NCBI RefSeq assembly: GCF_002019605.1
Contig: NZ_KV917368.1
Coordinates: 2,883,517-2,947,516 of the forward strand
Length of the DNA stretch: 64,000 nt
Reading direction: 5' to 3'
DNA from: Alkalihalobacterium alkalinitrilicum
Lineage (GTDB): Bacteria > Bacillota > Bacilli > Bacillales > Bacillaceae_F
The notes beneath the pieces were generated by a model. It saw only the letters and a program-made list of their open reading frames with translations, ran no database searches and was not told where the DNA came from. Made by a program: the position numbers and the translations under genes. Positions 1 through 64,000 of this stretch are shown piece by piece (the first letter of the stretch is position 1; each line of letters starts with the position of its first letter).

Positions 1-67
1 TATTAATTCCTCCCCCTTGTTATCTTCTCCACACTAATTTTTTTGTATTTTTATAATCTTTAAAACA

Positions 68-96
68 ATTATAACAAACCGCTCAGTCTGTGTCTA
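68..96 (-). promoter_or_regulatory. Promoter with embedded TetR-type palindrome for a gene off the left edge
   Basis: Read on the minus strand there is a TAGACA -35 (91-96), a 17-nt spacer and a perfect TATAAT -10 (68-73). The spacer is filled by a palindrome-like sequence at 74-91 of the AGACTGAGCGGTTT form that many TetR-family operators share. A strong Shine-Dalgarno sequence (AAGGGGGAGG, 9-18) follows, so the start codon lies just outside the window. In B. subtilis the gene divergent from hit is ecsA; whether that holds here cannot be seen. The operator placement implies repression by blocking polymerase. Confidence 0.5.
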
Positions 97-266
97 TATT
101 CTGTATTGTTAATTCTCTTATTTTTCATACTGTTTTACAACAGAGAACTTCACTTTGTTTACTTACTTTTGATTTCCTCCCTTTTTTCAACGTAGTTGCA
201 TCCTAAACTATAAAAAGTTATCCTTAATCTATAGTAAAATATACCAATAGAAAGTGGGGATAATCG

Positions 267-701
267 ATGACCAATTTTGATCCAAACTGTATTTTCTGTA
301 AAATTGTACAGGGAGACATTCCCGCCGCAAAAGTTTATGAAGACGAACATGTTTTAGCTTTTATGGACATTAGTCAAGTTACAAAAGGCCACACACTAGT
401 TATTCCTAAAGTTCATCAGGAGAATATTTTTGAATTAGATGAAGAAGTTGCTTCACATCTATTTTCAGTCGTTCCAAAGATCGCAAACGCTATTAAACAA
501 CAGTTTAAACCCCTAGGACTTAATATCGTCAATAATAATGGAGAAGCTGCTGGACAAACTGTCTTCCATTACCATATTCACCTCATCCCAAGATACGGTG
601 AAGGGGATGGTTTTGGAGCAGTATGGAAAAACAATAGCAGTCAATATACTTTTGAGGAACTACAAAAAATGGCCACTACTATTTCATCTGAAATTAAATA
701 A
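267..701 (+). CDS. hit: HIT-family nucleotide-binding hydrolase
   Basis: The 144-residue protein is a cytosolic histidine-triad hydrolase/transferase, probably splitting nucleoside phosphoramidates or similar nucleotides. The diagnostic H-Y-H-I-H-L triad lies at residues 101-106, with H101, H103 and H105 in the right spacing. A CIFC pair at residues 8-11 is the N-terminal metal-binding Cys pair of bacterial HIT proteins. The length is normal for the family. ATG follows GTGGGGA with good spacing. As in B. subtilis it lies next to serC and is divergent from a gene at the left edge. It has its own terminator and looks monocistronic. Physiological substrate unknown. Confidence 0.93.
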   Translation: MTNFDPNCIFCKIVQGDIPAAKVYEDEHVLAFMDISQVTKGHTLVIPKVHQENIFELDEEVASHLFSVVPKIANAIKQQFKPLGLNIVNNNGEAAGQTVFHYHIHLIPRYGEGDGFGAVWKNNSSQYTFEELQKMATTISSEIK

Positions 702-706
702 GAAAC

Positions 707-740
707 AGAGGCTGAATTGCAAACTTCAGCCTCTTTTCTT
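707..740 (+). terminator. Rho-independent terminator of hit
   Basis: A perfect 10-bp stem (707-716 with 725-734, AGAGGCTGAA/TTCAGCCTCT) with an 8-nt loop is followed by TTTTCTT, six bases after the hit stop codon. Confidence 0.9.
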
Positions 741-920
741 ATTACGAAAGAATGTTTATAAGTATTATTATTGATCAAAATGTTCTATAAACTAGCCATA
801 TTTTCAATAGATGCAAATTTATAAATAATTGAAAAATAATAATAGAATCCCACTCCTTCTCATGATAGTATAGGAGTATTATAAACATTAATGTTTTAAA
901 GAGATAAAGGAGTGAAAGAC

Positions 921-2003
921 TTGGAGAGAGCATACAATTTTAATGCAGGACCTTCTGCATTACCATTAGAAGTTTTAAAGAGAGCACAAGAAGAACTTGT
1001 AAATTTTAAAGAAACAGGTATGTCTGTTATGGAATTGAGTCATCGAAGTAAAGAATATGAAGAAGTTCATGAACGAGCTCAATCCATGTTAAAAGAGCTA
1101 TTACAAATTCCAAACGATTATGAAATCCTCTTCCTTCAAGGTGGTGCTAGTCTTCAATTTGCACAAATTCCAATGAATTTTTTAAAGGAAGGTAAAATCG
1201 GTAATTACGTACTAACGGGCTCATGGTCAGAAAAAGCATTAAAAGAAGCAAAATTAATTGGAGAAACGTTTATTGGAGCTTCGACAAAAGAACAAGGGTA
1301 TTGTTCAATACCAAATGTTGAAGACATTGCCATTAATAAGGATGATGCTTACCTCCATATCACATCGAATAATACGATATATGGTACACAGTGGCATAAG
1401 TACCCTGTTTTTGAAAATACTTCGTTAATTGCTGATATGTCGAGTGACATTTTATGTCGACCTATTCAAGTAAATGATTTTTCATTGATTTATGCTGGAG
1501 CACAAAAAAACTTAGGGCCTTCTGGTGTAACAATTGTTATTGTAAAAAAAGAATTACTTGAAAATTCAAAACAAGATATACCAACTATCTTACGGTACTC
1601 TACTCATTCAGATGCTAATTCACTCTATAATACTCCTCCTACTTTTGCTATTTACATGTTATCAAAAGTTTTAGAGTGGGTAATAGAACAAGGTGGAATT
1701 ACTGCTGTAGAAACGAGAAATGTTGAGAAAGCTAAGTTAATCTATGATGCCATCGATGAAAGCAACGGGTTTTACCGCGGCCATGCGGAAAAAGACAGTC
1801 GCTCCCTTATGAATATTACTTTTAACCTTCAAAGCGACGAATTAAATAAGAAGTTTTTAGCGGAGGCAAAAGCAGCTGGTTTTGTAGGTCTTAACGGACA
1901 CCGTTCTGTAGGTGGTTGTAGAGCTTCAACTTATAATTCTGTTCCCGTTGAAGCTTGTGAGGCACTACGCCAATTCATGATAACTTTCAAAAAAAATCAA
2001 TAA
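921..2003 (+). CDS. serC: Phosphoserine aminotransferase
   Basis: This PLP enzyme converts 3-phosphohydroxypyruvate plus glutamate to phosphoserine in serine biosynthesis and also serves pyridoxal phosphate synthesis. The sequence is clearly SerC: N-terminal NFNAGP, HRSKEY near residue 41, the PLP lysine K196 in GAQKNLGPSG, and a C-terminal GHRSVGGCRAS phosphate-binding segment. The TTG at 921 is chosen because AAAGGAG (906-912) sits 8 nt upstream and the protein then begins MERAYNFNAGP like B. subtilis SerC. The GTG at 912 overlaps the ribosome site. The gene is flanked by terminators. A small inverted repeat (ACTCCT/AGGAGT) lies in the leader near 852-877. Confidence 0.95.
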   Translation: MERAYNFNAGPSALPLEVLKRAQEELVNFKETGMSVMELSHRSKEYEEVHERAQSMLKELLQIPNDYEILFLQGGASLQFAQIPMNFLKEGKIGNYVLTGSWSEKALKEAKLIGETFIGASTKEQGYCSIPNVEDIAINKDDAYLHITSNNTIYGTQWHKYPVFENTSLIADMSSDILCRPIQVNDFSLIYAGAQKNLGPSGVTIVIVKKELLENSKQDIPTILRYSTHSDANSLYNTPPTFAIYMLSKVLEWVIEQGGITAVETRNVEKAKLIYDAIDESNGFYRGHAEKDSRSLMNITFNLQSDELNKKFLAEAKAAGFVGLNGHRSVGGCRASTYNSVPVEACEALRQFMITFKKNQ

Positions 2004-2013
2004 CAATCAATAA

Positions 2014-2045
2014 AAGCACCTTCCAAAAGTGGAGGTGCTTTGTTA
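2014..2045. terminator. Bidirectional terminator between serC and a convergent small gene
   Basis: The arms AAGCACC (2014-2020) and GGTGCTT (2034-2040) enclose a further short pairing. T-rich sequence lies on the right and A-rich sequence on the left, so it can serve serC and the convergent gene ending at 2051. Confidence 0.8.
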
Positions 2046-2050
2046 AAAAT

Positions 2051-2248
2051 TTAATAATAAATAATCATTAACCATATGGCAACCCCAAAAAGGAAGACCG
2101 ATGAGACACCCATCTTTAATCCATATCGTCTCCACTTTTTCCTTTCATCGTTATCTTGGGCTCGCTCAACGGTTCTTAACAAAGTGTAGCCCGTACTAAA
2201 AAGTAACAGTACCGCACATGCAAAGAAAGCAAAAATTAATCCACTCAT
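2051..2248 (-). CDS. Small two-helix membrane protein, unknown function
   Basis: The 65-residue protein has an N-terminal membrane segment (about residues 3-23), a charged loop (ERAQDNDERKKWRR, about 28-41) and a second membrane segment (about 47-64). It starts at ATG behind a consensus AAAGGAGG, so it is very likely translated. It stands alone, convergent with serC and divergent from yhaH. I do not recognise the family. The Arg/Lys-rich loop between two helices suggests a hairpin topology with the loop inside. Confidence 0.7.
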   Translation of the reverse strand: MSGLIFAFFACAVLLLFSTGYTLLRTVERAQDNDERKKWRRYGLKMGVSSVFLFGVAIWLMIIYY

Positions 2249-2376
2249 TGTAAGCCTCCTTTAAAGTTATCAATTAGGCTTTTAATGTAAGTAAAAAAAT
2301 TTTGTATTTTAACTATTATATGTCGGCAAATTGCATAGTTTACTAATTTTTTTATCGAATGATGGGGGAATAAAAA

Positions 2377-2721
2377 ATGAAGATCAAGTCGTTTTTATGT
2401 GGAATTATTACTGGTGGTGCCATTGCAGGTATCACAACACTTTTAGTAACACCTAGATCTGGCCAAGAGGTTCAAGCTTAACTTATCGACTCAGTTAATA
2501 AAATTAAACAAAATGTCAATGAAACGAAAGAACAAAGTATTTCACTTAAAAATCAGTTTTCTGAAACAGCAAGAATAAGTAAGGAAGCCATCGAAATTGT
2601 TTCTAAAGAAGTGAAGGATTCAGTCGAAGATTGGAGACATGAAGTCGAACCTGCTTTAAAACAACTTCAAAAAGAAATTGATAACTTACAAGAAACCATT
2701 GAAAAAGGACAACGACCGTAA
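2377..2721 (+). pseudogene. yhaH: YhaH-like YtxH-domain protein with in-frame stop
   Basis: A reading frame of 114 codons opens with ATG behind GGGGGAA. It encodes an N-terminal membrane anchor with the Gly/Ala-rich YtxH pattern followed by TPRSGQEVQA, but codon 35 is TAA (2479-2481). The same frame then continues open for about 80 codons of coiled-coil-like sequence (IDSVNKIKQNVNETKEQS and onward) to TAA at 2719-2721. Apart from that one codon the frame is intact, so a single AAA-to-TAA or CAA-to-TAA change would explain it. The position before scoC matches B. subtilis yhaH. Either it is a recent nonsense mutant, the stop is read through, or the base is a sequencing error. Confidence 0.8.
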
Positions 2722-2877
2722 CTATTTCGCAAAAAGTTAATCGTCTGATTGAATAATCATTCATAAAAATATCGAATTTTTTGAAAAAATATAAAATTTC
2801 TCTTTATTAATATACAATTTATTGTCATAATATAAAGAAAATATAGTAAAAAAATTTTTTAGTAATGGGGGAGAACA

Positions 2878-3450
2878 ATGGACCATAACGTACCTTACTC
2901 TATTAAGCAGTCGATAATGTTCAGCCACAAGGTTGCTCAGCTAAGTAAGGCTTTGTGGAAGTCTGTTGAAAAAGATTGGCAGTCATGGATTAAACCGTTC
3001 GATTTAAACATTAACGAACATCATATCTTATGGATTGCCTATCACTTAGAGGGGGCTTCAATCTCTGATATAGCGAAATTTGGAGTGATGCATGTTTCAA
3101 CAGCCTTCAACTTTTCCAAAAAGCTTGAGGAACGGGGTTTATTAACATTCTCGAAAAAAGAAAATGATAAAAGAAATACGTATGTGTATTTAACACCAGC
3201 AGGGGAAGAACTTTTACTGAAGACGTTAGAATGCTATAACCCAGGAACTTACAGTATTTATGGTGGCGCACTACCTATCAAAGATTTGTATGGTAAATTT
3301 CCTGAGTTTTCTGAGATCATGAGTATCGTTCGCCATATATATGGTCCTGATTTTATGGATATTTTCGAAAAAACTCTTGATAAGTTTGAACATGAGTTTA
3401 CAGATGAAGATGGAGTATTGAAGCCTCAGCAACCTGCGGAAACTAGATAA
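2878..3450 (+). CDS. scoC: Transition-state regulator ScoC/Hpr, MarR family
   Basis: The 190-residue protein is a winged-helix DNA-binding repressor that in B. subtilis controls extracellular protease, oligopeptide uptake and sporulation genes. The MarR helix-turn-helix spans roughly residues 55-110 ([26 protein letters not shown]) and the wing follows ([14 protein letters not shown]). The C-terminal extension is typical of Hpr rather than generic MarR proteins. Start is ATG after GGGGGAG. A long A/T-rich leader precedes it. A dispersed repeat begins exactly at the stop codon. Confidence 0.93.
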
Positions 3451-3558
3451 AGTGAAGCTTCCATCAGTGAGGGTTTTCTTCTACCCCCACTTCAAGACTT
3501 TGAGCAATTAAAGAAATCTTGAAGTGAGGGTATTACTGCCAGTTGTTGTGGGGGGGAA
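3446..3558 (+). repeat. Dispersed structured repeat, shortened copy A
   Basis: The block starting GATAAAGTGAAGCTTCCATC and ending near ACTGCCAGTTGTTGTGGG matches the two ends of the longer copies at 33,216-33,432 and 59,158-59,366. About 100 nt of the middle are missing. What remains folds into a strong hairpin (CCCCACTTCAAGA with TCTTGAAGTGAGGG). The first bases of the repeat supply the TAA stop of scoC. It may act as a 3' stabiliser or terminator. Confidence 0.75.
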
Positions 3559-3565
3559 TGAAGTC

Positions 3566-3931
3566 CTAAGTACTTTTTGACTCCTTTTCAATCCTGTTTA
3601 TGGCTCTTAGCAAAACTTCTACTAATTCTGTATACAAGTCTTGTGCTTTTAAAGATTTTAATGTTTCATCTAGTGGTAATTTTTCTGGAAGCATTCCAAC
3701 AAAATGTACGAGTAGCGGTGTATGATGGACAAAACCCAGTTCACACTGCTCCTCGTATTCTTTTTGCAGTTCTTGACATAATAACAGTACTTGCTCAACT
3801 TCGAGTTCTGATAAGTCATTTTCAAGTGCTAATGCATAGAACGGATAAGCCTCTCTATCGACCATTTTTAATAACAACCTATGTTGAAATTGCAACCTTT
3901 TTAAATACTCCTCATCATACACCTTCACCAC
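3566..3931 (-). CDS. yhaI: YhaI-like DUF1878 protein
   Basis: The protein of about 121 residues is helical and soluble, and resembles B. subtilis YhaI (DUF1878), which also neighbours hpr. Shared features are the central PFYALALENDLSE-type segment (about residues 30-43), the GFVHHTPLL region and the C-terminal LYTELVEVLL helix. Function unknown. The start is one of two adjacent GTG codons (3931 or 3928); GAGGGAG fits 3928 slightly better. No terminator of its own is obvious except the structured repeat immediately downstream. Confidence 0.8.
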   Translation of the reverse strand: MVKVYDEEYLKRLQFQHRLLLKMVDREAYPFYALALENDLSELEVEQVLLLCQELQKEYEEQCELGFVHHTPLLVHFVGMLPEKLPLDETLKSLKAQDLYTELVEVLLRAINRIEKESKST

Positions 3932-4053
3932 CTACTCCCTCACCTTCCCAATTGTCAATAAAGAAAGAATATTTAATATTTTTGTCATACCTATTGATTT
4001 TCTAGCAAAATCGTCGTAAATTATTCAAATAGATTAAGGAGGTGCAATTCACC

Positions 4054-4596
4054 TTGTTTTGCTGGAAATCTGTTAATATTACTCGTGAATTTGGTAACAC
4101 TCGATTAAAAATCGTATCCATTACTTCTGCTATTTTATTTTTTCTTATTTATTATTTGTTTTTAAGTTCATTTATTGACGTCACTAACGTTAATCAATAC
4201 GGGGTGCTCTCATTTATCATTGGACTATTTTTAGTTCCTCTGATACATAAGCTGTTACATTGTGTACCGATTTGGCTTTGTGGTAAAAAGGCTAAATTAA
4301 CTATAAAAAAGAGAAAGTTCATGCCGATTTTATTTTGCTTCATTCCTAATACTATTTCAAAAAGACTTTGTATTACAGCATCTTTATTTCCTTTAATCAT
4401 GATCACGACGATCACAACGATTGGTTCGATTGTATCACCAGAACATCTTCCTTATTTTGTTATTTATTCGGCAATTAACTTTGGACTAAGTATTTATGAT
4501 ATTATTTATGTAAATTACTTAATCAGAGCTCCCAAATCATCTTTTATTGAAGACCACTATGATGAGTTTCACATATTACTGAACAGAGCAAGCTAA
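4054..4596 (+). CDS. DUF3267-type multi-pass membrane protein (zincin-like, motif degenerate)
   Basis: The 180-residue protein has about four membrane segments (roughly residues 22-42, 52-70, 105-122, 128-150) and begins MFCWKSVNITREFG, the usual opening of DUF3267 proteins of Bacillus. The family is regarded as putative zincin peptidases. Here the expected HExxH on the second helix reads HKLLH (about residue 66), keeping both histidines but not the glutamate, so catalysis is doubtful. TTG at 4054 is preferred because the GTG at 4042 lies inside the AAGGAGGT ribosome site (4036-4043). Function unknown. Confidence 0.65.
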   Translation: MFCWKSVNITREFGNTRLKIVSITSAILFFLIYYLFLSSFIDVTNVNQYGVLSFIIGLFLVPLIHKLLHCVPIWLCGKKAKLTIKKRKFMPILFCFIPNTISKRLCITASLFPLIMITTITTIGSIVSPEHLPYFVIYSAINFGLSIYDIIYVNYLIRAPKSSFIEDHYDEFHILLNRAS

Positions 4597-4604
4597 GTTG
4601 TTTG

Positions 4605-4648
4605 AGGCTGACTCGTAAGATTGTTTACATCCTTTATTGAGTCAGCCT
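4605..4648. terminator. Hairpin between convergent genes
   Basis: A perfect 10-bp stem AGGCTGACTC (4605-4614) / GAGTCAGCCT (4639-4648) with a 24-nt loop lies between two convergent genes. The T-tract is weak, so efficiency is uncertain. Confidence 0.55.
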
Positions 4649-4653
4649 ATAGT

Positions 4654-5241
4654 TTAGTGTACTTTCATTCGTAGTTCAATCTCATTATTAAGTAAATCAA
4701 ATCGTTCAAAGTAGAATGAAAGATTTTCATCTTCTATAATCTCTGACATAATGACATGTACAATTTGTTCGGCAGAATATACATTTACATACGGTGGAAA
4801 AGAAAGATAATCATTTAACAATTGAAGTACGATATGCTGTGGCAATTGAAATTGTCCCATCGATATTGTCGAAATGTGTAACAATAAATCCCCGTTAGGA
4901 GCAACTTCAGGAACCATGTTCACTTGAACTCCCATATTCGTAGATAGTACCGGAATCGTAGTTTCAAATTCAATTTGTTCATCTGTTAACACAACACCGT
5001 AATTAACAACTTGGTTTGGATTTTCATTAAGCTTTAGCGCGAGAAGTTGATTTAATTCATCCCTTGTTGTTTTAATTGTAAAATGAGCTTCAGGTTTGAA
5101 ATCATCAATCAATAAGCTTTCTTCGTTATCTCTTGGTTGAAATAATGTGAAGAGTGAAATTAGAGCAGTAATAATAATAATACCATTAATACTTGCCAAA
5201 ACAAAAAAACTTACTTTCCAATTAATTACTTTTTTCTTCAA
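4654..5241 (-). CDS. YpmS-like (DUF2140) membrane-anchored protein
   Basis: The roughly 195-residue protein has one N-terminal membrane anchor (about residues 8-32) and an extracytoplasmic domain with the alternating hydrophobic pattern of YpmS/DUF2140 proteins (FTIKTTRDELNQLL, IEFETTIPVLS, YVNVYSAEQ). The function of the family is not established. TTG at 5241 is favoured because GGGTGGTG precedes it and the product then begins MKKKVINWKVSFF like YpmS. A longer frame from GTG 5301 lacks a ribosome site. It is convergent with the DUF3267 gene and divergent from a small membrane gene. Confidence 0.7.
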   Translation of the reverse strand: MKKKVINWKVSFFVLASINGIIIITALISLFTLFQPRDNEESLLIDDFKPEAHFTIKTTRDELNQLLALKLNENPNQVVNYGVVLTDEQIEFETTIPVLSTNMGVQVNMVPEVAPNGDLLLHISTISMGQFQLPQHIVLQLLNDYLSFPPYVNVYSAEQIVHVIMSEIIEDENLSFYFERFDLLNNEIELRMKVH

Positions 5242-5383
5242 ACTACACCACCCTACCTTCGTGGAACTATAGAACTTCAAGCTAACAACTATCTTTTTCA
5301 CTCATCTTTTGTTAAAGTAATTTTATAAGAATATGCTATCTTACGTCTATCTTATTTTTACTAAATATATTGGAGGCTCATTC

Positions 5384-5563
5384 ATGCTTTTTATATTTGC
5401 TATATTTGCCTTATTTATCCTTTTTATTTTTAATTCTATGACGAATGCTTTATGTATGCAAAAAGAAATTCCCGAAGAAAGACAACCTATTGTCTTTCGT
5501 ACGATAAATGTATTAATTACCATTTTATTAACATCAACATATGTAAAGATACTGTTTACCTAA
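5384..5563 (+). CDS. Small two-helix membrane protein, unknown function
   Basis: The 59-residue protein consists of two hydrophobic helices (about residues 1-17 and 40-55) separated by a polar stretch (QKEIPEERQP). TTGGAGG stands 8 nt before the ATG, supporting translation. No family recognised. A partial copy of a hairpin repeat starts immediately after the stop codon. Confidence 0.6.
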   Translation: MLFIFAIFALFILFIFNSMTNALCMQKEIPEERQPIVFRTINVLITILLTSTYVKILFT

Positions 5564-5567
5564 ATAG

Positions 5568-5640
5568 AAAAGTGATAGGCGTTTGCTTAGCCCCGATCAG
5601 TAAATGTTCTGGAAGAGAAAGCCGCCTGAAACAAAAGAAT
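5568..5640 (+). repeat. Degenerate partial copy of the 124-bp hairpin repeat
   Basis: The stretch containing TTAGCCCCGATCAGTAAATG and TTCTGGAAGAG is a diverged left half of the tandem units at 19,255-19,508 (GCCCCGACTAGCAAATGTTC). The right half is missing. It begins within a few bases of the preceding stop codon. Confidence 0.55.
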
Positions 5641-5649
5641 AGAAAGTGA

Positions 5650-5685
5650 AAAGGATGAGGCTGGTCGCCTCATCCTTTTTTGTTT
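5650..5685 (+). terminator. Rho-independent terminator
   Basis: A perfect 12-bp stem (5650-5661 with 5667-5678, AAAGGATGAGGC/GCCTCATCCTTT), 5-nt loop and T-tract. It ends the small membrane-protein transcript and lies against the convergent YjcZ gene. Confidence 0.88.
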
Positions 5686-5690
5686 ACTTA

Positions 5691-5786
5691 TTAGTAACCG
5701 CCGTATCCCCAGCTAGCTCCGATGATTACTAACAAGATGAATAAAACAACAAGTAACGCAAATCCACCAGTGTGTCCGTGTGACAT
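5691..5786 (-). CDS. YjcZ-family miniprotein 1
   Basis: A 31-residue peptide begins MSHGHTGGFALLVVLFILLV and ends GASWGYGGY. This is the short Gly-rich head, single hydrophobic helix and aromatic/Gly tail of the 'sporulation protein YjcZ' family. The ribosome site is AAAGGAGG. In B. subtilis such peptides are membrane- or spore-associated; their role is unclear. Two related genes lie at 5906-5989 and 7114-7212. Confidence 0.85.
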   Translation of the reverse strand: MSHGHTGGFALLVVLFILLVIIGASWGYGGY

Positions 5787-5905
5787 AATACATCCTCCTT
5801 TAAATGATTTTAGGATTTAAATAGGCTTTCTTATTCAACTAAAGATGCACCTGTTGATCCAATTAACTAGAAGTTAATGACTGAGGGTTGTTAACGGCAT
5901 TCTTC

Positions 5906-5989
5906 TTAGTACCAAGATGCACCAACGATGATTAATAAGATGAACAACACCACAATTAACGCGAAGCCACCGTAATATGCGTGAGACAT
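5906..5989 (-). CDS. YjcZ-family miniprotein 2
   Basis: A 27-residue peptide begins MSHAYYGGFALIVVLFILLI and ends IVGASWY. It is a close paralogue of the gene at 5691-5786 and probably arose by local duplication. The ribosome site GAGGAGGTG is strong. A single hydrophobic helix fills most of the peptide. Confidence 0.85.
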   Translation of the reverse strand: MSHAYYGGFALIVVLFILLIIVGASWY

Positions 5990-6097
5990 CTATAACACCT
6001 CCTCATTGCTTCGTTACCTTATCCTATGCATAAATCGTCTGAATGTACTGGGCAAATGCCCCAATTGTGTTAAACGATGAAGGCGACCTAATCATTT

Positions 6098-6126
6098 TTT
6101 CATTTCAATAAAGTTTATGTTATAGT
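6098..6126 (+). promoter_or_regulatory. Predicted sigma-A promoter of prsA
   Basis: TTTCAT (6098-6103), 17-nt spacer, TATAGT (6121-6126), about 55 nt before the prsA start. No competing gene lies in between. Confidence 0.5.
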
Positions 6127-6181
6127 AGAGAATGTGCATGAAAATGGTGAAAACTTATTCGGTTGAGGAGTGGACAGGTAT

Positions 6182-6988
6182 ATGAAAAAAAGCATTATCG
6201 CGCTTAGTTTAACTGGTGCGTTATTATTAGGAGCTTGTGCTAATAACGATACACAAGGTGGAGCGATCGTTGAAGGAACAAATGTTACAGTAACGGAGGA
6301 AGAATTCCTTCAAGAATTAAAAGCTAGACATGGTGATGATTTATTAAAAGAAATGGTTGAAAGACAAATTTTGAATCATGTTATTACCGCTGCAGACATT
6401 GATTCAGCTAAAGTGGAAGAAGAAGTAAATACCTTTAAGGCAGAATTCGGAGTCGAAACAGATGAAGAATTACTTCAAATCCTTCAAATGCAATTTGGAT
6501 TACCTGTTGAATCTATTGAGGAATTTAAAGATCAATATATAATCTCGAATCTTGCCATTCAAAGTTTAATGACACAAGATATCGATGAAGCTGATATGGA
6601 AAATATCGATGAATCCCAAATTGAAGTCGAGGCTAGTCATATTCTAGTTGAAGATGAGGAAACAGCTAACGAAGTTCTTGACAAAATTAATGCTGGTGAA
6701 GATTTTGAGGAACTTGCAACTGAATATTCAACTGATACAGGTTCGGCTCAAAGAGGTGGTCAACTGGGCTACTTTGGACAAGGAAGAATGGTTCCTGAAT
6801 TTGAAGAAACTGCCTTCAACCTAGAAATTGGTGAAGTTAGTGATCTTGTTGAATCCGAATTCGGTTACCATATTATAAAAGTTACGAATAAGCGTGTCAT
6901 TGTTAAATCGTATGAGGAAGTAATGGACGAGTTATACAATGAAGCAAGTATAAAAGTAAATGATCCACAATTTAAAGACCTATTTTAA
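6182..6988 (+). CDS. prsA: Foldase lipoprotein PrsA (parvulin peptidyl-prolyl isomerase)
   Basis: The 268-residue extracytoplasmic lipoprotein helps exported proteins fold after Sec translocation. A lipoprotein signal peptide ends in the lipobox LGAC with C19 as the lipidated residue. An N-terminal helical region (about 25-130) follows, and the parvulin domain spans about 135-230 (ASHILVEDEETANEV, GGQLGYFGQGRMVPEFE, FGYHIIKV). ATG 6182 is used with TTGAGGAG upstream; the in-frame GTG at 6170 abuts the ribosome site. It is monocistronic, and the CssRS-like secretion stress system is encoded nearby. Confidence 0.95.
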   Translation: MKKSIIALSLTGALLLGACANNDTQGGAIVEGTNVTVTEEEFLQELKARHGDDLLKEMVERQILNHVITAADIDSAKVEEEVNTFKAEFGVETDEELLQILQMQFGLPVESIEEFKDQYIISNLAIQSLMTQDIDEADMENIDESQIEVEASHILVEDEETANEVLDKINAGEDFEELATEYSTDTGSAQRGGQLGYFGQGRMVPEFEETAFNLEIGEVSDLVESEFGYHIIKVTNKRVIVKSYEEVMDELYNEASIKVNDPQFKDLF

Positions 6989-6995
6989 ATATCCT

Positions 6996-7028
6996 ACAGG
7001 TGAAACGATTGTTTCACCTGTTTTTTTA
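6996..7028 (+). terminator. Rho-independent terminator of prsA
   Basis: An 11-bp stem ACAGGTGAAAC/GTTTCACCTGT (6996-7006, 7011-7021) with a 4-nt loop and a run of T. Confidence 0.92.
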
Positions 7029-7113
7029 TTTCCACATTCGCCTAGAACAACTTCGAATATATTGCATAGGTTATTGTATAGATATTAAAAAAGTCAGTGA
7101 AAGGATGATATAA

Positions 7114-7212
7114 ATGTCTAAAGTTCCAACTCCAAAGCCAGCATTTGGAGGGTTCACATTAATCGTTGTATTGTTCATTTTATTAGTGATTGTCGGTGCG
7201 ACATACTGCTAA
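7114..7212 (+). CDS. YjcZ-family miniprotein 3
   Basis: A 32-residue peptide, MSKVPTPKPAFGGFTLIVVL then FILLVIVGATYC, has the YjcZ core (GGF, hydrophobic helix, VGA) but a Pro-rich head and a terminal Cys. The ribosome site AAAGGATGA precedes ATG. It lies between prsA and yhaL and is the third such gene within 1.6 kb. Confidence 0.78.
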   Translation: MSKVPTPKPAFGGFTLIVVLFILLVIVGATYC

Positions 7213-7236
7213 TCGCTACAGATTAGAATAAAAAAG

Positions 7237-7266
7237 AGAGCCATAGGTGAAATCACTTATGGCTCT
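7237..7266. terminator. Bidirectional terminator overlapping the yhaL stop
   Basis: A 9-bp stem AGAGCCATA/TATGGCTCT (7237-7245, 7258-7266). The minus-strand T-run (7230-7235) serves yhaL, and the same hairpin can stop the YjcZ transcript. Confidence 0.7.
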
Positions 7267-7538
7267 TCTCTCAATCTTTTTCTTTTTTCACGGTCTTCTT
7301 CGATGCGTTCCATAAACACTTGACCTTCTTTTTCAATAAATTCTTCATCAATTTTTTTATCTTCTACGGAATGTTTCATAAAATAATAGGCACTAACAAA
7401 AATTCCTAACACGACAAAATACATCCACCACGGGTCCACATTCAATAGCACAACTGAATTAAAGTCAAGTCCAGATACAAAGAAAAGTAAAAGACCGATA
7501 CATAAGAGGACTATCATTTGTATTTGCTTATTTTTCAT
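7257..7538 (-). CDS. yhaL: Sporulation YhaL-family protein
   Basis: The 93-residue protein has two N-terminal hydrophobic helices (about 8-30 and 38-55). The conserved YhaL tail follows, with PWWMYFVVLGIFVSAYYFMK and then DEEFIEKEGQVFMERIEEDR. B. subtilis YhaL is sporulation-associated and sits beside prsA, as here. This copy is longer at the N terminus, with one extra membrane segment. Molecular role unknown. Confidence 0.82.
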   Translation of the reverse strand: MKNKQIQMIVLLCIGLLLFFVSGLDFNSVVLLNVDPWWMYFVVLGIFVSAYYFMKHSVEDKKIDEEFIEKEGQVFMERIEEDREKRKRLREEP

Positions 7539-7717
7539 GTAAATCTCCCTTCCTAAAACAGTTCTTTCTACTAATCTATGCTTGTCTTTTTTTTGTATGT
7601 CTAATTTACTGTTTGGAAAAGAGATTTTATTTATGATATTTTTACCAGTCTTAAAGGAAGTAATACGACTATTTATATCTATATTTTGTTTTCTACCAGT
7701 TCATGTACAATAAAAAA

Positions 7718-8677
7718 CTATATATCTAATGGTTTTTCATGAAATGAAGGCTTATAAAGGGAACGATTTTCAAGTGCTTGGATACGATCTGAAAATTCTC
7801 CTGGTTGAACTCGTTCAAGTGCTCGATCCATCATATTCATTTTTGCATCAATATTATCAATTTGGTGAAGAATTTCAGCTTCACGAATAAGTGGTGGTTT
7901 CGGACTACCCCATTCTCCTTTTCCATGATGACTAAGAACAAGGTGTTGTAGAACTAATACTTCTTCTCCTTCTATATTCAGCTCTTTAGCCGCTTCACCA
8001 ATTTCATTGACCATGATTGAAATGTGTCCAAGAAGTTTACCTTCAATTGTATACACTGTATCTATCGGCCCAGAAAGTTCCCGAACTTTACCTAAATCAT
8101 GAAGAATAATACCAGCATAGAGTAAATCTGTATCTATACTAGGGTAAAGCGTCGCAATCGATTTAGCTAAATCTAACATTGACACAACGTGATAGGCTAA
8201 ACCAGAAACAAACTCATGATGATTTTTCGTTGCTGCAGGCGATTCAAGGAATGCTTCTTGATGTTTTTTTACCAGATGTCTTGTAATCCTTTGAATGTTT
8301 GCATTCGTCATTTCAAACACATATTGAGTCACTTTCTCTAGCATTTCCTCTGGTGACACTGGAGCAGATCTAATAAAGTCTGCAATTTTCACATTATCCA
8401 TTGCCGTTGTAGGTCGGATACTATTTATCTTTAATTGGTTTCTCCCTCGAAACTCGGAAACTTCTCCAATGACATGAATAATTTCTTTACTAATAAATGT
8501 TGCTTCATCTTCAGGCGAGCAAGACCAAAGCTTGGCCTCAATCTCTCCAGTATTGTCACTTAATATTAACGTTAGAAATGGCTTCCCATTACTAGCCACT
8601 CCTTTTGTAGCTGTTTTAATTAGAAAGTAACTATCTAAAGAATCCCCTGTTCGATAGTGGACAATTCCTTTACCCAT
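7718..8677 (-). CDS. yhaM: 3'-5' exoribonuclease YhaM
   Basis: The 319-residue cytosolic exonuclease degrades RNA, and in some assays ssDNA, from the 3' end with a metal cofactor. An OB-fold nucleic-acid domain covers about residues 12-95. An HD domain follows with H163, the H193-D194 doublet in ILHDLGK, and the SHHG motif (H240, H241). The length equals that of the family. The ribosome site is only GGTGG, so translation may be modest. About 180 nt of AT-rich sequence without recognisable elements separates it from yhaL. Confidence 0.93.
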
Positions 8678-8767
8678 ACTTCCACCACTTTCAACAATTT
8701 TATCTCCTCTAGTATATCACATTGTTCCTTTAAGTTAGATAACGATCATTCGTTAACCAGCTTTCTA

Positions 8768-10150
8768 TTAGTCCTCTTTTTTTACTTTAATTTTTCTTTT
8801 CTTCGTATCTTCATATGGTAGTACAACAAAAAAGCAGACACCTGTCTCTTTATTTTCGACGCCAGGATAGCCACCATGCAGTTCAGCAATTCGCTTTACT
8901 ATGGCTAAACCTAAACCAAACTGTCCTTTATTTCCTTTATGGAATGGCGTAAAAATATTAGGAACATCATTCGCTGGGATCTGTTCACCATCATTTTTAA
9001 CGGTCAATTTAACAGATTGATCCAATTTTTCAGCTTTAATATATATTTTTTCGTTTGCATAACGCAGCGCATTCTCAATGAAATTTTCTAGCAACACTTG
9101 AATCTGTTCCTTATCTCCATTGAACTTAACATCGGCACCCGTAATAATAAAGGCTACATCTTCACGTTGAACACGAAATCGTTCTTCTAAGTGAAACGCA
9201 ATTGCACCAAATATGATTTCTTCACGAATAGGATCTTCATCTTTTAATGCGTCTAGTTTCGTAAAATACAACATATCCTTTACGCGTCGTTCCATTCGAT
9301 CCGCTTCTTCAAGAATGACGTTCATCGTACTTTCCATATTCTCTTTCGGCAAGATACCATCCTTGACGCTTTGAGCATAACTTTTTATAACCATAATTGG
9401 GGTCTTAAGTTCATGCGATGCATGTTGAATAAATGTCTTTTGTGCCCTGTCATAACGCATCAAGTTTTGTCTCATCCGTTCAAACTGATAGGACAACTTT
9501 TGAAAGTCTTTATCTCCATTCCAAATAAACGATTCCTGCCAGTTTCTTTTCGCTATTTGTTCAAAGTGATTACCTAGTACCGTTAAAGGCTGTCTTAAAT
9601 AGTGATTTAAATAAATAGCAGGCAATAAACTTAGTGCACTCGTAAGTAACAAAATATACAGCAGTCTTTCCCATAACCGATTAACCATTCGATCACGGTA
9701 CGTATCCCACATATAAGATATTTGGTACGCTTCCTCATTTGTCGTTTTTATTTTCGTAATAACATAAAATAAAGTTGCTCCGCCGTAAGTTAATTCGTAT
9801 CGACCTCTTGTCGTTTCTTGTGCAAATGCGTTTTCTCCCATTTCTTGGAGTACTTCGTTCGGTACAGAATCTCCTCGACGAGTTCCATATTGATTAATGA
9901 CAAATAAATGTCCAACCGATCGTTCTGCTTCCCGACGTTCAATAAAATCGACTTCCGATTGTGGTGGTGTGAAATACTCACTATACGGATTGGCAAATCG
10001 AGCTTGTTCTTGTTCAATAATTCGATACGTTTCATCAGTAAGTGTTCCTTTAATAGAAATGGGATAAATAATAATAATCGATAGACCTACCAAGACAATT
10101 ATTGAGATAAATGAAAGCCAAATTCTCTGGGTTAAATTTACTCTAATCAT
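8768..10150 (-). CDS. cssS: CssS-like secretion-stress sensor histidine kinase
   Basis: The 460-residue kinase has TM1 (about 10-32), an extracytoplasmic sensor of about 130 residues, and TM2 (about 162-182). A HAMP-like linker, the HisKA box with H246 in ASHELKTP and the HATPase domain (ENFIENALRYA, FGLGLAIVKR) follow. Similarity to B. subtilis CssS includes DETYRIIEQEQ at the start of the sensor and PAIYLNHYLRQPL at the HAMP entry. CssS senses misfolded exported protein and induces HtrA-type proteases. Its ATG overlaps the cssR stop (10147-10150), so the pair is translationally coupled. Confidence 0.82.
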   Translation of the reverse strand: MIRVNLTQRIWLSFISIIVLVGLSIIIIYPISIKGTLTDETYRIIEQEQARFANPYSEYFTPPQSEVDFIERREAERSVGHLFVINQYGTRRGDSVPNEVLQEMGENAFAQETTRGRYELTYGGATLFYVITKIKTTNEEAYQISYMWDTYRDRMVNRLWERLLYILLLTSALSLLPAIYLNHYLRQPLTVLGNHFEQIAKRNWQESFIWNGDKDFQKLSYQFERMRQNLMRYDRAQKTFIQHASHELKTPIMVIKSYAQSVKDGILPKENMESTMNVILEEADRMERRVKDMLYFTKLDALKDEDPIREEIIFGAIAFHLEERFRVQREDVAFIITGADVKFNGDKEQIQVLLENFIENALRYANEKIYIKAEKLDQSVKLTVKNDGEQIPANDVPNIFTPFHKGNKGQFGLGLAIVKRIAELHGGYPGVENKETGVCFFVVLPYEDTKKRKIKVKKED

Positions 10151-10827
10151 GAGGATAAAACACGGTACCCATAACCATATAATGTTTCTAAATGAACACG
10201 AGGCATCTTTTTACGAACGCGTCTTACTACATCATCAACTGCGCGTTCAGATCCATAATAGTTCTCTCCCCATACATACTCAATAATTTCTTCACGTGAA
10301 AAGGCTTTTCCAACTTGACCTGTTAGAAGTAAAATTAGATCCATTTCTTTCGTCGTTAAATCTACTGGATCAGTTGGTCCATGCCTATCGATTACAGTTC
10401 TTCCAACGGGATCGATAAGATAATCATTTAACTCTATTTTCCGTTGTTCAACTTGACCTGTTCCATAAACTCGCGCTAATAATTTTTTTGTTCGAATAAT
10501 TAATTCTTGTGGTAAAAATGGTTTTGCTAAATAATCATCACTACCCATTTCCAGGCCTAATACACGGTCTAAGTCTTGATCACGAGCCGAAATAAAAATA
10601 ACAGGGGTGTCCCCATGCTCTTTAATAGCCTTTAAAACTTGATAACCATCCGTTCCAGGTAACATTATATCAAGTATCCATAAATGTGGCTTCTCTTCTA
10701 TTGCTTGAACCGCATCATCTCCGTTGTTAAAGGTTTTTACAATCCAGCCTTCTTTCTCTAAATAAGCTTTTAATACTTGAGAAAGATTTTCTTCATCCTC
10801 TACTAAATGTACAATATATTGACTCAT
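10147..10827 (-). CDS. cssR: CssR-like response regulator (OmpR family)
   Basis: The 226-residue protein has an N-terminal receiver domain with acidic E10-D11 and phospho-acceptor D53 in ILDIMLPGTDGY, and a C-terminal winged helix (about 130-226). It resembles B. subtilis CssR along its length, including PHLWILDIMLP, ISARD, RVLGLEMGSDDY and KPFLPQELIIR. The partner kinase follows directly. No HtrA-type target gene is in the window. TAGGAGGG precedes the ATG. Confidence 0.85.
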   Translation of the reverse strand: MSQYIVHLVEDEENLSQVLKAYLEKEGWIVKTFNNGDDAVQAIEEKPHLWILDIMLPGTDGYQVLKAIKEHGDTPVIFISARDQDLDRVLGLEMGSDDYLAKPFLPQELIIRTKKLLARVYGTGQVEQRKIELNDYLIDPVGRTVIDRHGPTDPVDLTTKEMDLILLLTGQVGKAFSREEIIEYVWGENYYGSERAVDDVVRRVRKKMPRVHLETLYGYGYRVLSS

Positions 10828-10883
10828 CCTCTAATCCCTCCTAGGATTTACAAGTTGTCCATTATTAAGCTAGCTTTGATATG

Positions 10884-10913
10884 AAAAAATCCCACTATTC
10901 TTAAGTAGGATTT
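10884..10913 (-). terminator. Terminator of the yhaO-yhaN operon
   Basis: On the minus strand a roughly 10-bp stem with one mismatch (10887-10896 with 10904-10913) is followed by TTTTTT. It lies about 80 nt after the yhaN stop and upstream of cssR, insulating the two units. Confidence 0.7.
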
Positions 10914-10994
10914 CCTTGATACCTTTCTAACAGATGTATCACGATAATACATTGATATTTTATCAAATCTATTCTCTTTAATAAAGAAACATGA

Positions 10995-13961
10995 CTACGA
11001 CAATACCATCGTTGCCTCGAGGTCAAAAAGATCTTTGATCTGTTCGTGACAGGTGAAAAATAATACTTGATGCTTCTTTGCGACCTCTTTGATCACCCGA
11101 ATTGCACTTACTTTCCTTCCATCATCAAAATTCACCATAATATCATCTAATATGATTGGCATTGGAGAAGGTGCTTGGTACGCTAACGCAAGTGCAAGTC
11201 GAAGTGATAAATACAATTGTTCACCTGTTCCTTGACTCAACTCATCTGGTGTAAAGCGCATACCGTCAGATCGCTCAACAATAAAAGAACTTTCCGATAC
11301 AGGTGCAAATAAATTAACGTATTCTCGATTGGTCATTATTGAAAATAGTTCTTTCGCTTTTTGAATAACAACAGGCTGCCTTTCTGTTTCGTAGATTGAT
11401 TTCGCTTTATTTAAAATCAAATGACTTATACGGAATGTTGCCCATTCCTTAGCAACTGATTGAAACTCTTCCTTCTTTATTTCATATGTCTGTCTTAATT
11501 GAGAATGGTTATTCCCTGTTTCTAGCTGTTCTATTTCTTGTTCAATCCGCCCAATTTGGTTTTCGAGCAATGACTGTTCTGCTTCTGCTTGCTTTAATTG
11601 CTTAGTTAATGTTTGAAGTTCTTCTTCAATGCTGACGCTAGCCTGATCTAAATAAATTTTTACCTGCTCTTTGGTTAATGGTTCTAGTGTAAATTGTGCT
11701 TGTTGAGAACGGAGGATTAACAACTCCTTTTCAAGTGTTTGCCTTTCAGTTGCTACATCTGCAAAATAGAAAAACTCTTCTTCGTCTTTGGCATGAGCTT
11801 TCAATATCCAATTCGATCGTTCCTCTTGCAAATATTGAATTTTTCTTTTTAGTGTCTCAACTTCCGATGCAACCATCTTTATGTTCTTTTGAACTTCATT
11901 GAACTGAATCTTCTTTTGTTGTTCTCTCTCGACTGTTTCTGTAATTTTATGAACAAGAACAGATAAACTTCCAATCTGATCAATTTTCAGCTTAGCCGCT
12001 AATTGCTGTCCAATCTCATTAATCAGTTCCATTCGTTCATGAATTTCTTCTCGTCTCTTTTTATAGTAATTTTTATTATTCATATTTTGCTTCACTTCAA
12101 CTAAAACATCAAACAATTCTAGTTGATGTTCACAGCTTCCATAATGCACAAACTGGTGTTTATCACACCACAAAACTAATTGATTAACTATAAGTTGGAT
12201 TTCATTTTCACATGTTTCAATTTCTCCTACTAATAAATTATATTCCCTTTCCTCTTGCGTCCACTGTTTATTCCATACTTCTAGCTGATGTTCTGTTGCC
12301 ATATTCTCTTTGAGGTCTCGCTCTATCAAACCTATTTCTCTTTCAAGATCATCTGTTGTTTTTATCCCTTCTAGTTCTTTTTCATATTCTACTAGTTGCT
12401 GGTGGTGTTGCTTATTCTCTCTGCCTTTAGGTCTACCACTCACGTACATCATGATAATTGCAAATACAAACGTAAGTATGGAAGGAATCCACTGTTGTAT
12501 ATACAACAACCACCCACTAATTACGAGTAAAGCGATGGCTATAATTTTAAAAACTCTTGTGTTTCCATAATCGAGTGCGTCTTTTGACTGTCCATTGAGC
12601 CATTGGATTTTTTGTTCAAGTTCTTGTCTTCTAGACCGATCCGCTTTTGCCTGGTCGATTTGTTGTTGTAATTTCAGTTGATATTCACTAGATAAACATT
12701 CTGAAGTTATGTCTTTAAGCGTTTGTTTAGTTTGCTCTAGTTTTAATAATTTAGTTTTAAGCTCAATCTCTATTTGCTCTCTTTCATAGTCTGATTTTCT
12801 TTCTCTTTGAGTTAATTTTTTTAACTCTTCCTTTGCCGTTAAACTCGTTTGTGTTTGTAGGATTAAATCGTCATTCCACTCCTTACCTAACCTTCCTTTT
12901 TGGTCGATTATCAATTGCTCTAGTTTACGTAACTCCAGTTGTAAACTCGTTAATTCCTCTTTTAACCGTTCATATTCATATAACATTTCTTTTATTAATA
13001 CAGCTTGCTCTTTTATTTTTCCAAAATCAGGTCTCAATGTCAGTTCCTTTAACTGTTTCTTTAGCTCTGTCATTTTGACCTCTAAATCATTAAACTGTTC
13101 TTTAAGGGCTCGTTCTTTAGTAATACTATCTTTTACTTGATCAATCCCATGCAATGGAAAATGGTTTACTGACGGAAGTTGCTCTAATTGAGAAAGAACG
13201 CTTTTCTCTTTTCTATATAAAGGGTCCATAAGTATTAGTTTTTCTTGAATTTTCAGTTTATCTTTTAGGCCTGTAACGGTGTTATTCACACCTTGTTGTT
13301 GCTTTCTTAAGTTTATTCGTTGCGATAACAACTCATCATATTGTTTTAGTTGTCCTTCCATTTCCTTTAACTCATATCGAGTGACCTCTAACTGTTGAAG
13401 TTTTTCATTAAGTATTGGTTTTTTCCCACTTGGCTTAAATAGATCCTGTTGCCCTTTTTCTATCTTTTTTTCAAGTTCATTTAATGATCCTTTTCCCCAA
13501 ATACTTGCTCCATGTAAATAGCGGTTCAATTCATCTGTTTTCAGCTGCTCCATTTTTTGAAGGTCACTAGCGCTGAAGGAAAAAACACCTGTAAATAAAC
13601 CTTTATCCATTCCTCCTAACAATTGATTTAATGCCTCTTCTCCCCCTATCGTTCCATCCTCATAATAAATAATTGCTTTTCCACCGTTTTTTCCTTTTTG
13701 TCTTTCAATTGTAATTTCACTTAAACCGTTTATGTCTATAATTATCTGCCCACCATACTTCGTTCCTTGCTTCGGTTCATAGTGTGCACCAGCTTGAGCT
13801 CTTGTTGGAAATCCAAATAGGATCGTAGTAATAAACGTTTTTATTGTTGACTTTCCTTTTTCATTCTCACCAAAAATAACTTGTAAATTTGAAGAGAGGA
13901 GGTCAATTTGAATATCGTAAAATTTTCCGAAACCATAAATATGTAGTTTTTTTATATTCAA
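10995..13961 (-). CDS. yhaN: YhaN, SbcC/Rad50-like ATPase with membrane segments
   Basis: This SMC-type ATPase of about 988 residues pairs with the nuclease YhaO. Walker A GENEKGKST lies near residues 31-39. Long coiled coils follow, interrupted mid-protein by two hydrophobic helices (FKIIAIALLVISGWLLYI and SILTFVFAIIMMYV). The C-terminal half carries the signature LSQGTGEQLYLSLR and Walker B PIILDDIMVNFDD. The start is taken as TTG 13961, whose TTGA overlaps the yhaO stop and which lies 8 nt after AAAGGAG; GTG 13970 abuts the ribosome site. A DNA-processing role is inferred from family resemblance. Confidence 0.9.
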   Translation of the reverse strand: MNIKKLHIYGFGKFYDIQIDLLSSNLQVIFGENEKGKSTIKTFITTILFGFPTRAQAGAHYEPKQGTKYGGQIIIDINGLSEITIERQKGKNGGKAIIYYEDGTIGGEEALNQLLGGMDKGLFTGVFSFSASDLQKMEQLKTDELNRYLHGASIWGKGSLNELEKKIEKGQQDLFKPSGKKPILNEKLQQLEVTRYELKEMEGQLKQYDELLSQRINLRKQQQGVNNTVTGLKDKLKIQEKLILMDPLYRKEKSVLSQLEQLPSVNHFPLHGIDQVKDSITKERALKEQFNDLEVKMTELKKQLKELTLRPDFGKIKEQAVLIKEMLYEYERLKEELTSLQLELRKLEQLIIDQKGRLGKEWNDDLILQTQTSLTAKEELKKLTQRERKSDYEREQIEIELKTKLLKLEQTKQTLKDITSECLSSEYQLKLQQQIDQAKADRSRRQELEQKIQWLNGQSKDALDYGNTRVFKIIAIALLVISGWLLYIQQWIPSILTFVFAIIMMYVSGRPKGRENKQHHQQLVEYEKELEGIKTTDDLEREIGLIERDLKENMATEHQLEVWNKQWTQEEREYNLLVGEIETCENEIQLIVNQLVLWCDKHQFVHYGSCEHQLELFDVLVEVKQNMNNKNYYKKRREEIHERMELINEIGQQLAAKLKIDQIGSLSVLVHKITETVEREQQKKIQFNEVQKNIKMVASEVETLKRKIQYLQEERSNWILKAHAKDEEEFFYFADVATERQTLEKELLILRSQQAQFTLEPLTKEQVKIYLDQASVSIEEELQTLTKQLKQAEAEQSLLENQIGRIEQEIEQLETGNNHSQLRQTYEIKKEEFQSVAKEWATFRISHLILNKAKSIYETERQPVVIQKAKELFSIMTNREYVNLFAPVSESSFIVERSDGMRFTPDELSQGTGEQLYLSLRLALALAYQAPSPMPIILDDIMVNFDDGRKVSAIRVIKEVAKKHQVLFFTCHEQIKDLFDLEATMVLS

Positions 13962-15202
13962 GAACCCCACTCCTTTAACAATTCTTTTAAGATCAAATCT
14001 CTTCCGTCTTGAAGTAGTTTTTCATACTCATCATCATTCAATGGCTGTAAAAATTGCTTAGCTTTGCGATGTCCATATAATTCCTTTAAGACCTCTTTTA
14101 TATCTTCTGGAGAACTTTCGGCCAAGTGTTCAGTCACTCTTGTAATATCACCTAAGAAGTCTTCCTGCTGTAATAATTGCTGTATATCCCATTTCTTTTT
14201 TGTGTTATTTTCATATGAACTAATCCAAACGAACGTATTATTATAACCTTGATCGCTATTAACGTGTTCAATCCACTCATCCATTTGGACTTTTTCTTCT
14301 AATACTTCTGCAGCTGGTCCTTCACCAGAAAAATTCAGATGTAACATGTAGCTACCGTTTTTCATTCGTATTTCGTCGATGCGTTGGTCACAATATGTAA
14401 AAAACTGTTCTGCTGATGTAATTTTATTAATAGAAAGTTCAATTGTTTCCCAAATTAACGGTGCTGTCTCAATAAATTCGGTAGAAACTTCTTTTGTATC
14501 ATTTAATTCAACTAGCAAACACCCTTTTTTTCCTGTTTCTTTTCGATGTCTGCCTAGAATATTTCCAGAATAAAAAATGGTTGGTTTCAGTTTAGTCAAC
14601 TTGTGAATATGTCCTAATGCCCAATAATCAAACTCTTTTTCTTCCAACTCCGACCAATGAAACGGTGCATATGGATTGTGACCTGTAATGTTCTGTTCTT
14701 GGCCATGAAGCAATCCAATATGATAGTCTGCTCCATCGACTTTTTTATAATGATCGATTTTTCGTTCTAATACTTCTCTTTCCTGATAACTAAATCCGTA
14801 TAAATGAACTGAAGTTCCGTTACGATTCACCCATCGCTTACACTCCAATTCATTTGAAAAAACGTGGACGTTTTTCGGCCAAGTAATAGTCACCCAATCC
14901 CCACTAAGGTGATCATGATTCCCGTGAATGATAAACACAGGGATATCTCGTTGATCAAGTCGAGCAAATTCTTTTCGTAAAAAAAGTTGAGCTTTGAGAC
15001 TTCGGTTTTCATTATCATACAAATCCCCAGAAATAATAATAAAATCAACGTTATGTTCCAAAGCTATATCAATCATTTTTCGAAATGAGTTGAAAGAACT
15101 TTCATGTATTTGTTTTAATAACGACTCAGGCAAATGAGCCAAGCCTTTAAATGGACTATCTAGATGTAAATCTGCAGTATGAATAAAAAGCAAGGGTTTC
15201 AT
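13958..15202 (-). CDS. yhaO: YhaO, SbcD/Mre11-like metallophosphoesterase
   Basis: The 414-residue calcineurin-like nuclease has all metal-binding motifs in order: HTADLHLD (about 8-15), SGDLYD (about 59-64), GNHDH (about 95-99), LHGQ and GHIH (about 195-198). The C-terminal 170 residues form the capping and ATPase-contact region. It forms a two-gene operon with yhaN by a TTGA stop/start overlap, the arrangement of sbcD-sbcC and of B. subtilis yhaO-yhaN. Proposed activity: Mn-dependent DNA end processing. Confidence 0.9.
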   Translation of the reverse strand: MKPLLFIHTADLHLDSPFKGLAHLPESLLKQIHESSFNSFRKMIDIALEHNVDFIIISGDLYDNENRSLKAQLFLRKEFARLDQRDIPVFIIHGNHDHLSGDWVTITWPKNVHVFSNELECKRWVNRNGTSVHLYGFSYQEREVLERKIDHYKKVDGADYHIGLLHGQEQNITGHNPYAPFHWSELEEKEFDYWALGHIHKLTKLKPTIFYSGNILGRHRKETGKKGCLLVELNDTKEVSTEFIETAPLIWETIELSINKITSAEQFFTYCDQRIDEIRMKNGSYMLHLNFSGEGPAAEVLEEKVQMDEWIEHVNSDQGYNNTFVWISSYENNTKKKWDIQQLLQQEDFLGDITRVTEHLAESSPEDIKEVLKELYGHRKAKQFLQPLNDDEYEKLLQDGRDLILKELLKEWGS

Positions 15203-15337
15203 CCTCTCACCACCTATTACAAATAATGGTTAACATATTAATTATAACAAAAAGTGAACATGTGTTCTATCCATTATTATAAAAGATATACTATTAATAT
15301 GAAATGACGATCAATTTTTAATATTTCTCCAATAAAA

Positions 15338-15452
15338 ACACCCCAATTTTTAAATGATGTCTAACAATTGGAGTGCATGTATTGTTTATTATTCAAAGTG
15401 ACGTTCTCCCTCTCATTAACCTTTTCATCGAATTCAGTTATTGGGAGAACGT
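15338..15452 (-). promoter_or_regulatory. Two inverted repeats in the yhaO-yidC intergenic space
   Basis: The 300-nt gap between yhaO and yidC holds two extra hairpins. One (15338-15348 with 15366-15376, one mismatch) has TTTTTA behind it on the minus strand and may be a backup terminator. The other is a perfect 10-bp repeat ACGTTCTCCC/GGGAGAACGT (15401-15410, 15443-15452) with a 32-nt loop and no T-run, so an operator or structured 3' end is possible. The yhaO promoter should also lie here but is not clear. Confidence 0.45.
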
Positions 15453-15462
15453 TTACAAAACA

Positions 15463-15494
15463 AAAGAGGATGACGTTTTCATGTCACCCTCTTT
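15463..15494 (-). terminator. Rho-independent terminator of yidC
   Basis: A 12-bp stem (15463-15474 with 15483-15494, one mismatch), 8-nt loop, then TTTTGTTTTGT on the minus strand. Confidence 0.85.
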
Positions 15495-15502
15495 CATTTA
15501 CT

Positions 15503-16261
15503 TTATGCTTTTAATTCGATTGACTTTTCTTTTCCGTATATAAAATAACTTTGTACAATCATAAAGACATTACCAACAACCCAATATAACGATAAAGCTG
15601 ATGGCATAGCAATTGCAGCCATTAAAATCATGGCAGGCATTATATAAATTGTGACTTGCATATTCTCTGGCAAATTACGCATCGTTAATTTACCTTGTAT
15701 CCAAGTAGTAAGGGCCGCAACAATCGGTAAGATATAAAGCGGGTCTGGACTACCAAGGTTAAACCATAAAAATGTATGTTTTGAAATTTCTTCTGTTCTC
15801 ATGATGGCAAAGTAAAAGGCCATCAATACTGGCATTTGGATAAAGAGTGGCAAACATCCTGCCATAGGATTAACACCGTATTTCTTATAAACACTTAACA
15901 TTTCCTTTTGAAACTTTTGTTGTTCTTTTGGATCCTTCATATTATAGCTACTTTTCAATGCGTCCATTTCAGGTTTAATGACTTGCATCGCTTTACTACT
16001 TCGACTTTGTTTTATCGTTAATGGTAAAATACTTAACCGAATAAAGAGTGTAACAAAAATAATGGATAGTCCGAAACTGCCATTAAATAAAGTCGCAACA
16101 AAGGTAATTAACCACGATAATGGATACACGAAATAATGATTCCATATTCCTGTAGATTCAACTGTGATTGGTTGCGTTGTCTGTGCTCCACAACTAGAAA
16201 GTAGCAACGCACACCCAATTACTAACAGGATGATACTATATTTATACATGATTGTTTTCAA
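15503..16261 (-). CDS. yidC: YidC/Oxa1-type membrane insertase (YqjG/YidC2-like)
   Basis: The 252-residue insertase places membrane proteins in the bilayer alone or with Sec. It has a lipoprotein signal peptide (lipobox LSSC near residue 24) and five membrane segments. A cytosolic hairpin carries [20 protein letters not shown], and the catalytic-groove arginine lies in [13 protein letters not shown] 16261 follows AAGGAGGG at 6 nt; the in-frame ATG is 12 nt further on, too far from that site. Its ribosome site is sequestered by a hairpin with the end of the upstream small gene, as for B. subtilis mifM-yqjG. It is therefore probably the inducible backup insertase. Confidence 0.9.
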
Positions 16262-16267
16262 TGAACA

Positions 16268-16309
16268 CCCTCCTTATTATTGAACGTATTAGATCAATAA
16301 TAAGAAAGA
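16268..16309 (-). promoter_or_regulatory. RNA hairpin sequestering the yidC Shine-Dalgarno sequence
   Basis: On the mRNA the end of the upstream reading frame, CUUAUUAUUGA (16294-16304), pairs perfectly over 11 bp with UCAAUAAUAAG (16273-16283), loop 10 nt. The stem extends with U-A, C-G and G-U pairs (to about 16309), so the whole AAGGAGGG (16268-16275) is paired. The left arm is the last four sense codons of the 93-codon gene. A ribosome held a few codons before the stop would open the stem and expose the yidC ribosome site. Confidence 0.75.
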
Positions 16310-16570
16310 GGCTGCCTCATCATCGCACTTTGAATTCCTATCACGAAAGTTCGGTATGTTTCTCTTAATAAAAATAAATGATTGGACGATGAGAAATGGT
16401 GAAAAAAAGTTGATCTTGTTTACATCTGGATCATGTTCGTTACCATAATACTTTTGCTGAAACTGCAAATACACTATTTTTTTCGATAATGCTGCTGTTA
16501 TATAAACCATCGAAAGTCCAAGTAATAACCAAAGAATTGGTATATCAAACGTTATTTCAAACACTCCCAT
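16289..16570 (-). CDS. mifM: MifM-like translation-arrest leader peptide (membrane-insertion monitor)
   Basis: The 93-residue product has one N-terminal membrane helix (about residues 9-30), a polar middle and a C-terminal stretch FRDRNSKCDDEAAS (75-88), followed by FLLLI. B. subtilis MifM (95 residues) is an N-terminally anchored peptide upstream of yqjG. As I recall it, its arrest region contains FRMNS and DEEDAGS; the order FR-NS-DE-A-S recurs here. In that system MifM stalls the ribosome when YidC activity is low, unfolding the hairpin over the yqjG ribosome site. All three elements (anchored peptide, acidic C-terminal motif, hairpin) are present here. AAAGGAGG stands before the ATG. Arrest itself is inferred. 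Confidence 0.7.
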   Translation of the reverse strand: MGVFEITFDIPILWLLLGLSMVYITAALSKKIVYLQFQQKYYGNEHDPDVNKINFFSPFLIVQSFIFIKRNIPNFRDRNSKCDDEAASFLLLI

Positions 16571-16600
16571 CGCCTCCTTTCACTCTAGTTATATTGTAAA

Positions 16601-16628
16601 ATTATAGCACTTAATGATTTAACTTCAA
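16601..16628 (-). promoter_or_regulatory. Predicted sigma-A promoter of mifM-yidC
   Basis: TTGAAG (16623-16628), 16-nt spacer, TATAAT (16601-16606) on the minus strand, 31 nt before the mifM start. Confidence 0.6.
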
Positions 16629-16666
16629 AATTGTAAGTTGTAATTTAAATGGCTAAACAAACTATT

Positions 16667-17935
16667 TTACTGCTTTTCCTTTTTGGACAACTGCAATGCT
16701 CGTTTAAAGTCTTTTAACGAAGATGACTTTCCGTACATTAAAACTCCTCCTCGGTATACACGGGCACCAGCCCAAGCCATTAAAACAATCGTTGCAAGGA
16801 GAATTCCTACACCGAGTAGCACTTCCCATAAAGGAAGAGACAACATACCTACACGTAAAAACATAATCATTGGTGCAAAAAATGGAATAAACGATGTAAT
16901 CGTAACAATCTTTGCTTCAGGATTAGTTAATCCAAACATCGCAATAAAAAATGCAGCTACGATTAATAAGATCATCGGTGCAACCATCTGATTAACGTCT
17001 TCAATTCGACTAACAAGGGAACCTAACATAGCCGAAATCGTTGCATATAGAAAATAACCAAGAATAAAAAATAAAAATGCATAGCCAATTAAATGAAGTG
17101 GAAGACCTTGCCCGATTATCATTTCTCCTAGTTCAGGACCAAACGCATCTGTAGACAGCCGTTGCCTTAGAGAAAGGACACCTACTAAGAAAATAAGAGC
17201 ATACTGAGTGAGACCAAGTAATGCAATTCCAAAAATCTTCCCGAACATTTGTTGAATTGGAGAAGAACTCGAGATTAAGATTTCCATTACTCTTGATGAC
17301 TTTTCAATGGCGATTTCCGTAGCAATCATATTCCCAAACATGAGGACTGAAAAATAAATGATAAATAGTAAAATATAGACAAAAATTCTCGCTTGATTGA
17401 GTTCTGTTTCGGTCTTCGCTGTTTCTGCAATTGCAATTCTTTCAAATTCAATTGGTGCATAAATACTGGCCACTTCTTCTGGTTGTAAATTCAGATTTGA
17501 TGTAACCCTTTCCTCTTTCACTTGTTGAAGAGCCTGCTCTAATTGCCAAGGAAGCATTTGCTCAACTACTGTCATCGCTTGATATGTTCCTTGTGGTAAC
17601 CCTGAAGCACTTAAGGAAAGTTCTATCATACCTTCTACTTCCCCATCTTTTATTAACGAAATAGCTTCAGCTGCTGCATCCTGAAACTCTCTTAGCTCAA
17701 TTGTTGGATTTATAATCGTCATATTAGATTCTAACGCTTCATAGAGTTCCCCTGTTTCATCCAAAACTAAAACAACACTAGTTTCACTTTGTTCCTGGTC
17801 AAAAACTGATATAATTCGGTCAAAGTTCATAAACCCTAAAATAAAAAGTAAAGTGATTGCTGTTGAAATTAGAAATGATTTCGACTTTAGTTTCGATAAA
17901 TATGTATGTACTAAAACGATAAAAAACTTATTCAT
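16667..17935 (-). CDS. yhaP: YhaP, ABC exporter permease (NatB-type)
   Basis: The 422-residue permease has one N-terminal membrane helix (about 20-37), a large extracytoplasmic domain of about 140 residues, and five to six further helices in the C-terminal half. This is the ABC2/NatB layout. MFGNMIATEIAIEKSSRVME is the conserved cytosolic coupling segment. It overlaps yhaQ by 8 nt, so it is co-translated. The substrate is unknown; NatB relatives export Na+ or peptides. Confidence 0.87.
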   Translation of the reverse strand: MNKFFIVLVHTYLSKLKSKSFLISTAITLLFILGFMNFDRIISVFDQEQSETSVVLVLDETGELYEALESNMTIINPTIELREFQDAAAEAISLIKDGEVEGMIELSLSASGLPQGTYQAMTVVEQMLPWQLEQALQQVKEERVTSNLNLQPEEVASIYAPIEFERIAIAETAKTETELNQARIFVYILLFIIYFSVLMFGNMIATEIAIEKSSRVMEILISSSSPIQQMFGKIFGIALLGLTQYALIFLVGVLSLRQRLSTDAFGPELGEMIIGQGLPLHLIGYAFLFFILGYFLYATISAMLGSLVSRIEDVNQMVAPMILLIVAAFFIAMFGLTNPEAKIVTITSFIPFFAPMIMFLRVGMLSLPLWEVLLGVGILLATIVLMAWAGARVYRGGVLMYGKSSSLKDFKRALQLSKKEKQ

Positions 17936-18827
17936 AATGTGCCCCCACCTTTTCTAGGAAAATATCATGTAAGGATGGGTCTTCAATTTCAAACTTTCGA
18001 ACAAAACCTTTAGTAGCTAACACTTGAAACAACTGGTGTGCCGTATCTTCATTAGCAATTTGAACTACTGCCCCTTCTTTTGTATGTTTCACCTTAAGAA
18101 CCCCTGCAAATTGGTCAAGAAAATCTAAAGGAAAATCAGCTCGTATTACGACATTCATTTTGCCGAAAGATTTTTTCACATCCCTCAAACGTCCTTCCAC
18201 TACTGGAGTACCGTGATGCAAAATACAAAGTTGTTCACATAATTCTTCTACATGCTCCATTCGATGACTTGAAAAAACAATTGTTGTTCCTGATTTATTA
18301 AGGTCTAGTACTGCTTCTTTTAATAATTCTACATTTACAGGGTCAAGCCCACTAAAAGGTTCGTCTAGAATAAGAAGTTCGGGTCGGTGTATGACTGAGG
18401 CAATAAACTGAATCTTTTGTTGATTACCTTTTGATAATTCTTCTATTAGCTTGTTTGCATTTTCTGGCACTTTAAAACGTTCTAGCCACTCGTGCATCTC
18501 TGTTAAAATATCTTTTTTTTCCATACCTCTTAATCTACCTAGATAGACTAATTGCTCAGCCACTTTCAATTTTGGATATAGCCCTCTCTCTTCTGGCAAA
18601 TACCCTATTAATTGGCTTGTTTTATAGTTAATTTTTTCATTACTCCATGTAATACACCCAGACGTTGGTTCTAGTAGACTTAGTATCATCCGAAATGTTG
18701 TTGTTTTACCAGCTCCATTCGCTCCTAACATACCAAACATTTGTCCTTTTTCAATATTTAAGTTTAATTGATTGACAGCTTTAGTTTTTCCAAATTTTTT
18801 TGTTAAATTCTCTATGTTTAAACTCAT
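17928..18827 (-). CDS. yhaQ: YhaQ, ABC exporter ATP-binding protein
   Basis: The 299-residue ATPase has Walker A GANGAGKTTT (about 37-46), signature LSKGNQQK (about 130-137), Walker B LLILDEPFSGLDP and the H-loop SSHRMEH. The C-terminal 80 residues are a NatA-type accessory region. ATG 18827 follows TTGGAGG; the longer frame upstream lacks a ribosome site. It is the first gene of the yhaQ-yhaP pair. Confidence 0.92.
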   Translation of the reverse strand: MSLNIENLTKKFGKTKAVNQLNLNIEKGQMFGMLGANGAGKTTTFRMILSLLEPTSGCITWSNEKINYKTSQLIGYLPEERGLYPKLKVAEQLVYLGRLRGMEKKDILTEMHEWLERFKVPENANKLIEELSKGNQQKIQFIASVIHRPELLILDEPFSGLDPVNVELLKEAVLDLNKSGTTIVFSSHRMEHVEELCEQLCILHHGTPVVEGRLRDVKKSFGKMNVVIRADFPLDFLDQFAGVLKVKHTKEGAVVQIANEDTAHQLFQVLATKGFVRKFEIEDPSLHDIFLEKVGAHYE

Positions 18828-19008
18828 TCTAAACCTCCAATAATACTGATTTATTTTATATACGTTCCAATAAGCGTTTTGTTTCAAATTTTGGGAATTC
18901 CGTTCGTTAAATCATGATATTTAATATAAAACTTCTAGTTTATCAAAACAACTTAGCGCTAATAAAGTCAAACAATCCTAAAAAGCACTATTCTCTAGTA
19001 TGTTACAC

Positions 19009-19037
19009 TTGAATATGTAAGCGTTTGAATTTAAAAT
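19009..19037 (+). promoter_or_regulatory. Predicted sigma-A promoter of yhzD
   Basis: TTGAAT (19009-19014), 17-nt spacer, TAAAAT (19032-19037). The spacer contains TGTAAGCGTTTGAA, one base off the cre consensus, so CcpA control is possible but weakly supported. Confidence 0.5.
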
Positions 19038-19076
19038 ATTATTACAAGTCTAATAACGTGTTAGAGGTGGATAACG

Positions 19077-19259
19077 ATGGCAGATTACTATTTAACGGTC
19101 TATGACCAGTCAGGTGAACAGTTATTAAATGAAACAATTCAAGCAGCTAATGATGAAGAAGCCAAAAAAGTCGGAGAACAAAAGCTTGCAGAAGGAAATT
19201 ATAGTGAGCACACACACCGATTAACAAGAGCTGGAAAACTAATTCTATTTCACCGCTAG
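19077..19259 (+). CDS. yhzD: YhzD-like small protein
   Basis: The 60-residue soluble protein resembles B. subtilis YhzD, with MADYYLTVYDQSGEQLLNE at the N terminus, EEAKKVGEQKL in the middle and GKLILFHR at the end. Function unknown. GAGGTGG precedes the ATG. The TAG stop falls in the first bases of a tandem hairpin repeat. Confidence 0.7.
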   Translation: MADYYLTVYDQSGEQLLNETIQAANDEEAKKVGEQKLAEGNYSEHTHRLTRAGKLILFHR

Positions 19260-19508
19260 ACCTAAAAAGGCGGAAGGCTCTCGTACAGCCCCGACTAGCA
19301 AATGTTCTGGTAGGTAAAAGTTCGCTTTTTGACTTTTGTCCTACCAGGTTATTTGACCTTGAGGGGCTAGAGCCTGTAGCTAGACCTGAAAAGCGGAAGG
19401 CTCTCGTACAGCCCCGACTAGCAAATGTTCTGGTAGGTAAAAGTTCGCTTTTTGACTTTTGTCCTACCAGAACATTTGACCTTGAGGGGCTAGAGCCTGT
19501 AGCTAGAC
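19255..19508 (+). repeat. Tandem pair of 123-124-bp hairpin repeats
   Basis: Two nearly identical units (19255-19378 and 19379-19501) begin GCTAGACC and are followed by the first eight bases of a third. Each unit folds on itself: CAGCCCCGACTAGCAAATGT and TTCTGGTAGG pair with CCTACCAGAACATTTGACCT and the following GAGGGGCT around a central loop, giving a stem of roughly 45-50 bp. The units differ by one indel and a few bases in the right arm (GGTTATTT against GAACATTT), so copy 2 is the better-paired one. A degenerate half-copy lies at 5568-5640. Confidence 0.9.
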
Positions 19509-19514
19509 CACGTA

Positions 19515-19547
19515 AAAATGAGGCTGATAAATGATCAGCCTCATTTT
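19515..19547. terminator. Bidirectional terminator between yhzD and yhaX
   Basis: A perfect 14-bp stem AAAATGAGGCTGAT/ATCAGCCTCATTTT (19515-19528, 19534-19547) with a 5-nt loop lies between convergent genes. Confidence 0.9.
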
Positions 19548-19564
19548 GCTTTAATTCAAATATA

Positions 19565-20407
19565 TTATTTTTCTAGTTTCAACTGTTTTCGAAACACTTC
19601 ACGAACCATATACGCTACTCCATGCATATTATTTGAACGGGTCACCCAATCAGCTATTTGTTGAACCGATTTAGGCGCATTTCCCATCGCTACCCCTAAA
19701 CCTACTTGTGTAATAACATCAATATCCTCTTCAGTTGATCCAATCGCTACCATTTCATCCAACCCAATACCAAGTTCACGTCCTAATCGTTGCAATCCTC
19801 TAACCCTTGAAACCCCTTCAGGTACTATACTAATCCGTCCATCTTGAGACTGAATAACATTAATATTAGAAACTTGTTTTTCAATTTCTTCTACCGCCTC
19901 AAGCTGCTGTTCTTTATCCAAAAACTGAATTTGGATCTTAGGAGGTGCAATCGGGTTATCTAAGATGTAATCACAAATGGAGTCAACAAAAGTAACTGGA
20001 TAAAATAACGGATCGCCAATTCCAATTGTCATTTTTGCCATGAGCTGACTTTTATTTCGTAATTTATTACCTATTCCATAACGTTCATGAAGGAGTCGGA
20101 TATGACAAGTATAGTTTTCCAATATTTCTCCAATTTGAAATACCTTATCCTCATGAATACGTTTTTCAAAAATAGGTTCATCAAGTTCCGAAGCTAAATA
20201 AGCGCCGTCATGGGTAATTAAACATGTATCTAACTTTAAAGCTTTTGCAACTCTCTTAGCAGCTGGAAACGGTCGATCAGTTGCTAATGTTATATATACA
20301 CCTTTACTTTTGACATATTCGATTGCATCTTTAGTTTGTCGGCTAAGTCGAGCGTTGGAACGTAAAAGAACCCCATCAATATTTAGAGCTAATAGACGAT
20401 AAGCCAC
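19565..20407 (-). CDS. yhaX: YhaX, HAD-superfamily (Cof-type) protein lacking the nucleophile
   Basis: The protein of about 280 residues matches B. subtilis YhaX along its length (ALNIDGVLLR, TKDAIEYVKSKGVYITLATDR, IRLLHERYGIGNK, VAIGSTEEDIDVI, GLGVAMGNAP, ADWVTRSN). Motif I of Cof-type phosphatases is DxDGT; here it reads N-I-D-G-V, so the nucleophilic aspartate is asparagine. The same change is in B. subtilis YhaX as I recall it, implying a non-phosphatase role or altered chemistry. GTG 20407 follows AAGGGGGA; a longer frame lacks a ribosome site. Confidence 0.85.
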   Translation of the reverse strand: MAYRLLALNIDGVLLRSNARLSRQTKDAIEYVKSKGVYITLATDRPFPAAKRVAKALKLDTCLITHDGAYLASELDEPIFEKRIHEDKVFQIGEILENYTCHIRLLHERYGIGNKLRNKSQLMAKMTIGIGDPLFYPVTFVDSICDYILDNPIAPPKIQIQFLDKEQQLEAVEEIEKQVSNINVIQSQDGRISIVPEGVSRVRGLQRLGRELGIGLDEMVAIGSTEEDIDVITQVGLGVAMGNAPKSVQQIADWVTRSNNMHGVAYMVREVFRKQLKLEK

Positions 20408-20503
20408 AAAAATCCCCCTTCTCATTGTTCTACTACGAACGTGACATACGTTATAGTAAAGACTATGAAAACGGGGGCTAGAATAGAACATCATTAGTTG
20501 TTC

Positions 20504-20854
20504 TTATTGTTCAGGTTTTCCGTACAATTCCTCTAATGGCTCCGTAATAATACGGTTAATATCTGTAATGATGACGCTTAAGCGCTGCTCTGCTTCCATC
20601 ATCTTTGAAATGATTGGTTGTTGTTGCACTAACTCAAATAACTGTTGGGCCTTTTGAGCTTCCTCTTCAGTTATTTGCATTCCTTGCATTTGTTTTTGTT
20701 GAAGATCCATTTGCATGTGACGGAAGTTTTCGAGCATTTGATTAGCTGCTGGATCCTTTTCAATTTCCTCGTGTAACTGCTTTAATACCTTAAACTCATC
20801 ACTTTCTTTAATCGTATTACCAAGTTCATGTGCTATATCATAAATATTAGCCAT
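20504..20854 (-). CDS. yheA: YheA, YlbF/YmcA-type helical protein
   Basis: The 116-residue all-helical soluble protein has the YlbF-family pattern: a first long helix (ANIDIYDIAHELG-like opening), the middle LENFRHMQMDLQQKQMQG and a C-terminal MEAEQRLSVIITDINR. Relatives YlbF and YmcA act in RNase Y complexes; the role of YheA is not established. ATG 20854 follows AGAAGGAGGAG. It is the second gene after yheB in the same direction. Confidence 0.88.
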   Translation of the reverse strand: MANIYDIAHELGNTIKESDEFKVLKQLHEEIEKDPAANQMLENFRHMQMDLQQKQMQGMQITEEEAQKAQQLFELVQQQPIISKMMEAEQRLSVIITDINRIITEPLEELYGKPEQ

Positions 20855-20973
20855 AATAACTCCTCCTTCTGTGTAGTCTTCACCGACTCTACCACAATAT
20901 GAGTTGGATTTCACCTCTTAAGGTATTTATTTAAAAATTAACCAATGAGTTGCTAAAAAAATGAACAAAACTC

Positions 20974-22110
20974 TTAAATAAAGATAACGATCATACCTTG
21001 AATAAAGCCAATCATTCCCCCAAGAAGAGCACCCAAGTATGTTATCATTTTAAATTCCCTTCTTGAGATAGAAAGCACCATTTCTTCTAGACGTTCAACT
21101 GCAAAGCCTTCAACTTGTCCTTTTACAACATCCTCTAAATTGAGTTTTTTCATCAATCCTTCAAGTCGTGAAACTAAGGCTTGTCCACCAAACTCTACCA
21201 TCTTAGGAATCCAACTTTCAACTACTGTGTCGGAATACGATTTTGTCCATTCGTTCATTGGTTGGTCTACCCAGTCGAAGATTGGCACTCGTTTTACTAT
21301 CATTTTTTTAAGAATAGAGATGACTTCTTCTTTATCTACTTTATTTAAATAGTAAGAAAGTGATTTTTCTTTTAACTTATTCCACTCTTTTCTTAAGACC
21401 GATTCAATCATTTTTTCAGAACTTGCATCATTTAAAAACTTAATAATTTCAGGCTGTACTTTATCAACTAAACGTTCATTCCCTAAAAACATCGATACCA
21501 TATTTCCAAGAGTTCCTTTTCCCATTAAGAAGCGGTCGATCATATGGCTTAGTCGATCTTTCCCCTCTTCACTTTGGAAGTAATCACGACCTCTTTCTAA
21601 AATAAACTGAGTCACCATCGGAATCGTTTCGTCTAACTTGCTTGTCCAATTTGAAGGAAGCACTTGCTCGATTGGACGGTGTCCATTTTGAACACGAAAC
21701 GTTTCAAAACCATTTCTAATCCAATCTTCTGTTTTCCCTTCCAAAGTTTCTCTGACATCTTCGACTCCAAATCGTTCATGCAATAAATCACTTAATGTCG
21801 TTTCACTTTCTAAAAAGGACCTTGTTTCTCTTTGCGCCCATGCCTGCATTTCTTGTGTGAACTTTTCGTCTAAAAGCTTTCGTTGAATTCCTTCAGGTGT
21901 TAAAAGATGTTGTACAACCATCCTTCCTAATTGTTCAGCTAACTCTCCTCTTCTTTTCGGAATTAACCCAGGTGTAAAAGGGACTCTCTTTTTCGCAATA
22001 TAAATCGGCTTATAAGGCCTGAATAACATCTTAATAGCTAAAGAGTTCGTGACCCCTCCAATTATCGCACCAATGACGACCATGACTAAAACTAATATGA
22101 CTTCCTTCAC
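20974..22110 (-). CDS. yheB: YheB, DUF445 membrane protein
   Basis: The 378-residue protein carries one membrane helix at each end (about 3-24 and 356-376). Between them is a long, largely helical, polar domain with the DUF445 opening [16 protein letters not shown] and [18 protein letters not shown]. Function unknown. GTG start after TAGGAGG. The yheB-yheA order and direction follow B. subtilis. Confidence 0.9.
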
Positions 22111-22358
22111 GTTAACCTCCTACTGCACATCTATTCACGAAAATTTGGTTTTCAACATACAATACGCTATCAACAAATGCCTATACTTACACTATTATCC
22201 ATCATACAGAAAAAATAAAAAAAAGGAAATGGTTGCCTCTATTCTGTTTCTCTAAACTTGATTTTTGCCCATGACGACGAAAGTCGAGGTCTTTCTTATC
22301 GTTTCATCTTTTAGTGTGGTTAATTATTATTTTATTAAGTATAAAAGGAGTGCTCCTA

Positions 22359-23750
22359 ATGAAACCAACTTTTCAATTAAAAAGAAGGTTCGAAGATGAT
22401 AATATAATTCACGTACCCTACTCATTTCTTCGACAAAAGTCACTCATTCCTAATACTTTAGTTGAATTATCATTTGGAAGTAAAGCCGTGGAATGTCATA
22501 TCAAAATAAACGAGGATTGCGACAAAACAGTCCAACTTTCAGAAAACATTTACAAACAATTTAACATTCCTTTTGAAAGTCCAATTCATCTTTTTTATTC
22601 CAATGGATGTTTATCAATCGGCCCTCTGATTGGCATCTTTACAGCTGGTTTTACTTCTTCAACTCAAAATCCATTAGGTCAGCGAACTTCTCAGTATACG
22701 AAATTGTTATTCTCCCAAGAAGAAATAGGTGGGTTTTATTTTGTATTTGGTCATCATCATATAGATTGGGAAAATGGTGTAATTGATGGATACTTCTTAA
22801 AAGATGGAAACTGGAAATTAGTAACTGTTCCGTTTCCGAATGTAATATATAACCGCATTCCTAATCGACGAACAGAAAATTTAGAAACCATCCAATCCGC
22901 AAAAATGAAGTTTGAAACAGAATACGCTATACCTTATTTCAATCCGAGTTTCTTTAACAAATGGGAAATATATAGCCGTTTATCGAAGATAAAGAGTGTG
23001 CAAACCTATTTACCAGTTAGTTTAATCGAACCACAATACGATGATATTCAATCCCTTTTAAAGCAGTATAAACATCTCTACCTTAAACCAATTGAAGGAA
23101 GTCACGGTGAAGAAATCAAACAATTAATTAAGCTCCCCGACGAACCATACTATTATTGTCGCTTCCATGATGAAAACCAAATTCGTTTAAGAAGATATTC
23201 TATTTTAAAAAGACTCCTAAAAGATGAATATCCTTTAGGAGTAAATGACATTATTGTTCAGCAAGGAATCCATCTTTTAAAAATCGGGAAACATCCGACC
23301 GACTTTCGAATCCACACGAATAAAAATATCGAAGGACAGTGGGAAGTAAGTGCGATTGCAGCTAAAAAAGCAGGGTGGCAAAGTGTCACTACCCATATTC
23401 ATCGCGGGGGTGAAGTAATATCTGTTGAAGAACTTTGCAAAAATGGACTTTTTTCTAAGGAACAAGTTGAAAGTTTAAACCAGGCAGCTCTTACCTTAAG
23501 TAAGGTCTTAGAACAACAATTAGAAGGCTGCATTGGAGAAATTGGTTTTGATCTTGGTATAGATGAAAATAGTCATGTATGGTTATTTGAAGCCAACTCA
23601 AAACCAGGACGTTTAATATTTGAACAAGGAAAACTTAAACGAGAAGATATTATTTCTAGAGAACTTCCATTGGAATACGCTATTTATCTTAGTAGAAAGG
23701 CTTTTGAAGAGCCACACCAATTTATGAATAAACTAGTGACACAGTATTAG
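22359..23750 (+). CDS. yheD: YheC/YheD-family ATP-grasp spore-coat-associated protein
   Basis: The 463-residue protein has an N-terminal domain of about 200 residues and a C-terminal ATP-grasp domain. Visible landmarks are LYLKPIEGSHGEEI (nucleotide lysine loop), DFRIHTNKNIEGQW and the metal-binding end GEIGFDLGIDENSHVWLFEANSKPGR. It matches the endospore coat-associated YheC/D family and is nearest YheD by length. The ligase substrate is unknown. ATG 22359 follows AAAGGAG. It is divergent from yheB and probably transcribed during sporulation. Confidence 0.85.
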   Translation: MKPTFQLKRRFEDDNIIHVPYSFLRQKSLIPNTLVELSFGSKAVECHIKINEDCDKTVQLSENIYKQFNIPFESPIHLFYSNGCLSIGPLIGIFTAGFTSSTQNPLGQRTSQYTKLLFSQEEIGGFYFVFGHHHIDWENGVIDGYFLKDGNWKLVTVPFPNVIYNRIPNRRTENLETIQSAKMKFETEYAIPYFNPSFFNKWEIYSRLSKIKSVQTYLPVSLIEPQYDDIQSLLKQYKHLYLKPIEGSHGEEIKQLIKLPDEPYYYCRFHDENQIRLRRYSILKRLLKDEYPLGVNDIIVQQGIHLLKIGKHPTDFRIHTNKNIEGQWEVSAIAAKKAGWQSVTTHIHRGGEVISVEELCKNGLFSKEQVESLNQAALTLSKVLEQQLEGCIGEIGFDLGIDENSHVWLFEANSKPGRLIFEQGKLKREDIISRELPLEYAIYLSRKAFEEPHQFMNKLVTQY

Positions 23751-23932
23751 CTTTCAATATCATAGATACAGACGGGTTCCCTAGCTTTCTTTCGGTCAAT
23801 ACGCTAAAATGAAAGAAAAATGACCGTTGCGCAAGCAATAATTGTAAACAAGTACGTATATCTAGTTAGATTCTTATAATAACGCTGTCATTTTACTTCC
23901 TACTCAACGTGCAAAAGAAAGAGGAGAAGCCG

Positions 23933-24148
23933 ATGATTTCACATTTTCAATGGAAAGAACTTCGCAATAACTTAGTCCGTCAAGAATGGGAGTTTTCCTT
24001 TTTCTATAAAGGAAACTATTTTCGCGGTATGTATTTTAAGGAAGGTACGATCGAATGGGGTGAACCCACTCCATCAGAAGAAGAAAAAAAACAATTAGAA
24101 CTACACGTTCATGACTTATTCCTTTACCATGTCTACGAAGAACATTAA
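23933..24148 (+). CDS. yheE: YheE family protein (DUF5342)
   Basis: The 71-residue protein starts MISHFQWKELRNNL and contains WEFSFFYKGNYFRGMYFKEG and a C-terminal LFLYHVYEEH, the recognisable YheE pattern. Function unknown. ATG 23933 lies 6 nt after AGAGGAGA. It follows the yheD-like gene in the same direction after 180 nt that show no clear element. Confidence 0.82.
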   Translation: MISHFQWKELRNNLVRQEWEFSFFYKGNYFRGMYFKEGTIEWGEPTPSEEEKKQLELHVHDLFLYHVYEEH

Positions 24149-24181
24149 GCGTTCTTTAGTATCAGTAAACTTACTTCACTG

Positions 24182-24275
24182 GAGGCTATTGCAGTAGAGT
24201 GACATTCAAAAGATATAGTGCGTTTCAACGTAGCACTATATCCCCGAAGTCGTCTATTTGTTAGCCTCTTTTTTA
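24182..24275 (+). terminator. Nested-hairpin 3' region downstream of yheE
   Basis: An outer stem GAGGCTA/TAGCCTC (24182-24188, 24262-24268) closes over a perfect inner 10-bp stem GATATAGTGC/GCACTATATC (24212-24221, 24233-24242), followed by TTTTTT. It can end yheE transcription, but the large multi-stem form is unusual for a plain terminator. Confidence 0.6.
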
Positions 24276-24950
24276 TTATTGGAAATCTCTATAACAAAAC
24301 CACCAATCATAACAATTTAAATCCTCTTTTTTTGCTTGTTCTATTCTCTTCTGTGCTTGAATTACAGTGGATGGTGGCGCCAAGATTACCTTATCATGTA
24401 TAATTTCATTTTGTGGCCAGTTAGCAGGCGTTGATACCTTTTGTTTATCGGCAACTTGCAACGCTTTTAAAACTCTAAGGATTTCATGTGTATTTCTCCC
24501 AACTTCAGGTGGATATATAATCTTTAATCTAATTTTCCCTCTTGGATCGACAATATAAACCGATCTCACCGTTCGAGTTCCTACCCCTTTAGCTAACATT
24601 CCTAGTTGTGAGGCAACTACACCTAATTCATCTGCTATTATTGGAAACGTAATTGGCACCTCTAAGGTTTCATTAATCCATTCGATCCACTTCATATGCG
24701 CAAATACCGTATCAATTGATAATCCAATGAGTTCGGTATTTAAGTCTGCAAACTCATTTTGATGAAGAGCATAAGACACAAATTCGGTAGTGCAAACAGG
24801 CGTAAAGTCGCCTGGATGACTAAAAAATACAAACCATTTCCCTTCGTAGTCTTGTGGTATTTGCTTTTTTCCAAAAGTCGTATGAACCGTCAAGTTAGGA
24901 AAATTGTCTCCAATCGTCGGTACATAGGTTGTTGTAGGTTGATGATCCAA
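24276..24950 (-). CDS. 1-Cys/Prx6-type peroxiredoxin
   Basis: The 224-residue thiol peroxidase reduces H2O2 and organic peroxides. The peroxidatic cysteine C53 sits in HPGDFTPVCTTEF. A C-terminal extension ending NCYDWWFCYRDFQ adds C213 and C219, as in the archaeal/thermophile-like Prx6 group where these Cys may act in resolution. TTG 24950 lies 8 nt after AAAGGAGG. A palindrome occurs just upstream. Convergent with yheE and probably monocistronic. Confidence 0.9.
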   Translation of the reverse strand: MDHQPTTTYVPTIGDNFPNLTVHTTFGKKQIPQDYEGKWFVFFSHPGDFTPVCTTEFVSYALHQNEFADLNTELIGLSIDTVFAHMKWIEWINETLEVPITFPIIADELGVVASQLGMLAKGVGTRTVRSVYIVDPRGKIRLKIIYPPEVGRNTHEILRVLKALQVADKQKVSTPANWPQNEIIHDKVILAPPSTVIQAQKRIEQAKKEDLNCYDWWFCYRDFQ

Positions 24951-24974
24951 AATGGGTACCTCCTTTTACTTCTT

Positions 24975-24992
24975 ACTAACCAATCCGTTAGT
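24975..24992 (-). promoter_or_regulatory. Palindromic operator candidate upstream of the peroxiredoxin
   Basis: ACTAAC-N6-GTTAGT, two perfect 6-bp arms, lies 25-42 nt before the TTG start, in the leader or promoter. The form is like TetR-type or similar dimer sites. The regulator is not in the window. Confidence 0.4.
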
Positions 24993-25113
24993 TAGCTAGC
25001 GTTTGCAATCTTGCATTTCCTTTTATGTATATTCTCCTTTGTGTAAAAAGATTTGGAAAAATGAATAACCAACTAAGAAACTTCAAAAGTTAAAGCTAAA
25101 GGAGGGAAAGCAG

Positions 25114-25311
25114 ATGAGTAAAGACCAAAACAAAGATAAATTCGAAAATGCCAATGAAGATCGTGCAAACTTCTTTATGGATGTGGATCGAATGATTAAC
25201 GAAGGGCTCGGTGGGGGTACCGTCAGTATGAATTATAATTCAGGTGAAATTGAAGAAGCACGTGACCTTGTCGAAGAGGAACCACCACATCAAACTGAAA
25301 ATAAGAAATAA
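25114..25311 (+). CDS. Small acidic protein, unknown function
   Basis: The 65-residue hydrophilic protein (MSKDQNKDKFENANEDRAN, FFMDVDRMINEGLGGG, then an acidic tail EEARDLVEEEPPH) shows no membrane segment. AAAGGAGGG before ATG argues for real translation. It resembles short conserved Bacillaceae proteins that I cannot name. Divergent from the peroxiredoxin. Confidence 0.65.
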   Translation: MSKDQNKDKFENANEDRANFFMDVDRMINEGLGGGTVSMNYNSGEIEEARDLVEEEPPHQTENKK

Positions 25312-25375
25312 AGAGAAAAGTTTTGCCCTTGTTGGGTTGAAAACAAAGAAAAAACATTAAAGAACATATCACTTT

Positions 25376-25410
25376 GAGGCTAGAATCGTTTCGATTTTTG
25401 TCTCTTTTTT
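25376..25410 (+). terminator. Probable terminator of the small acidic gene
   Basis: GAGGCTAGAATCG pairs imperfectly (with G-U) with CGATTTTTGTCTC (25376-25388, 25392-25404), then TTTTTT. Confidence 0.6.
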
Positions 25411-25484
25411 ATTGATATCACGTATTTGAGATTTCAGAGTGTGAGTATTAACGTTACAGTTTGCAATATTTTTATATTTGAATC

Positions 25485-27041
25485 AATTTCATAAAGCCTT
25501 ATCTCAAAAATTACACAAGGACCCAATTTTCATTTTGGTGTTTTTAAAATTGGATTAAACAGCCTGATTTAACTCCTTTTGAGAGAGTGACTTAGCGATA
25601 CGATCACACGCGAGCTTCGCTCCGTTATAAACTAATTGTGTCAAATCAAAATGCACTTTTGCTCGTTTACCTGTACGAAAACGAACATTGTTTAATTGGA
25701 AGAATTCTTTGAGATAAGCAATCACCCGCTCAACTGCACTTCGTTGCTTGTAGATGGTTTTCCACGCTTTTCAACCGCGGGCTGGAGCTGTGTAACGACG
25801 TAAATCAGTCGTGATTTTCACTTTATACACCTTTTGACATAACGTATCTTGCGCTAACGGACAGCCTTTACACTCTTTAGGTCGCGTGTATTTTAGCGTC
25901 TCGTAAGTAGAGTCATAACTATCGTAGCGATATGAATGTTCTCGAACACAGGTAGGGGCAAAATGCTGATCAAACCCTACTAACTCTGATTCGTTTTTCT
26001 TGTTGTAAGCAATGATGGATTGGGCACCCATTCGATAGATTTGTTCGTAAATCGCTGGATAGTCATACCCTGCATCCAGTGTGCTGAAAGTAATCGGAAG
26101 CATAGAGAGTCGCTCTTGAATTCCCTTTAATAAAGGGATTGCGGCTTTTCCGACATTTAAGTTTCCAGAGGTAAAGAGCGATTGAAGGATATACTGACTT
26201 TTGGTTCCAACCGCAAAGTGGCCTTTGTAACCAAACCAAAATACGTTCTTTCCTTCACTATTTTTCTTGATCCCCCACTTAGGATCTAGAGGAACAGCTG
26301 CACGTAATTCAACTAAAGGTGAACCAAGTTGAGTTTCAATCTTTTTCTCGTAAAGTGGCAGTGCCGCTTCGTGTTCAGCCTTTTCTTGAAGCCATTTCTC
26401 TTGTTTTTCTTTTGATTTACGCCCACGTTTCTTGGGCTCAATTTTAGGTTTCTCTTCTTTCGCTGGTGCTTGGTCACGTGCTTCAATGTGAGTTGCGTCA
26501 AGAGCGACTGTATCATCTGTGATGAAACCTTCTAGAATAGCTTGAGGGATTTGTGTTTCTTGCACACGTTCAAGAATGTCTGATTCAGCTAATTTCGTGA
26601 GCATTCTCGAATAAGATGCTTCGGATGGGATAGCATCAGATAAAAGGAATCCACAATCTAGACGGAACATATAGTCGTGTTTAAGTCGTTTGATTAGGTC
26701 TTTTATCGTTGGAATACGTTCAAGAATTCTAGCGACAAGAGAATAAATCATCGCAGCGTAGTTGAGCTGAACTGGCGCACCAATAAGGGCTTTTTTCGAA
26801 ACTACAGCTAGAATAGGATAGATGTCAATGGTCGAAAATACTGCTTCAAAACGGTGGCTAGGTTCTAAATCGTATAAATCTTGCAGGTCAAATAGGCTTC
26901 CTTGTCGTATAATAGTCATAAAGGGAGTCTTCCTCCAGTCTGAGAGTTTGTTTGGTCACTTACTCATTCGACTTTTGGGGAGGTACTCCTTTTTTCATGT
27001 CTTGAAAACCTTGCCTGACTTGGGATTGAAATTATGAAATT
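25485..27041 (-). mobile_element. IS1182-type insertion sequence
   Basis: A transposase frame of the IS1182 type is bounded by matching ends: AATTTCATAA at 25485-25494 and its complement TTATGAAATT at 27032-27041, with weaker similarity inward. The precise ends and target duplication cannot be fixed by eye. It separates the small acidic gene from the zinc-ribbon gene and interrupts no recognisable gene. Confidence 0.7.
25555..26919 (-). pseudogene. IS1182-family transposase with premature stop
   Basis: The frame opens with ATG behind GGAGGA and runs 382 codons to TGA (25771-25773) after TAPARG, then continues in the same frame for 71 codons (KAWKTIYKQRSAVERVIAYL onward) to TAA at 25555-25557. 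DDE-type features include TDDTVALDATH and STLDAGYDYPAIY. The Cys-rich CKGCPLAQDTLCQKVY segment and C-terminal AVERV with the NNVRFRTG region are typical of the family. The lost C-terminal part carries the conserved glutamate region, so this copy is probably inactive. One substitution (likely TCA to TGA) accounts for the stop. Confidence 0.85.
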
Positions 27042-27063
27042 TACTCATTTAATATAATAATCA

Positions 27064-27105
27064 AAAATCGCATTGGAAGTTGATATCCAACACGATTTTA
27101 TATTT
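27064..27105. terminator. Hairpin downstream of the zinc-ribbon gene
   Basis: AAAATCG (27064-27070) pairs with CGATTTT (27093-27099) and TTGGA with TCCAA inside. It lies 40 nt beyond the 27139-27387 gene stop. Confidence 0.5.
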
Positions 27106-27138
27106 ATTATTTGGAATTAGACCTTTATGCTTTTCTTA

Positions 27139-27387
27139 TTACCACTCACCCACGAGCATGATGGAGTTTGAGCCACAATTTGGACAAGTGAGAGTATGTG
27201 GACATTGATTATTACTTATATCAGTATTGAAACCATCAACTTTCTTCGTACCATCAATTTCTAAGTAAGCACTATAATCATCAAAGTAATCCATAAGACG
27301 TCCTTTGTCTTCTAATGTACATCCACAACGATCACAAGCCACTCTTATTTCTTCTAAACCATTACAAATGGGGCAGATGTGGTCCAT
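27139..27387 (-). CDS. Small zinc-ribbon-like protein
   Basis: The 82-residue protein has cysteine pairs C5-x2-C8 (CPIC), C18-x2-C21 (CDRC) plus C23, and near the C terminus C68-x2-C71 (CPNC) with another Cys at about 62. The knuckles suggest one or two structural zinc sites. No DNA-binding or enzymatic motif is recognisable. AAGGAGC precedes ATG. It lies between the insertion sequence and the SASP gene in the same direction as the latter. Confidence 0.65.
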   Translation of the reverse strand: MDHICPICNGLEEIRVACDRCGCTLEDKGRLMDYFDDYSAYLEIDGTKKVDGFNTDISNNQCPHTLTCPNCGSNSIMLVGEW

Positions 27388-27425
27388 ATTTATAGCTCCT
27401 TAGAAGTTGTATCGTCTTACTTAAA

Positions 27426-27454
27426 AAGAAGAGATGGTTTAACCACCTCTTCTT
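27426..27454 (-). terminator. Rho-independent terminator of the SASP gene
   Basis: AAGAAGAGATGGTT (27426-27439) pairs with AACCACCTCTTCTT (27441-27454), with TTTTT following on the minus strand. Confidence 0.85.
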
Positions 27455-27466
27455 AAGCCAAATATA

Positions 27467-27679
27467 TTATTGTTGTTGAAAACCACTCATTTGTTGCTCA
27501 GCCATTTGAACTAAACGTTTTGTAATTTCGCCACCTACTGAACCATTTGCACGTGACGTAGCATCAGGACCAAGTTGAACACCAAACTCTTGAGCAATCT
27601 CATACTTCATTTGGTCTAGCGCTTGTTGTACACCAGGTACTACTAGTTGATTTGAGTTGTTGCTTCTGTTTGTTGGCAT
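27467..27679 (-). CDS. Alpha/beta-type small acid-soluble spore protein
   Basis: The 70-residue protein saturates and protects DNA in dormant spores. It carries the GPR protease site in [18 protein letters not shown] and the second conserved block [30 protein letters not shown] before ATG is a very strong ribosome site. The genomic position corresponds to the sspB locus of B. subtilis, but paralogues are too similar for a firm name. Confidence 0.95.
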
Positions 27680-27806
27680 GTGTGTTCACCTCCTTTTTGT
27701 AAGCATAGTATGTTTCAAAAGGACAAGTCTATGTACATTTTTATATTAGAAATTTTAGGTAATTAAATACAAATAAAGCTACCCTAGAATGAGTAGCTTC
27801 GTCACT

Positions 27807-29753
27807 TTAAGCTTCTTTTCCTAACTGACTAATTTCTTTCAATACTTGCGGGTTTTCAAGAGATGAAAGATCACCTGCATCATTGTTTAAATACGCAGCT
27901 TTAATTGCTCTTCGCATAACTTTTGCATTTCTCGTCTTCGGTAGGTCATTTACAAAATAAATGGCCTTCGGCTTTAAGGCCTTGCCCATTTTCTCAGCGA
28001 CCAGTTGTAGCAATTCTTTTTTTAATGTTAACGATTCAACTTCATCTACCTTTTTGTTAAGGACTGCAAAACAAACCGCAGCTTCACCTTTCACTTCATC
28101 AGGAACACCAATTGTTCCTGCCTCAACCACATTGGGGTGCTCCACCAAAACTGATTCAATTTCAGCTGGACCTAAACGTTTTCCTGCCACATTTAAAATA
28201 TCATCAGATCGACCCGTAATAGTCCAGAATCCCTCACTATCTTTTATGACCCAGTCTCCATGGACCCAAACGTCCTGCCACCTACTCCAATATGCCTCTT
28301 CAAATCGGCTTGGTTCTTTCCAAAAACCTTTTGTCATTCCAACCCAAGGTTGTTTAATTACGAGTTCACCTACTTGATTTAAAACAGATTTTCCACCTTC
28401 ATTAAAAACGTCTACATCCATCCCAGGAAGTGGGGAGTTAAATGTGATGGGGCCAATTGGTCTTACTAGAACATTTCCTAATATGCCACCTGAAATTTCC
28501 GTTCCGCCAGAATAATTAAAAATAGGAATTCGCGACTGTCCAACTTTTTCGAATAACCATAACCACGGCTCAGGGTTCCATGGTTCACCTGTTGATGCTA
28601 TAACACGTAACGTCTTTAAGTCGTGTTTTAGCGACCATTCTGTTCCATGCTTCATCATCGAACGGATCAGTGTTGGGGAGATACCTAAATGGGTCACTTG
28701 GTGCTTTGCAACCACTTCCCATAAGCGGTCTGGATTAGGGAAATCAGGGGTTCCTTCATATAAAAGGATTGTAGCTCCATTCATTAATCCACCAAAGACT
28801 AAAAATGGTCCCATCATCCAGCCCATATCGGTGAACCAAAAAAGTGTATCACCTTTTTTTACGTCCATCCCAATTCCAGCATCAAAAGCAGCTTTAATCG
28901 GAAACCCAGCATGAGTATGTACTGCGCCTTTAGGACGTCCTGTCGTTCCTGATGTATAAATAAGCATTAACGGTTCAGCGCTATCCATAGGTACTGTTTC
29001 ATTTAATGGTTCCTGTTTGATTAAATCATTCCAATCGAGATCTCTTGATTTATTCCATGGAATTTCACGTTCCAGACGCTTGAATACAATGACCTTTTCA
29101 ATGGAAGGTGACTTTTCAACAGCACGATCTGCTTCTTCTTTCATAGCGACAGGACGTCCTCTTCTTAAAAAGCCATCCGAAGTTACGATCATTTTTGCCT
29201 CAGCAGCATTTAATCGAGTAGAAACCGCATCTGTACCATATCCAGAAAAAATTGGCGAATAAATCGCACCGATTTTAGCAGCAGCCATCATTGCGATTAC
29301 TGTTTCAGGTACCATTGGCATATAAATGGCAAGAACGTCACCTTTTTTTAACCCTTGTTGCTTAAAACCGTTAGCCACTCGAGCTACTTCATCTTTCAAT
29401 TGGCCGTAAGTATATGTTTGTACAATGCCATCCTCACTTTCCCAAACGATTGCCTTCGCATTAGCTGTTTCCTCTTTTTCGGCCCAAGTTTCAACCGTAT
29501 TATAGACAGTGTTCAACTTTCCTTCAACATACCACTTTGGCCATTTAACCCCTTCATCAAGGTTTAACGTTTCTTTATAAGGCTCGTACCAGTCGATATT
29601 TAATACTTGTTCTGCTTCTTTCCAAAACCATGCAATATCTTTTGTTGAAGCTTTGAGAAACTCTTCATAATTTGAAAACCCAAGCTGTTTCATCCACTGA
29701 TAAAGACGTGTTGACTTGACCATTTCATCTGTCGGATTCCACGCTACATTCAT
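27807..29753 (-). CDS. AMP-forming acyl-CoA synthetase, acetate/acetoacetate type
   Basis: The 648-residue ligase activates a short carboxylate with ATP and CoA. The P-loop YTSGTTGRPKGAVHTH, GWMMGP, the A5-like YSGGTEISGG, the hinge GRSDDILNVAGKRLGPAEIE and the catalytic lysine region KTRNAKVMRRAI are all present. The long N-terminal block (AWNPTDEMVKSTRLYQWM) is of the acetyl-/acetoacetyl-CoA synthetase kind. As the last gene after HMG-CoA lyase, activation of acetoacetate to acetoacetyl-CoA is an attractive inference. ATG 29753 follows AAAGGAGG. A cre-like site stands just before it. Confidence 0.82.
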   Translation of the reverse strand: MNVAWNPTDEMVKSTRLYQWMKQLGFSNYEEFLKASTKDIAWFWKEAEQVLNIDWYEPYKETLNLDEGVKWPKWYVEGKLNTVYNTVETWAEKEETANAKAIVWESEDGIVQTYTYGQLKDEVARVANGFKQQGLKKGDVLAIYMPMVPETVIAMMAAAKIGAIYSPIFSGYGTDAVSTRLNAAEAKMIVTSDGFLRRGRPVAMKEEADRAVEKSPSIEKVIVFKRLEREIPWNKSRDLDWNDLIKQEPLNETVPMDSAEPLMLIYTSGTTGRPKGAVHTHAGFPIKAAFDAGIGMDVKKGDTLFWFTDMGWMMGPFLVFGGLMNGATILLYEGTPDFPNPDRLWEVVAKHQVTHLGISPTLIRSMMKHGTEWSLKHDLKTLRVIASTGEPWNPEPWLWLFEKVGQSRIPIFNYSGGTEISGGILGNVLVRPIGPITFNSPLPGMDVDVFNEGGKSVLNQVGELVIKQPWVGMTKGFWKEPSRFEEAYWSRWQDVWVHGDWVIKDSEGFWTITGRSDDILNVAGKRLGPAEIESVLVEHPNVVEAGTIGVPDEVKGEAAVCFAVLNKKVDEVESLTLKKELLQLVAEKMGKALKPKAIYFVNDLPKTRNAKVMRRAIKAAYLNNDAGDLSSLENPQVLKEISQLGKEA

Positions 29754-29771
29754 GCAAACTCCTCCTTTGTA

Positions 29772-29785
29772 TGTAATCGTAATCA
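29772..29785. promoter_or_regulatory. cre-like CcpA site upstream of the acyl-CoA synthetase
   Basis: TGTAATCGTAATCA fits every fixed position of the TGNAANCGNWNNCW pattern, with A before it and T after it as in the extended consensus. It lies 19-32 nt before the start codon, a position suited to blocking initiation or elongation. Confidence 0.45.
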
Positions 29786-29801
29786 TTGCAAGAACTGGCC
29801 C

Positions 29802-29853
29802 AAGTGCCAGGCAACGTAGACACAATATAGTCTAGGAATTGAGCCAGGCACTT
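29802..29853 (-). terminator. Intercistronic hairpin after yngE
   Basis: AAGTGCCAGGC (29802-29812) pairs with GCCAGGCACTT (29843-29853) with one internal mismatch and a 30-nt loop. The minus strand lacks a clear T-run, so it may protect the mRNA 3' end or attenuate. Confidence 0.45.
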
Positions 29854-29874
29854 ATGAGAAACAGTATTTTTCTT

Positions 29875-31404
29875 TTACACTGGGTATACTGGATGTTTAC
29901 GGTGAGTGAACACTACGTATTTCGACATATACGCTTCAAAACGTCGCGATAATTCATCTCGTAACGAATTGGCAGGTACAATCCCATCAATTACCATTTC
30001 TGAAGCTAATCGATAAATATCAATATCTTCTTTATACTCTTCACGTTTTTTCGCCACAAAATCTGGTCTTTCTTCTTCTGGTAGCTGTGCAATTTTATTT
30101 GCGTAAACAGCATTTACTGCTGCTTCTGGACCCATAACAGCAATTTGAGCATTCGGAAGTGCTAAGCAACAGTCAGGTTCAAAAGCTGGACCAGCCATAG
30201 CATACAATCCGGCTCCATATGCTTTACGGACAATGATTGAAATCTTCGGTACCGTCGCTTCACTCATCGCAGAAATCATTTTTGCCCCATGGCGAATAAT
30301 TCCTGCACGCTCTACCTTTGTACCAATCATAAATCCTGGAATATCAGCTAAGAATAGTAAAGGAATGTTATATGCATCGCATAAGTTAATAAACTTAGCT
30401 GCTTTATCAGCAGAATCGTGGAATAGGACCCCACCCTTCATCCTTGGCTGATTAGCAATGATCCCTACAGGTTGACCGTTTATTCTTGCTAATCCTGTAA
30501 TCAATTCTTGAGCAAACAGTTTTTTGATTTCAAAAAACGTTCCTTCATCAATCACACGATTGATAAGATCATGCATATTGAATGGCGCGTTTTGGTTTTG
30601 TGGAATAATCTCCTCTAATGTTTTATCAAAAGTTTTTGGTGCAACAGGTTCTGTGACAGGCGCGTCTTCACCAAAATTGGCTGGAAAATAAGACAAATAC
30701 TGTCTAGTCATCTCGATAGCTTCTTGTTCAGTTTTCGCTAAAATATCACCGCAACCAGATACAGAGCAGTGCATTCTCGCTCCACCCATTTCTTCTAATG
30801 TCACTTTTTCACCGATTACCATTTCCGCCATACGTGGTGACCCTAAGTACATAGATGCGTTCCCGTCAACCATGATTACAATATCGCAAAAAGCAGGTAT
30901 ATACGCTCCACCTGCTGCGGATGGACCAAATAGTAAACATACTTGAGGAACTCGTCCAGATAGCTTTACTTGATTGTAAAATATTCTTCCAGCTCCACGA
31001 CGTCCTGGAAACATTTCAACTTGATCGGTAATACGCGCCCCAGCAGAATCTACTAGATATAACATCGGTACATTTAACTTCTCGGCCGTTTCTTGAATGC
31101 GAATGATTTTTTCAACCGTTCTTGCTCCCCAAGAACCCGCTTTGATTGTCGAATCATTCGCCATTACACAAACTGTTTCCCCATTAATCTTCCCTATTCC
31201 TGTTACAACGCCATCGGCTGGTAGCCCTTCTGCTGTACAGTTAGCAAAAAAACCATCTTCTAGATCTAAACCATCATCAAACAAAAGTTCAAGTCGTTCA
31301 CGAACGAATAACTTGCCTTTTTCTGCATTACTTTGATGATATTTTTCACCGCCACCTTTTTTTATCGTTTCTATTCGTTCTTGCAACTCTTTTTCAAATG
31401 ACAT
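29875..31404 (-). CDS. yngE: Methylcrotonyl-CoA carboxylase, carboxyltransferase subunit
   Basis: The 509-residue protein transfers CO2 from carboxybiotin to 3-methylcrotonyl-CoA. Crotonase-like features of the carboxyltransferase fold are present: an SAGARITDQ acyl-CoA loop, FGPSAAGGAYIPA, the LFLADIPGFMIGT region and the C-terminal RKAYGAGLYAMAGPAF. Size and operon position correspond to B. subtilis YngE. A propionyl- or geranyl-CoA specificity cannot be excluded from sequence alone, but the neighbours point to leucine degradation. AAGGAGG precedes ATG. Confidence 0.9.
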   Translation of the reverse strand: MSFEKELQERIETIKKGGGEKYHQSNAEKGKLFVRERLELLFDDGLDLEDGFFANCTAEGLPADGVVTGIGKINGETVCVMANDSTIKAGSWGARTVEKIIRIQETAEKLNVPMLYLVDSAGARITDQVEMFPGRRGAGRIFYNQVKLSGRVPQVCLLFGPSAAGGAYIPAFCDIVIMVDGNASMYLGSPRMAEMVIGEKVTLEEMGGARMHCSVSGCGDILAKTEQEAIEMTRQYLSYFPANFGEDAPVTEPVAPKTFDKTLEEIIPQNQNAPFNMHDLINRVIDEGTFFEIKKLFAQELITGLARINGQPVGIIANQPRMKGGVLFHDSADKAAKFINLCDAYNIPLLFLADIPGFMIGTKVERAGIIRHGAKMISAMSEATVPKISIIVRKAYGAGLYAMAGPAFEPDCCLALPNAQIAVMGPEAAVNAVYANKIAQLPEEERPDFVAKKREEYKEDIDIYRLASEMVIDGIVPANSLRDELSRRFEAYMSKYVVFTHRKHPVYPV

Positions 31405-31430
31405 TAAAAATTGCCTCCTTTAGTCCTTTA

Positions 31431-32213
31431 TTATTCTCCAGTGTATTTAGGGGTACGTTTTTCTTTAAAAGCAGTTAGCCCCTCTATTCGGTCTTTTGTT
31501 GGAATAGTTACCTCATATGCTTTTCGTTCTATCGCTAATCCTGTTTGTAGATCGACCTCTAACCCTTTATCAATGGCATATTTTGCTTGCTGCAAGGCAA
31601 CAGGTCCGTTTTTTGCAATAAGTGTAGTTATTTCATTCACTTTTTCGTCTAGGTTTTCTAAAGAAACGACATATTCAACTAAGCCAATTTTTTCAGCTTC
31701 ATACGCATCAACCCGTCTAGCTGTATAGATGAGCTCTTTTGCTTTTCCTTTTCCAATGAGGCGAGGCAGACGCTGTGTTCCTCCAGCCCCTGGGATGATG
31801 GCAAGTGAAGTTTCTGTTAGTCCAACCTTAATGTGGTCAGCTGCAATTCGAATATCGCATGCCAAGGCAAGTTCTAGCCCACCACCAAATGCACTTCCAT
31901 TTAATGCACAAATAACAGGTTGTGGAAGAGCTTCAATATCATTTATATTTCCTTGGATGAGCGATACCGTTCGTTTTACTTGAACAGGTTCCATTCCAGC
32001 ACGCTCTTTAAGATCAGCTCCAGCACAAAAAACTTTTTCTCCTGAAGCTTTTATGACAACACATCGAACTTCAGGGTTAAATTTCACTTCTTGAATGGCT
32101 TCATGTAACTCATATAACATTTGCAGGGAAAGAGCATTTGCTGCTTCAGGACGATCAAGAGTAATGTGAGCTACACCAGTCTCGTCAATCACCAGCACTA
32201 CTTTTTTTTCCAA
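31431..32213 (-). CDS. yngF: Enoyl-CoA hydratase, probably methylglutaconyl-CoA hydratase
   Basis: The 260-residue crotonase converts 3-methylglutaconyl-CoA to HMG-CoA in this context. The oxyanion-hole loop ALNGSAFGGGLELALACD (about 98-115) and the catalytic segment SLAIIPGAGGTQRLPRLIG with its glycines are intact. The position between HMG-CoA lyase and the carboxylase matches yngF. TTG start 7 nt after AAGGGGGA. Confidence 0.88.
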   Translation of the reverse strand: MEKKVVLVIDETGVAHITLDRPEAANALSLQMLYELHEAIQEVKFNPEVRCVVIKASGEKVFCAGADLKERAGMEPVQVKRTVSLIQGNINDIEALPQPVICALNGSAFGGGLELALACDIRIAADHIKVGLTETSLAIIPGAGGTQRLPRLIGKGKAKELIYTARRVDAYEAEKIGLVEYVVSLENLDEKVNEITTLIAKNGPVALQQAKYAIDKGLEVDLQTGLAIERKAYEVTIPTKDRIEGLTAFKEKRTPKYTGE

Positions 32214-32244
32214 TGTTAAATCCCCCTTACGATTATGTTCTTGC

Positions 32245-33147
32245 TCAACAGCTTCCTTTTACAACTTGTAAGTTTCGACTTGGTAACGTTCGCCCCACTT
32301 TTTTCTCGATCCACTGTGCGGCTTGAATTAAATGGTCTGGATTTACACCTGACTTTATATTCATTTCATTGAGCATATACAGTAAATCCTCTGTGGCAAC
32401 ATTACCAGATGCACCTGGAGCATAGGGACAACCACCAAGCCCAGCTACGGCTGCATCAAATTTCGTAATACCCATATCTAGTGAAGCTAAAATATTAGCT
32501 AATGCCGTTCCTCTCGTATCGTGAAAGTGCATGGCTAGCTGATCAGGATGAAATCGCTTTAACAATTCGTCTAATACTCGTTGGACTTGGACAGGATTAC
32601 CAACCCCAATCGTATCTCCTAATGACAACTCATCAATGCCCATTTCGAATAAGTGCTCCGATACTTTAATAACTTGTTCAATGGAAACCCTTTGCTCATA
32701 TGGACAACCAAAGACTGTCGATACATACCCTCTCGTCGTTTTTCCATTTTCTTTCGCTTCTTGCACAACTGGCTTGAGAACCTTAAATGTATCTTCTATG
32801 GATTTATTAATATTTTTTTGATTATGTGTTTCGCTTGCAGACATAAATATGGATACCTCATCGATATTGGCCTCTAACGCACGCTGTAACCCTTTTTCAT
32901 TCGGAACAAGAGCCGCATAGGTGACTCCTTGTTTCCGATTGATTTTTTTTGCAACTTCAACAGCGTCAGCAAGTGCAGGAATCCACTTTGGATGAACAAA
33001 GGAAGTAATTTCAATATAGGAAAGACCTGTTTCAGACAACATATTAATCCATTCCACTTTATCTTCTGTAGAAATAAAAGACTTCTCATTCTGGAGTCCA
33101 TCTCGTGGTCCAACTTCCTTCAAGGTTACATTTTTAGGGAATTTCAC
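32245..33147 (-). CDS. yngG: Hydroxymethylglutaryl-CoA lyase
   Basis: The 300-residue TIM-barrel lyase splits HMG-CoA to acetyl-CoA and acetoacetate. Diagnostic segments are EVGPRDGLQNE (about 11-21), the metal ligands in HFHDTRGTALAN and the signature GLGGCPYAPGASGN with the catalytic cysteine. GTG start after AAGGAGG. A dispersed repeat of about 217 bp separates it from yngHB, yet direction and order suggest one operon. Confidence 0.93.
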   Translation of the reverse strand: MKFPKNVTLKEVGPRDGLQNEKSFISTEDKVEWINMLSETGLSYIEITSFVHPKWIPALADAVEVAKKINRKQGVTYAALVPNEKGLQRALEANIDEVSIFMSASETHNQKNINKSIEDTFKVLKPVVQEAKENGKTTRGYVSTVFGCPYEQRVSIEQVIKVSEHLFEMGIDELSLGDTIGVGNPVQVQRVLDELLKRFHPDQLAMHFHDTRGTALANILASLDMGITKFDAAVAGLGGCPYAPGASGNVATEDLLYMLNEMNIKSGVNPDHLIQAAQWIEKKVGRTLPSRNLQVVKGSC

Positions 33148-33215
33148 GAATTTGCCTCCTTATTAGAAAAACACGATTTATCGCCAATTATGACGATAAT
33201 TGATATTCAGCCCGC

Positions 33216-33432
33216 ATAAAGTGAAACTTCCATCAGTAAGGGGTTTTCCTCTTCTCTAACTGATGGTTAGTTGAGGCCCACACGATGTGGGTCACACAGA
33301 CGTTGCCACAGGACGTAGCGCATTTAGTCTGTGTTCATTTATTTATTACTGGCAGTTTATCCCACACTTATCCTTCTTTAATGCCTCGAAGTCTTGACGT
33401 GGGTGTATTACTGCCAATTGTTGCGGGATAAA
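33216..33432 (+). repeat. Dispersed structured repeat, full copy B
   Basis: About 217 bp matching 59,158-59,366 almost throughout. Four hairpins can be drawn: CATCAGT/ACTGATG; CCCACA/TGTGGG; ACAGAC/GTCTGT enclosing GCCAC/GTAGC; and ACTGGCAG/CTGCCAAT closing over CCCACAC/GTGGGTGT. It begins with ATAAAGTGAAACTTCCATCA and ends GCGGGATAAA, 5 nt from the yngHB stop codon. It sits inside the leucine-degradation operon. No reading frame. Confidence 0.85.
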
Positions 33433-33437
33433 TGATC

Positions 33438-33650
33438 TTATTCAAGAACAATTAGAACTTCACCTTCATCAACAAAGTCACCTTCTTGTTTTAACACTTC
33501 TGTAACTGTTCCAGTTACTTCAGCTGCGACTGGAATTTCCATTTTCATCGACTCTAAAATAGCGACGTCCTGCCCTTCTTCCACTTGATCTCCCACTGAA
33601 ACTAAAAGTTTCCAAAGATTACCTGCCATATTTGTAGTTACTTGACTCAT
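33438..33650 (-). CDS. yngHB: Biotinyl carrier protein of methylcrotonyl-CoA carboxylase
   Basis: The 70-residue single biotinyl domain has the modification site ESMKME (K near residue 36) and flanking GDQVEEGQDV and GDFVDEGEVLIVLE hairpins. It swings carboxybiotin between YngH and YngE. It starts 17 nt after yngH and is clearly co-transcribed with it. Confidence 0.93.
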   Translation of the reverse strand: MSQVTTNMAGNLWKLLVSVGDQVEEGQDVAILESMKMEIPVAAEVTGTVTEVLKQEGDFVDEGEVLIVLE

Positions 33651-33667
33651 ATTAATTCCTCCTAGGG

Positions 33668-35023
33668 TTATTTATTTATTGGTTTATTTTGTAATTTTTC
33701 AGCCACAAAGTTTGTTGTCACATCTCCTACAATAAAAGAAGGATGTTCTACGACTTGTTGTAGCATTGGTATATTTGTTTTAATTCCTTCAACTACGTAA
33801 CTTTTTAAAGCTTGTTGCAAGTATTCAATCGCTTCTTCACGATCGTCACCTTTTACGATTAACTTTGCAATCATCGGATCGTAAAATGGAGTGACAACTG
33901 AGTGTTCGCTCACTGCACATTCATTCCTTACAAATGGCTGATTTGGTAATTGAAAAGCCGTAATTTTCCCTGGAGAAGGAAAAAATGTTTTGGGATCTTC
34001 AGCATAAATTCGTACTTCGATCGCATGCCCCTGTTTTTGTACATCTTCTTGCTTCAATTTGAGTAATTGTCCACAAGCAATTTTTAGTTGTTGCTCGACG
34101 AGATCTAGTCCTGTAATTTCCTCTGTAACGGGGTGTTCAACTTGTAATCTAGTATTCATTTCAAGAAAGTAGAAGTTTTTATTTTCATCAACTAAAAACT
34201 CAATTGTTCCCGCATTTTCGTACCCAATCGCTTTCGCCGCACGAACCGCAGTTTCCCCCATTTTTTTACGTGTTTCTTCATCTAGAAACGGTGAAGGTGC
34301 TTCCTCCACTACTTTTTGATGACGCCTTTGAACCGAGCAATCTCTTTCCCATAAATACAAAGTATGTCCAGATTGATCTGCTAAAATTTGAATTTCGATA
34401 TGGCGCGGATTTTCTACAAACTTCTCAATGTACATTGCTCCATCACCAAAAAAGTCTGTAGCACGTTTTTGATTACCTTCGTATGCTTTCTTAATTTCTT
34501 CATCACTTCTAACCACTTGCATTCCAATTCCACCACCACCAGCAGAGGCCTTTAACATAACTGGATAGCCAATTTCATTAGCGATTTGTACAGCTTCTTC
34601 TACATCAGCAAGTGGTCTAGTGATCCCAGGTACAACGGGGACTTCTGCTTTTTCCATTGCTTTTCTTGCTTCAATTTTACTTCCCATACTTGCAATCACT
34701 TCAGGTGAAGGACCAATAAACGTAATTCCTTCTTCCTCACATCGACGTGCAAACTGACTATTCTCAGATAGCAAACCATAACCAGGATGAATGGCATCTG
34801 CTCCAGTTGCTTTTGCTTTTTCAATAATAATTTCCATATTTAAATAACTTTCATTTACTCTCGGTTTTCCAATTAAATACGCTTCATCTGCTTGTTTCAC
34901 ATGTAATGACTCTGCATCTGCTTCAGAATAAACGGCTACAGTTTTAATTCCTAAACGTTGACAAGTACGAATAACTCGTAAAGCAATTTCTCCACGGTTT
35001 GCAATTAATACTTTTTGAAACAA
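33668..35023 (-). CDS. yngH: Biotin carboxylase subunit of methylcrotonyl-CoA carboxylase
   Basis: The 451-residue ATP-grasp enzyme carboxylates the biotin of YngHB. Visible are the N-terminal KVLIANRGEIALRVIRTC, HPGYGLLSEN, the Gly-rich ATP loop KASAGGGGIGMQV, RDCSVQRRHQKVVEEAPS, and the catalytic EMNTRLQVEHPVTE. The length is normal for a stand-alone carboxylase. Operon context assigns it to methylcrotonyl-CoA rather than acetyl-CoA. Confidence 0.9.
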   Translation of the reverse strand: MFQKVLIANRGEIALRVIRTCQRLGIKTVAVYSEADAESLHVKQADEAYLIGKPRVNESYLNMEIIIEKAKATGADAIHPGYGLLSENSQFARRCEEEGITFIGPSPEVIASMGSKIEARKAMEKAEVPVVPGITRPLADVEEAVQIANEIGYPVMLKASAGGGGIGMQVVRSDEEIKKAYEGNQKRATDFFGDGAMYIEKFVENPRHIEIQILADQSGHTLYLWERDCSVQRRHQKVVEEAPSPFLDEETRKKMGETAVRAAKAIGYENAGTIEFLVDENKNFYFLEMNTRLQVEHPVTEEITGLDLVEQQLKIACGQLLKLKQEDVQKQGHAIEVRIYAEDPKTFFPSPGKITAFQLPNQPFVRNECAVSEHSVVTPFYDPMIAKLIVKGDDREEAIEYLQQALKSYVVEGIKTNIPMLQQVVEHPSFIVGDVTTNFVAEKLQNKPINK

Positions 35024-35069
35024 TCATTTCACCTCTTTTAATTAAATTAGTTTCCGAGAAAAGGAGATT

Positions 35070-35107
35070 ATACTGAAGAACCTAGTTTCGACAAGGTTCT
35101 CCAGTAT
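35070..35107. promoter_or_regulatory. Intercistronic hairpin between yngI and yngH
   Basis: ATACTGAAGAACCT (35070-35083) pairs with AGGTTCTCCAGTAT (35094-35107), 13 of 14 positions, without a T-run on the transcribed strand. Possible processing or stability element. Confidence 0.5.
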
Positions 35108-35108
35108 T

Positions 35109-35122
35109 TGATACCGCTTACA
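35109..35122. promoter_or_regulatory. cre-like CcpA site inside the leucine operon
   Basis: TGATACCGCTTACA differs by one base from the cre at the Liv-type operon promoter (TGATAGCGCTTACA on its minus strand) and fits the consensus when read from either strand. It lies between yngI and yngH, where bound CcpA would act as a roadblock. Confidence 0.5.
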
Positions 35123-35125
35123 AAA

Positions 35126-36781
35126 CTAAACTTCTGCTGATCCAGATAAATTAAAGCGTTCGACTGCAATTTCACGAAGTTTGAATTTTTGGATTTTTCC
35201 AGACGCAGTCATAGGGTACTCTGAAACAAATTCAATGTAGCGTGGAATTTTGTACTTAGAGATTTTCCCTTCGCAATAATTACGTATTTCGTCAGAAGTT
35301 GCTATTTCTCCTTCTTTTAATATAATCCAAGCTGAAACTTCTTCTCCATATTTTGGATCAGGTACACCTACTACCTGTACATCTAACACTTTCGGGTGTT
35401 GATATAAAAATTCTTCAATTTCCCGCGGATAAACATTTTCTCCTCCACGGATGATCATGTCTTTAAGACGTCCAGTAATTCGACAGTATCCTTCTTCATC
35501 CATAACGGCCAAATCACCTGTATGAAGCCAACCATCCTCTGTAATCACAGTAGAAGTAGCTTCTGGATTTTTATAATATCCCTTCATCACATGGTACCCA
35601 CGTGTACAAAGTTCACCTTGAACACCACGAGGAACTTCTTGATCTGAACCAGGTTGAACAATCTTGACTTCCACATTCGGTAAAGCACGCCCTACCGTTT
35701 CAACTCGCCGTTCTAAAGAATCGTTAACACGAGTTTGAGTAATAACAGGAGAAGATTCCGTTTGACCGTAGGCAATTGTAATTTCAGAAGCGCCCATACG
35801 ATCAATCACAGCTTTCATTACTTCAATAGGGCAATTTGACCCTGCCATGATCCCCGTTCGTAATGAAGATAGATTATATTTTTCAAAATCTTTATCGTTT
35901 AATTCTGCAATAAACATCGTCGGTACACCGTGCAATGCCGTACATTTCTCATCCTGAACCGCTTGAAGTACTAGCTTCGGATCGAATTCCTGAACAGGTA
36001 CCATTGTAGCTCCAACCGTCACACAAGCCATTGTCCCTAGAACACAACCAAAACAATGAAAAAATGGAACTGGGATGCACATTCGGTCTCTTGCTGTTAA
36101 ATTCATACACTCCGCAATATTAATGGCATTATTAACCAAGTTATTATGAGAGAGCATTACTCCTTTTGGAAACCCCGTCGTCCCTGATGTGTATTGCATA
36201 TTAATGACATCATCTGGCTCAAGTGAACTCATTCTTTCATTCAGTTCTGTATCCGTTACTTGATCTCCCATCGCTAAAATATCAGACCATATAAACATGC
36301 CTGGTTTGCGGTCTTCACCTAGAAAAATTATATTTTTTAAGTGTGGTAACTTTTTAGTTTGTAATTTTCCTGGCTCAGAAGTTGCTAGCTCTGGAATAAT
36401 TTCATATAACATATCCGTATAAGAAGCTCCACGATAGGATTCCATCAGGATTAAAGTTGTAGAGTCTGATTGCTTCAACAAATACTCAAGTTCAGCCGTT
36501 CGATAATTCGTATTAACAGTAACTAAAACAGCTCCCATTTTTCCTGTTGCAAATTGAGAAGTTAACCACTCAGGTTTGTTCGTTGACCAAATGGCAACAC
36601 TCTCCCCACGTTCAACACCGAGTTTCATTAATCCTTTAGCAACTTGCCTGCATAAATCATCGAACTGTTTATAGGTGTAACGCAAACCTCGATCAGGATA
36701 AACGACAGCCTCATGATTAGGTTGTTTTTCTGCTACCTCTTCTAGCAATCTACCAACCGTTACATTCATTAACTCCGCCAA
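35126..36781 (-). CDS. yngI: AMP-forming acyl-CoA synthetase YngI-like
   Basis: The 551-residue ligase has the P-loop YTSGTTGFPKGVMLSH, the acyl pocket region CIPVPFFHCFG, AYGQTESSP, the hinge GRLKDMIIRGGENVYPREIE and catalytic K in ASGKIQKFKLRE. It belongs to the medium/short-chain fatty acid ligases. In the operon it may activate isovalerate or a related branched acid to feed YngJ. TTG start 8 nt after AAGGAGG. Confidence 0.87.
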   Translation of the reverse strand: MAELMNVTVGRLLEEVAEKQPNHEAVVYPDRGLRYTYKQFDDLCRQVAKGLMKLGVERGESVAIWSTNKPEWLTSQFATGKMGAVLVTVNTNYRTAELEYLLKQSDSTTLILMESYRGASYTDMLYEIIPELATSEPGKLQTKKLPHLKNIIFLGEDRKPGMFIWSDILAMGDQVTDTELNERMSSLEPDDVINMQYTSGTTGFPKGVMLSHNNLVNNAINIAECMNLTARDRMCIPVPFFHCFGCVLGTMACVTVGATMVPVQEFDPKLVLQAVQDEKCTALHGVPTMFIAELNDKDFEKYNLSSLRTGIMAGSNCPIEVMKAVIDRMGASEITIAYGQTESSPVITQTRVNDSLERRVETVGRALPNVEVKIVQPGSDQEVPRGVQGELCTRGYHVMKGYYKNPEATSTVITEDGWLHTGDLAVMDEEGYCRITGRLKDMIIRGGENVYPREIEEFLYQHPKVLDVQVVGVPDPKYGEEVSAWIILKEGEIATSDEIRNYCEGKISKYKIPRYIEFVSEYPMTASGKIQKFKLREIAVERFNLSGSAEV

Positions 36782-36830
36782 TACGAATGCCTCCTTAAAA
36801 TAAAAATAACTCTTTCTCGAATGGTCTTTC

Positions 36831-37997
36831 TTATGCTTTCACTCTTGCTTTTTCACCACACCCTAAATAGCGAGCGATGACCATACGCTGTATTTCAGAT
36901 GTTCCCTCACCAATCTCCATTAATTTTGCATCTCTAAGCATTCTCTCTACCTCATATTCACGCATGTAACCATACCCACCATGAATTTGAAGCGCTTGAT
37001 TACATACTCGCGTTGCCATTTCAGAAGCAAACAGTTTGGCATAGGCCGCTTCTTTAGCAAATGGTTTTTCTTGATCTTTTAACCATGCTGCTTTCAGAAC
37101 AATATTTCTCGCAAGTTCAATTTCCATTGCCATATCAGCAAGTTTGAATTGTATCGCTTGGAAGTTAGAAATGGATTGACCGAATTGTTTTCTCTCTTTT
37201 GAGTATTTTAACGCCTTATCAAATGCACCTTGCGCAATACCTAAAGCTAATGCTGCAATTGAAATACGTCCACCATCAAGTGTATATAAAAATTGGGAAA
37301 AACCAGCTTGTGGATCACCTAAAAGATTTTCTGTTGGTACTCGAACGTCTTCTAAAATTAACTCTGATGTATTAGAGCCACGAACCCCCATCTTTTCATA
37401 ATTACTATTAATTGTGAAACCTGGAGTTCCTGTTGGTACAATAATTGCTGAGATAATATTTTTGCCTTTTGCATCTTTGCCAGTCACGGCTGTTACAATG
37501 ACCGTTCTAGCATAACCAGCGTTAGTAATCCAACATTTTTCTCCATTAATAACATATTCGTTTCCTTCTATCACAGCACGCGTTTGTGTACCACCTGCAT
37601 CTGACCCAGCATTCGGCTCTGTTAACCCAAAGGAACCTAATGCTTCCCCTGAAGCAAGCGGAACAAGATGGTCTTGTTTTTGTTTTTCTGTACCGAAATA
37701 ATAAATTGGGCTTGCCCCTAAAGAAACAGCTGCTGCATAACTTAACCCTGTACTTCCGCATACACGCCCGATTTCTTCTACAGCTAAAGCATAAGAAATT
37801 GTGTCACCACCAGATCCACCGTATTGTTCTGGGAATGGAATACCAAGCATCCCTAATGCCCCCATCTTTTTAAACGTCTCAATAGGGAATTCAGCAGTCT
37901 TGTCTACATGCTCAGCCTTTGGAGCTACTTCATTTTGTGCAAAATCTCTCACCATGTCACGGATCATTTGTTGTTCTTTCGTTAATTCAAAATTCAT
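36831..37997 (-). CDS. yngJ: Acyl-CoA dehydrogenase, probably isovaleryl-CoA dehydrogenase
   Basis: The 388-residue FAD enzyme oxidises an acyl-CoA to the enoyl-CoA. FAD and substrate segments are conserved: [53 protein letters not shown] and [17 protein letters not shown]. In isovaleryl-CoA dehydrogenases the catalytic glutamate sits on helix G rather than at the usual C-terminal place; the [11 protein letters not shown] and GTSE segments do not settle this by eye. First gene of the operon, with AAGGAGG before ATG. Confidence 0.87.
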
Positions 37998-38027
37998 ACT
38001 ATTTCCTCCTTGGTTTTATACATCTAT

Positions 38028-38048
38028 TTTTTTAGAATTATTACTTTG
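38028..38048 (-). promoter_or_regulatory. 21-nt segment shared with the livG-lemA intergenic region
   Basis: The 21 bases here are identical to 45,448-45,468, in the same orientation. It lies 31-51 nt before the yngJ start, in the predicted leader. On the minus strand it begins CAAAGTAATAATTC. Confidence 0.55.
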
Positions 38049-38078
38049 GCTGATTAATTGTTCACAATCTTCCAAAAA

Positions 38079-38107
38079 TTATTATTACAAGTTGTTTCTA
38101 CTATCAA
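38079..38107 (-). promoter_or_regulatory. Predicted promoter of the leucine-degradation operon
   Basis: TTGATA (38102-38107), 17-nt spacer, TAATAA (38079-38084) on the minus strand, about 80 nt before yngJ. Confidence 0.45.
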
Positions 38108-38185
38108 TGTTCCTCATTTGTTTATCACTCTTTTAAGATTTAATACCTCTTAACAATCGTAGTCTCTCTTTGATAAAACGACCTA

Positions 38186-38974
38186 TTATACCCACCGTTT
38201 TACTTTTTTATAAGACTTCACTTCTCGAAAGCTTTTCTTTCCTTCTTTGTTCATTCCTAAATAGGATTCGCGAACTCCTTCATTGGAAAGTAATTGATCT
38301 ACAGCACCTTCCATTACAATCCTTCCATTTTCCATAATGTATCCAAAATCAGCGATTGAAAGAGCTACATTTGCATTTTGTTCGACAACGAGTATTGAAG
38401 TTCCTTCTTCTTGATTAATTTGCTTGATGTTTTGAAAAATTTCTTTCACTAGAAGTGGTGCAATACCTAGAGATGGTTCATCAAGCAATAATATTTTTGG
38501 CTTTGCCATAATCCCCCTGCCAATAGCTAGCATTTGTTGCTCCCCTCCAGACAATAATCCTGAAGCCCTGCTTCTTAGTGTTTTTAATTTCGGAAAATAA
38601 TGATAGACCCTATCTAAATCTCCTTGAATATTTTTTCGATCTTTCCTAGTGTAAGCACCTGCTAATAAGTTTTCTTCAACTGTTAAATGTTTAAATACTC
38701 TTCTCCCTTCAATGCACTGAAAAACACCCTTTTTCACAATCTTGTCTGGATCAATCCCACTAATCTTTTCCCCTTCAAACTCTATGTAGCCGTCCGTTAC
38801 TTGACCGCCCTCATTTTTTAATAAACCTGAGACTGCTTTAAGAGTTGTTGATTTACCTGCACCATTACTCCCTAATAAAGCAACGATCTTCCCATCAGGT
38901 ACTTCAAGTGACATCCCTTTGATCGCTAAAATAATCTTGTTATAGACTACCTCTATATTATTTAGACGGAGCAT
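38186..38974 (-). CDS. livF: Liv-type ABC transporter ATPase (LivF-like)
   Basis: The 262-residue ATPase has Walker A GSNGAGKST (about 35-43), signature LLSGGEQQMLAIGRG, Walker B ILLLDEPSLGIAP and a H-loop replaced by VEQNANVALS, as in LivF proteins. It ends with a Lys-rich tail. It is the last gene of the six-gene importer operon, after a hairpin that may lower its dosage relative to the binding protein. Substrate: see livK. Confidence 0.85.
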   Translation of the reverse strand: MLRLNNIEVVYNKIILAIKGMSLEVPDGKIVALLGSNGAGKSTTLKAVSGLLKNEGGQVTDGYIEFEGEKISGIDPDKIVKKGVFQCIEGRRVFKHLTVEENLLAGAYTRKDRKNIQGDLDRVYHYFPKLKTLRSRASGLLSGGEQQMLAIGRGIMAKPKILLLDEPSLGIAPLLVKEIFQNIKQINQEEGTSILVVEQNANVALSIADFGYIMENGRIVMEGAVDQLLSNEGVRESYLGMNKEGKKSFREVKSYKKVKRWV

Positions 38975-39021
38975 CGTTTACCCTCCTATATTTCTAATAA
39001 AGAAATAAATATTTTTATTGA

Positions 39022-39049
39022 AGAGGGTACTAAGCGGCAAGTACCCTCT
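39022..39049 (-). promoter_or_regulatory. Hairpin between livK and livF
   Basis: A perfect 9-bp stem AGAGGGTAC/GTACCCTCT (39022-39030, 39041-39049), 10-nt loop, no T-run on the minus strand. This suits an mRNA-stabilising or processing hairpin behind the highly needed binding-protein gene. Confidence 0.5.
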
Positions 39050-39060
39050 CGAACTCTCAA

Positions 39061-40341
39061 TTAACGAATATCGCTTACACCAAAATAGTCTGTAATGATC
39101 TCCCAATTACCATTATTAAGTTGACCTAAGCGGATTTGATCCGTTCCTGCATGGTTGTCAGGAGCGAACGATACATTGGCTCCTAAACCACCTAAATCAA
39201 AATTATCAATTGATTCAATAGCTGCACGAATGTCTGGTCCTGTAACATCTCCGTCAGTTTCAGCGATAGCTATTTTTACAGCTTCTGCCATGATGGACGC
39301 AGTTGCCCATCCTTGAACAAATTTTTGGTTAATATCTTCAACTGTTCTGCCTTTTGATTCAAGATACTCAATAATAGGCTCCATACCTGGTAGATCTTCA
39401 GTCGGGAAGGCATGTGTTACGACACCAATAAACCCATCTAATGCATCAACCCACTGTTGGTTATCACTTCCTGAAGGAACTAACCCTTCTCCCGCTGTCC
39501 AGTTAAGACCCATAAATTGTGTATCCCAACCAAGCTGTCTTCCATCACGGACAACATTTCTCGTTTGATTCCATGTATAATTGATAATCGCATAATCTGG
39601 AACTTCATTGCTTCTTGCCCAAGATTGAAGTGTTGTTTGTGGATCTGTATCTCCAAGTTCAATTTGAATATCTGGAACAATTTCCACTTCACCTGATAAG
39701 TGCTCAGCTGCGTAGTTTTTCATATCTTGAATAGGAGACTCACTAAACGGATGTCCTTCATGATAAACTAAAGCAACTGTTGCTGGTTTTGAACCTTCAT
39801 GGTTTTCTTGTATCCATTCAAGCATCGCGCGTCCTTGGTCTGAATAACTTGCCGCAACGAGGAAGTTAAACCCACTCTCACTTCCTGTATCTTTTAAATT
39901 TTCAGAATATGAAGCCGAAAAAAATGGAATTTCATCGTTAATAATTTGCTGACGTAACGCTTCTGTATCCGCTGTACCCCAACCTAGAACTGCTGCAACT
40001 TCATGGCGGTCTCTTAATGATTGGTATACTTGTTGCGCTCGACTCGTATCATAAGCGTAATCTTCACCTACAAAATCAATTTTGTAACCATCGACACCAC
40101 CTTTTGAATTAAGGTATTCAAAAAATGCCCTTTCTCCTTCGGCATAAGGAGCTCCTACATCCCCAGTAGCGCCTGACTCATCAAAAATTCCTCCTAATTT
40201 TATCACTTTCCCTGAATCATTTACGTCGTCATTTGATGTATCACTTGATGCTTCATTTCCCCCACATCCTGCAAGTAAACCTAATGCAAGTACAGAAGTC
40301 GCAACGGTTGCCATCGTCTTTCTCCAATGACTCTTTTTCAT
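39061..40341 (-). CDS. livK: Liv-type periplasmic-binding lipoprotein
   Basis: The 426-residue lipoprotein has a signal peptide with lipobox LAGC (about residues 22-25) and a Ser/Asp-rich linker. The two-lobe Leu/Ile/Val-binding fold opens with VIKLGGIFDESGATGDVGAP. It is larger than LivJ/LivK of enteric bacteria (about 370) and resembles the AmiC-like binding proteins found with acyl-CoA ligases. The ligand is therefore probably an organic acid rather than a certain amino acid. ATG 40341 follows AAAGGGGGA. Confidence 0.82.
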   Translation of the reverse strand: MKKSHWRKTMATVATSVLALGLLAGCGGNEASSDTSNDDVNDSGKVIKLGGIFDESGATGDVGAPYAEGERAFFEYLNSKGGVDGYKIDFVGEDYAYDTSRAQQVYQSLRDRHEVAAVLGWGTADTEALRQQIINDEIPFFSASYSENLKDTGSESGFNFLVAASYSDQGRAMLEWIQENHEGSKPATVALVYHEGHPFSESPIQDMKNYAAEHLSGEVEIVPDIQIELGDTDPQTTLQSWARSNEVPDYAIINYTWNQTRNVVRDGRQLGWDTQFMGLNWTAGEGLVPSGSDNQQWVDALDGFIGVVTHAFPTEDLPGMEPIIEYLESKGRTVEDINQKFVQGWATASIMAEAVKIAIAETDGDVTGPDIRAAIESIDNFDLGGLGANVSFAPDNHAGTDQIRLGQLNNGNWEIITDYFGVSDIR

Positions 40342-40545
40342 TTCATTTCCCCCTTTAAATTGATACACCATTTATTGGATGAAGATCTCCTTTTATGTAA
40401 GAGACTTCGAAATCCCTTGAGCGGTAGTCAAATAGTTCGAAAAAAACTAGCGATCGGTAGTAAACCTTCGACTTAGGTTCTCACATCTTGTCGAAATAGC
40501 AAAGTCACCATATCCTGTTCAAGTACGGTCCGCTAAAACCTCATC

Positions 40546-41607
40546 TTAATAAGAAAATGGCCATAACCTAAAATAACTTTTTATGTTATTCCAAATGTGA
40601 ACTAAACCACCAGGTTCAAAGATTAGGAACAAAATAATGACTAGCCCGAAGACAAATTCACGAAACGATGATAGCAAGTGATAGGCATTAGGCAGATATA
40701 TTGTTAAAAATTCAACCATATATCCTAATCCAACTGGGAGTAATGTAATAAAGATGGCCCCTAAGATAGCTCCAAATACGCTACCTAACCCTCCTACTAA
40801 AATCATCGCTAAGTACTGTATAGATACTTGAATACTATAAAGTTCTACTGTTACGACCATTGTGTAATGAGCAAGCAACGCTCCTGCAATCCCCACGATA
40901 AATGAACTAATGGCAAACGACATGACTTTGTAACTAAATAAATTAATACCCATAATTTGTGCGGCAACATCTCTATCGCGTACAGCTAAAAACGCACGAC
41001 CTGTTCGTGTACGAAATAGATTAAGAGCATAGATCGTCGTTAAAACTGCAATCGTTAAACATAAGAAGTAATAACTGTTATGGCTAGAGAATGTATATCC
41101 TCCAATTGATGGTCGATTTAGTACCATCCCAGCTCCTCCACCCGTTAAACTACTCCAACGACCAATGATCCAAAGAATAACAACTTGAGCGGCTAATGTA
41201 GCAATAGCCAAATACAACCCTTTTAACCTTAAAGAAGGAATTCCGAACAAACCGCCAATGACTGCAGTTACTAATCCAGCAAGAGGTAGTGAAATCCAAA
41301 AGCTCCATCCTAATGTCATTGTTAATATCGCTGAAGTGTACCCTCCTACTGCTAAGAATGCGCCAACTCCTACTGATATTTGTCCAGTAAATCCAGTTAA
41401 AATATTTAACCCTATTGCACCAATTACAGCGATGGCACATAGTGTAGCTAAACCAACTACATAATTGGAAGCAACAAGTGGAAACAAAAATAGTAATATG
41501 ACGATGATTAACATTCTCAACTTCACTTGGGGAGTCCGAAACAAATCCATATCCTTACTATAACTCGTCTTGTAGTTTCCACATTCCATAACGAATGGAT
41601 TTTTCAT
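40546..41607 (-). CDS. livM: Liv-type ABC transporter permease (LivM-like)
   Basis: The 353-residue integral membrane protein has about ten helices, with the LivM landmarks LNILTGFTGQISVGVGAFLAVGGY split over the third helix and LAVRDRDVAAQIMGI in the cytosolic coupling loop. The N terminus carries a 30-residue hydrophilic extension. It starts 5 nt after the livH stop. A 204-nt gap with no clear element separates it from livK downstream. Confidence 0.87.
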   Translation of the reverse strand: MKNPFVMECGNYKTSYSKDMDLFRTPQVKLRMLIIVILLFLFPLVASNYVVGLATLCAIAVIGAIGLNILTGFTGQISVGVGAFLAVGGYTSAILTMTLGWSFWISLPLAGLVTAVIGGLFGIPSLRLKGLYLAIATLAAQVVILWIIGRWSSLTGGGAGMVLNRPSIGGYTFSSHNSYYFLCLTIAVLTTIYALNLFRTRTGRAFLAVRDRDVAAQIMGINLFSYKVMSFAISSFIVGIAGALLAHYTMVVTVELYSIQVSIQYLAMILVGGLGSVFGAILGAIFITLLPVGLGYMVEFLTIYLPNAYHLLSSFREFVFGLVIILFLIFEPGGLVHIWNNIKSYFRLWPFSY

Positions 41608-41611
41608 TTAT

Positions 41612-42496
41612 TCACACCCTTTCTATTCCGCCTTTACCAAAGAGGCCGTTTGGTTTAATCATTAATATTATTGTTACAATGATGAACGGAATGACTTCCT
41701 TTAATCCCCCGCCAAAGATCGGCTGTAAATAACCTGCTGCTAGATTTTGTACAACTCCAATAATAAATCCTCCAATGATAGCACCTGGAATACTATCTAA
41801 TCCCCCTAAAATAACGACAGGGAGTACAGCGAGACCAATCGTGGCCATGGAAGCGTTTACACCATTGATATTACCTAACAGAACACCACCTACTGCAGCA
41901 ACTAATGCGGCAATCCCCCAAGTGATTGCATATACGGACTTCACACTAATTCCCATTGAAAGTGCAGCCATTTGGTCATCAGCAACTGCTCGCATTGCGA
42001 GTCCCATCCTTGAATATTTGAAAAAAAGTGTAAAAATTACAAGTAAAACCATTACAATTATGAACGACCATAAGTATACAGGAGCGATAATGATTTCCCC
42101 GATTCGAATAGGTTCTGATGGGAAAATAGGTGGATAAGATTTTGTTTGGTGTCCCCAAATCATATGAACTAATCCAGCTAGTAAACTAGCTAAACCAATT
42201 GTTGCCATAATTATTGAGATAACTGGAGCATTTATTAGAGGTCTTAGTACGACTCGTTCAATCGCCATTCCTAGGAGGGCATTGAACACTAGTGTAATAA
42301 TGAGTGCAATGATAAATGGAATTTTATATACTGCAACAAGAGTAAGGCAAATATAAGAGCCAATTAAGACGAGTTCACCATTTGCTAGATTCAGTGCATC
42401 ACTTGCTTTATAAATTAGAACAAATCCTAAAGCTACAAGTGCATAAATACTTCCAACAACAACACCAGTGATAAGTAGTTGCAAGAAGAAGCTCAT
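41612..42496 (-). CDS. livH: Liv-type ABC transporter permease (LivH-like)
   Basis: The 294-residue permease has about eight helices. Its N-terminal GSIYALVALGFVLIYKASDA and LNLANGELVLIG are canonical for LivH, and MRAVADDQMAALSMGI is the coupling loop. It lies 3 nt after the ligase gene and 5 nt before livM, so translation of all three is tight. Confidence 0.9.
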   Translation of the reverse strand: MSFFLQLLITGVVVGSIYALVALGFVLIYKASDALNLANGELVLIGSYICLTLVAVYKIPFIIALIITLVFNALLGMAIERVVLRPLINAPVISIIMATIGLASLLAGLVHMIWGHQTKSYPPIFPSEPIRIGEIIIAPVYLWSFIIVMVLLVIFTLFFKYSRMGLAMRAVADDQMAALSMGISVKSVYAITWGIAALVAAVGGVLLGNINGVNASMATIGLAVLPVVILGGLDSIPGAIIGGFIIGVVQNLAAGYLQPIFGGGLKEVIPFIIVTIILMIKPNGLFGKGGIERV

Positions 42497-42499
42497 GAA

Positions 42500-44398
42500 T
42501 TATGCCACCTCCTTATTCGTATCTAAATCAATAACTTCTAAGTTTGTATTCACATCACTTTGATTTCCGTTATTGTATGTTAGAGTGACTTGACCATTTG
42601 ATGAGTATAATCCTTCGAGAAGAGATTGATACTTTTCTTCTAAGAAACTACGACGTATTCTTTGTGTTCGTGTTAACTCACCATCATCTGCATCAAGTTC
42701 TTTATTGAAGATGACTATTTTTTTAATCTTTGTTTCACATTGGATATCTTTCATAATATGAGCAACTTCTTTTTCAATTAGTTGGAGTACTTCTTTTTTC
42801 GTTGATAAATCTGCGTATGTTGTATAAACAATTTGATTTTTTTCTGCCCAACGTCCTACATTAGCCATATCAATGTTGATCATTGAAACTAAATATGGCT
42901 TATCTTTTCCATAGACGAGTGCTTCTTTAATAAAGCGACTATTTTTTAGTTTATTTTCATAATAACTTGGTGCTATTGTTTCACCAGTCATTGTAGTAAA
43001 AATACTACTTCCTTGGTCTTTAATATATAAATGCCCATCGTCGCTCAACATTCCTTGATCACCTAATGATACCCACCCATCTGAAAGTAGATTTTGTTCA
43101 ATGGTTTCTTTATAATAGCCGACAAATTGACCTGGACTCTTAATTAAAACTTCATTTTCATCTGAGATTTTCACTTCTGTGTTTGGCAAAGGTAATCCTA
43201 CACTCGTTTGGTTAATATCGTTATCTCTTTGTACAAACGAAATGCCGCATACTTCTGTAGCCCCGTAGCTCTGCTTCAAGTTAACTCCAATGGAGTGGAA
43301 GAAATGTAATGCCTCTTCTCCTAGAGGAGCCCCATTATTATAAGCGCGCTTTATTCTTGATAAGCCTAGATGATCTCGAATGGCACTAAATACAAGAAAA
43401 TCACCTAAAAAGTACATAAATTTTGTAGAAAGTGAAATCGCTTTATTATTTAAGTTGGCATCCGCCATTTTGTTTCCAAAAGGTTTGAAGAAATTATAGA
43501 CTTTTCTTTTGAACCAAGTCGTTCCATTAATTCTTAGCATAAATCTAGAAATGATATTTTCATACGTCCTTGGTGGTGCAAATAGGGAATGCGGACCAAT
43601 CTCTCTCAAGTCGGTGAGTACCGTCGTCGGTTGTTCTGGGAAGTTAATCGCTACTCCTTTACAAAGAGACATTGTTACACTCATCACTTGTTCCCCTATC
43701 CAAGCAAGCGGTAAAAATGATAAATAATCATCTTTTTCCTCGATACGATCTACTTCTGCTAAACTAAGAGCAGTTGAAATTAAGTTACTATGACTTAACA
43801 TCACTCCTTTAGGGTCACTAGTCGAACCAGCTGTATACGATATAAGCGCAACGTCATTTCCGGTCAACCGCTCAGTTTTTTGGCCAAAAAAATTCGGCTC
43901 CCTTTCGTCAAATGATTTTCCAACAATTTGTAGATCCTCCATATAGAGCAGTTTCTTGTTCTCGTATTTCCTCATACTTTTATCGTTGTAATAAATAATC
44001 TTTTCTACATGAGGGATCAACTCTTCAATTGCAAGTAATTTATCAACTTGTTCTTGATCTTCTGCAACTACAAATCTAGCGTCACAGTGATTTAAGTAAT
44101 ATATTAATTCATCATCAGCTGCCTCTTGATAAATTCCCACTGCAATACCACCTAAACATTGCGCGGACAATTGTGAATAAAGCCAATGAGGTCGATTATC
44201 ACCTAAGATTGCTAACTTATCACCTTTTTTAAAATTTAATTCAGCGGCAAGTCCTAGACTTAATGTACGGACATTCTCCAAATAATCAGCCCATGTAATT
44301 TCATTCCATATACCGAGTTTCTTTTGTCTCAATGCTACCTGATTGCCCATTTTTGTTCCTCGCTCTATTAAAAGATGAGGTAATGTTTTTTCTGACAT
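42500..44398 (-). CDS. Long-chain-type acyl-CoA synthetase embedded in the importer operon
   Basis: The 632-residue protein has the layout of long-chain AMP-forming CoA ligases. The adenylate motif reads YTAGSTSDPKGVMLSH, unlike the usual YTSGTTGxPKG, but its lysine is kept. SYGATEVCG and the late SDDGHLYIKDQ and LTRTQRIRR segments follow. An Arg-Lys-rich amphipathic stretch (RFMLRINGTTWFKRKVYNFF) may touch the membrane. Its place between livG and livH suggests it traps the imported acid as a CoA thioester. The exact substrate is unknown; aromatic or fatty acids are candidates. Confidence 0.82.
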   Translation of the reverse strand: MSEKTLPHLLIERGTKMGNQVALRQKKLGIWNEITWADYLENVRTLSLGLAAELNFKKGDKLAILGDNRPHWLYSQLSAQCLGGIAVGIYQEAADDELIYYLNHCDARFVVAEDQEQVDKLLAIEELIPHVEKIIYYNDKSMRKYENKKLLYMEDLQIVGKSFDEREPNFFGQKTERLTGNDVALISYTAGSTSDPKGVMLSHSNLISTALSLAEVDRIEEKDDYLSFLPLAWIGEQVMSVTMSLCKGVAINFPEQPTTVLTDLREIGPHSLFAPPRTYENIISRFMLRINGTTWFKRKVYNFFKPFGNKMADANLNNKAISLSTKFMYFLGDFLVFSAIRDHLGLSRIKRAYNNGAPLGEEALHFFHSIGVNLKQSYGATEVCGISFVQRDNDINQTSVGLPLPNTEVKISDENEVLIKSPGQFVGYYKETIEQNLLSDGWVSLGDQGMLSDDGHLYIKDQGSSIFTTMTGETIAPSYYENKLKNSRFIKEALVYGKDKPYLVSMINIDMANVGRWAEKNQIVYTTYADLSTKKEVLQLIEKEVAHIMKDIQCETKIKKIVIFNKELDADDGELTRTQRIRRSFLEEKYQSLLEGLYSSNGQVTLTYNNGNQSDVNTNLEVIDLDTNKEVA

Positions 44399-44418
44399 AG
44401 CTTTAAATGCCTCCTTCC

Positions 44419-45189
44419 TTAAATAGCTTCCTCACCAATATAAGCTTTAATGACATCAGGGTTATTTTGAATTTCTGCAGGTGTACCAAATCCTATTTGT
44501 TTCCCAAAATCTAGTACAGCGATCGAATCGGATAAGTCCATAACAACCCCTAAATCATGCTCAATTAACACGACTGTCATATTTTTTAATTCATGCATAT
44601 CAAGTATAAATCTCGACATGTCTTCTTTTTCGGAGGAGTTCATGCCAGCCATAGGCTCATCTAATAGAATTAATTCGGGTTCTAAGGCCAATGCTCTTCC
44701 TACCTCAACTCTTTTTTGTAATCCATAAGAAAGAGTGCCAACAGGTGTATGACGATAATCTTGCAATTGTAAGAAATCAATGACTTCTTCTACCGCTCTT
44801 CGGTGCTCTACTTCCTCCTTTTGTGCAGAACCCCAATATAGTCCACCCTTCAATAGACCTGATTTCATTAAAGTGTGCCGTCCTAACTTTAGATTATCAA
44901 GTACTGACATATGAGCAAAAAGGGCAATATTTTGGAAGGCTCGAGCAATTCCTAATGTCGTTCTTTTATAAGGCTTCATATTTAGAATTTCTTTACCTTT
45001 AAAACGAATTGAACCGTACGAAGGACGGTATAAGCCACTAATGCAATTCAACATACTCGTTTTACCTGCACCATTAGGTCCTATAAGTGAAAATATTTCA
45101 CCTTCTTTAATATGGTAACTAACATCATTCAGTGCCTTAACACCACCAAATTGGAGTGAGACATTTTCTACCTCCAATATAGCTCCCAT
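44419..45189 (-). CDS. livG: Liv-type ABC transporter ATPase (LivG-like)
   Basis: The 256-residue ATPase has Walker A GPNGAGKTS (about 36-44), a long LivG-type insert (RHTLMKSGLLKGGLYWGSAQ), signature LSYGLQKRVEVGRA, Walker B LILLDEPMAG and H-loop IEHDLGVV. It is the first gene of the operon, directly behind a near-consensus promoter with cre and palindrome. Confidence 0.88.
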   Translation of the reverse strand: MGAILEVENVSLQFGGVKALNDVSYHIKEGEIFSLIGPNGAGKTSMLNCISGLYRPSYGSIRFKGKEILNMKPYKRTTLGIARAFQNIALFAHMSVLDNLKLGRHTLMKSGLLKGGLYWGSAQKEEVEHRRAVEEVIDFLQLQDYRHTPVGTLSYGLQKRVEVGRALALEPELILLDEPMAGMNSSEKEDMSRFILDMHELKNMTVVLIEHDLGVVMDLSDSIAVLDFGKQIGFGTPAEIQNNPDVIKAYIGEEAI

Positions 45190-45224
45190 GCAGTTTCCCC
45201 CTTTTTCTCATTATTTTGGTAATT

Positions 45225-45238
45225 TGTAAGCGCTATCA
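45225..45238. promoter_or_regulatory. cre (CcpA) site at the importer operon promoter
   Basis: TGTAAGCGCTATCA (TGATAGCGCTTACA on the transcribed strand) fits the cre consensus fully and lies immediately downstream of the -10, across the expected transcription start. Confidence 0.7.
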
Positions 45239-45240
45239 TG

Positions 45241-45270
45241 ATTATAAAGATGAGCATATGTTCATGTCAA
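45241..45270 (-). promoter_or_regulatory. Near-consensus sigma-A promoter of the importer operon with palindromic operator
   Basis: TTGACA (45265-45270), 18-nt spacer and TATAAT (45241-45246) on the minus strand. The spacer is occupied by a 16-bp near-perfect palindrome ATGAACATATGCTCAT (45250-45265, one mismatched pair), the shape of a dimeric repressor site. Such a strong promoter would need this kind of control. Confidence 0.75.
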
Positions 45271-45409
45271 CAAAAAATTATAATTTTATGAATATTCAAA
45301 ATTAGTCAATTTACTACAAATTTCAACGGTTATTCATCCATAATTTTCAACTAATATATATTGTTAGACAATAAATGCTAAGATTGAAAACTCCATACAA
45401 ACAAAAAAA

Positions 45410-45468
45410 AGTAAATATATGTAATATACATATTTACTATATTATTCTTTTTTAGAATTATTACTTTG
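45410..45468. promoter_or_regulatory. Palindrome and shared 21-nt segment upstream of lemA
   Basis: In the 383-nt gap between livG and lemA, 45410-45438 is a near-palindrome with arms AGTAAATAT and ATATTTACT. Directly after it, 45448-45468 is identical to 38,028-38,048 in front of yngJ. The gap also holds the livG promoter and cre; a lemA promoter is not clear. Confidence 0.5.
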
Positions 45469-45572
45469 ATAAAATTTTGAAACCAATAAATAGGTTCCTT
45501 CGTAGTTATAATAAGATACATCGTTAATATTTACTTAGAAATAGACTAGAAAATCTATAAGGAGGAAGCAAA

Positions 45573-46124
45573 ATGGGATTTATAATTTTTGTTGGATTTA
45601 TTGTTTTACTAGCTTTTTTTTGGATTACAAGTTACAACTCACTAGTAAAGTATCGAAATTGGGTAGAAGAGTCATGGGCCCAGATTGACGTACAATTAAA
45701 AAGAAGATTTGATTTAATTCCAAACTTAGTCGAAACTGTGAAGGGTTATGCAAAACATGAACAAGAAACACTTGCAAAAGTTGTAGAACTTCGTAATAAA
45801 ATTGTCGCACCAGCTAATTCAAGACAAGAGCAAATGGATGCAAATAACCAGTTAACAGGTGCATTAAAAAACCTATTTGCTCTTAGAGAAGCATACCCTG
45901 ATTTGAAAGCAAACCAAAATTTTATGATGTTGCAAGAAGAACTTACAGGAACGGAAAACAAAATAGCGTATGCAAGACAACTCTATAACAATACAGTCAT
46001 GAAATATAATACAAAAATACAGTCGATTCCTACTAATTTTGTGGCTTCTGTTCATAACTTCGAAAAAAGAGACATGCTAGAAACACCTACCGAAGAAAGA
46101 GAAAACGTGAAAGTATCATTTTAA
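45573..46124 (+). CDS. lemA: LemA family protein
   Basis: The 183-residue protein has one N-terminal membrane helix (about 2-20) and a four-helix LemA domain with WAQIDVQLKRRFDLIPNLVE, the family's most conserved stretch, and YNTKIQSIPTNFVA. Function is unclear. It precedes the membrane protease gene htpX by 17 nt, a frequent pairing that suggests envelope maintenance. AAGGAGG precedes ATG. Confidence 0.92.
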   Translation: MGFIIFVGFIVLLAFFWITSYNSLVKYRNWVEESWAQIDVQLKRRFDLIPNLVETVKGYAKHEQETLAKVVELRNKIVAPANSRQEQMDANNQLTGALKNLFALREAYPDLKANQNFMMLQEELTGTENKIAYARQLYNNTVMKYNTKIQSIPTNFVASVHNFEKRDMLETPTEERENVKVSF

Positions 46125-46141
46125 TTAAAGAGGGGATTACT

Positions 46142-47020
46142 ATGCTTCTCTATGAACAAATTGAAAAAAATAAACGAAAAACGATTTTTATTGTAGCTGG
46201 TTTTATTTTGTTTGTCATGATGATTGGAGCTGCATTAACTTACATTTCATATGGTGAATTGTATAGCGGGATCATCATGGCGACCGTCATTGGTGGATTA
46301 TATGCCACCTTTATGGTACTTTCGAGTACAAATGTCGTGATGAGAATGAATCATGCAAAAGAAGTTAGATCTAAGAATGATCATCCATTTTTATGGAACT
46401 CAGTAGAAAATTTAGCCATGGTAGCTAGAATTCCTCAACCTAAAATTTATATTATCAATGATCCAAGTCCAAATGCGTTTGCTACTGGTATTACTCCGAA
46501 AAAAGGAGCTGTTGCTGTAACCACTGGCTTAATGAACACCTTAAATCGAGAAGAAATTGAAGGTGTATTAGCTCATGAAGTTGCCCACATCCGCAACTAC
46601 GATATCCGTCTTTCCACCATCGCGATCGCACTTGTTTCAGCCGTTGCTTTATTAAGTGATATTGGAGCGCGTATGATATTTTTTTCTAGACGTGGCAATA
46701 ATCAAAAGCAACATCCCGCTGTTTTAATAATTGCAATGTTGTTACTCATGCTTTCTCCAGTCATTGCAACTATGATAAAACTCGCAATTTCACGTAATCG
46801 TGAATACCTTGCAGATGCTAGCGCTGTTGAATTAACAAGGAACCCAAATGCTTTAGCCTCAGCTTTACAAAAAATAACAGGAGTTCAAACCCCTGTCGAA
46901 GAAGCTTCAAGTACTTCAGCTCCACTCTATTTTGCCGATCCCTTAAAGAAGAAAGCGGCTAGTCTTTTTTCTACTCACCCTCCTGCAACTGAACGAATTC
47001 GAAGATTACAATCGATGTAA
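46142..47020 (+). CDS. htpX: Membrane zinc metalloprotease HtpX (M48)
   Basis: The 292-residue protease has helices near 14-34, 42-62, 152-172 and 190-212. The active site HEVAH (H145, E146, H149) and the third-ligand segment NREYLADASAVELT follow. It degrades damaged membrane proteins from the cytosolic face. It forms an operon with lemA and ends at a terminator. Confidence 0.94.
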   Translation: MLLYEQIEKNKRKTIFIVAGFILFVMMIGAALTYISYGELYSGIIMATVIGGLYATFMVLSSTNVVMRMNHAKEVRSKNDHPFLWNSVENLAMVARIPQPKIYIINDPSPNAFATGITPKKGAVAVTTGLMNTLNREEIEGVLAHEVAHIRNYDIRLSTIAIALVSAVALLSDIGARMIFFSRRGNNQKQHPAVLIIAMLLLMLSPVIATMIKLAISRNREYLADASAVELTRNPNALASALQKITGVQTPVEEASSTSAPLYFADPLKKKAASLFSTHPPATERIRRLQSM

Positions 47021-47034
47021 GCCTCCTATATCTG

Positions 47035-47092
47035 ACTCAAAAGTAAGTATGAATTCCCCTTACAATTAAGGTACTTACTTTGAGTTTTCTTT
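47035..47092 (+). terminator. Terminator of lemA-htpX
   Basis: ACTCAAAAGTAAGTA (47035-47049) pairs with TACTTACTTTGAGT (47072-47085), followed by TTTCTTTATT. Confidence 0.8.
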
Positions 47093-47135
47093 ATTTTCTA
47101 ATAATAATTTCCCTGAAAAAACCTGTCAAACCGTG

Positions 47136-47164
47136 TCGAATTTTTCTAAATTCTATGTTATATT
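47136..47164 (+). promoter_or_regulatory. Possible promoter of the Na+ symporter gene
   Basis: TCGAAT (47136-47141), 17-nt spacer, TATATT (47159-47164), about 48 nt before the start. Confidence 0.35.
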
Positions 47165-47211
47165 AGTAAGACTGATTTTTGATCTTTAGCGGTTTAAAGG
47201 AGGAAATTTTT

Positions 47212-48570
47212 TTGAAGAGTCATTTAGGAAATCAACCTAGAGAGCAGTGGACATCACGACTTGGATTTATATTAGCAGCAATGGGATCTGCTGTAGGTTT
47301 AGGGAATATTTGGAGGTTCTCTTATGTTACTGGTGAAAATGGCGGGGCTGCATTTTTAATTATTTATTTTCTTTGTATAATATTAATTGGTATTCCAATT
47401 ATGATGGCTGAATTTACGATTGGGCGACGAGCACAAAGTGATGTTGTTGGTTCATTTCAAACGCTAGCTCCCAATAAACCATGGTTCATTGGTGGATTTT
47501 TAGGGGTTGCTTCAGCTTTTATTATTCTTTCCTTTTATGGAGTTATCGCTGGGTGGACCTTATTTTATTTTATAAACTATTTAACGGGCACACTTTGGAG
47601 TGCTCCACCTGAAGGATACGGTGCTTATTTTGATAACTTTATCACCCATTCAACACACCCTATCCTATGGCAATTTGCGTTTATGGTACTTACAATCGGG
47701 GTTGTATTAGTCGGTGTTAAAAATGGTATTGAAAAAACAAATAAGATCTTAATGCCTATTCTAGCAGTGCTCTTAATTGTGTTAGCTGGCTACAGTTTAA
47801 CATTAGGGGGCGCTAAAGAAGGACTTGCATTCTTATTTTCACCAGACTGGTCAGCATTTAGACAACCTGAAGTGTATTTAGCTGGACTTGGTCAAGCTTT
47901 TTTCTCCCTTAGTCTCGGAATGGGTGCACTTATTACGTATGGTAGTTATTTATCGAAAGAAGAGAAATTACCAGGGGCCGCCTATAGTGTCGCATCACTA
48001 GATACGTTATTTGCAGTCATATCTGGAATTATGATATTCCCAGCCGTGTTTGCCTTTGGAATTGAACCTGGTTTCGGAGCTGGCCTTGCCTTTGTTACAC
48101 TTCCTGACATTTTCGACAGTATTGCATACGGTGGAATTGTTGGATTAGCCTTTTTCTTCTTATTAGCAGCTGCTGGACTTTCATCTGCTGTTTCATTGCT
48201 AGAAGTTGCTGTTGCTTACTTTATTAGAAAATTCGGATGGAGCCGAAAGTTTACTGCAATTGTCATCGGTAGTATTATCTTCTTACTTGGCATTCCTTCT
48301 TCTTTAGGTTTAGGTGCATGGTCACATATTACCATCTTCGGAAGAGACATTTTAGACAGTATGGATTTTCTTGCCTCCAATATTTTCTTGCCAGTAGGAG
48401 GTTTAATCATTGCATTATTCGTAGGATGGGGATGGAGTAAATCCGAAGCTATGAAAGAATCTGACTTCGGTAATACATTCATTGGTCACCTTTGGATATT
48501 CATCCTGCGTTTTATTGCTCCAATTGCGATAATCATTATATTCCTAAGTGCTATCGGGGTATTTGATTAG
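47212..48570 (+). CDS. Sodium:neurotransmitter-symporter-family transporter
   Basis: The 452-residue protein has about eleven membrane segments. The first helix carries GSAVGLGNIWRFSYVTGENG, the Na+ and substrate-binding signature of the NSS family (LeuT, MhsT, YocR). It probably imports an amino acid with Na+. TTG 47212 is chosen because AAAGGAGG ends 8 nt upstream. It lies between terminators and is therefore a single-gene unit. Confidence 0.9.
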   Translation: MKSHLGNQPREQWTSRLGFILAAMGSAVGLGNIWRFSYVTGENGGAAFLIIYFLCIILIGIPIMMAEFTIGRRAQSDVVGSFQTLAPNKPWFIGGFLGVASAFIILSFYGVIAGWTLFYFINYLTGTLWSAPPEGYGAYFDNFITHSTHPILWQFAFMVLTIGVVLVGVKNGIEKTNKILMPILAVLLIVLAGYSLTLGGAKEGLAFLFSPDWSAFRQPEVYLAGLGQAFFSLSLGMGALITYGSYLSKEEKLPGAAYSVASLDTLFAVISGIMIFPAVFAFGIEPGFGAGLAFVTLPDIFDSIAYGGIVGLAFFFLLAAAGLSSAVSLLEVAVAYFIRKFGWSRKFTAIVIGSIIFLLGIPSSLGLGAWSHITIFGRDILDSMDFLASNIFLPVGGLIIALFVGWGWSKSEAMKESDFGNTFIGHLWIFILRFIAPIAIIIIFLSAIGVFD

Positions 48571-48576
48571 ACTCAA

Positions 48577-48616
48577 AAGAGCGTGTGTGTTACTGAACTG
48601 ACATACACGCTTTTTG
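48577..48616. terminator. Bidirectional terminator
   Basis: GCGTGTGTGT pairs with ACATACACGC (48581-48590, 48601-48610), flanked by AAAGA and TTTTT, between convergent genes. Confidence 0.85.
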
Positions 48617-48618
48617 AT

Positions 48619-49731
48619 CTATTCAAGATGTAATGTGACAGTAAATGTCGTGATCTCATCATTAGAAAAGCAGGTAATCTTCCCGTTATGTTTTTCAATA
48701 ATTTTTTTACTCACATATAACCCAATGCCTGTTCCTAGTTCTTTAGTTGTAAAAAAGGGTTCAAAAATGGTTTTTTGAACATGGTTAGGAATCGCTGGAC
48801 CATTGTTTGAAACCGTAATGTCTATTTCCTTTTCTGATGCCACATTTGTTTTAATCGTAATTTGTTTTTTTCCTTCATTAGTTCTTAACGCGTCAATAGA
48901 ATTCATAATTAGATTAATAAATACTTGTCGAATTTCTTCACGATATCCTTTCACTGTTTTACGATCTCCTATTTCCGTCACAACAACGACATCACCATCA
49001 GCAATACTTGGATAAACAAATTCAATGATTTCATCAATAAGGACTTTTATATCAAAATCTTCTTTTTGTTGATGTGAATTCGTATCTCTTCTGGAGGCTA
49101 GTAAAAATTGTGAGATCCTGAAGTTTAATTGTTCTAATTCATGTGAAATGATGTCTATGTATTTTACCTCTTGATCGTCTTCTTTTAATAATTTTACAAA
49201 GCCCATAACAGCTGTTAGCGGGTTTCGAAATTCATGTACAAAACTGGATGACATTTGGCCCAAAAGTGTAAGTCTGTCTTTATGAGATTGTTCTATAAAT
49301 AAGCTCTTATCCTGTATTTGTAAAGTTGTTAGTTCAGTATACTTAAATACTGCGTAGTAAATAAATTGATCAAAATAAAAATTAATTTTATTAATGATCG
49401 GTTGCAAACTTTTCACCGATAAATCTATTTCTTCTAGCGTCTGAAAGATGATGCTTCTCCCTAAGTTCACATTATATATAAATTCACTAATATTAACTTC
49501 AGCAGTTGCTCTTTCAATTGCGACTTTATAGGCCAAACTTTTTACTTGCTCATCCTGATAAGGGTTTTTTAAACTACGTACGATGAGTTCAAACATTGCT
49601 TTACCATTATCATCTACACTATCGTTATACGGGTCAGAATCAGATATGCGGATATTCTTCCTCCAGTAGGCAAGAAACCGTGCTTCATTTTTCTCTAAGT
49701 GATGACAAAATTTATCTTCTACTTCTACCAT
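48619..49731 (-). CDS. Soluble sensor histidine kinase
   Basis: The 370-residue cytosolic kinase has an all-helical N-terminal sensor of about 140 residues, similar in character to the HisK_N/RsbR-N class. The HisKA domain has H166 in SSFVHEFRNPLTAVMG, and the HATPase follows (NLIMNSIDAL, GTGIGLYVSKKI). No membrane segment or cognate regulator is nearby, so it is an orphan of the sporulation-kinase kind feeding Spo0F or similar. ATG 49731 follows GAAGGGGAA; an earlier TTG has a poor ribosome site. Confidence 0.82.
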   Translation of the reverse strand: MVEVEDKFCHHLEKNEARFLAYWRKNIRISDSDPYNDSVDDNGKAMFELIVRSLKNPYQDEQVKSLAYKVAIERATAEVNISEFIYNVNLGRSIIFQTLEEIDLSVKSLQPIINKINFYFDQFIYYAVFKYTELTTLQIQDKSLFIEQSHKDRLTLLGQMSSSFVHEFRNPLTAVMGFVKLLKEDDQEVKYIDIISHELEQLNFRISQFLLASRRDTNSHQQKEDFDIKVLIDEIIEFVYPSIADGDVVVVTEIGDRKTVKGYREEIRQVFINLIMNSIDALRTNEGKKQITIKTNVASEKEIDITVSNNGPAIPNHVQKTIFEPFFTTKELGTGIGLYVSKKIIEKHNGKITCFSNDEITTFTVTLHLE

Positions 49732-49810
49732 CTTTAATTCCCCTTCATTCCTATTTAACAACTATCCTACTCTCTACTATACAAAAGAATTTATAATACG
49801 ACAATTATTT

Positions 49811-50581
49811 TCAAAATAGTTTGTTATTTTTGTACAAACTTATGTCCAATACTTCCCCATTTTCAACTTCTTCATCCAACAATAACTGTTCAATGACTTT
49901 AGCTACCGTTTCTGCTGATCGAAGTTGTCCTGTTTCCTTATAACCAACAAACTTTTCAACCATTGAAAAATCTTCGGCAGATGCTGAGCGGATATTTATT
50001 TGCATATTTGTATCAACAACTCCTGGTGCAAATGAAATCATTTTTACAGGAAACTCTACACTTTCCTGTTCTTTTGCAATCGTTTTTGTAAATAAATCAA
50101 TACCCGCTTTAGAAGCACAATAAATACTCCAACTCGGAACAGGATTTTTCCCAGCACCAGAAGAAATATTAACTATTGTCTTCTTTCCCTTAATTTCCGA
50201 TGTTGCATGAATAAATGCTTTCGTTAAAATGATCGGTGCTACTAAGTTGACATGGACATTATGAATAATAGCATCATCTTCACATCGTTCTATAGGCTTA
50301 ATTGGATTTATTACGCCAGCGTTATTAATCAGTGTAATTTCACTTACCTCTTCGGTTTGAATTTGTTCAAACACTTGCATAATATGCTCTGTAACTTCTT
50401 CTACGTTTCCTAAATCTATCTCATAATAATAAAGGGAAACTCCAACTTTTTGAGCCTCTTCTATTAATTCCGTATTTTTCGAACGAGATAAACAATACAA
50501 GATATTACCTTTCTGCATCAATTGTTGTGCAATTGCTTTGCCTAACCCTGTAGATGTACCTGTAATAATATAATGTTTCAA
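49811..50581 (-). CDS. yueD: Short-chain dehydrogenase, YueD (benzil reductase)-like
   Basis: The 256-residue NADPH-dependent reductase has the cofactor motif TGTSTGLGKA (about 7-16), NNAG (about 90-93), catalytic Ser in ISSGAG and YCASK. It resembles B. subtilis YueD, a sepiapterin-reductase-like enzyme named for (S)-benzoin-forming benzil reduction. The physiological substrate is unknown. ATG after AGGAGGACT. No neighbours in an evident operon. Confidence 0.8.
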   Translation of the reverse strand: MKHYIITGTSTGLGKAIAQQLMQKGNILYCLSRSKNTELIEEAQKVGVSLYYYEIDLGNVEEVTEHIMQVFEQIQTEEVSEITLINNAGVINPIKPIERCEDDAIIHNVHVNLVAPIILTKAFIHATSEIKGKKTIVNISSGAGKNPVPSWSIYCASKAGIDLFTKTIAKEQESVEFPVKMISFAPGVVDTNMQINIRSASAEDFSMVEKFVGYKETGQLRSAETVAKVIEQLLLDEEVENGEVLDISLYKNNKLF

Positions 50582-50728
50582 TTTTAGTCCTCCTTATTGA
50601 ATGAAATAAGGCAGGAGCAAGACTCCCACCTGTGTTTTCTATTATATATATCATAGTTGTCCAATACACTAGAATATAAAAACCGTCAAATTAGGAATGA
50701 ATAATAATACCTAATATCACCTATTATT

Positions 50729-51934
50729 CTATAGCACTACTTCCTGTGATGGAGTATGTTCTTTAATCACTTCAGTTAAAATTTTCATACCTTTTTCTAA
50801 TTTCTCTGGTGTTGAATGTGTATAGTTTAATCGTAGTGTATTTTGCTGACCTTTTCCAACATAAAATGGAGCTCCTGGAACGTAAGCAACGCCTCTTTCA
50901 ACGGCTAAGTTCAACAACTCTGTTGTGTTAATACCTTTATCTAACTCAATCCAGAAAAACATCCCACCTTTAGGAACAACATAAGACATGTTAGGAAGGT
51001 TTGCCTTTTCTAATTCATGCAACATAATGTTCATTCTTGATCGATAAACATCTATTAAATTATGAATATGTCCATCTAGATCAAAATTGCTACATAAATG
51101 AAATAAAGATTGTTGTGATAAGGAATTTGAGTGTAAGTCATTTGCCTGCTTTGCTTGAGACATCATTCTTATGATTTGGTGTGGTCCAGCAATCCATCCC
51201 GTCCTTAATGCTGGAACCGCTGTTTTAGAAAACGTACTCGTATACAACACGTGAGCCCCTTCTTTATCAAAAGAAGCAATAGGTGAATATGTCTCGTTTT
51301 GATCGAATTGAATATCACCATATGGGTCATCTTCAAAAATAACGACATGGTATTTTTGAGCAAGCTGCAACAGCATTTTTCGCCGTTCATTTGACCACAC
51401 TTTGCCCGCAGGATTTGAAAAAGTAGGGACAACATAAATACACTTAGGTTTATACTTTTTGATTTTGTTAACTAAATCTTCCTCAATCATCCCATGGGTA
51501 TCAGACTCTACTGGAATGACTTTCGCTTCATACGATTCAAATACTTGTAGTGCTGCTAAGTAAGTTGGGTTTTCTGTTAAAATAAAATCTCCTGGGTTAA
51601 AAGTAACCCTAGAAAATAAGTCAATTGCTTGTTGCGACCCTGTTGTTAACAGGATTTCCTCGGAATTGTAGCTCGTAATATCTTTTCGCTTCATACGCTC
51701 AATTAATAACTCACGTAATGGGAGAAACCCTTCTGTTTCTATATATTGCAATGATTTTTTACCAGATCTAAACGTCTCCTCAAAAGCTTCTTTTATACCT
51801 TCAAGCGGAAATAAATCATCATCAGGAAGTCCTCCTGCAAATGAAATTACATTCCCTTTCGCTACTACTTTTAAAATATCACGAACAGCAGAAGATTGAA
51901 GATGACGTACTCGTTTGGCAAAAGCATATTTCAT
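50729..51934 (-). CDS. PLP-dependent aminotransferase, class I/MocR-like fold (2-aminoadipate type)
   Basis: The 401-residue aminotransferase has ISFAGGLPDDDLFP at the N terminus, TGSQQAIDL, ENPTYLAAL, DDPYGD and the PLP lysine K237 in STFSKTAVPALRTGW. The family includes LysN/2-aminoadipate and aromatic/branched-chain transaminases. With a leucine-degradation pathway in the region, a branched-chain role is possible but unproven. It is monocistronic. Confidence 0.85.
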   Translation of the reverse strand: MKYAFAKRVRHLQSSAVRDILKVVAKGNVISFAGGLPDDDLFPLEGIKEAFEETFRSGKKSLQYIETEGFLPLRELLIERMKRKDITSYNSEEILLTTGSQQAIDLFSRVTFNPGDFILTENPTYLAALQVFESYEAKVIPVESDTHGMIEEDLVNKIKKYKPKCIYVVPTFSNPAGKVWSNERRKMLLQLAQKYHVVIFEDDPYGDIQFDQNETYSPIASFDKEGAHVLYTSTFSKTAVPALRTGWIAGPHQIIRMMSQAKQANDLHSNSLSQQSLFHLCSNFDLDGHIHNLIDVYRSRMNIMLHELEKANLPNMSYVVPKGGMFFWIELDKGINTTELLNLAVERGVAYVPGAPFYVGKGQQNTLRLNYTHSTPEKLEKGMKILTEVIKEHTPSQEVVL

Positions 51935-52140
51935 GATTTACACCCCTGGTTTTTTTCCGAATTTTTAATAAATATACCTTATTACGATAGAAAGTCAATA
52001 AGTATAAGAAAAATTCAAAAAACTTTTATAAACTTTAAAATGTCTTTAGGATAACTTTTTTTGTATTCTATATGTTTCTTTTAGTTGTAATAACGACTTG
52101 GTTGAATATTCTTCTCACTTTGTGATATCCTTTTTCCACA

Positions 52141-52217
52141 AAAAAACAGTCAAAATCGTAAGTTATGTATCTCATCATAATTGAGGGAGCATAGACTTAT
52201 TGTTTTGGACTGTTTTT
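52141..52217 (-). terminator. Long-loop terminator of the PAS kinase
   Basis: On the minus strand AAAAACAGTCCAAAA (52203-52217) pairs with TTTTGACTGTTTTTT (52141-52155) with one mismatch and about 47 nt between them, ending in a run of T. Confidence 0.6.
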
Positions 52218-52231
52218 GTAATCTTTGATAT

Positions 52232-53689
52232 TTAAATTGAAGGTAATGTAACTGTAAATGTAGTACCTTTATTTTCTTTACTCGTCACTGTAATTTTCCC
52301 GTTATGATTTTCTATAATTCCAAATGAGGTCATTAATCCTAATCCAGTACCATTTTCTTTCAAAGAAAAAAACGGTTGTCCGATCGCATCAAGCTTGTCT
52401 TCTGGAATTCCAATGCCTTGGTCCTTTACCGAAATGAACACTTGATCACCATCTCGCCTAACCGCAAGGATAATTCCCCCCCCGTTTGGCATTGCATCAA
52501 TTGCATTTTTAATGAGGTTAATAAATACTTGTTTTAATTGATTTTCATCACAATTAACAAAGATATTTTCACTTTTATAGTCACATTTAACTTGCACATT
52601 TTGAATATTACATTGTGGTTGAAGTATGGCAACAACTTGATCTAAAATAGAAATTATATCATTCTTACATAATGAAGTTGCCTTTGGTTTGGCAAGTAAT
52701 AACAACTCATTAAGAATTAATTCAATGCGATTAAATTCTTCATTCATAATCTTATAGTATAGTTGTTTCTCAGATTCTCCAGATTTAATCAATTGCAAAA
52801 AACCTTTTAATGCAGTTAAGGGGTTCCTTATTTCATGAGCAATCCCCGCTGCCATCTGACCGACTAATGAGAGTTTTTCTGATTTTTGAAGAAATTCCTT
52901 TGTCCTTTTGATTTCTGTAATATCTCTAAATGTAACTACTGATCCAATATACTGATCATTCTCTATTATTGGACTCGTTTGATATTCCACATCAAAACTT
53001 GACCCATCTTTTCTCCAAAATATATCATCGGAGACATGTATCATTTCACCGCTTATTAACGCTTTATAAATAGGGCAGTTAGAAATGGAAAAACTTTCAC
53101 CTTCTCTAGTAGTATGGTGTATTAATCCATGTAAGTCATTTTTCATTAAATCTTCCTGACTATAACCAACCATTTCTTCTGCTGCTTTATTTGAGAATAT
53201 AACCTTTGTACTTAAGTCTATTCCAAAAATACCATCTGAAATTGAATCTAAGATCAATTGATGAATTTGATGGAGTTTTTTTATTTCTTTTTCTTTTTCG
53301 ATTTGCCTACTAATGTCATAAATATCTACGAGATAATAAGATGTTGATTTGTTTTCTTGAGTCATGTTGAGTAGCGAGAAATGCAGTGCGACCCATAGCT
53401 CGTTACCATTTTTATGTATAAACCTTTGATCAATAATTAACTTACCTTCTATGTTAGGAAGAGTACCGTTAAATAGGGATTTTATTTTAATAATATCCTC
53501 ACAATGAGTGAGTTCCAGCAAACAAAGATTTTGTAATTCCGTTTTAGAATAACCTAAAATGTTACTTAATGTGTTATTAACCATATACAAGCTTCCATCT
53601 AACGTAACGATTGCTTTACCATTAGAGGCATACTCAAAGGCATTTTTATATAAAGCCTCTTCTATTTGACTATTAGAAAGTTTAAACAC
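52232..53689 (-). CDS. Two-PAS sensor histidine kinase, sporulation-kinase (KinA/KinE) type
   Basis: The 485-residue soluble kinase has PAS-A about residues 14-130 and PAS-B about 142-262 with a PAC end VVTFRDITEIKR. HisKA has H285 in GIAHEIRNPLTALKGFLQLI, and HATPase motifs include NLIKNAIDAMPNGG, DQGIGIP and GTGLGLM. The HisKA/HATPase sequence is of the phosphorelay KinA/KinE kind. No response regulator is adjacent, which fits a kinase feeding Spo0F. GTG start after GGAGGA. Confidence 0.88.
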   Translation of the reverse strand: MFKLSNSQIEEALYKNAFEYASNGKAIVTLDGSLYMVNNTLSNILGYSKTELQNLCLLELTHCEDIIKIKSLFNGTLPNIEGKLIIDQRFIHKNGNELWVALHFSLLNMTQENKSTSYYLVDIYDISRQIEKEKEIKKLHQIHQLILDSISDGIFGIDLSTKVIFSNKAAEEMVGYSQEDLMKNDLHGLIHHTTREGESFSISNCPIYKALISGEMIHVSDDIFWRKDGSSFDVEYQTSPIIENDQYIGSVVTFRDITEIKRTKEFLQKSEKLSLVGQMAAGIAHEIRNPLTALKGFLQLIKSGESEKQLYYKIMNEEFNRIELILNELLLLAKPKATSLCKNDIISILDQVVAILQPQCNIQNVQVKCDYKSENIFVNCDENQLKQVFINLIKNAIDAMPNGGGIILAVRRDGDQVFISVKDQGIGIPEDKLDAIGQPFFSLKENGTGLGLMTSFGIIENHNGKITVTSKENKGTTFTVTLPSI

Positions 53690-53820
53690 ATTAGTATCCT
53701 CCGTACTTAGAGTTTTTCCAAGTCTCCTTAGACAATCTTATTATATATTTTACATTAGATTATTAATTTAAGTAACAATTTTCCTTTAATTTGTTAATTT
53801 GCTCTAATAAAAACCCAAAA

Positions 53821-53864
53821 AAAGTATAACCACTACCTGATAGCAAGTGGTTATACTTTTTTTT
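53821..53864. terminator. Terminator of spoVR
   Basis: A perfect 14-bp stem AAAGTATAACCACT/AGTGGTTATACTTT (53821-53834, 53846-53859) with A- and T-runs on either side, so active in both directions. Confidence 0.9.
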
Positions 53865-53947
53865 ATTAATTATAAGGTTATCTACAAACGAACCATGCAT
53901 ACTTTTTGTTTATTTTAAACTGCTTATGAGAGAGCCTTGCTTTTCCT

Positions 53948-55363
53948 TTATAAATACTTTCGATGCATCTTCTTACCATCATACGTAAATACGATTTTCT
54001 TTTCATTAATCATTGTTTCCATATGGGTTGATCGTCCCCATAGTTGGTATATATACGGCATAACTTTTTCTAAATACCCTACATCAAGTTCTGTACCTTC
54101 ATATTGATGGGTGATGTATAATTCACCGTTTTTTAAATAGTCCCCGTCCGTTATCGTTAAATATGGAAATCCTCCATTCACTCTTGATAGGACAAGCTGA
54201 TCACGAATATGCTCCCATTCCTTATCCACAATTTTATAATCAGAACCTTGTTTTTGGAATAAAAACAAGTCTTCTCGATTAACTAGATCCTTATTTAAAT
54301 AATTTCTAATAAATGATATGTCTGATTCAATTTCGCGTACCTCATAAATTTTTTCTCTTCCACTTCCTGGTTTAACACCTTGTCGTTCTTGCATTTCCTT
54401 TGTTGGATTATTGTACCTTTCCTCAATATCCTCAAAGATTTTGAGACCAAGATAATATGGATTAATGCTCGTCTTTGAGGGTTGAACAACCCCAGAATTA
54501 AGTTTTGCATATTCAATTGCTTCATCAGTTGTCAATGATAGTTCACGCATAATTCGAATATGCCAATACGATGCCCAACCTTCATTCATAATCTTTGTTT
54601 CTAGTTGCGGCCAAAAATAAAGCATTTCTTCACGCATCATCGTTAAAATATCTCGTTGCCACGGTTCGAGTTCGCGACTATATTCTTCGATAAATAACAG
54701 AATGTCTTTTTCTGGTTTAGGCGGAAACTTCTTTTTCTTCTTTTTCCTTTCAACTGGTTTACCATCTTCTAGTTCCCATAAATCATCGTAAGGTGAATTT
54801 TTTTTTGGTGCTACATCATCCTCTTCCTCTTCTTCGTCCATAGACCAAGCAAGTTTAGAACGTAAGAGACTTGGATCAATATGTTCTTGAATGGATAAAA
54901 TAGCGTCTAAGAATTTCTCAACCTCTTCTCTACCGTGAACCATTTCATAACGAGAGATCCGTTCCGCTGTCGCACTCATACTTTCAACCATATCTCTCCT
55001 CGTATTCGAGAAGCGGACATTATTTTTAAAGAAATCACAATGTGCCAAGACATGAGCGACGATTAGTTTGTTTTGGACAAGTGTATTGGAATTAAGTAAA
55101 AAAGCATAACATGGATCTGAATTAATGACCAACTCATAAATTTTACTTAATCCAAGATCATATTGAAGCTTCATCTTATGAAACTGCTTACCAAAGCTCC
55201 AATGTGAAAACCGGGTCGGCATGCCATATGCACCAAACGTATAAATGATATCCGCTGGGCAAATTTCATATCTCATCGGAAAAAAGTCTAATCCAAAGCC
55301 TTGAGCGATTTCGGTAATTTCATCAATTGCATATTCTAACTTCTTTTGTTCATGCGGTAACAT
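53948..55363 (-). CDS. spoVR: SpoVR family protein
   Basis: The 471-residue protein is needed for normal spore cortex in B. subtilis; its biochemistry is unsettled. Family stretches are [54 protein letters not shown] and [14 protein letters not shown] highly charged insert (EEEEEDD then RKKKKKK) lies at about residues 175-220. ATG 55363 follows GAGGAGGG, 7 codons inside a longer frame. It stands alone. Confidence 0.92.
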
Positions 55364-55570
55364 AGTAGACCCTCCTCTAGTCATCCGTTATTACAATTTA
55401 TGAAAAAAAGAGACAAATGATGAGAAGGAATTTTATATTATATATTTATTACTATATTTGGATTGTTTTTTATGCTTCCTGCAACTTTCAAAAACTACCC
55501 AAATTTGCTTTCATCTATCGAACGTTCCTATTGTTTAAATCAATTTTGTAAGCGTTATGTGGTTCGCACT

Positions 55571-55774
55571 CTAAACGGCTGGACAACAATTTGTTTTACA
55601 ACAAGGTAGTTTGGTTGCTGGTCCCTTTTTCTTTGGTAAAAGACTAACTAATAACTTTCTCAATATAAACTCCTCTTTCTGTTGAACTTTACTTTTACGA
55701 TTTACCTCTTGATACACTTTCTTTATTCTTTCTTGTTTATATTGTACATGAGCTCTATATCCTAATTCGTTCAT
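55571..55774 (-). CDS. Small basic protein with C-terminal double Cys pair, putative ArsR target
   Basis: The 67-residue protein is basic and helical for 50 residues (YKQERIKKVYQEVNRKSK) and ends LPCCKTNCCPAV, two vicinal cysteine pairs separated by three residues. Vicinal thiols bind As(III), Sb(III) and similar soft metals, as in ArsD. Two ArsR-type palindromes lie 116-153 nt upstream of its start and arsR is the next gene upstream, so control by ArsR is inferred. ATG 55774 (or GTG 55777) follows GAGGGG. The family is not known to me. Confidence 0.65.
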   Translation of the reverse strand: MNELGYRAHVQYKQERIKKVYQEVNRKSKVQQKEEFILRKLLVSLLPKKKGPATKLPCCKTNCCPAV

Positions 55775-55889
55775 CACTCATACCCCTCTCAATTTAGTGT
55801 TTAATTATAATGATTAAAAGTTCTGTGTAATTTTTCCATTTACTTAATAAAGCTATTTAAATTCGATCATTTCCACCACCAAATATTTA

Positions 55890-55927
55890 ATCAATTTCTA
55901 TTGATATTTAAATCAAAAAAAATTGAT
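55890..55927 (-). promoter_or_regulatory. Tandem ArsR-type operators
   Basis: ATCAA-N6-TTGAT occurs twice (55890-55905 and 55912-55927) with 22 bp between centres, about two helical turns, upstream of the Cys-rich gene. The same form occurs at 56351-56366 before arsR. Confidence 0.7.
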
Positions 55928-55963
55928 TAATAATCCACCAAAGACAGACGTCAACCTATGATG

Positions 55964-56278
55964 TCAGCCTCGGAATAAACAACATAATTGTTCAGAAAGG
56001 AGATGGTTTACTTGTTGATCATTTAGCGTATAATAACTCCAAGTTCCCTTCGTTTCTTTCGTAATTAAACCTGCATTTAAAAGTATTTTTAAATGGTATG
56101 ACACTTTCGATTGTGGCATTTGAAAAATTTCACATAAGTCACAAACACAAACCTTTCCTCGCTGTGTTAACTCATACATAATTTCAAGCCTCTTCTTGTC
56201 AGCCAACGCCTTAAACTTTGCTTCATACTCTTCAAAGGTTTTTTCCATGTTAAGGTCTAATAATGGAATTTCCTTCAT
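55964..56278 (-). CDS. arsR: Arsenic-responsive repressor ArsR
   Basis: The 104-residue winged-helix repressor has the metal-sensing box CVCDLCE (C44, C46, C49) at the recognition helix, MPQSKVSYHLKILLNAGLI as the helix-turn-helix, and a C-terminal CC pair. It is close to B. subtilis ArsR (KFKALAD, KRLEIMYEL, KETKGTWSYY). As(III) binding would release it from DNA. No arsB, acr3 or arsC is in the window. ATG follows GTGGTGAG. Confidence 0.9.
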   Translation of the reverse strand: MKEIPLLDLNMEKTFEEYEAKFKALADKKRLEIMYELTQRGKVCVCDLCEIFQMPQSKVSYHLKILLNAGLITKETKGTWSYYTLNDQQVNHLLSEQLCCLFRG

Positions 56279-56314
56279 TTTCTCACCACCAATTATTGTA
56301 AATCCTTACTTACT

Positions 56315-56366
56315 ATTGTATACCCATATTTTTCTTATTTCAACTGAAAAATCAATTTTTTTTGAT
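56315..56366 (-). promoter_or_regulatory. arsR promoter with upstream ArsR box
   Basis: TTGAAA (56338-56343), 17-nt spacer and TACAAT (56315-56320) on the minus strand. An ATCAA-N6-TTGAT palindrome (56351-56366) lies 7 bp upstream of the -35, which suggests autoregulation. Confidence 0.65.
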
Positions 56367-56443
56367 GTAACTTTTCGACATAATCTTATAAAAATCGCTC
56401 AAGAAAAATAGCTTCCTTCTGAAATAAGTTAAGACCGTAAAGA

Positions 56444-56472
56444 AAAGGAATGTTGATAGCAACATCCCTTTT
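56444..56472 (-). terminator. Rho-independent terminator of pgcA
   Basis: AAAAGGAATGTTG pairs with CAACATCCCTTTT (56444-56472, 4-nt loop, one mismatch), with a T-rich stretch following on the minus strand. Confidence 0.85.
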
Positions 56473-56483
56473 TCAATATATTA

Positions 56484-58226
56484 TTATTTTATAACGAATT
56501 GATTTATTTTGTTCATTAACTCCTGTTTTAAATTGGCTAGCCATATTTGACTTTCTTCCAGCGTTGTCCTTTTCACACTAAAATAAAATTTAATCTTCGG
56601 TTCTGTTCCAGACGGGCGCATGCAAATCCATGATCCGTCCTCTAGTGTATACTTTAATACGTTAGATACGGGTAGCGTAAGCTTTTCTTTACGATTTTCG
56701 ATTAAATAAGCTCTTTCTTGTGTATGATAGTCTTCTGCTATCGTTACTTTCTTTCCAGCAAGTTCGTGAAGTCGATTTTGACGAAAATGGGAAAGGATCG
56801 ATTGAATTTGTTCTAGGCCTGCCTTTCCTTTCAATGTTAAAGATTCTAATCCTTCTTGAAAGTAGCCGTATTTAGAAAATACTTCAATAAGTCCATCATA
56901 TAAGGTCATTCCTCTTGATTTATAGTATGTAGCCATTTCAGCCGCTAATAAACAAGCTTGGACAGCATCTTTATCCCGTACAAAGTCACCAATTAAATAA
57001 CCATAACTTTCCTCATAACCGAATAAAAATGTTTTAGCGCCTGTTTCTTCATATTCTTTCATTTTCTCACCAATAAACTTAAATCCAGTCAGCGTATCTA
57101 CTGCTTCAAGCCCATATTGCTCCGCAATCTTTCTACCTAATTCAGAAGTAACAATAGTTTTTAAAACTACACCATTTTTGGGTATTTTCCCTTGTTCACT
57201 CTTTTGTGAAAGAATATATTCGAGCATGAGTGCTCCAGTTTGGTTCCCTGTTAAAACCACATATTCTCCTTGTTTATCTCTTGCTGCGATTCCAACACGA
57301 TCTGCATCTGGATCCGTTGCAATTAACACATCGGCATTATGTTTATTTCCATATTGTATGGCAATTTCAAATGCAGCGTGTTCTTCTGGATTTGGTGATT
57401 TTACAGTAGAAAAATTCGGATCTGGTAACTCTTGTTCTTTAACGACAATTACATTTTTAAACCCACTTGTTTCAAGTATACGTCGTACAGGAACATTAGC
57501 TGTTCCGTGGAGTGGGGTAAATACAATATTTACTTCACTTCCTTTTTCTAAAACCATTTCTCGATTAACAATAATCGTCTGAAGTTCATTATTATACGCT
57601 AAGTCGATTTCTTCACCAATCACCTTTAGCAGTTGTGAAGCTTGTAACTCATTTTCATTACCGACTTCAATTAGCAACTCATCTTCAACTTCATTGACTT
57701 TTTTAATCAGTGCATTTGCAGGCCCTGGTGGTAATTGACATCCATCTGGACCGTATACTTTAAAACCGTTGTATTCAGGAGGATTATGACTTGCTGTAAT
57801 AACGATTCCCCCAAATGCATTTAAGTAGCGAACCGCGAAAGAAAGTTCTGGAGTTGGACGTAGATCACGAAATAGATAGGTTTGAATACCATGCATTCCT
57901 AATGTTAAAGCGGCCTCCTTTGCAAACTCAGGAGACTTATGTCTGCAATCATAAGCAATCACGACACCACGTTTTTTTGCTTCTTCCCCAAACTCTGATA
58001 TATAGCGAGCAAAACCTTCAGATGCTTTACGAATTGTATATGTATTCATACGATTAGGACCAGGCCCAATTTCTCCCCGCATTCCACCTGTTCCAAACTC
58101 TAATCCTTTATAGAAACAATCTTCTAAACGGACTTCATCATCCTTTAAATTCTGAAGTATTTCTTTTAATTCTGTTTCTAAACCGCCAAAATTTACCCAC
58201 CTACTATATGCTTGTTTCCAGACCAT
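56484..58226 (-). CDS. pgcA: Alpha-phosphoglucomutase
   Basis: The 580-residue enzyme interconverts glucose-1-P and glucose-6-P for UDP-glucose, glycolipid anchors and glycogen. The phosphoserine S146 sits in [13 protein letters not shown], the Mg2+ loop is [10 protein letters not shown], and GYEESYGYL and RPSGTEPK complete the active site. The length equals B. subtilis PgcA (YhxB). glgB near the right edge uses the same sugar-phosphate pool. Confidence 0.93.
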
Positions 58227-58396
58227 AGTACCCTCCTTGTTTCTCTACATGTTCATAACAACTTAACATTTCTAAAATTTGTTAAACTCATATTTTTATT
58301 TCCCTAAATACTTTAACATTCCTGCCATTAACTTTCTATTTTTATGTTAAATTTAAGGTCCCTTTTTATATTACTGAGCATCAACTGGTAGAAATG

Positions 58397-58900
58397 TTAT
58401 TCTAAATGCTGCTGAACTGCAGGGGGAAGTGGTTGGTCCAGATTAAAATAATCTTTCGGATCGCGAAAATCACTTGACATCACACCCCCGTCAGCACGGA
58501 GTAAAAATTGGTTGATATATGTCTCACTGCCTCGATTAGCTTCAATCCACCCTATCCAGGTTCCACCCATCGAAAGAAGTACTTCTGTTTCATATAATCC
58601 GTTTTCCACATGATTCATCGGTTTCTTAATATAGTGGACCATTTCTGGCATATCAAGGATTACATTTACATTCGCATCTGTAATAGGGTTCCCTTCTTCG
58701 TCATAAAGGAAAATATGGAGATCATTCGTTGTACCTGCTGTAAACATATTGTCATTTCCCACAACCTCCATATACCAGTTGGTTACAAGGTTTTCGCGAA
58801 TAAAGAGTGCATAACATAGTAGCACAGTAATAAATATAAAAGATACAGTTATAAAAATCGTCATTACAGGTCGCTTCACAACCACTTTTTCTAAATTCAC
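58397..58900 (-). CDS. FixH/YtkA-like membrane-anchored protein
   Basis: The 167-residue protein has one N-terminal membrane helix (about 12-32) and an extracytoplasmic beta-rich domain. Characteristic stretches are FTAGTTNDLHIFLYDEEGNP, the MPEMVHYIKKPMNHVENGLY part and MGGTWIGWIEANRG. This is the YtkA/FixH fold, whose relatives assist cytochrome oxidase or copper handling; no such genes are adjacent. GTG start behind AAAGGATGA. Confidence 0.65.
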   Translation of the reverse strand: MNLEKVVVKRPVMTIFITVSFIFITVLLCYALFIRENLVTNWYMEVVGNDNMFTAGTTNDLHIFLYDEEGNPITDANVNVILDMPEMVHYIKKPMNHVENGLYETEVLLSMGGTWIGWIEANRGSETYINQFLLRADGGVMSSDFRDPKDYFNLDQPLPPAVQQHLE

Positions 58901-59053
58901 TATTGCTCATCCTTTCTCTCATCACAGCTTTTCCAACGAAAGAATGACTTAAACTAATAATTACAAATCATTAGCTTTCTTAAAGCGTTTATACAGGACA
59001 TGATTCTTATTTAACTCATGTTGGCCCTTTTATAGAGCCTTATACAAAGCAGA

Positions 59054-59090
59054 AGGCTGCCATAAGGGAGTTAATCCCTTATGGCAGCCT
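59054..59090. terminator. Perfect 16-bp hairpin, possible terminator
   Basis: AGGCTGCCATAAGGGA pairs fully with TCCCTTATGGCAGCCT (59054-59069, 59075-59090), 5-nt loop. T-runs are weak on both sides. It lies in a 485-nt gap between the FixH-like gene and yhcX, which otherwise holds the dispersed repeat. Confidence 0.65.
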
Positions 59091-59157
59091 CACTAATTAA
59101 ATATAGTTTAAATGATTAATAGTGGAATCAACCATTATTGTTTACAAATACGAATAC

Positions 59158-59366
59158 GATAAAAGTGAAACTTCCATCAGTGAGGGGTTTTCCTCTTCCC
59201 CCACTGATGCTTAGTTGAGGCCCACACGATGTGGGTTACATTGCCACAGGACGTGGCGCATTTAGTCCGTGTTCATTTAGTTACTAGCAGTTTATCTCCC
59301 ACTTATCCTCTTTGATTTCTCGAAGTCTTGAAGTGGGGGTAATACTGCCAGTTGTTGCGGGATAAA
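59158..59366 (+). repeat. Dispersed structured repeat, full copy C
   Basis: About 209 bp closely matching copy B, from GATAAAAGTGAAACTTCC to GTTGTTGCGGGATAAA. Stems CATCAGTGAGGGG/CCCCCACTGATG, CCCACA/TGTGGG and GCCAC/GTGGC are better paired than in B; the outer ACAGAC/GTCTGT stem is degraded. It ends 19 nt from the yhcX stop. No reading frame. Confidence 0.85.
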
Positions 59367-59385
59367 CACAAAAGCTCCTAAAGTA

Positions 59386-60939
59386 TTAGCTTTGATTGGT
59401 TTCGCCGTGCTTATAAATAATTTCGTAAATATCTTTTCTTCGGTCACGCAATTGATTAACACTACCACTGCGACGATGACGACGAAGAATTTCAAGGTCA
59501 ACATCTCCAACAACAACCGTATCGATATTAGGATGACATTCTCCAACGATACCATCACGTGGAAATTCGAAATCTGAAGGAGTAAATATACCCGATTGTG
59601 CATACTGAATATCCATATTTTCTACTTGAGAAAGATTACCTACCGTTCCAGAAATGACTGTATATACTTCATTCTCTACAGCTCTTGCCTGAGCACAATA
59701 TCGAACTCTTAAATACCCTTGACGTTCATCTGTACAAAATGGGGTAAAAATAATATTTGCTCCCTTATCAACAGCAATCCTTCCTAGTTCTGGGAATTCA
59801 AGGTCATAACAAATTTGGATAGCAATTTTGCCACAGTCTGTGTCAAATACCTTAATTTCATTTCCTGGACTTATTCCCCACCATTTTCGTTCATTCGGTG
59901 TAATATGGAGTTTGTACTGCTTCTCTATCGTTCCATCTCTTCGAAATAAGTACGCTATATTATATATTTTATTTTCCTCTTCAACAAAGTGGGAGCCACC
60001 AATGATATTCACATTGTATTTAACAGCTAAATTAGTAAACAGTTTAATATAGTCTTCTGTATACTCTGTTAAGCGCCGGATTGCCTGACTAGGACTTTTT
60101 TCTGGTAAAAATGATAGTAATTGAGTGGTAAAAATCTCTGGAAAAACGGCAAAGTCTGAACCATACCCCGCTGCTACATCTGTATAATATTCACATTGCG
60201 TAGCAAACTCCTCAAAAGAATTTATTTTTTTCATCATATATTGTATCGTTGTTATCCGAACAGGAAATGCTGTTCGAAAATGACGTTTACTCTTTGGTTG
60301 GAAATCAATATTATTCCACTCCATTAACGTAGCATACTTCATCGAAGCTTTATCATCTTTTAAATAGTTAGGATTAATCCTTTTTAATGAAAAACCATTC
60401 AACACTTGAAATGTTAAAACAGGATCATATATATTATGTAGCATAACTTGCTCTACATATTCACGAGGTGTATACTGCATCGCGTGTTTGTAATAATTTG
60501 GAATTCTGCCGCCAATTATCATACTTTTCAAATTTAAAGTTCTAACTAACTCTTTTCTTGCTTCATACAATCTCTTGCCGATCTTCATTCTTCGGTAATC
60601 TGGATGAACCATCACTTCAATTCCATATAAATTATAACCATCTGGATTATGATTTGTGATATATCCTCTATCTGTAATTTCATCCCATGTATGTTGATCA
60701 TCATATTCATCAAAGTTGATTATTAAACTTGAACACGATCCTATGATTTTACCATCATATTCTACAACAAACTGACCTTCTGGAAATATTCGAATATGGC
60801 TTTCAAGATGCTCTATTTTCCATGGCTCCATATTTGGAAAACAAAATTTTTGTAGAGCAATAATTTCATTAAAATCTTTTTCTGTTATATTTCTAATTTC
60901 AATTTTTTTTTCAAATTTTGATACATCAATTCTTGTCAT
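59386..60939 (-). CDS. yhcX: YhcX: GNAT acetyltransferase fused to a carbon-nitrogen hydrolase
   Basis: The 517-residue protein has an N-terminal GNAT domain (about 14-200; acetyl-CoA segment VMVHPDYRRMKIGKRLYEAR) and a C-terminal nitrilase-superfamily domain (about 225-500). The latter has catalytic Glu in FPEIF, Lys in YKLHITPNE and Cys in QICYDLEFPE. The fusion matches B. subtilis YhcX. The amide substrate is unknown. ATG start. It is preceded by AT-rich sequence without a clear promoter. Confidence 0.92.
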   Translation of the reverse strand: MTRIDVSKFEKKIEIRNITEKDFNEIIALQKFCFPNMEPWKIEHLESHIRIFPEGQFVVEYDGKIIGSCSSLIINFDEYDDQHTWDEITDRGYITNHNPDGYNLYGIEVMVHPDYRRMKIGKRLYEARKELVRTLNLKSMIIGGRIPNYYKHAMQYTPREYVEQVMLHNIYDPVLTFQVLNGFSLKRINPNYLKDDKASMKYATLMEWNNIDFQPKSKRHFRTAFPVRITTIQYMMKKINSFEEFATQCEYYTDVAAGYGSDFAVFPEIFTTQLLSFLPEKSPSQAIRRLTEYTEDYIKLFTNLAVKYNVNIIGGSHFVEEENKIYNIAYLFRRDGTIEKQYKLHITPNERKWWGISPGNEIKVFDTDCGKIAIQICYDLEFPELGRIAVDKGANIIFTPFCTDERQGYLRVRYCAQARAVENEVYTVISGTVGNLSQVENMDIQYAQSGIFTPSDFEFPRDGIVGECHPNIDTVVVGDVDLEILRRHRRSGSVNQLRDRRKDIYEIIYKHGETNQS

Positions 60940-61071
60940 GATTCCACTCCTTTTTAACCTACATTACCTATACTCAATTGTACCCTTTCTTTTTCCATTT
61001 CAACAATTTATAGCATACTTTCCCTACCACTAGTATACTTAAACAATTTACCGATTTATGTTTTAATCCAA

Positions 61072-61099
61072 TAAAAAAAGCAGAGAACCATTCCCCTGC
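61072..61099 (-). terminator. Terminator of the CheX-like gene
   Basis: On the minus strand GCAGGGGA pairs with TTCTCTGC using two G-U pairs (61080-61099), then TTTTTTT. The pairing works only in this orientation. Confidence 0.75.
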
Positions 61100-61112
61100 C
61101 GATTCAAACTAT

Positions 61113-61571
61113 TTACTTATCACTTACAGAAATATGAACTTCAATTAAACCAATTTGACTATCTAGCGGTATCGTTACAAACGTTTTATTAGAATGGTAT
61201 TTTGAAGCACCTTCATTTACGATTGGAGTCGTAACATCAATAATACATTCTTCTTTAGAAAACTCAGTAGCTGTTGTTCCCGCCACCCAGTTCCCAAATT
61301 CTTGTACAGCACTCCATCCTAGGTCATCTAAGGTCTCAATTTCCATTCCCCCCATCATGACACCAACAATACGTTTAGCTGTATCACCAGAAAACGAACA
61401 AATAATTTGTCCATTTAATTGTCCACTAATACCTAATATGACTGATACATAATTTGAAGGAACTGGACCTTTTCCTGCAGATGGTTTTAAAGGTGTAATT
61501 TCAATTCCAAAGTGACTCTGCAAAATGGTTTGTGTTGCACGACAAACAGCATTGATATGATTTACATTCAT
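61113..61571 (-). CDS. CheX-type phosphatase
   Basis: The 152-residue protein has the CheC/CheX/FliY fold, with the single catalytic ExxN motif in AVQEFGNWVAGTTATEF and the preceding VGVMMGG. CheX proteins dephosphorylate CheY-like receivers. No che or fli gene is in the window, so it may serve an orphan regulator. ATG 61571 is preferred to the GTG at 61583, which is part of the GTGGGGG ribosome site. Confidence 0.85.
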   Translation of the reverse strand: MNVNHINAVCRATQTILQSHFGIEITPLKPSAGKGPVPSNYVSVILGISGQLNGQIICSFSGDTAKRIVGVMMGGMEIETLDDLGWSAVQEFGNWVAGTTATEFSKEECIIDVTTPIVNEGASKYHSNKTFVTIPLDSQIGLIEVHISVSDK

Positions 61572-61722
61572 TATAGCCCCCACAAACTTTTTAATAGTTT
61601 TATTTTAAAATCTATATTAATAGAAATAATTTATAAAAATATAGGATCTAAGAAATTGAGCAGCAAAGTTAAATGAAACTATACTCATATGTAAATTGTA
61701 TCATATACATAATTATGAAACA

Positions 61723-62451
61723 CTATAATTTCTGTACAGTTTCTTCTGGTTTCCTTATTAAGTACCATTGCTCTCGTGCCATTTCTAGTACTTTTTTCTC
61801 CTGATCTTTTTCACGGTGTTGAATCACTCTAGAAAAATACTTGATTGCATTTGCATTCAAACCTATCCTCCTATTTAATTCCCCCAACAAATAAATGATT
61901 CTTATTTCAGTTAATTGTGTTCCAATAAAATCAGATTGTTGATATGAATTCTCGTATTCATCTATAGCTAAACGCAGAAAACGTTTTTCTTGCTCGTTAT
62001 TTTCTTTTATCCGGTATAACCAACCTAGCCTGAGATAAAGTCCTGCCAAAACAATATGTTTCTCTTTTTTCAATATCCCAGAAAACACTGCTAATTTATA
62101 GGTTACAATAGCTTCGTTAAGCGATCGTTCCCTTCCAAAGTTTCTCGGTATCCAATGCGCTGACAATTCATTCATCACTTTGTCTTTAGCCCCTGGTGAA
62201 AAATAATTAGAGAATTGGTCTGTAGCGGAAAAACCACAGTCAGGACAAACGTGGACCTCATATAAGTACGGATTGTGTTCAAGGTCTTTATACACTGTAA
62301 AAAAGTCACTTTCTGTTTTGATTGCTCTAATATACCTAGTCCGTAGTCGTTTAGTAGAATACTTCTTTTCACAACATAAACAAATAATTTCCTTATCGTA
62401 TAAGGGATCTATTCCATTAATCAATGATTTCACCCGCTCATCTTTTTGCAT
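61723..62451 (-). CDS. DUF2225 protein with zinc knuckle and TPR-like repeats
   Basis: The 242-residue soluble protein has CLCC (about 24-27) and CPDCG (about 69-73), consistent with one zinc site. Helical pairs resembling tetratricopeptide repeats fill the C-terminal 130 residues (LAGLYLRLGWLYR, IYLLGELNRRIGL NANAIKYFSRVI). DUF2225 is widespread in Firmicutes and of unknown function. The ribosome site is weak (AGAAGA). Divergent from glgB. Confidence 0.82.
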   Translation of the reverse strand: MQKDERVKSLINGIDPLYDKEIICLCCEKKYSTKRLRTRYIRAIKTESDFFTVYKDLEHNPYLYEVHVCPDCGFSATDQFSNYFSPGAKDKVMNELSAHWIPRNFGRERSLNEAIVTYKLAVFSGILKKEKHIVLAGLYLRLGWLYRIKENNEQEKRFLRLAIDEYENSYQQSDFIGTQLTEIRIIYLLGELNRRIGLNANAIKYFSRVIQHREKDQEKKVLEMAREQWYLIRKPEETVQKL

Positions 62452-62636
62452 TCTTCTTTTATTTTAGTATAAAACCACCAAAACTTTCTACCTGGTAAAT
62501 GTCTTTTTATAAATCTTTCGGACTATATATTCAACTTATTATGACAAATTGATTTGTTTTTCGTTCTTCTGGTGTTTCCGTCCTTCTTTCTTTCGTCAAC
62601 ACAAATAGAATTTTGTTAGATTTTGTAACATAGTCT

Positions 62637-62658
62637 TTGAAAATTTACATAATTTCAA
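62637..62658. promoter_or_regulatory. Inverted repeat upstream of glgB
   Basis: TTGAAAATT and AATTTCAA face each other around a short centre, 72-93 nt before the glgB start in a 278-nt AT-rich divergent promoter region. An operator role is only suggested by position. Confidence 0.35.
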
Positions 62659-62729
62659 AAAGGGTTTCTTTTTATTTTGTAGAAAACGTAAATTAAAGAA
62701 TTTATTTCTAGAAAGGTTGTAGGTGCCAC

Positions 62730-64000
62730 TTGCAAACAGAAAAGCTTAGTGAATACGATCTCTACTTATTTCAACAAGGCAACCTATTTTATAGCTACAA
62801 AACACTTGGAGCTCACCTTTGTAAAAAAGATGAGGTAGAAGGGGTACGTTTTGCAATTTGGGCCCCTAATGCTGAAGCCGTATATATTGTAGGCGATTTT
62901 AATAATTGGAATGGATTAAACCACTCGATGCATAAAATAAATGAGTCAGGTATTTGGTGGGGCTTTATTCCAAACCTTTCAGAGGGAACGGTCTATAAAT
63001 ACGAAATTCATTCCAAGCAAGGGAAAGTTGTTCTAAAGTCAGACCCCTATGCCTTCTACTCCGAACTCCGTCCACAAACGGCCTCCATTGTAACTGATTT
63101 AAACCACTATAGTTGGGGAGATGAAGTATGGCAAAAAGAAAAACAAGCTAGAAATTTATTAAATGAACCGTTGCTCATCTATGAAGTTCACCTTGGATCA
63201 TGGAAACTTAAAGAAAATGGTGAACTTTATACATATCGAGAATTAGCAACTACACTAATTGATTATGTTAAAGAGATGGGGTATACCCATATTGAAATAC
63301 TACCTATTACAGAACATCCTTATGATCGTTCTTGGGGATACCAAACAACAGGCTTTTTTTCAGTAACAAGCCGATATGGGACTCCTGAAGATTTCATGTA
63401 CTTCGTGGATCAATGTCATCAAAACGGAATTGGAGTTTTATTAGATTGGGTTCCAAGCCACTTTTGTAAAGACGATCACGGACTTCGTTTATTCGATGGT
63501 GAACCACTCTACGAGTATGCGGATGAACGAAAAGCAGAAAAAAAAGGTTGGGGGACTTTGTCCTTTGATTTTGGTCGTTCTGAAGTACAAAGCTTTTTAA
63601 TTTCCAATGCATTTTTCTGGCTAGATATGTTCCATATTGATGGTCTTCGAGTAGATGCAGTTTCCAGTATGCTCTATTTAAATTTCGGCAGAGAAGATGA
63701 AGAAAAAATTTACAATCAATATGGTGGCGAAGAAAATATAGAAGCTATTCAATTTCTAAGAAAACTAAACGAGTCAATTTTTCAAGTTTTTCCTAACACA
63801 TACATGATGGCAGAAGAATCTTCCTCTTGGCCATTAGTGAGTGCACCAACATATGTTGGTGGATTAGGGTTTAACTACAAATGGAATATGGGCTGGATGA
63901 ACGATATGCTCCGCTATATGGAGATCGAACCAGTCCACCGAAAATGGCATCACCAATTAATCACCTTTTCATTTTTTTATGCTTTCTCAGAAAATTTTAT
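62730..64000 (+). CDS. glgB: 1,4-alpha-glucan branching enzyme, 5' part
   Basis: The frame is open to the right edge (423 codons visible of roughly 640). The product forms alpha-1,6 branches in glycogen. A CBM48 domain (about 35-120, VYIVGDFNNWNG) precedes the GH13 barrel, with DWVPSHFCKDDHG, the nucleophile D in HIDGLRVDAVSSM and the acid E in YMMAEESSSWP. It aligns with B. subtilis GlgB throughout. TTG 62730 follows AGGTG. The rest of the glycogen operon probably lies to the right. Confidence 0.93.
   Translation, partial: MQTEKLSEYDLYLFQQGNLFYSYKTLGAHLCKKDEVEGVRFAIWAPNAEAVYIVGDFNNWNGLNHSMHKINESGIWWGFIPNLSEGTVYKYEIHSKQGKVVLKSDPYAFYSELRPQTASIVTDLNHYSWGDEVWQKEKQARNLLNEPLLIYEVHLGSWKLKENGELYTYRELATTLIDYVKEMGYTHIEILPITEHPYDRSWGYQTTGFFSVTSRYGTPEDFMYFVDQCHQNGIGVLLDWVPSHFCKDDHGLRLFDGEPLYEYADERKAEKKGWGTLSFDFGRSEVQSFLISNAFFWLDMFHIDGLRVDAVSSMLYLNFGREDEEKIYNQYGGEENIEAIQFLRKLNESIFQVFPNTYMMAEESSSWPLVSAPTYVGGLGFNYKWNMGWMNDMLRYMEIEPVHRKWHHQLITFSFFYAFSENF

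Follow-up and report, generated by a model that had tools for sequence, protein, structure and literature searches.

A small upstream open reading frame (uORF) that precedes the second membrane insertase gene, yidC2, very probably encodes a monitoring substrate of the MifM family, with a stem that sequesters the Shine-Dalgarno (SD) sequence and controls the second insertase; the arrest, the stall codons, the release, and the induction are steps that we infer. The locus lies in the window, that is, the whole 64,000-nucleotide stretch of Alkalihalobacterium alkalinitrilicum DNA that was analyzed. A MifM-like logic of arrest and stem had been put forward in a preliminary description of this DNA, and it agrees with the association with YidC2, with the stem and its compensatory change, and with the opening of the stem at the predicted codon. 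It also fits the acidic N-tail, the spacing between helix and acids, and the L22 loop of the host. The features of the locus are as follows.

16289-16570, minus strand: mifM-like uORF, 93 codons from ATG 16570 (91 from GTG 16564); stop codon TAA 16289-16291
15503-16261, minus strand: yidC2, second membrane insertase, 252 amino acids, TTG start, the target gene; 60KD_IMP, E 2.5e-51
16601-16628, minus strand: probable promoter of the mifM-yidC2 unit, TTGAAG, 16 nt, and a TG-extended TATAAT, from a consensus scan
16487-16564, minus strand: acidic N-tail (E5 and D9; E-x3-D) and single transmembrane helix (about residues 10-28), from the sequence; helix ends approximate
16349-16366, minus strand: KRNIPN, residues 69-74, the form of the (R/K)K-I-P motif in the window
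16316-16324, minus strand: acidic patch D83-D84-E85, which lines up with DEED-AGS of Bacillus subtilis MifM
16294-16304, minus strand: 5' arm of the 11-bp stem, codons F89-I93; CCTC at 16308-16311 adds to the stem
16273-16283, minus strand: 3' arm of the 11-bp stem, running into the SD
16269-16275, minus strand: SD of yidC2 (AAGGAGG), sequestered

Gene order and the uORF peptide

The stop codon of the uORF is located 27 nt upstream of the yidC2 start on the same strand. The most likely start of yidC2 is TTG 16261, 7 nt from its own SD, and in a congener (L005) the gene starts with an ATG 6 nt from the SD. An ABC-transporter pair (16667-18887) lies upstream of mifM-yidC2, and yidC2 is followed by genes of the Metallophos and AAA_27 families (10995-15202), which we take to be yhaO-like and yhaN-like; all are on the minus strand. 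The consensus promoter scan of the window returned 9 sites against 8.9 expected and is thus weak evidence on its own; a TATAAT is present at about the same position upstream of mifM-yidC2 in two congeners (L004 and L005). The best match of the yidC2 product in the PDB was "Membrane protein insertase YidC 2" (3wo7/3wo6), presumably the crystallized protein of Halalkalibacterium halodurans, and this species also carries a mifM-like uORF (L076). The genome encodes two YidC proteins with 56% identity between them, YidC2 and a SpoIIIJ-like one, the gene for the latter adjoining genes that read as rnpA and jag. Elsewhere in the window, two Bacillaceae-1 RNAs (RF01690) are found on the minus strand at 33277-33343 (79.2 bits) and 59221-59281 (50.2 bits).

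The uORF peptide, whose C-terminal end reads FRDRNSKCDDEAASFLLLI, contains a single strongly hydrophobic segment at about residues 10-28, as judged by eye. The single-helix peptide of 93 residues in the preliminary description is therefore present, with a length of perhaps 91. The SD of the uORF, AAAGGAGG, is 2 nt from ATG 16570 and 8 nt from the in-frame GTG 16564, and because of this spacing the GTG start is preferred, so that the peptide may have 91 residues; a congener (L005) and L007 keep both starts, which makes this choice a preference and not a proof. Searches against Pfam and NCBIfam assigned the peptide to no family, the best E values (0.16 and 0.14) falling far short of the cut-off. 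In comparisons of the window with two congeners, dN values were 0.29 and 0.31 and dS values were 1.07 and 1.43; the uORF is a coding gene under purifying selection. Judging from its sequence, the transmembrane helix probably lies N-out/C-in. E85 is the predicted first codon to stall in the P-site, followed by A86, A87, and S88.

A hairpin that sequesters the SD of yidC2

A perfect 11-bp inverted repeat, CTTATTATTGA/TCAATAATAAG, with a loop of 10 nt was found at 16273-16283 / 16294-16304, so the perfect hairpin described earlier as reaching the SD of yidC2 does exist. In mRNA sense, its 5' arm begins with the last base of codon F89, covers L90-L92, and ends with the first base of I93, and the earlier statement that this arm is formed by the codons of the last four residues was right to within one base. 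The 3' arm includes the AAG of the SD (16275-16269); in the minimum free energy (MFE) fold, the other four SD bases, GAGG, are paired with CCTC (16311-16308) beyond a bulge of 3 nt. The extension of the stem that had been described thus covers the rest of the SD, but beyond the bulge it consists of Watson-Crick pairs and not of a run of wobble pairs.

The fold of the 91-nt mRNA segment had an energy of -24.9 kcal/mol, compared with -14.4 +/- 2.7 kcal/mol for shuffles (z -3.8), and none of 200 shuffles was as good. The cost of opening the SD was 11.3 kcal/mol against 4.3 +/- 1.9 kcal/mol, a value reached by none of 60 shuffles. The window has six perfect hairpins with 11 bp or more and loops of 3-14 nt, and none was found in any of 10 dinucleotide shuffles. 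The other ones, of 11-18 bp, are at 5649-5679, 6996-7021, 19515-19547, 53817-53863, and 59054-59090. A reading of the yidC2 hairpin as an intrinsic terminator was rejected, as the stem is rich in A+T, lacks a T-run, and is absent from the output of the terminator scan.

Conservation and compensatory change of the stem

The collection of uORFs comprised 92 unique members, namely, the window and 91 further candidates. Two of them (L188 and L219) run 83-104 nt beyond the yidC start as found, and these starts are possibly mis-set. Three related loci of one genus (L048, L059, and L209) also differ from the others, their uORFs extending 11-52 nt past the yidC2 start as found.

Among the 62 loci with a GGAGG that were folded from the last acid onward, the stem overlapped the last codons of the uORF in all 62; the table of base pairs across these loci was derived from MFE folds and hence leans towards pairing. 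Compensatory change was examined with an arm-swap test on 55 loci, in which the 11 nt before GGAGG were paired with the upstream region of their own locus or with those of the other loci. The mean pairing energy was -4.97 kcal/mol with the own region and -2.42 kcal/mol with those of other loci, and the own mean was reached by none of 2,000 permutations. The own arm ranked first of 55 in 10 loci and among the top five in 22 (median rank, 9); in the window it ranked third of 55. The arm-swap test took the place of a structure-blind MAFFT alignment of 37 of 50 reference loci, in which the 5' arms were not lined up and RNAalifold returned 0 consensus pairs. Covariation of the hairpin in relatives, which had been named as a check, was supported by the permutations but not by the structure-blind alignment.

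The cost of opening the SD at single loci was computed for 45 of 47 loci, with L048 and L059 omitted and near-duplicates kept. For 27 of the 45 loci it ranked within the top 5% of the shuffles, and for the other 18, for example, L051, L104, L105, L113, and L139, it did not. L063 and L064 have a good stem, but it ends short of the SD found. Across the 57 mifM-yidC2 loci with peptides less than 85% alike, the mean opening cost was 8.6 kcal/mol, compared with 2.4 kcal/mol for the SpoIIIJ loci (51 of the 52 classified by rnpA or jag). Altogether, the results of computed folding support a family-wide stem that sequesters the SD of yidC2 and shows compensatory change.

Computed opening of the stem depends on the ribosome position

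The cost of freeing the SD was next computed as a function of the ribosome position, counting the mRNA as hidden to a point 16 nt downstream of the first base in the P-site codon; this 16-nt footprint is an assumption. The scan covered the 64 of the 92 loci in which the uORF does not overlap yidC2, the SD has at least 4 nt, and the peptides are less than 90% alike, and the 62 loci folded above are a subset of these. With the P-site 4-8 codons before the last acid, the mean cost was 8.5-9.7 kcal/mol. On approaching the last acid it fell to 7.7, 6.1, and 4.6 kcal/mol, then to 2.9 kcal/mol on the last acid itself and to about 2 kcal/mol beyond it. The shuffles drifted from 3.9 through 3.3 to 2.6 kcal/mol with no step. 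Ahead of the fall, the cost stands at about 9 kcal/mol for the 64 loci and at 3.7 kcal/mol for shuffles. The half-drop occurred between -5 and +1 codons from the last acid in 62 of the 64 loci, most often at -2; the exceptions were L186, in which it fell outside this range, and L063, which showed no drop. On the last acid the cost was below 4 kcal/mol in 50 loci and not in the remaining 14. In the window, the cost was 10.7, 6.7, 2.4, and 1.7 kcal/mol at D83, D84, E85, and A86, respectively. In B. subtilis MifM, the P-sites of the stalled ribosome are described in the passages of PMC4423224 as D89, which is the last acid of DEED, followed by A90, G91, and S92. Because the cost has fallen by the last acid and the first stall in B. 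subtilis is at D89, the stems of the family would on average be open at this position.

Conserved features of the peptide family

The motifs of the peptides were examined in 68 relatives with peptides of up to 120 amino acids that are less than 90% alike, overlaps with yidC2 being allowed. Residues 2-11 hold two or three acids in all 68. Near the C-terminus, the best 4-residue window has three or four acids in 65 of the 68. A K[IVKRT]P motif is present in 60, of which 57 have it 5-10 residues before the acids; the window, which reads N-I-P, is among the eight relatives that lack it. In a 44-row alignment made from 47 loci (omitting L048, L059, and L138), K, P, and D each reach at least 90% in the columns that correspond to residues 71, 73, and 83 of the window peptide, which itself reads N, P, and D at these positions. 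The set of 57 loci was used for the N-tail and the helix, which were located by hydropathy and charge. [ED]x3[ED] occurs within residues 2-12 in 53 of the 57, and in 54 the N-tail carries more negative charge than the 15 residues that follow the helix. The distance from the helix, taken from the hydropathy window, to the last acid had a median of 57 residues (interquartile range, 55-58; n = 57). Conservation is thus found in the N-tail, the K-x-P, and the acidic patch and is poor in the middle of the peptide.

A divergent subgroup is formed by the Fictibacillus-type uORFs (L126, L128, L183-L187, and L189), which lack K-x-P as defined and end in PDDKEG...SLFA. L126 and L128 are named Fictibacillus, and the stem is kept in both.

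The uORF occurs with YidC2

The YidC loci of named genomes were limited to the best 80 of at least 190 confirmed loci, so that near YidCs alone are covered. Among these 80, the uORF was present at all 28 non-SpoIIIJ loci, and the filter found it at none of the 52 SpoIIIJ loci, defined as those beside rnpA or jag. The filter identified 27 of the 28 uORFs, and that of L117, whose start is mis-set, was recognized by inspection and profile. In a tree of 85 YidC sequences, the 32 uORF-bearing proteins were split from the 53 SpoIIIJ proteins by a single branch (support, 98/94), and the product of yidC2 in the window grouped with the uORF-bearing YidCs and not with SpoIIIJ.

In the congener G003, whose assembly has a listed contamination of 8%, what is left of yidC2 beside yhaO is a remnant of 28 codons with 89% identity (L151, G003:C55:3000-7500, about 1992-2075). 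The uORF, the ABC-transporter pair, and the rest of yidC2 were not found in the L151 stretch; this loss indicates that the mifM-yidC2 unit can be lost as a whole.

A search with the window peptide gave matches in 7 of 101 genomes, including its own. A 7-row profile matched 83 of 397 genomes of the order at an E value of ≤0.1, the weaker rows often being partial or containing stops. A 44-row profile matched 102 of the 397 genomes at an E value of ≤0.01, and the weakest of its matches (from about 6e-4 up) were mostly partial or stop-broken. One genome, G224, has two mifM-like matches on contigs C14 and C25 (L227 and L228), one of them with an in-frame TGA.

The neighborhoods of 21 YidC2 loci were compared. 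yhaO- and yhaN-like genes flank mifM-yidC2 in Alkalihalobacterium (L070 and L071), Salibacterium (L091), and Bacillus sp. FJAT-44742 (L089), and L072, L074-L077, L083, and L090 have other neighbors in common with the window. No neighbors of the window were found at the Priestia, Sutcliffiella, Fictibacillus, Anoxybacillus, Metabacillus, and Brevibacillus loci or at L104, which gave only distant ABC-ATPase matches (27-30% identity). The neighborhood of mifM-yqjG in B. subtilis presumably differs from that of the window as well. As mifM-yidC2 sits in several neighborhoods among the 21 loci compared, the genomic place was rejected as the mark of a new class.

Relation to B. subtilis MifM and other known systems

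When the family profile was compared with 177,635 PDB sequences, B. subtilis MifM (3J9W chain AZ, 95 amino acids) ranked first with an E value of 0.45, which is not significant alone. MifM, of which residues 1-4 were missing and to which an M was added, outscored all 3,990 scored shuffles of itself (4,000 were made). A comparison of the family with MifM by hhalign gave a probability of 40% and aligned only 20 N-terminal columns. B. subtilis MifM (YqzJ; PDB 3J9W and 7QGU) is likewise encoded by a uORF of a secondary yidC (yqjG), with 95 codons compared with 93 or 91 in the window. Both peptides have an acidic N-tail (E-x3-D) followed by one helix, and near the C-terminus both have acids, small residues, and leucines (DEED-AGS-LLL in B. 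subtilis and DDE-AAS-FLLLI in the window), with four acids in MifM and three in the window. In both, a stem buries the SD of yidC2, as published for B. subtilis and by computed folding for the window. The tunnel loop of L22 in the host, FRPRAM, with F85 and M90, is identical to that of B. subtilis L22 in 3J9W; the passages of PMC4423224 tie F85 and M90 of L22 to MifM arrest, M90 favoring it. As stated in part of PMC8920935, the acidic N-tail of MifM and the positive charge in the groove of SpoIIIJ are both required for the insertion of MifM in B. subtilis.

Conservation of the residues needed for arrest in B. subtilis is only partial. Of R69, I70, W73, I74, M80, and N81, the 68 relatives matched zero to three at shifts of -3 to +3, thereby indicating that the full B. 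subtilis arrest code is not shared, and the complete pattern R69 I70 xx W73 I74 xxxxx M80 N81 was absent from all 68. Two or more of the six residues were matched in 33 of the 68, compared with about 18% for shuffled C-termini. The window peptide matched three (I70, I74, and N81) only at a shift of +2 and one when aligned on the last acid. Counted from the last acid, the columns of R75 and K76 of B. subtilis hold R or K in 39 and 40 of the 68, respectively. At a distance of about 7-10 residues ahead of the acids, most family members read (R/K)K-x-P and B. subtilis MifM reads RKVF. A search of 397 genomes for the pattern NDEEDAG gave one match, in G269, which is away from the mifM-like place of that genome and was taken as chance. 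The earlier observation that the peptide is unlike MifM was thus justified for the mid-tunnel residues, which differ in good part.

According to passages of PMC10987492, the MifM cluster of Fujiwara et al. (2024) comprises 572 sequences, taken from 592 Firmicutes genomes and selected by a uORF before yidC, an N-terminal localization signal, and negative charge at residues 70-100, and the window peptide fits this description by inspection (D83, D84, and E85). The published broad MifM family is not defined by the B. subtilis arrest residues. The same passages give a median spacing of 54 between helix and arrest by the authors' own measure, compared with 57 to the last acid in our family, the two measures not being identical (PMC10987492). 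For the suggestion that the window peptide belongs to a distinct class on account of its place in the yha region, the several neighborhoods and the 572-sequence cluster argue against it, and only the differing mid-tunnel residues speak in its favor. ApcA has a RAPP-like ending, and the window peptide has none. According to part of PMC7897499, ApcA is also encoded by a uORF of a secondary yidC and has an N-terminal helix, but it belongs to another, actinobacterial lineage. CliM, as described in passages of PMC13183943, is also a YidC-monitoring uORF product with an N-terminal transmembrane segment and a stem that hides the start region of yidC2; it is clostridial (uC_KYxIW), and its arrest motif K-Y-x-I-W is not in the window peptide by eye. 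K-x-P is not mentioned for MifM in the passages of PMC10987492, PMC7897499, PMC6037786, PMC13183943, PMC4423224, PMC6827917, and PMC8920935 that were considered. No publication was retrieved by searches that combined MifM with pseudofirmus, yidC with MifM and alkaliphilic, or Alkalihalobacterium with YidC.

An alternative origin of the same mechanism has to be considered here, in which the arrest peptide arose independently and converged on the MifM design, with (R/K)K-I-P and the acidic patch as a code of its own. The B. subtilis arrest residues are largely absent and the similarity to MifM is weak, and the passages of PMC7897499 report no notable mutual similarity among the arrest sequences of SecM, MifM, and VemP, so that such peptides can arise apart. 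This origin does not account for the same place, the similar length, the E-x3-D N-tail, the distance of the RK pair from the last acid, and the acidic patch, nor for the rank of MifM in the PDB search, its result against shuffles, and the excess of relatives with at least two of the six residues. We consider it improbable, although it shares its mechanism with the MifM-family reading, differs from it in kinship alone, and overlaps with it in odds.

Proposed mechanism and implications

In the proposed mechanism, a working YidC would insert the helix of the uORF peptide, with its acidic N-tail, in the N-out/C-in orientation, and the pull on the nascent chain would cancel any arrest. The ribosome would then reach the stop codon, the stem would re-form, and yidC2 would be shut. 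When insertion capacity is low, the hydrophobic run, the basic-I-P stretch, and the acidic patch may hold the chain in the exit tunnel, and the ribosome would stall with E85, or A86, A87, or S88, in the P-site. Its leading edge would cover the 5' arm of the stem, leaving the SD free, and the second insertase would be made.

Simple translational coupling, in which a passing ribosome opens the stem and aids yidC2 initiation with no nascent-chain arrest, would by itself also lead to the overlap of the stem with the last codons in 62 of 62 loci. It leaves unexplained the conserved acidic patch at the codon where the stem opens, the conserved K-x-P stretch, the narrow spacing between helix and acids, the acidic N-tail, and the tie to YidC2 only, and we regard it as very improbable. 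It is scarcely credible that the uORF product is a small membrane protein serving some function of its own and that the stem is an RNA element with no connection to it, either repressive or temperature-sensitive: purifying selection on a coding gene would be expected of such a protein, but its middle is poorly conserved while the N-tail, the K-x-P, and the acidic patch are kept, the stem is tied to the acidic patch, and the uORF was lost together with yidC2 in G003.

Within the MifM-family reading, we tentatively propose that most members use a code other than that of B. subtilis, with the basic-K-I-P stretch near the L4/L22 constriction and the acidic patch at the peptidyl transferase center. 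B. subtilis would then be the odd member, and the acidic patch would double as a ruler, setting the stalled ribosome at the position at which the SD stem has to open. The three of six B. subtilis residues kept by the window in one register lower the odds of a different mid-tunnel code.

Monitoring substrates of this kind have already been cataloged, as the passages of PMC10987492 indicate, and the window peptide is ordinary in kind. MifM is the model for the sensing of membrane-insertion capacity; in the literature excerpts considered, the cryo-EM and mutational studies are based on the peptide of B. subtilis. Across the window and the 91 further candidates, the parts that are kept are the acidic N-tail, the helix spacing, the acidic patch, and the distance from the patch to the SD stem. 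Of the mid-tunnel residues on which B. subtilis MifM depends, only some are retained, and these peptides thus offer a direct test of whether multiple tunnel grips occur within one family.
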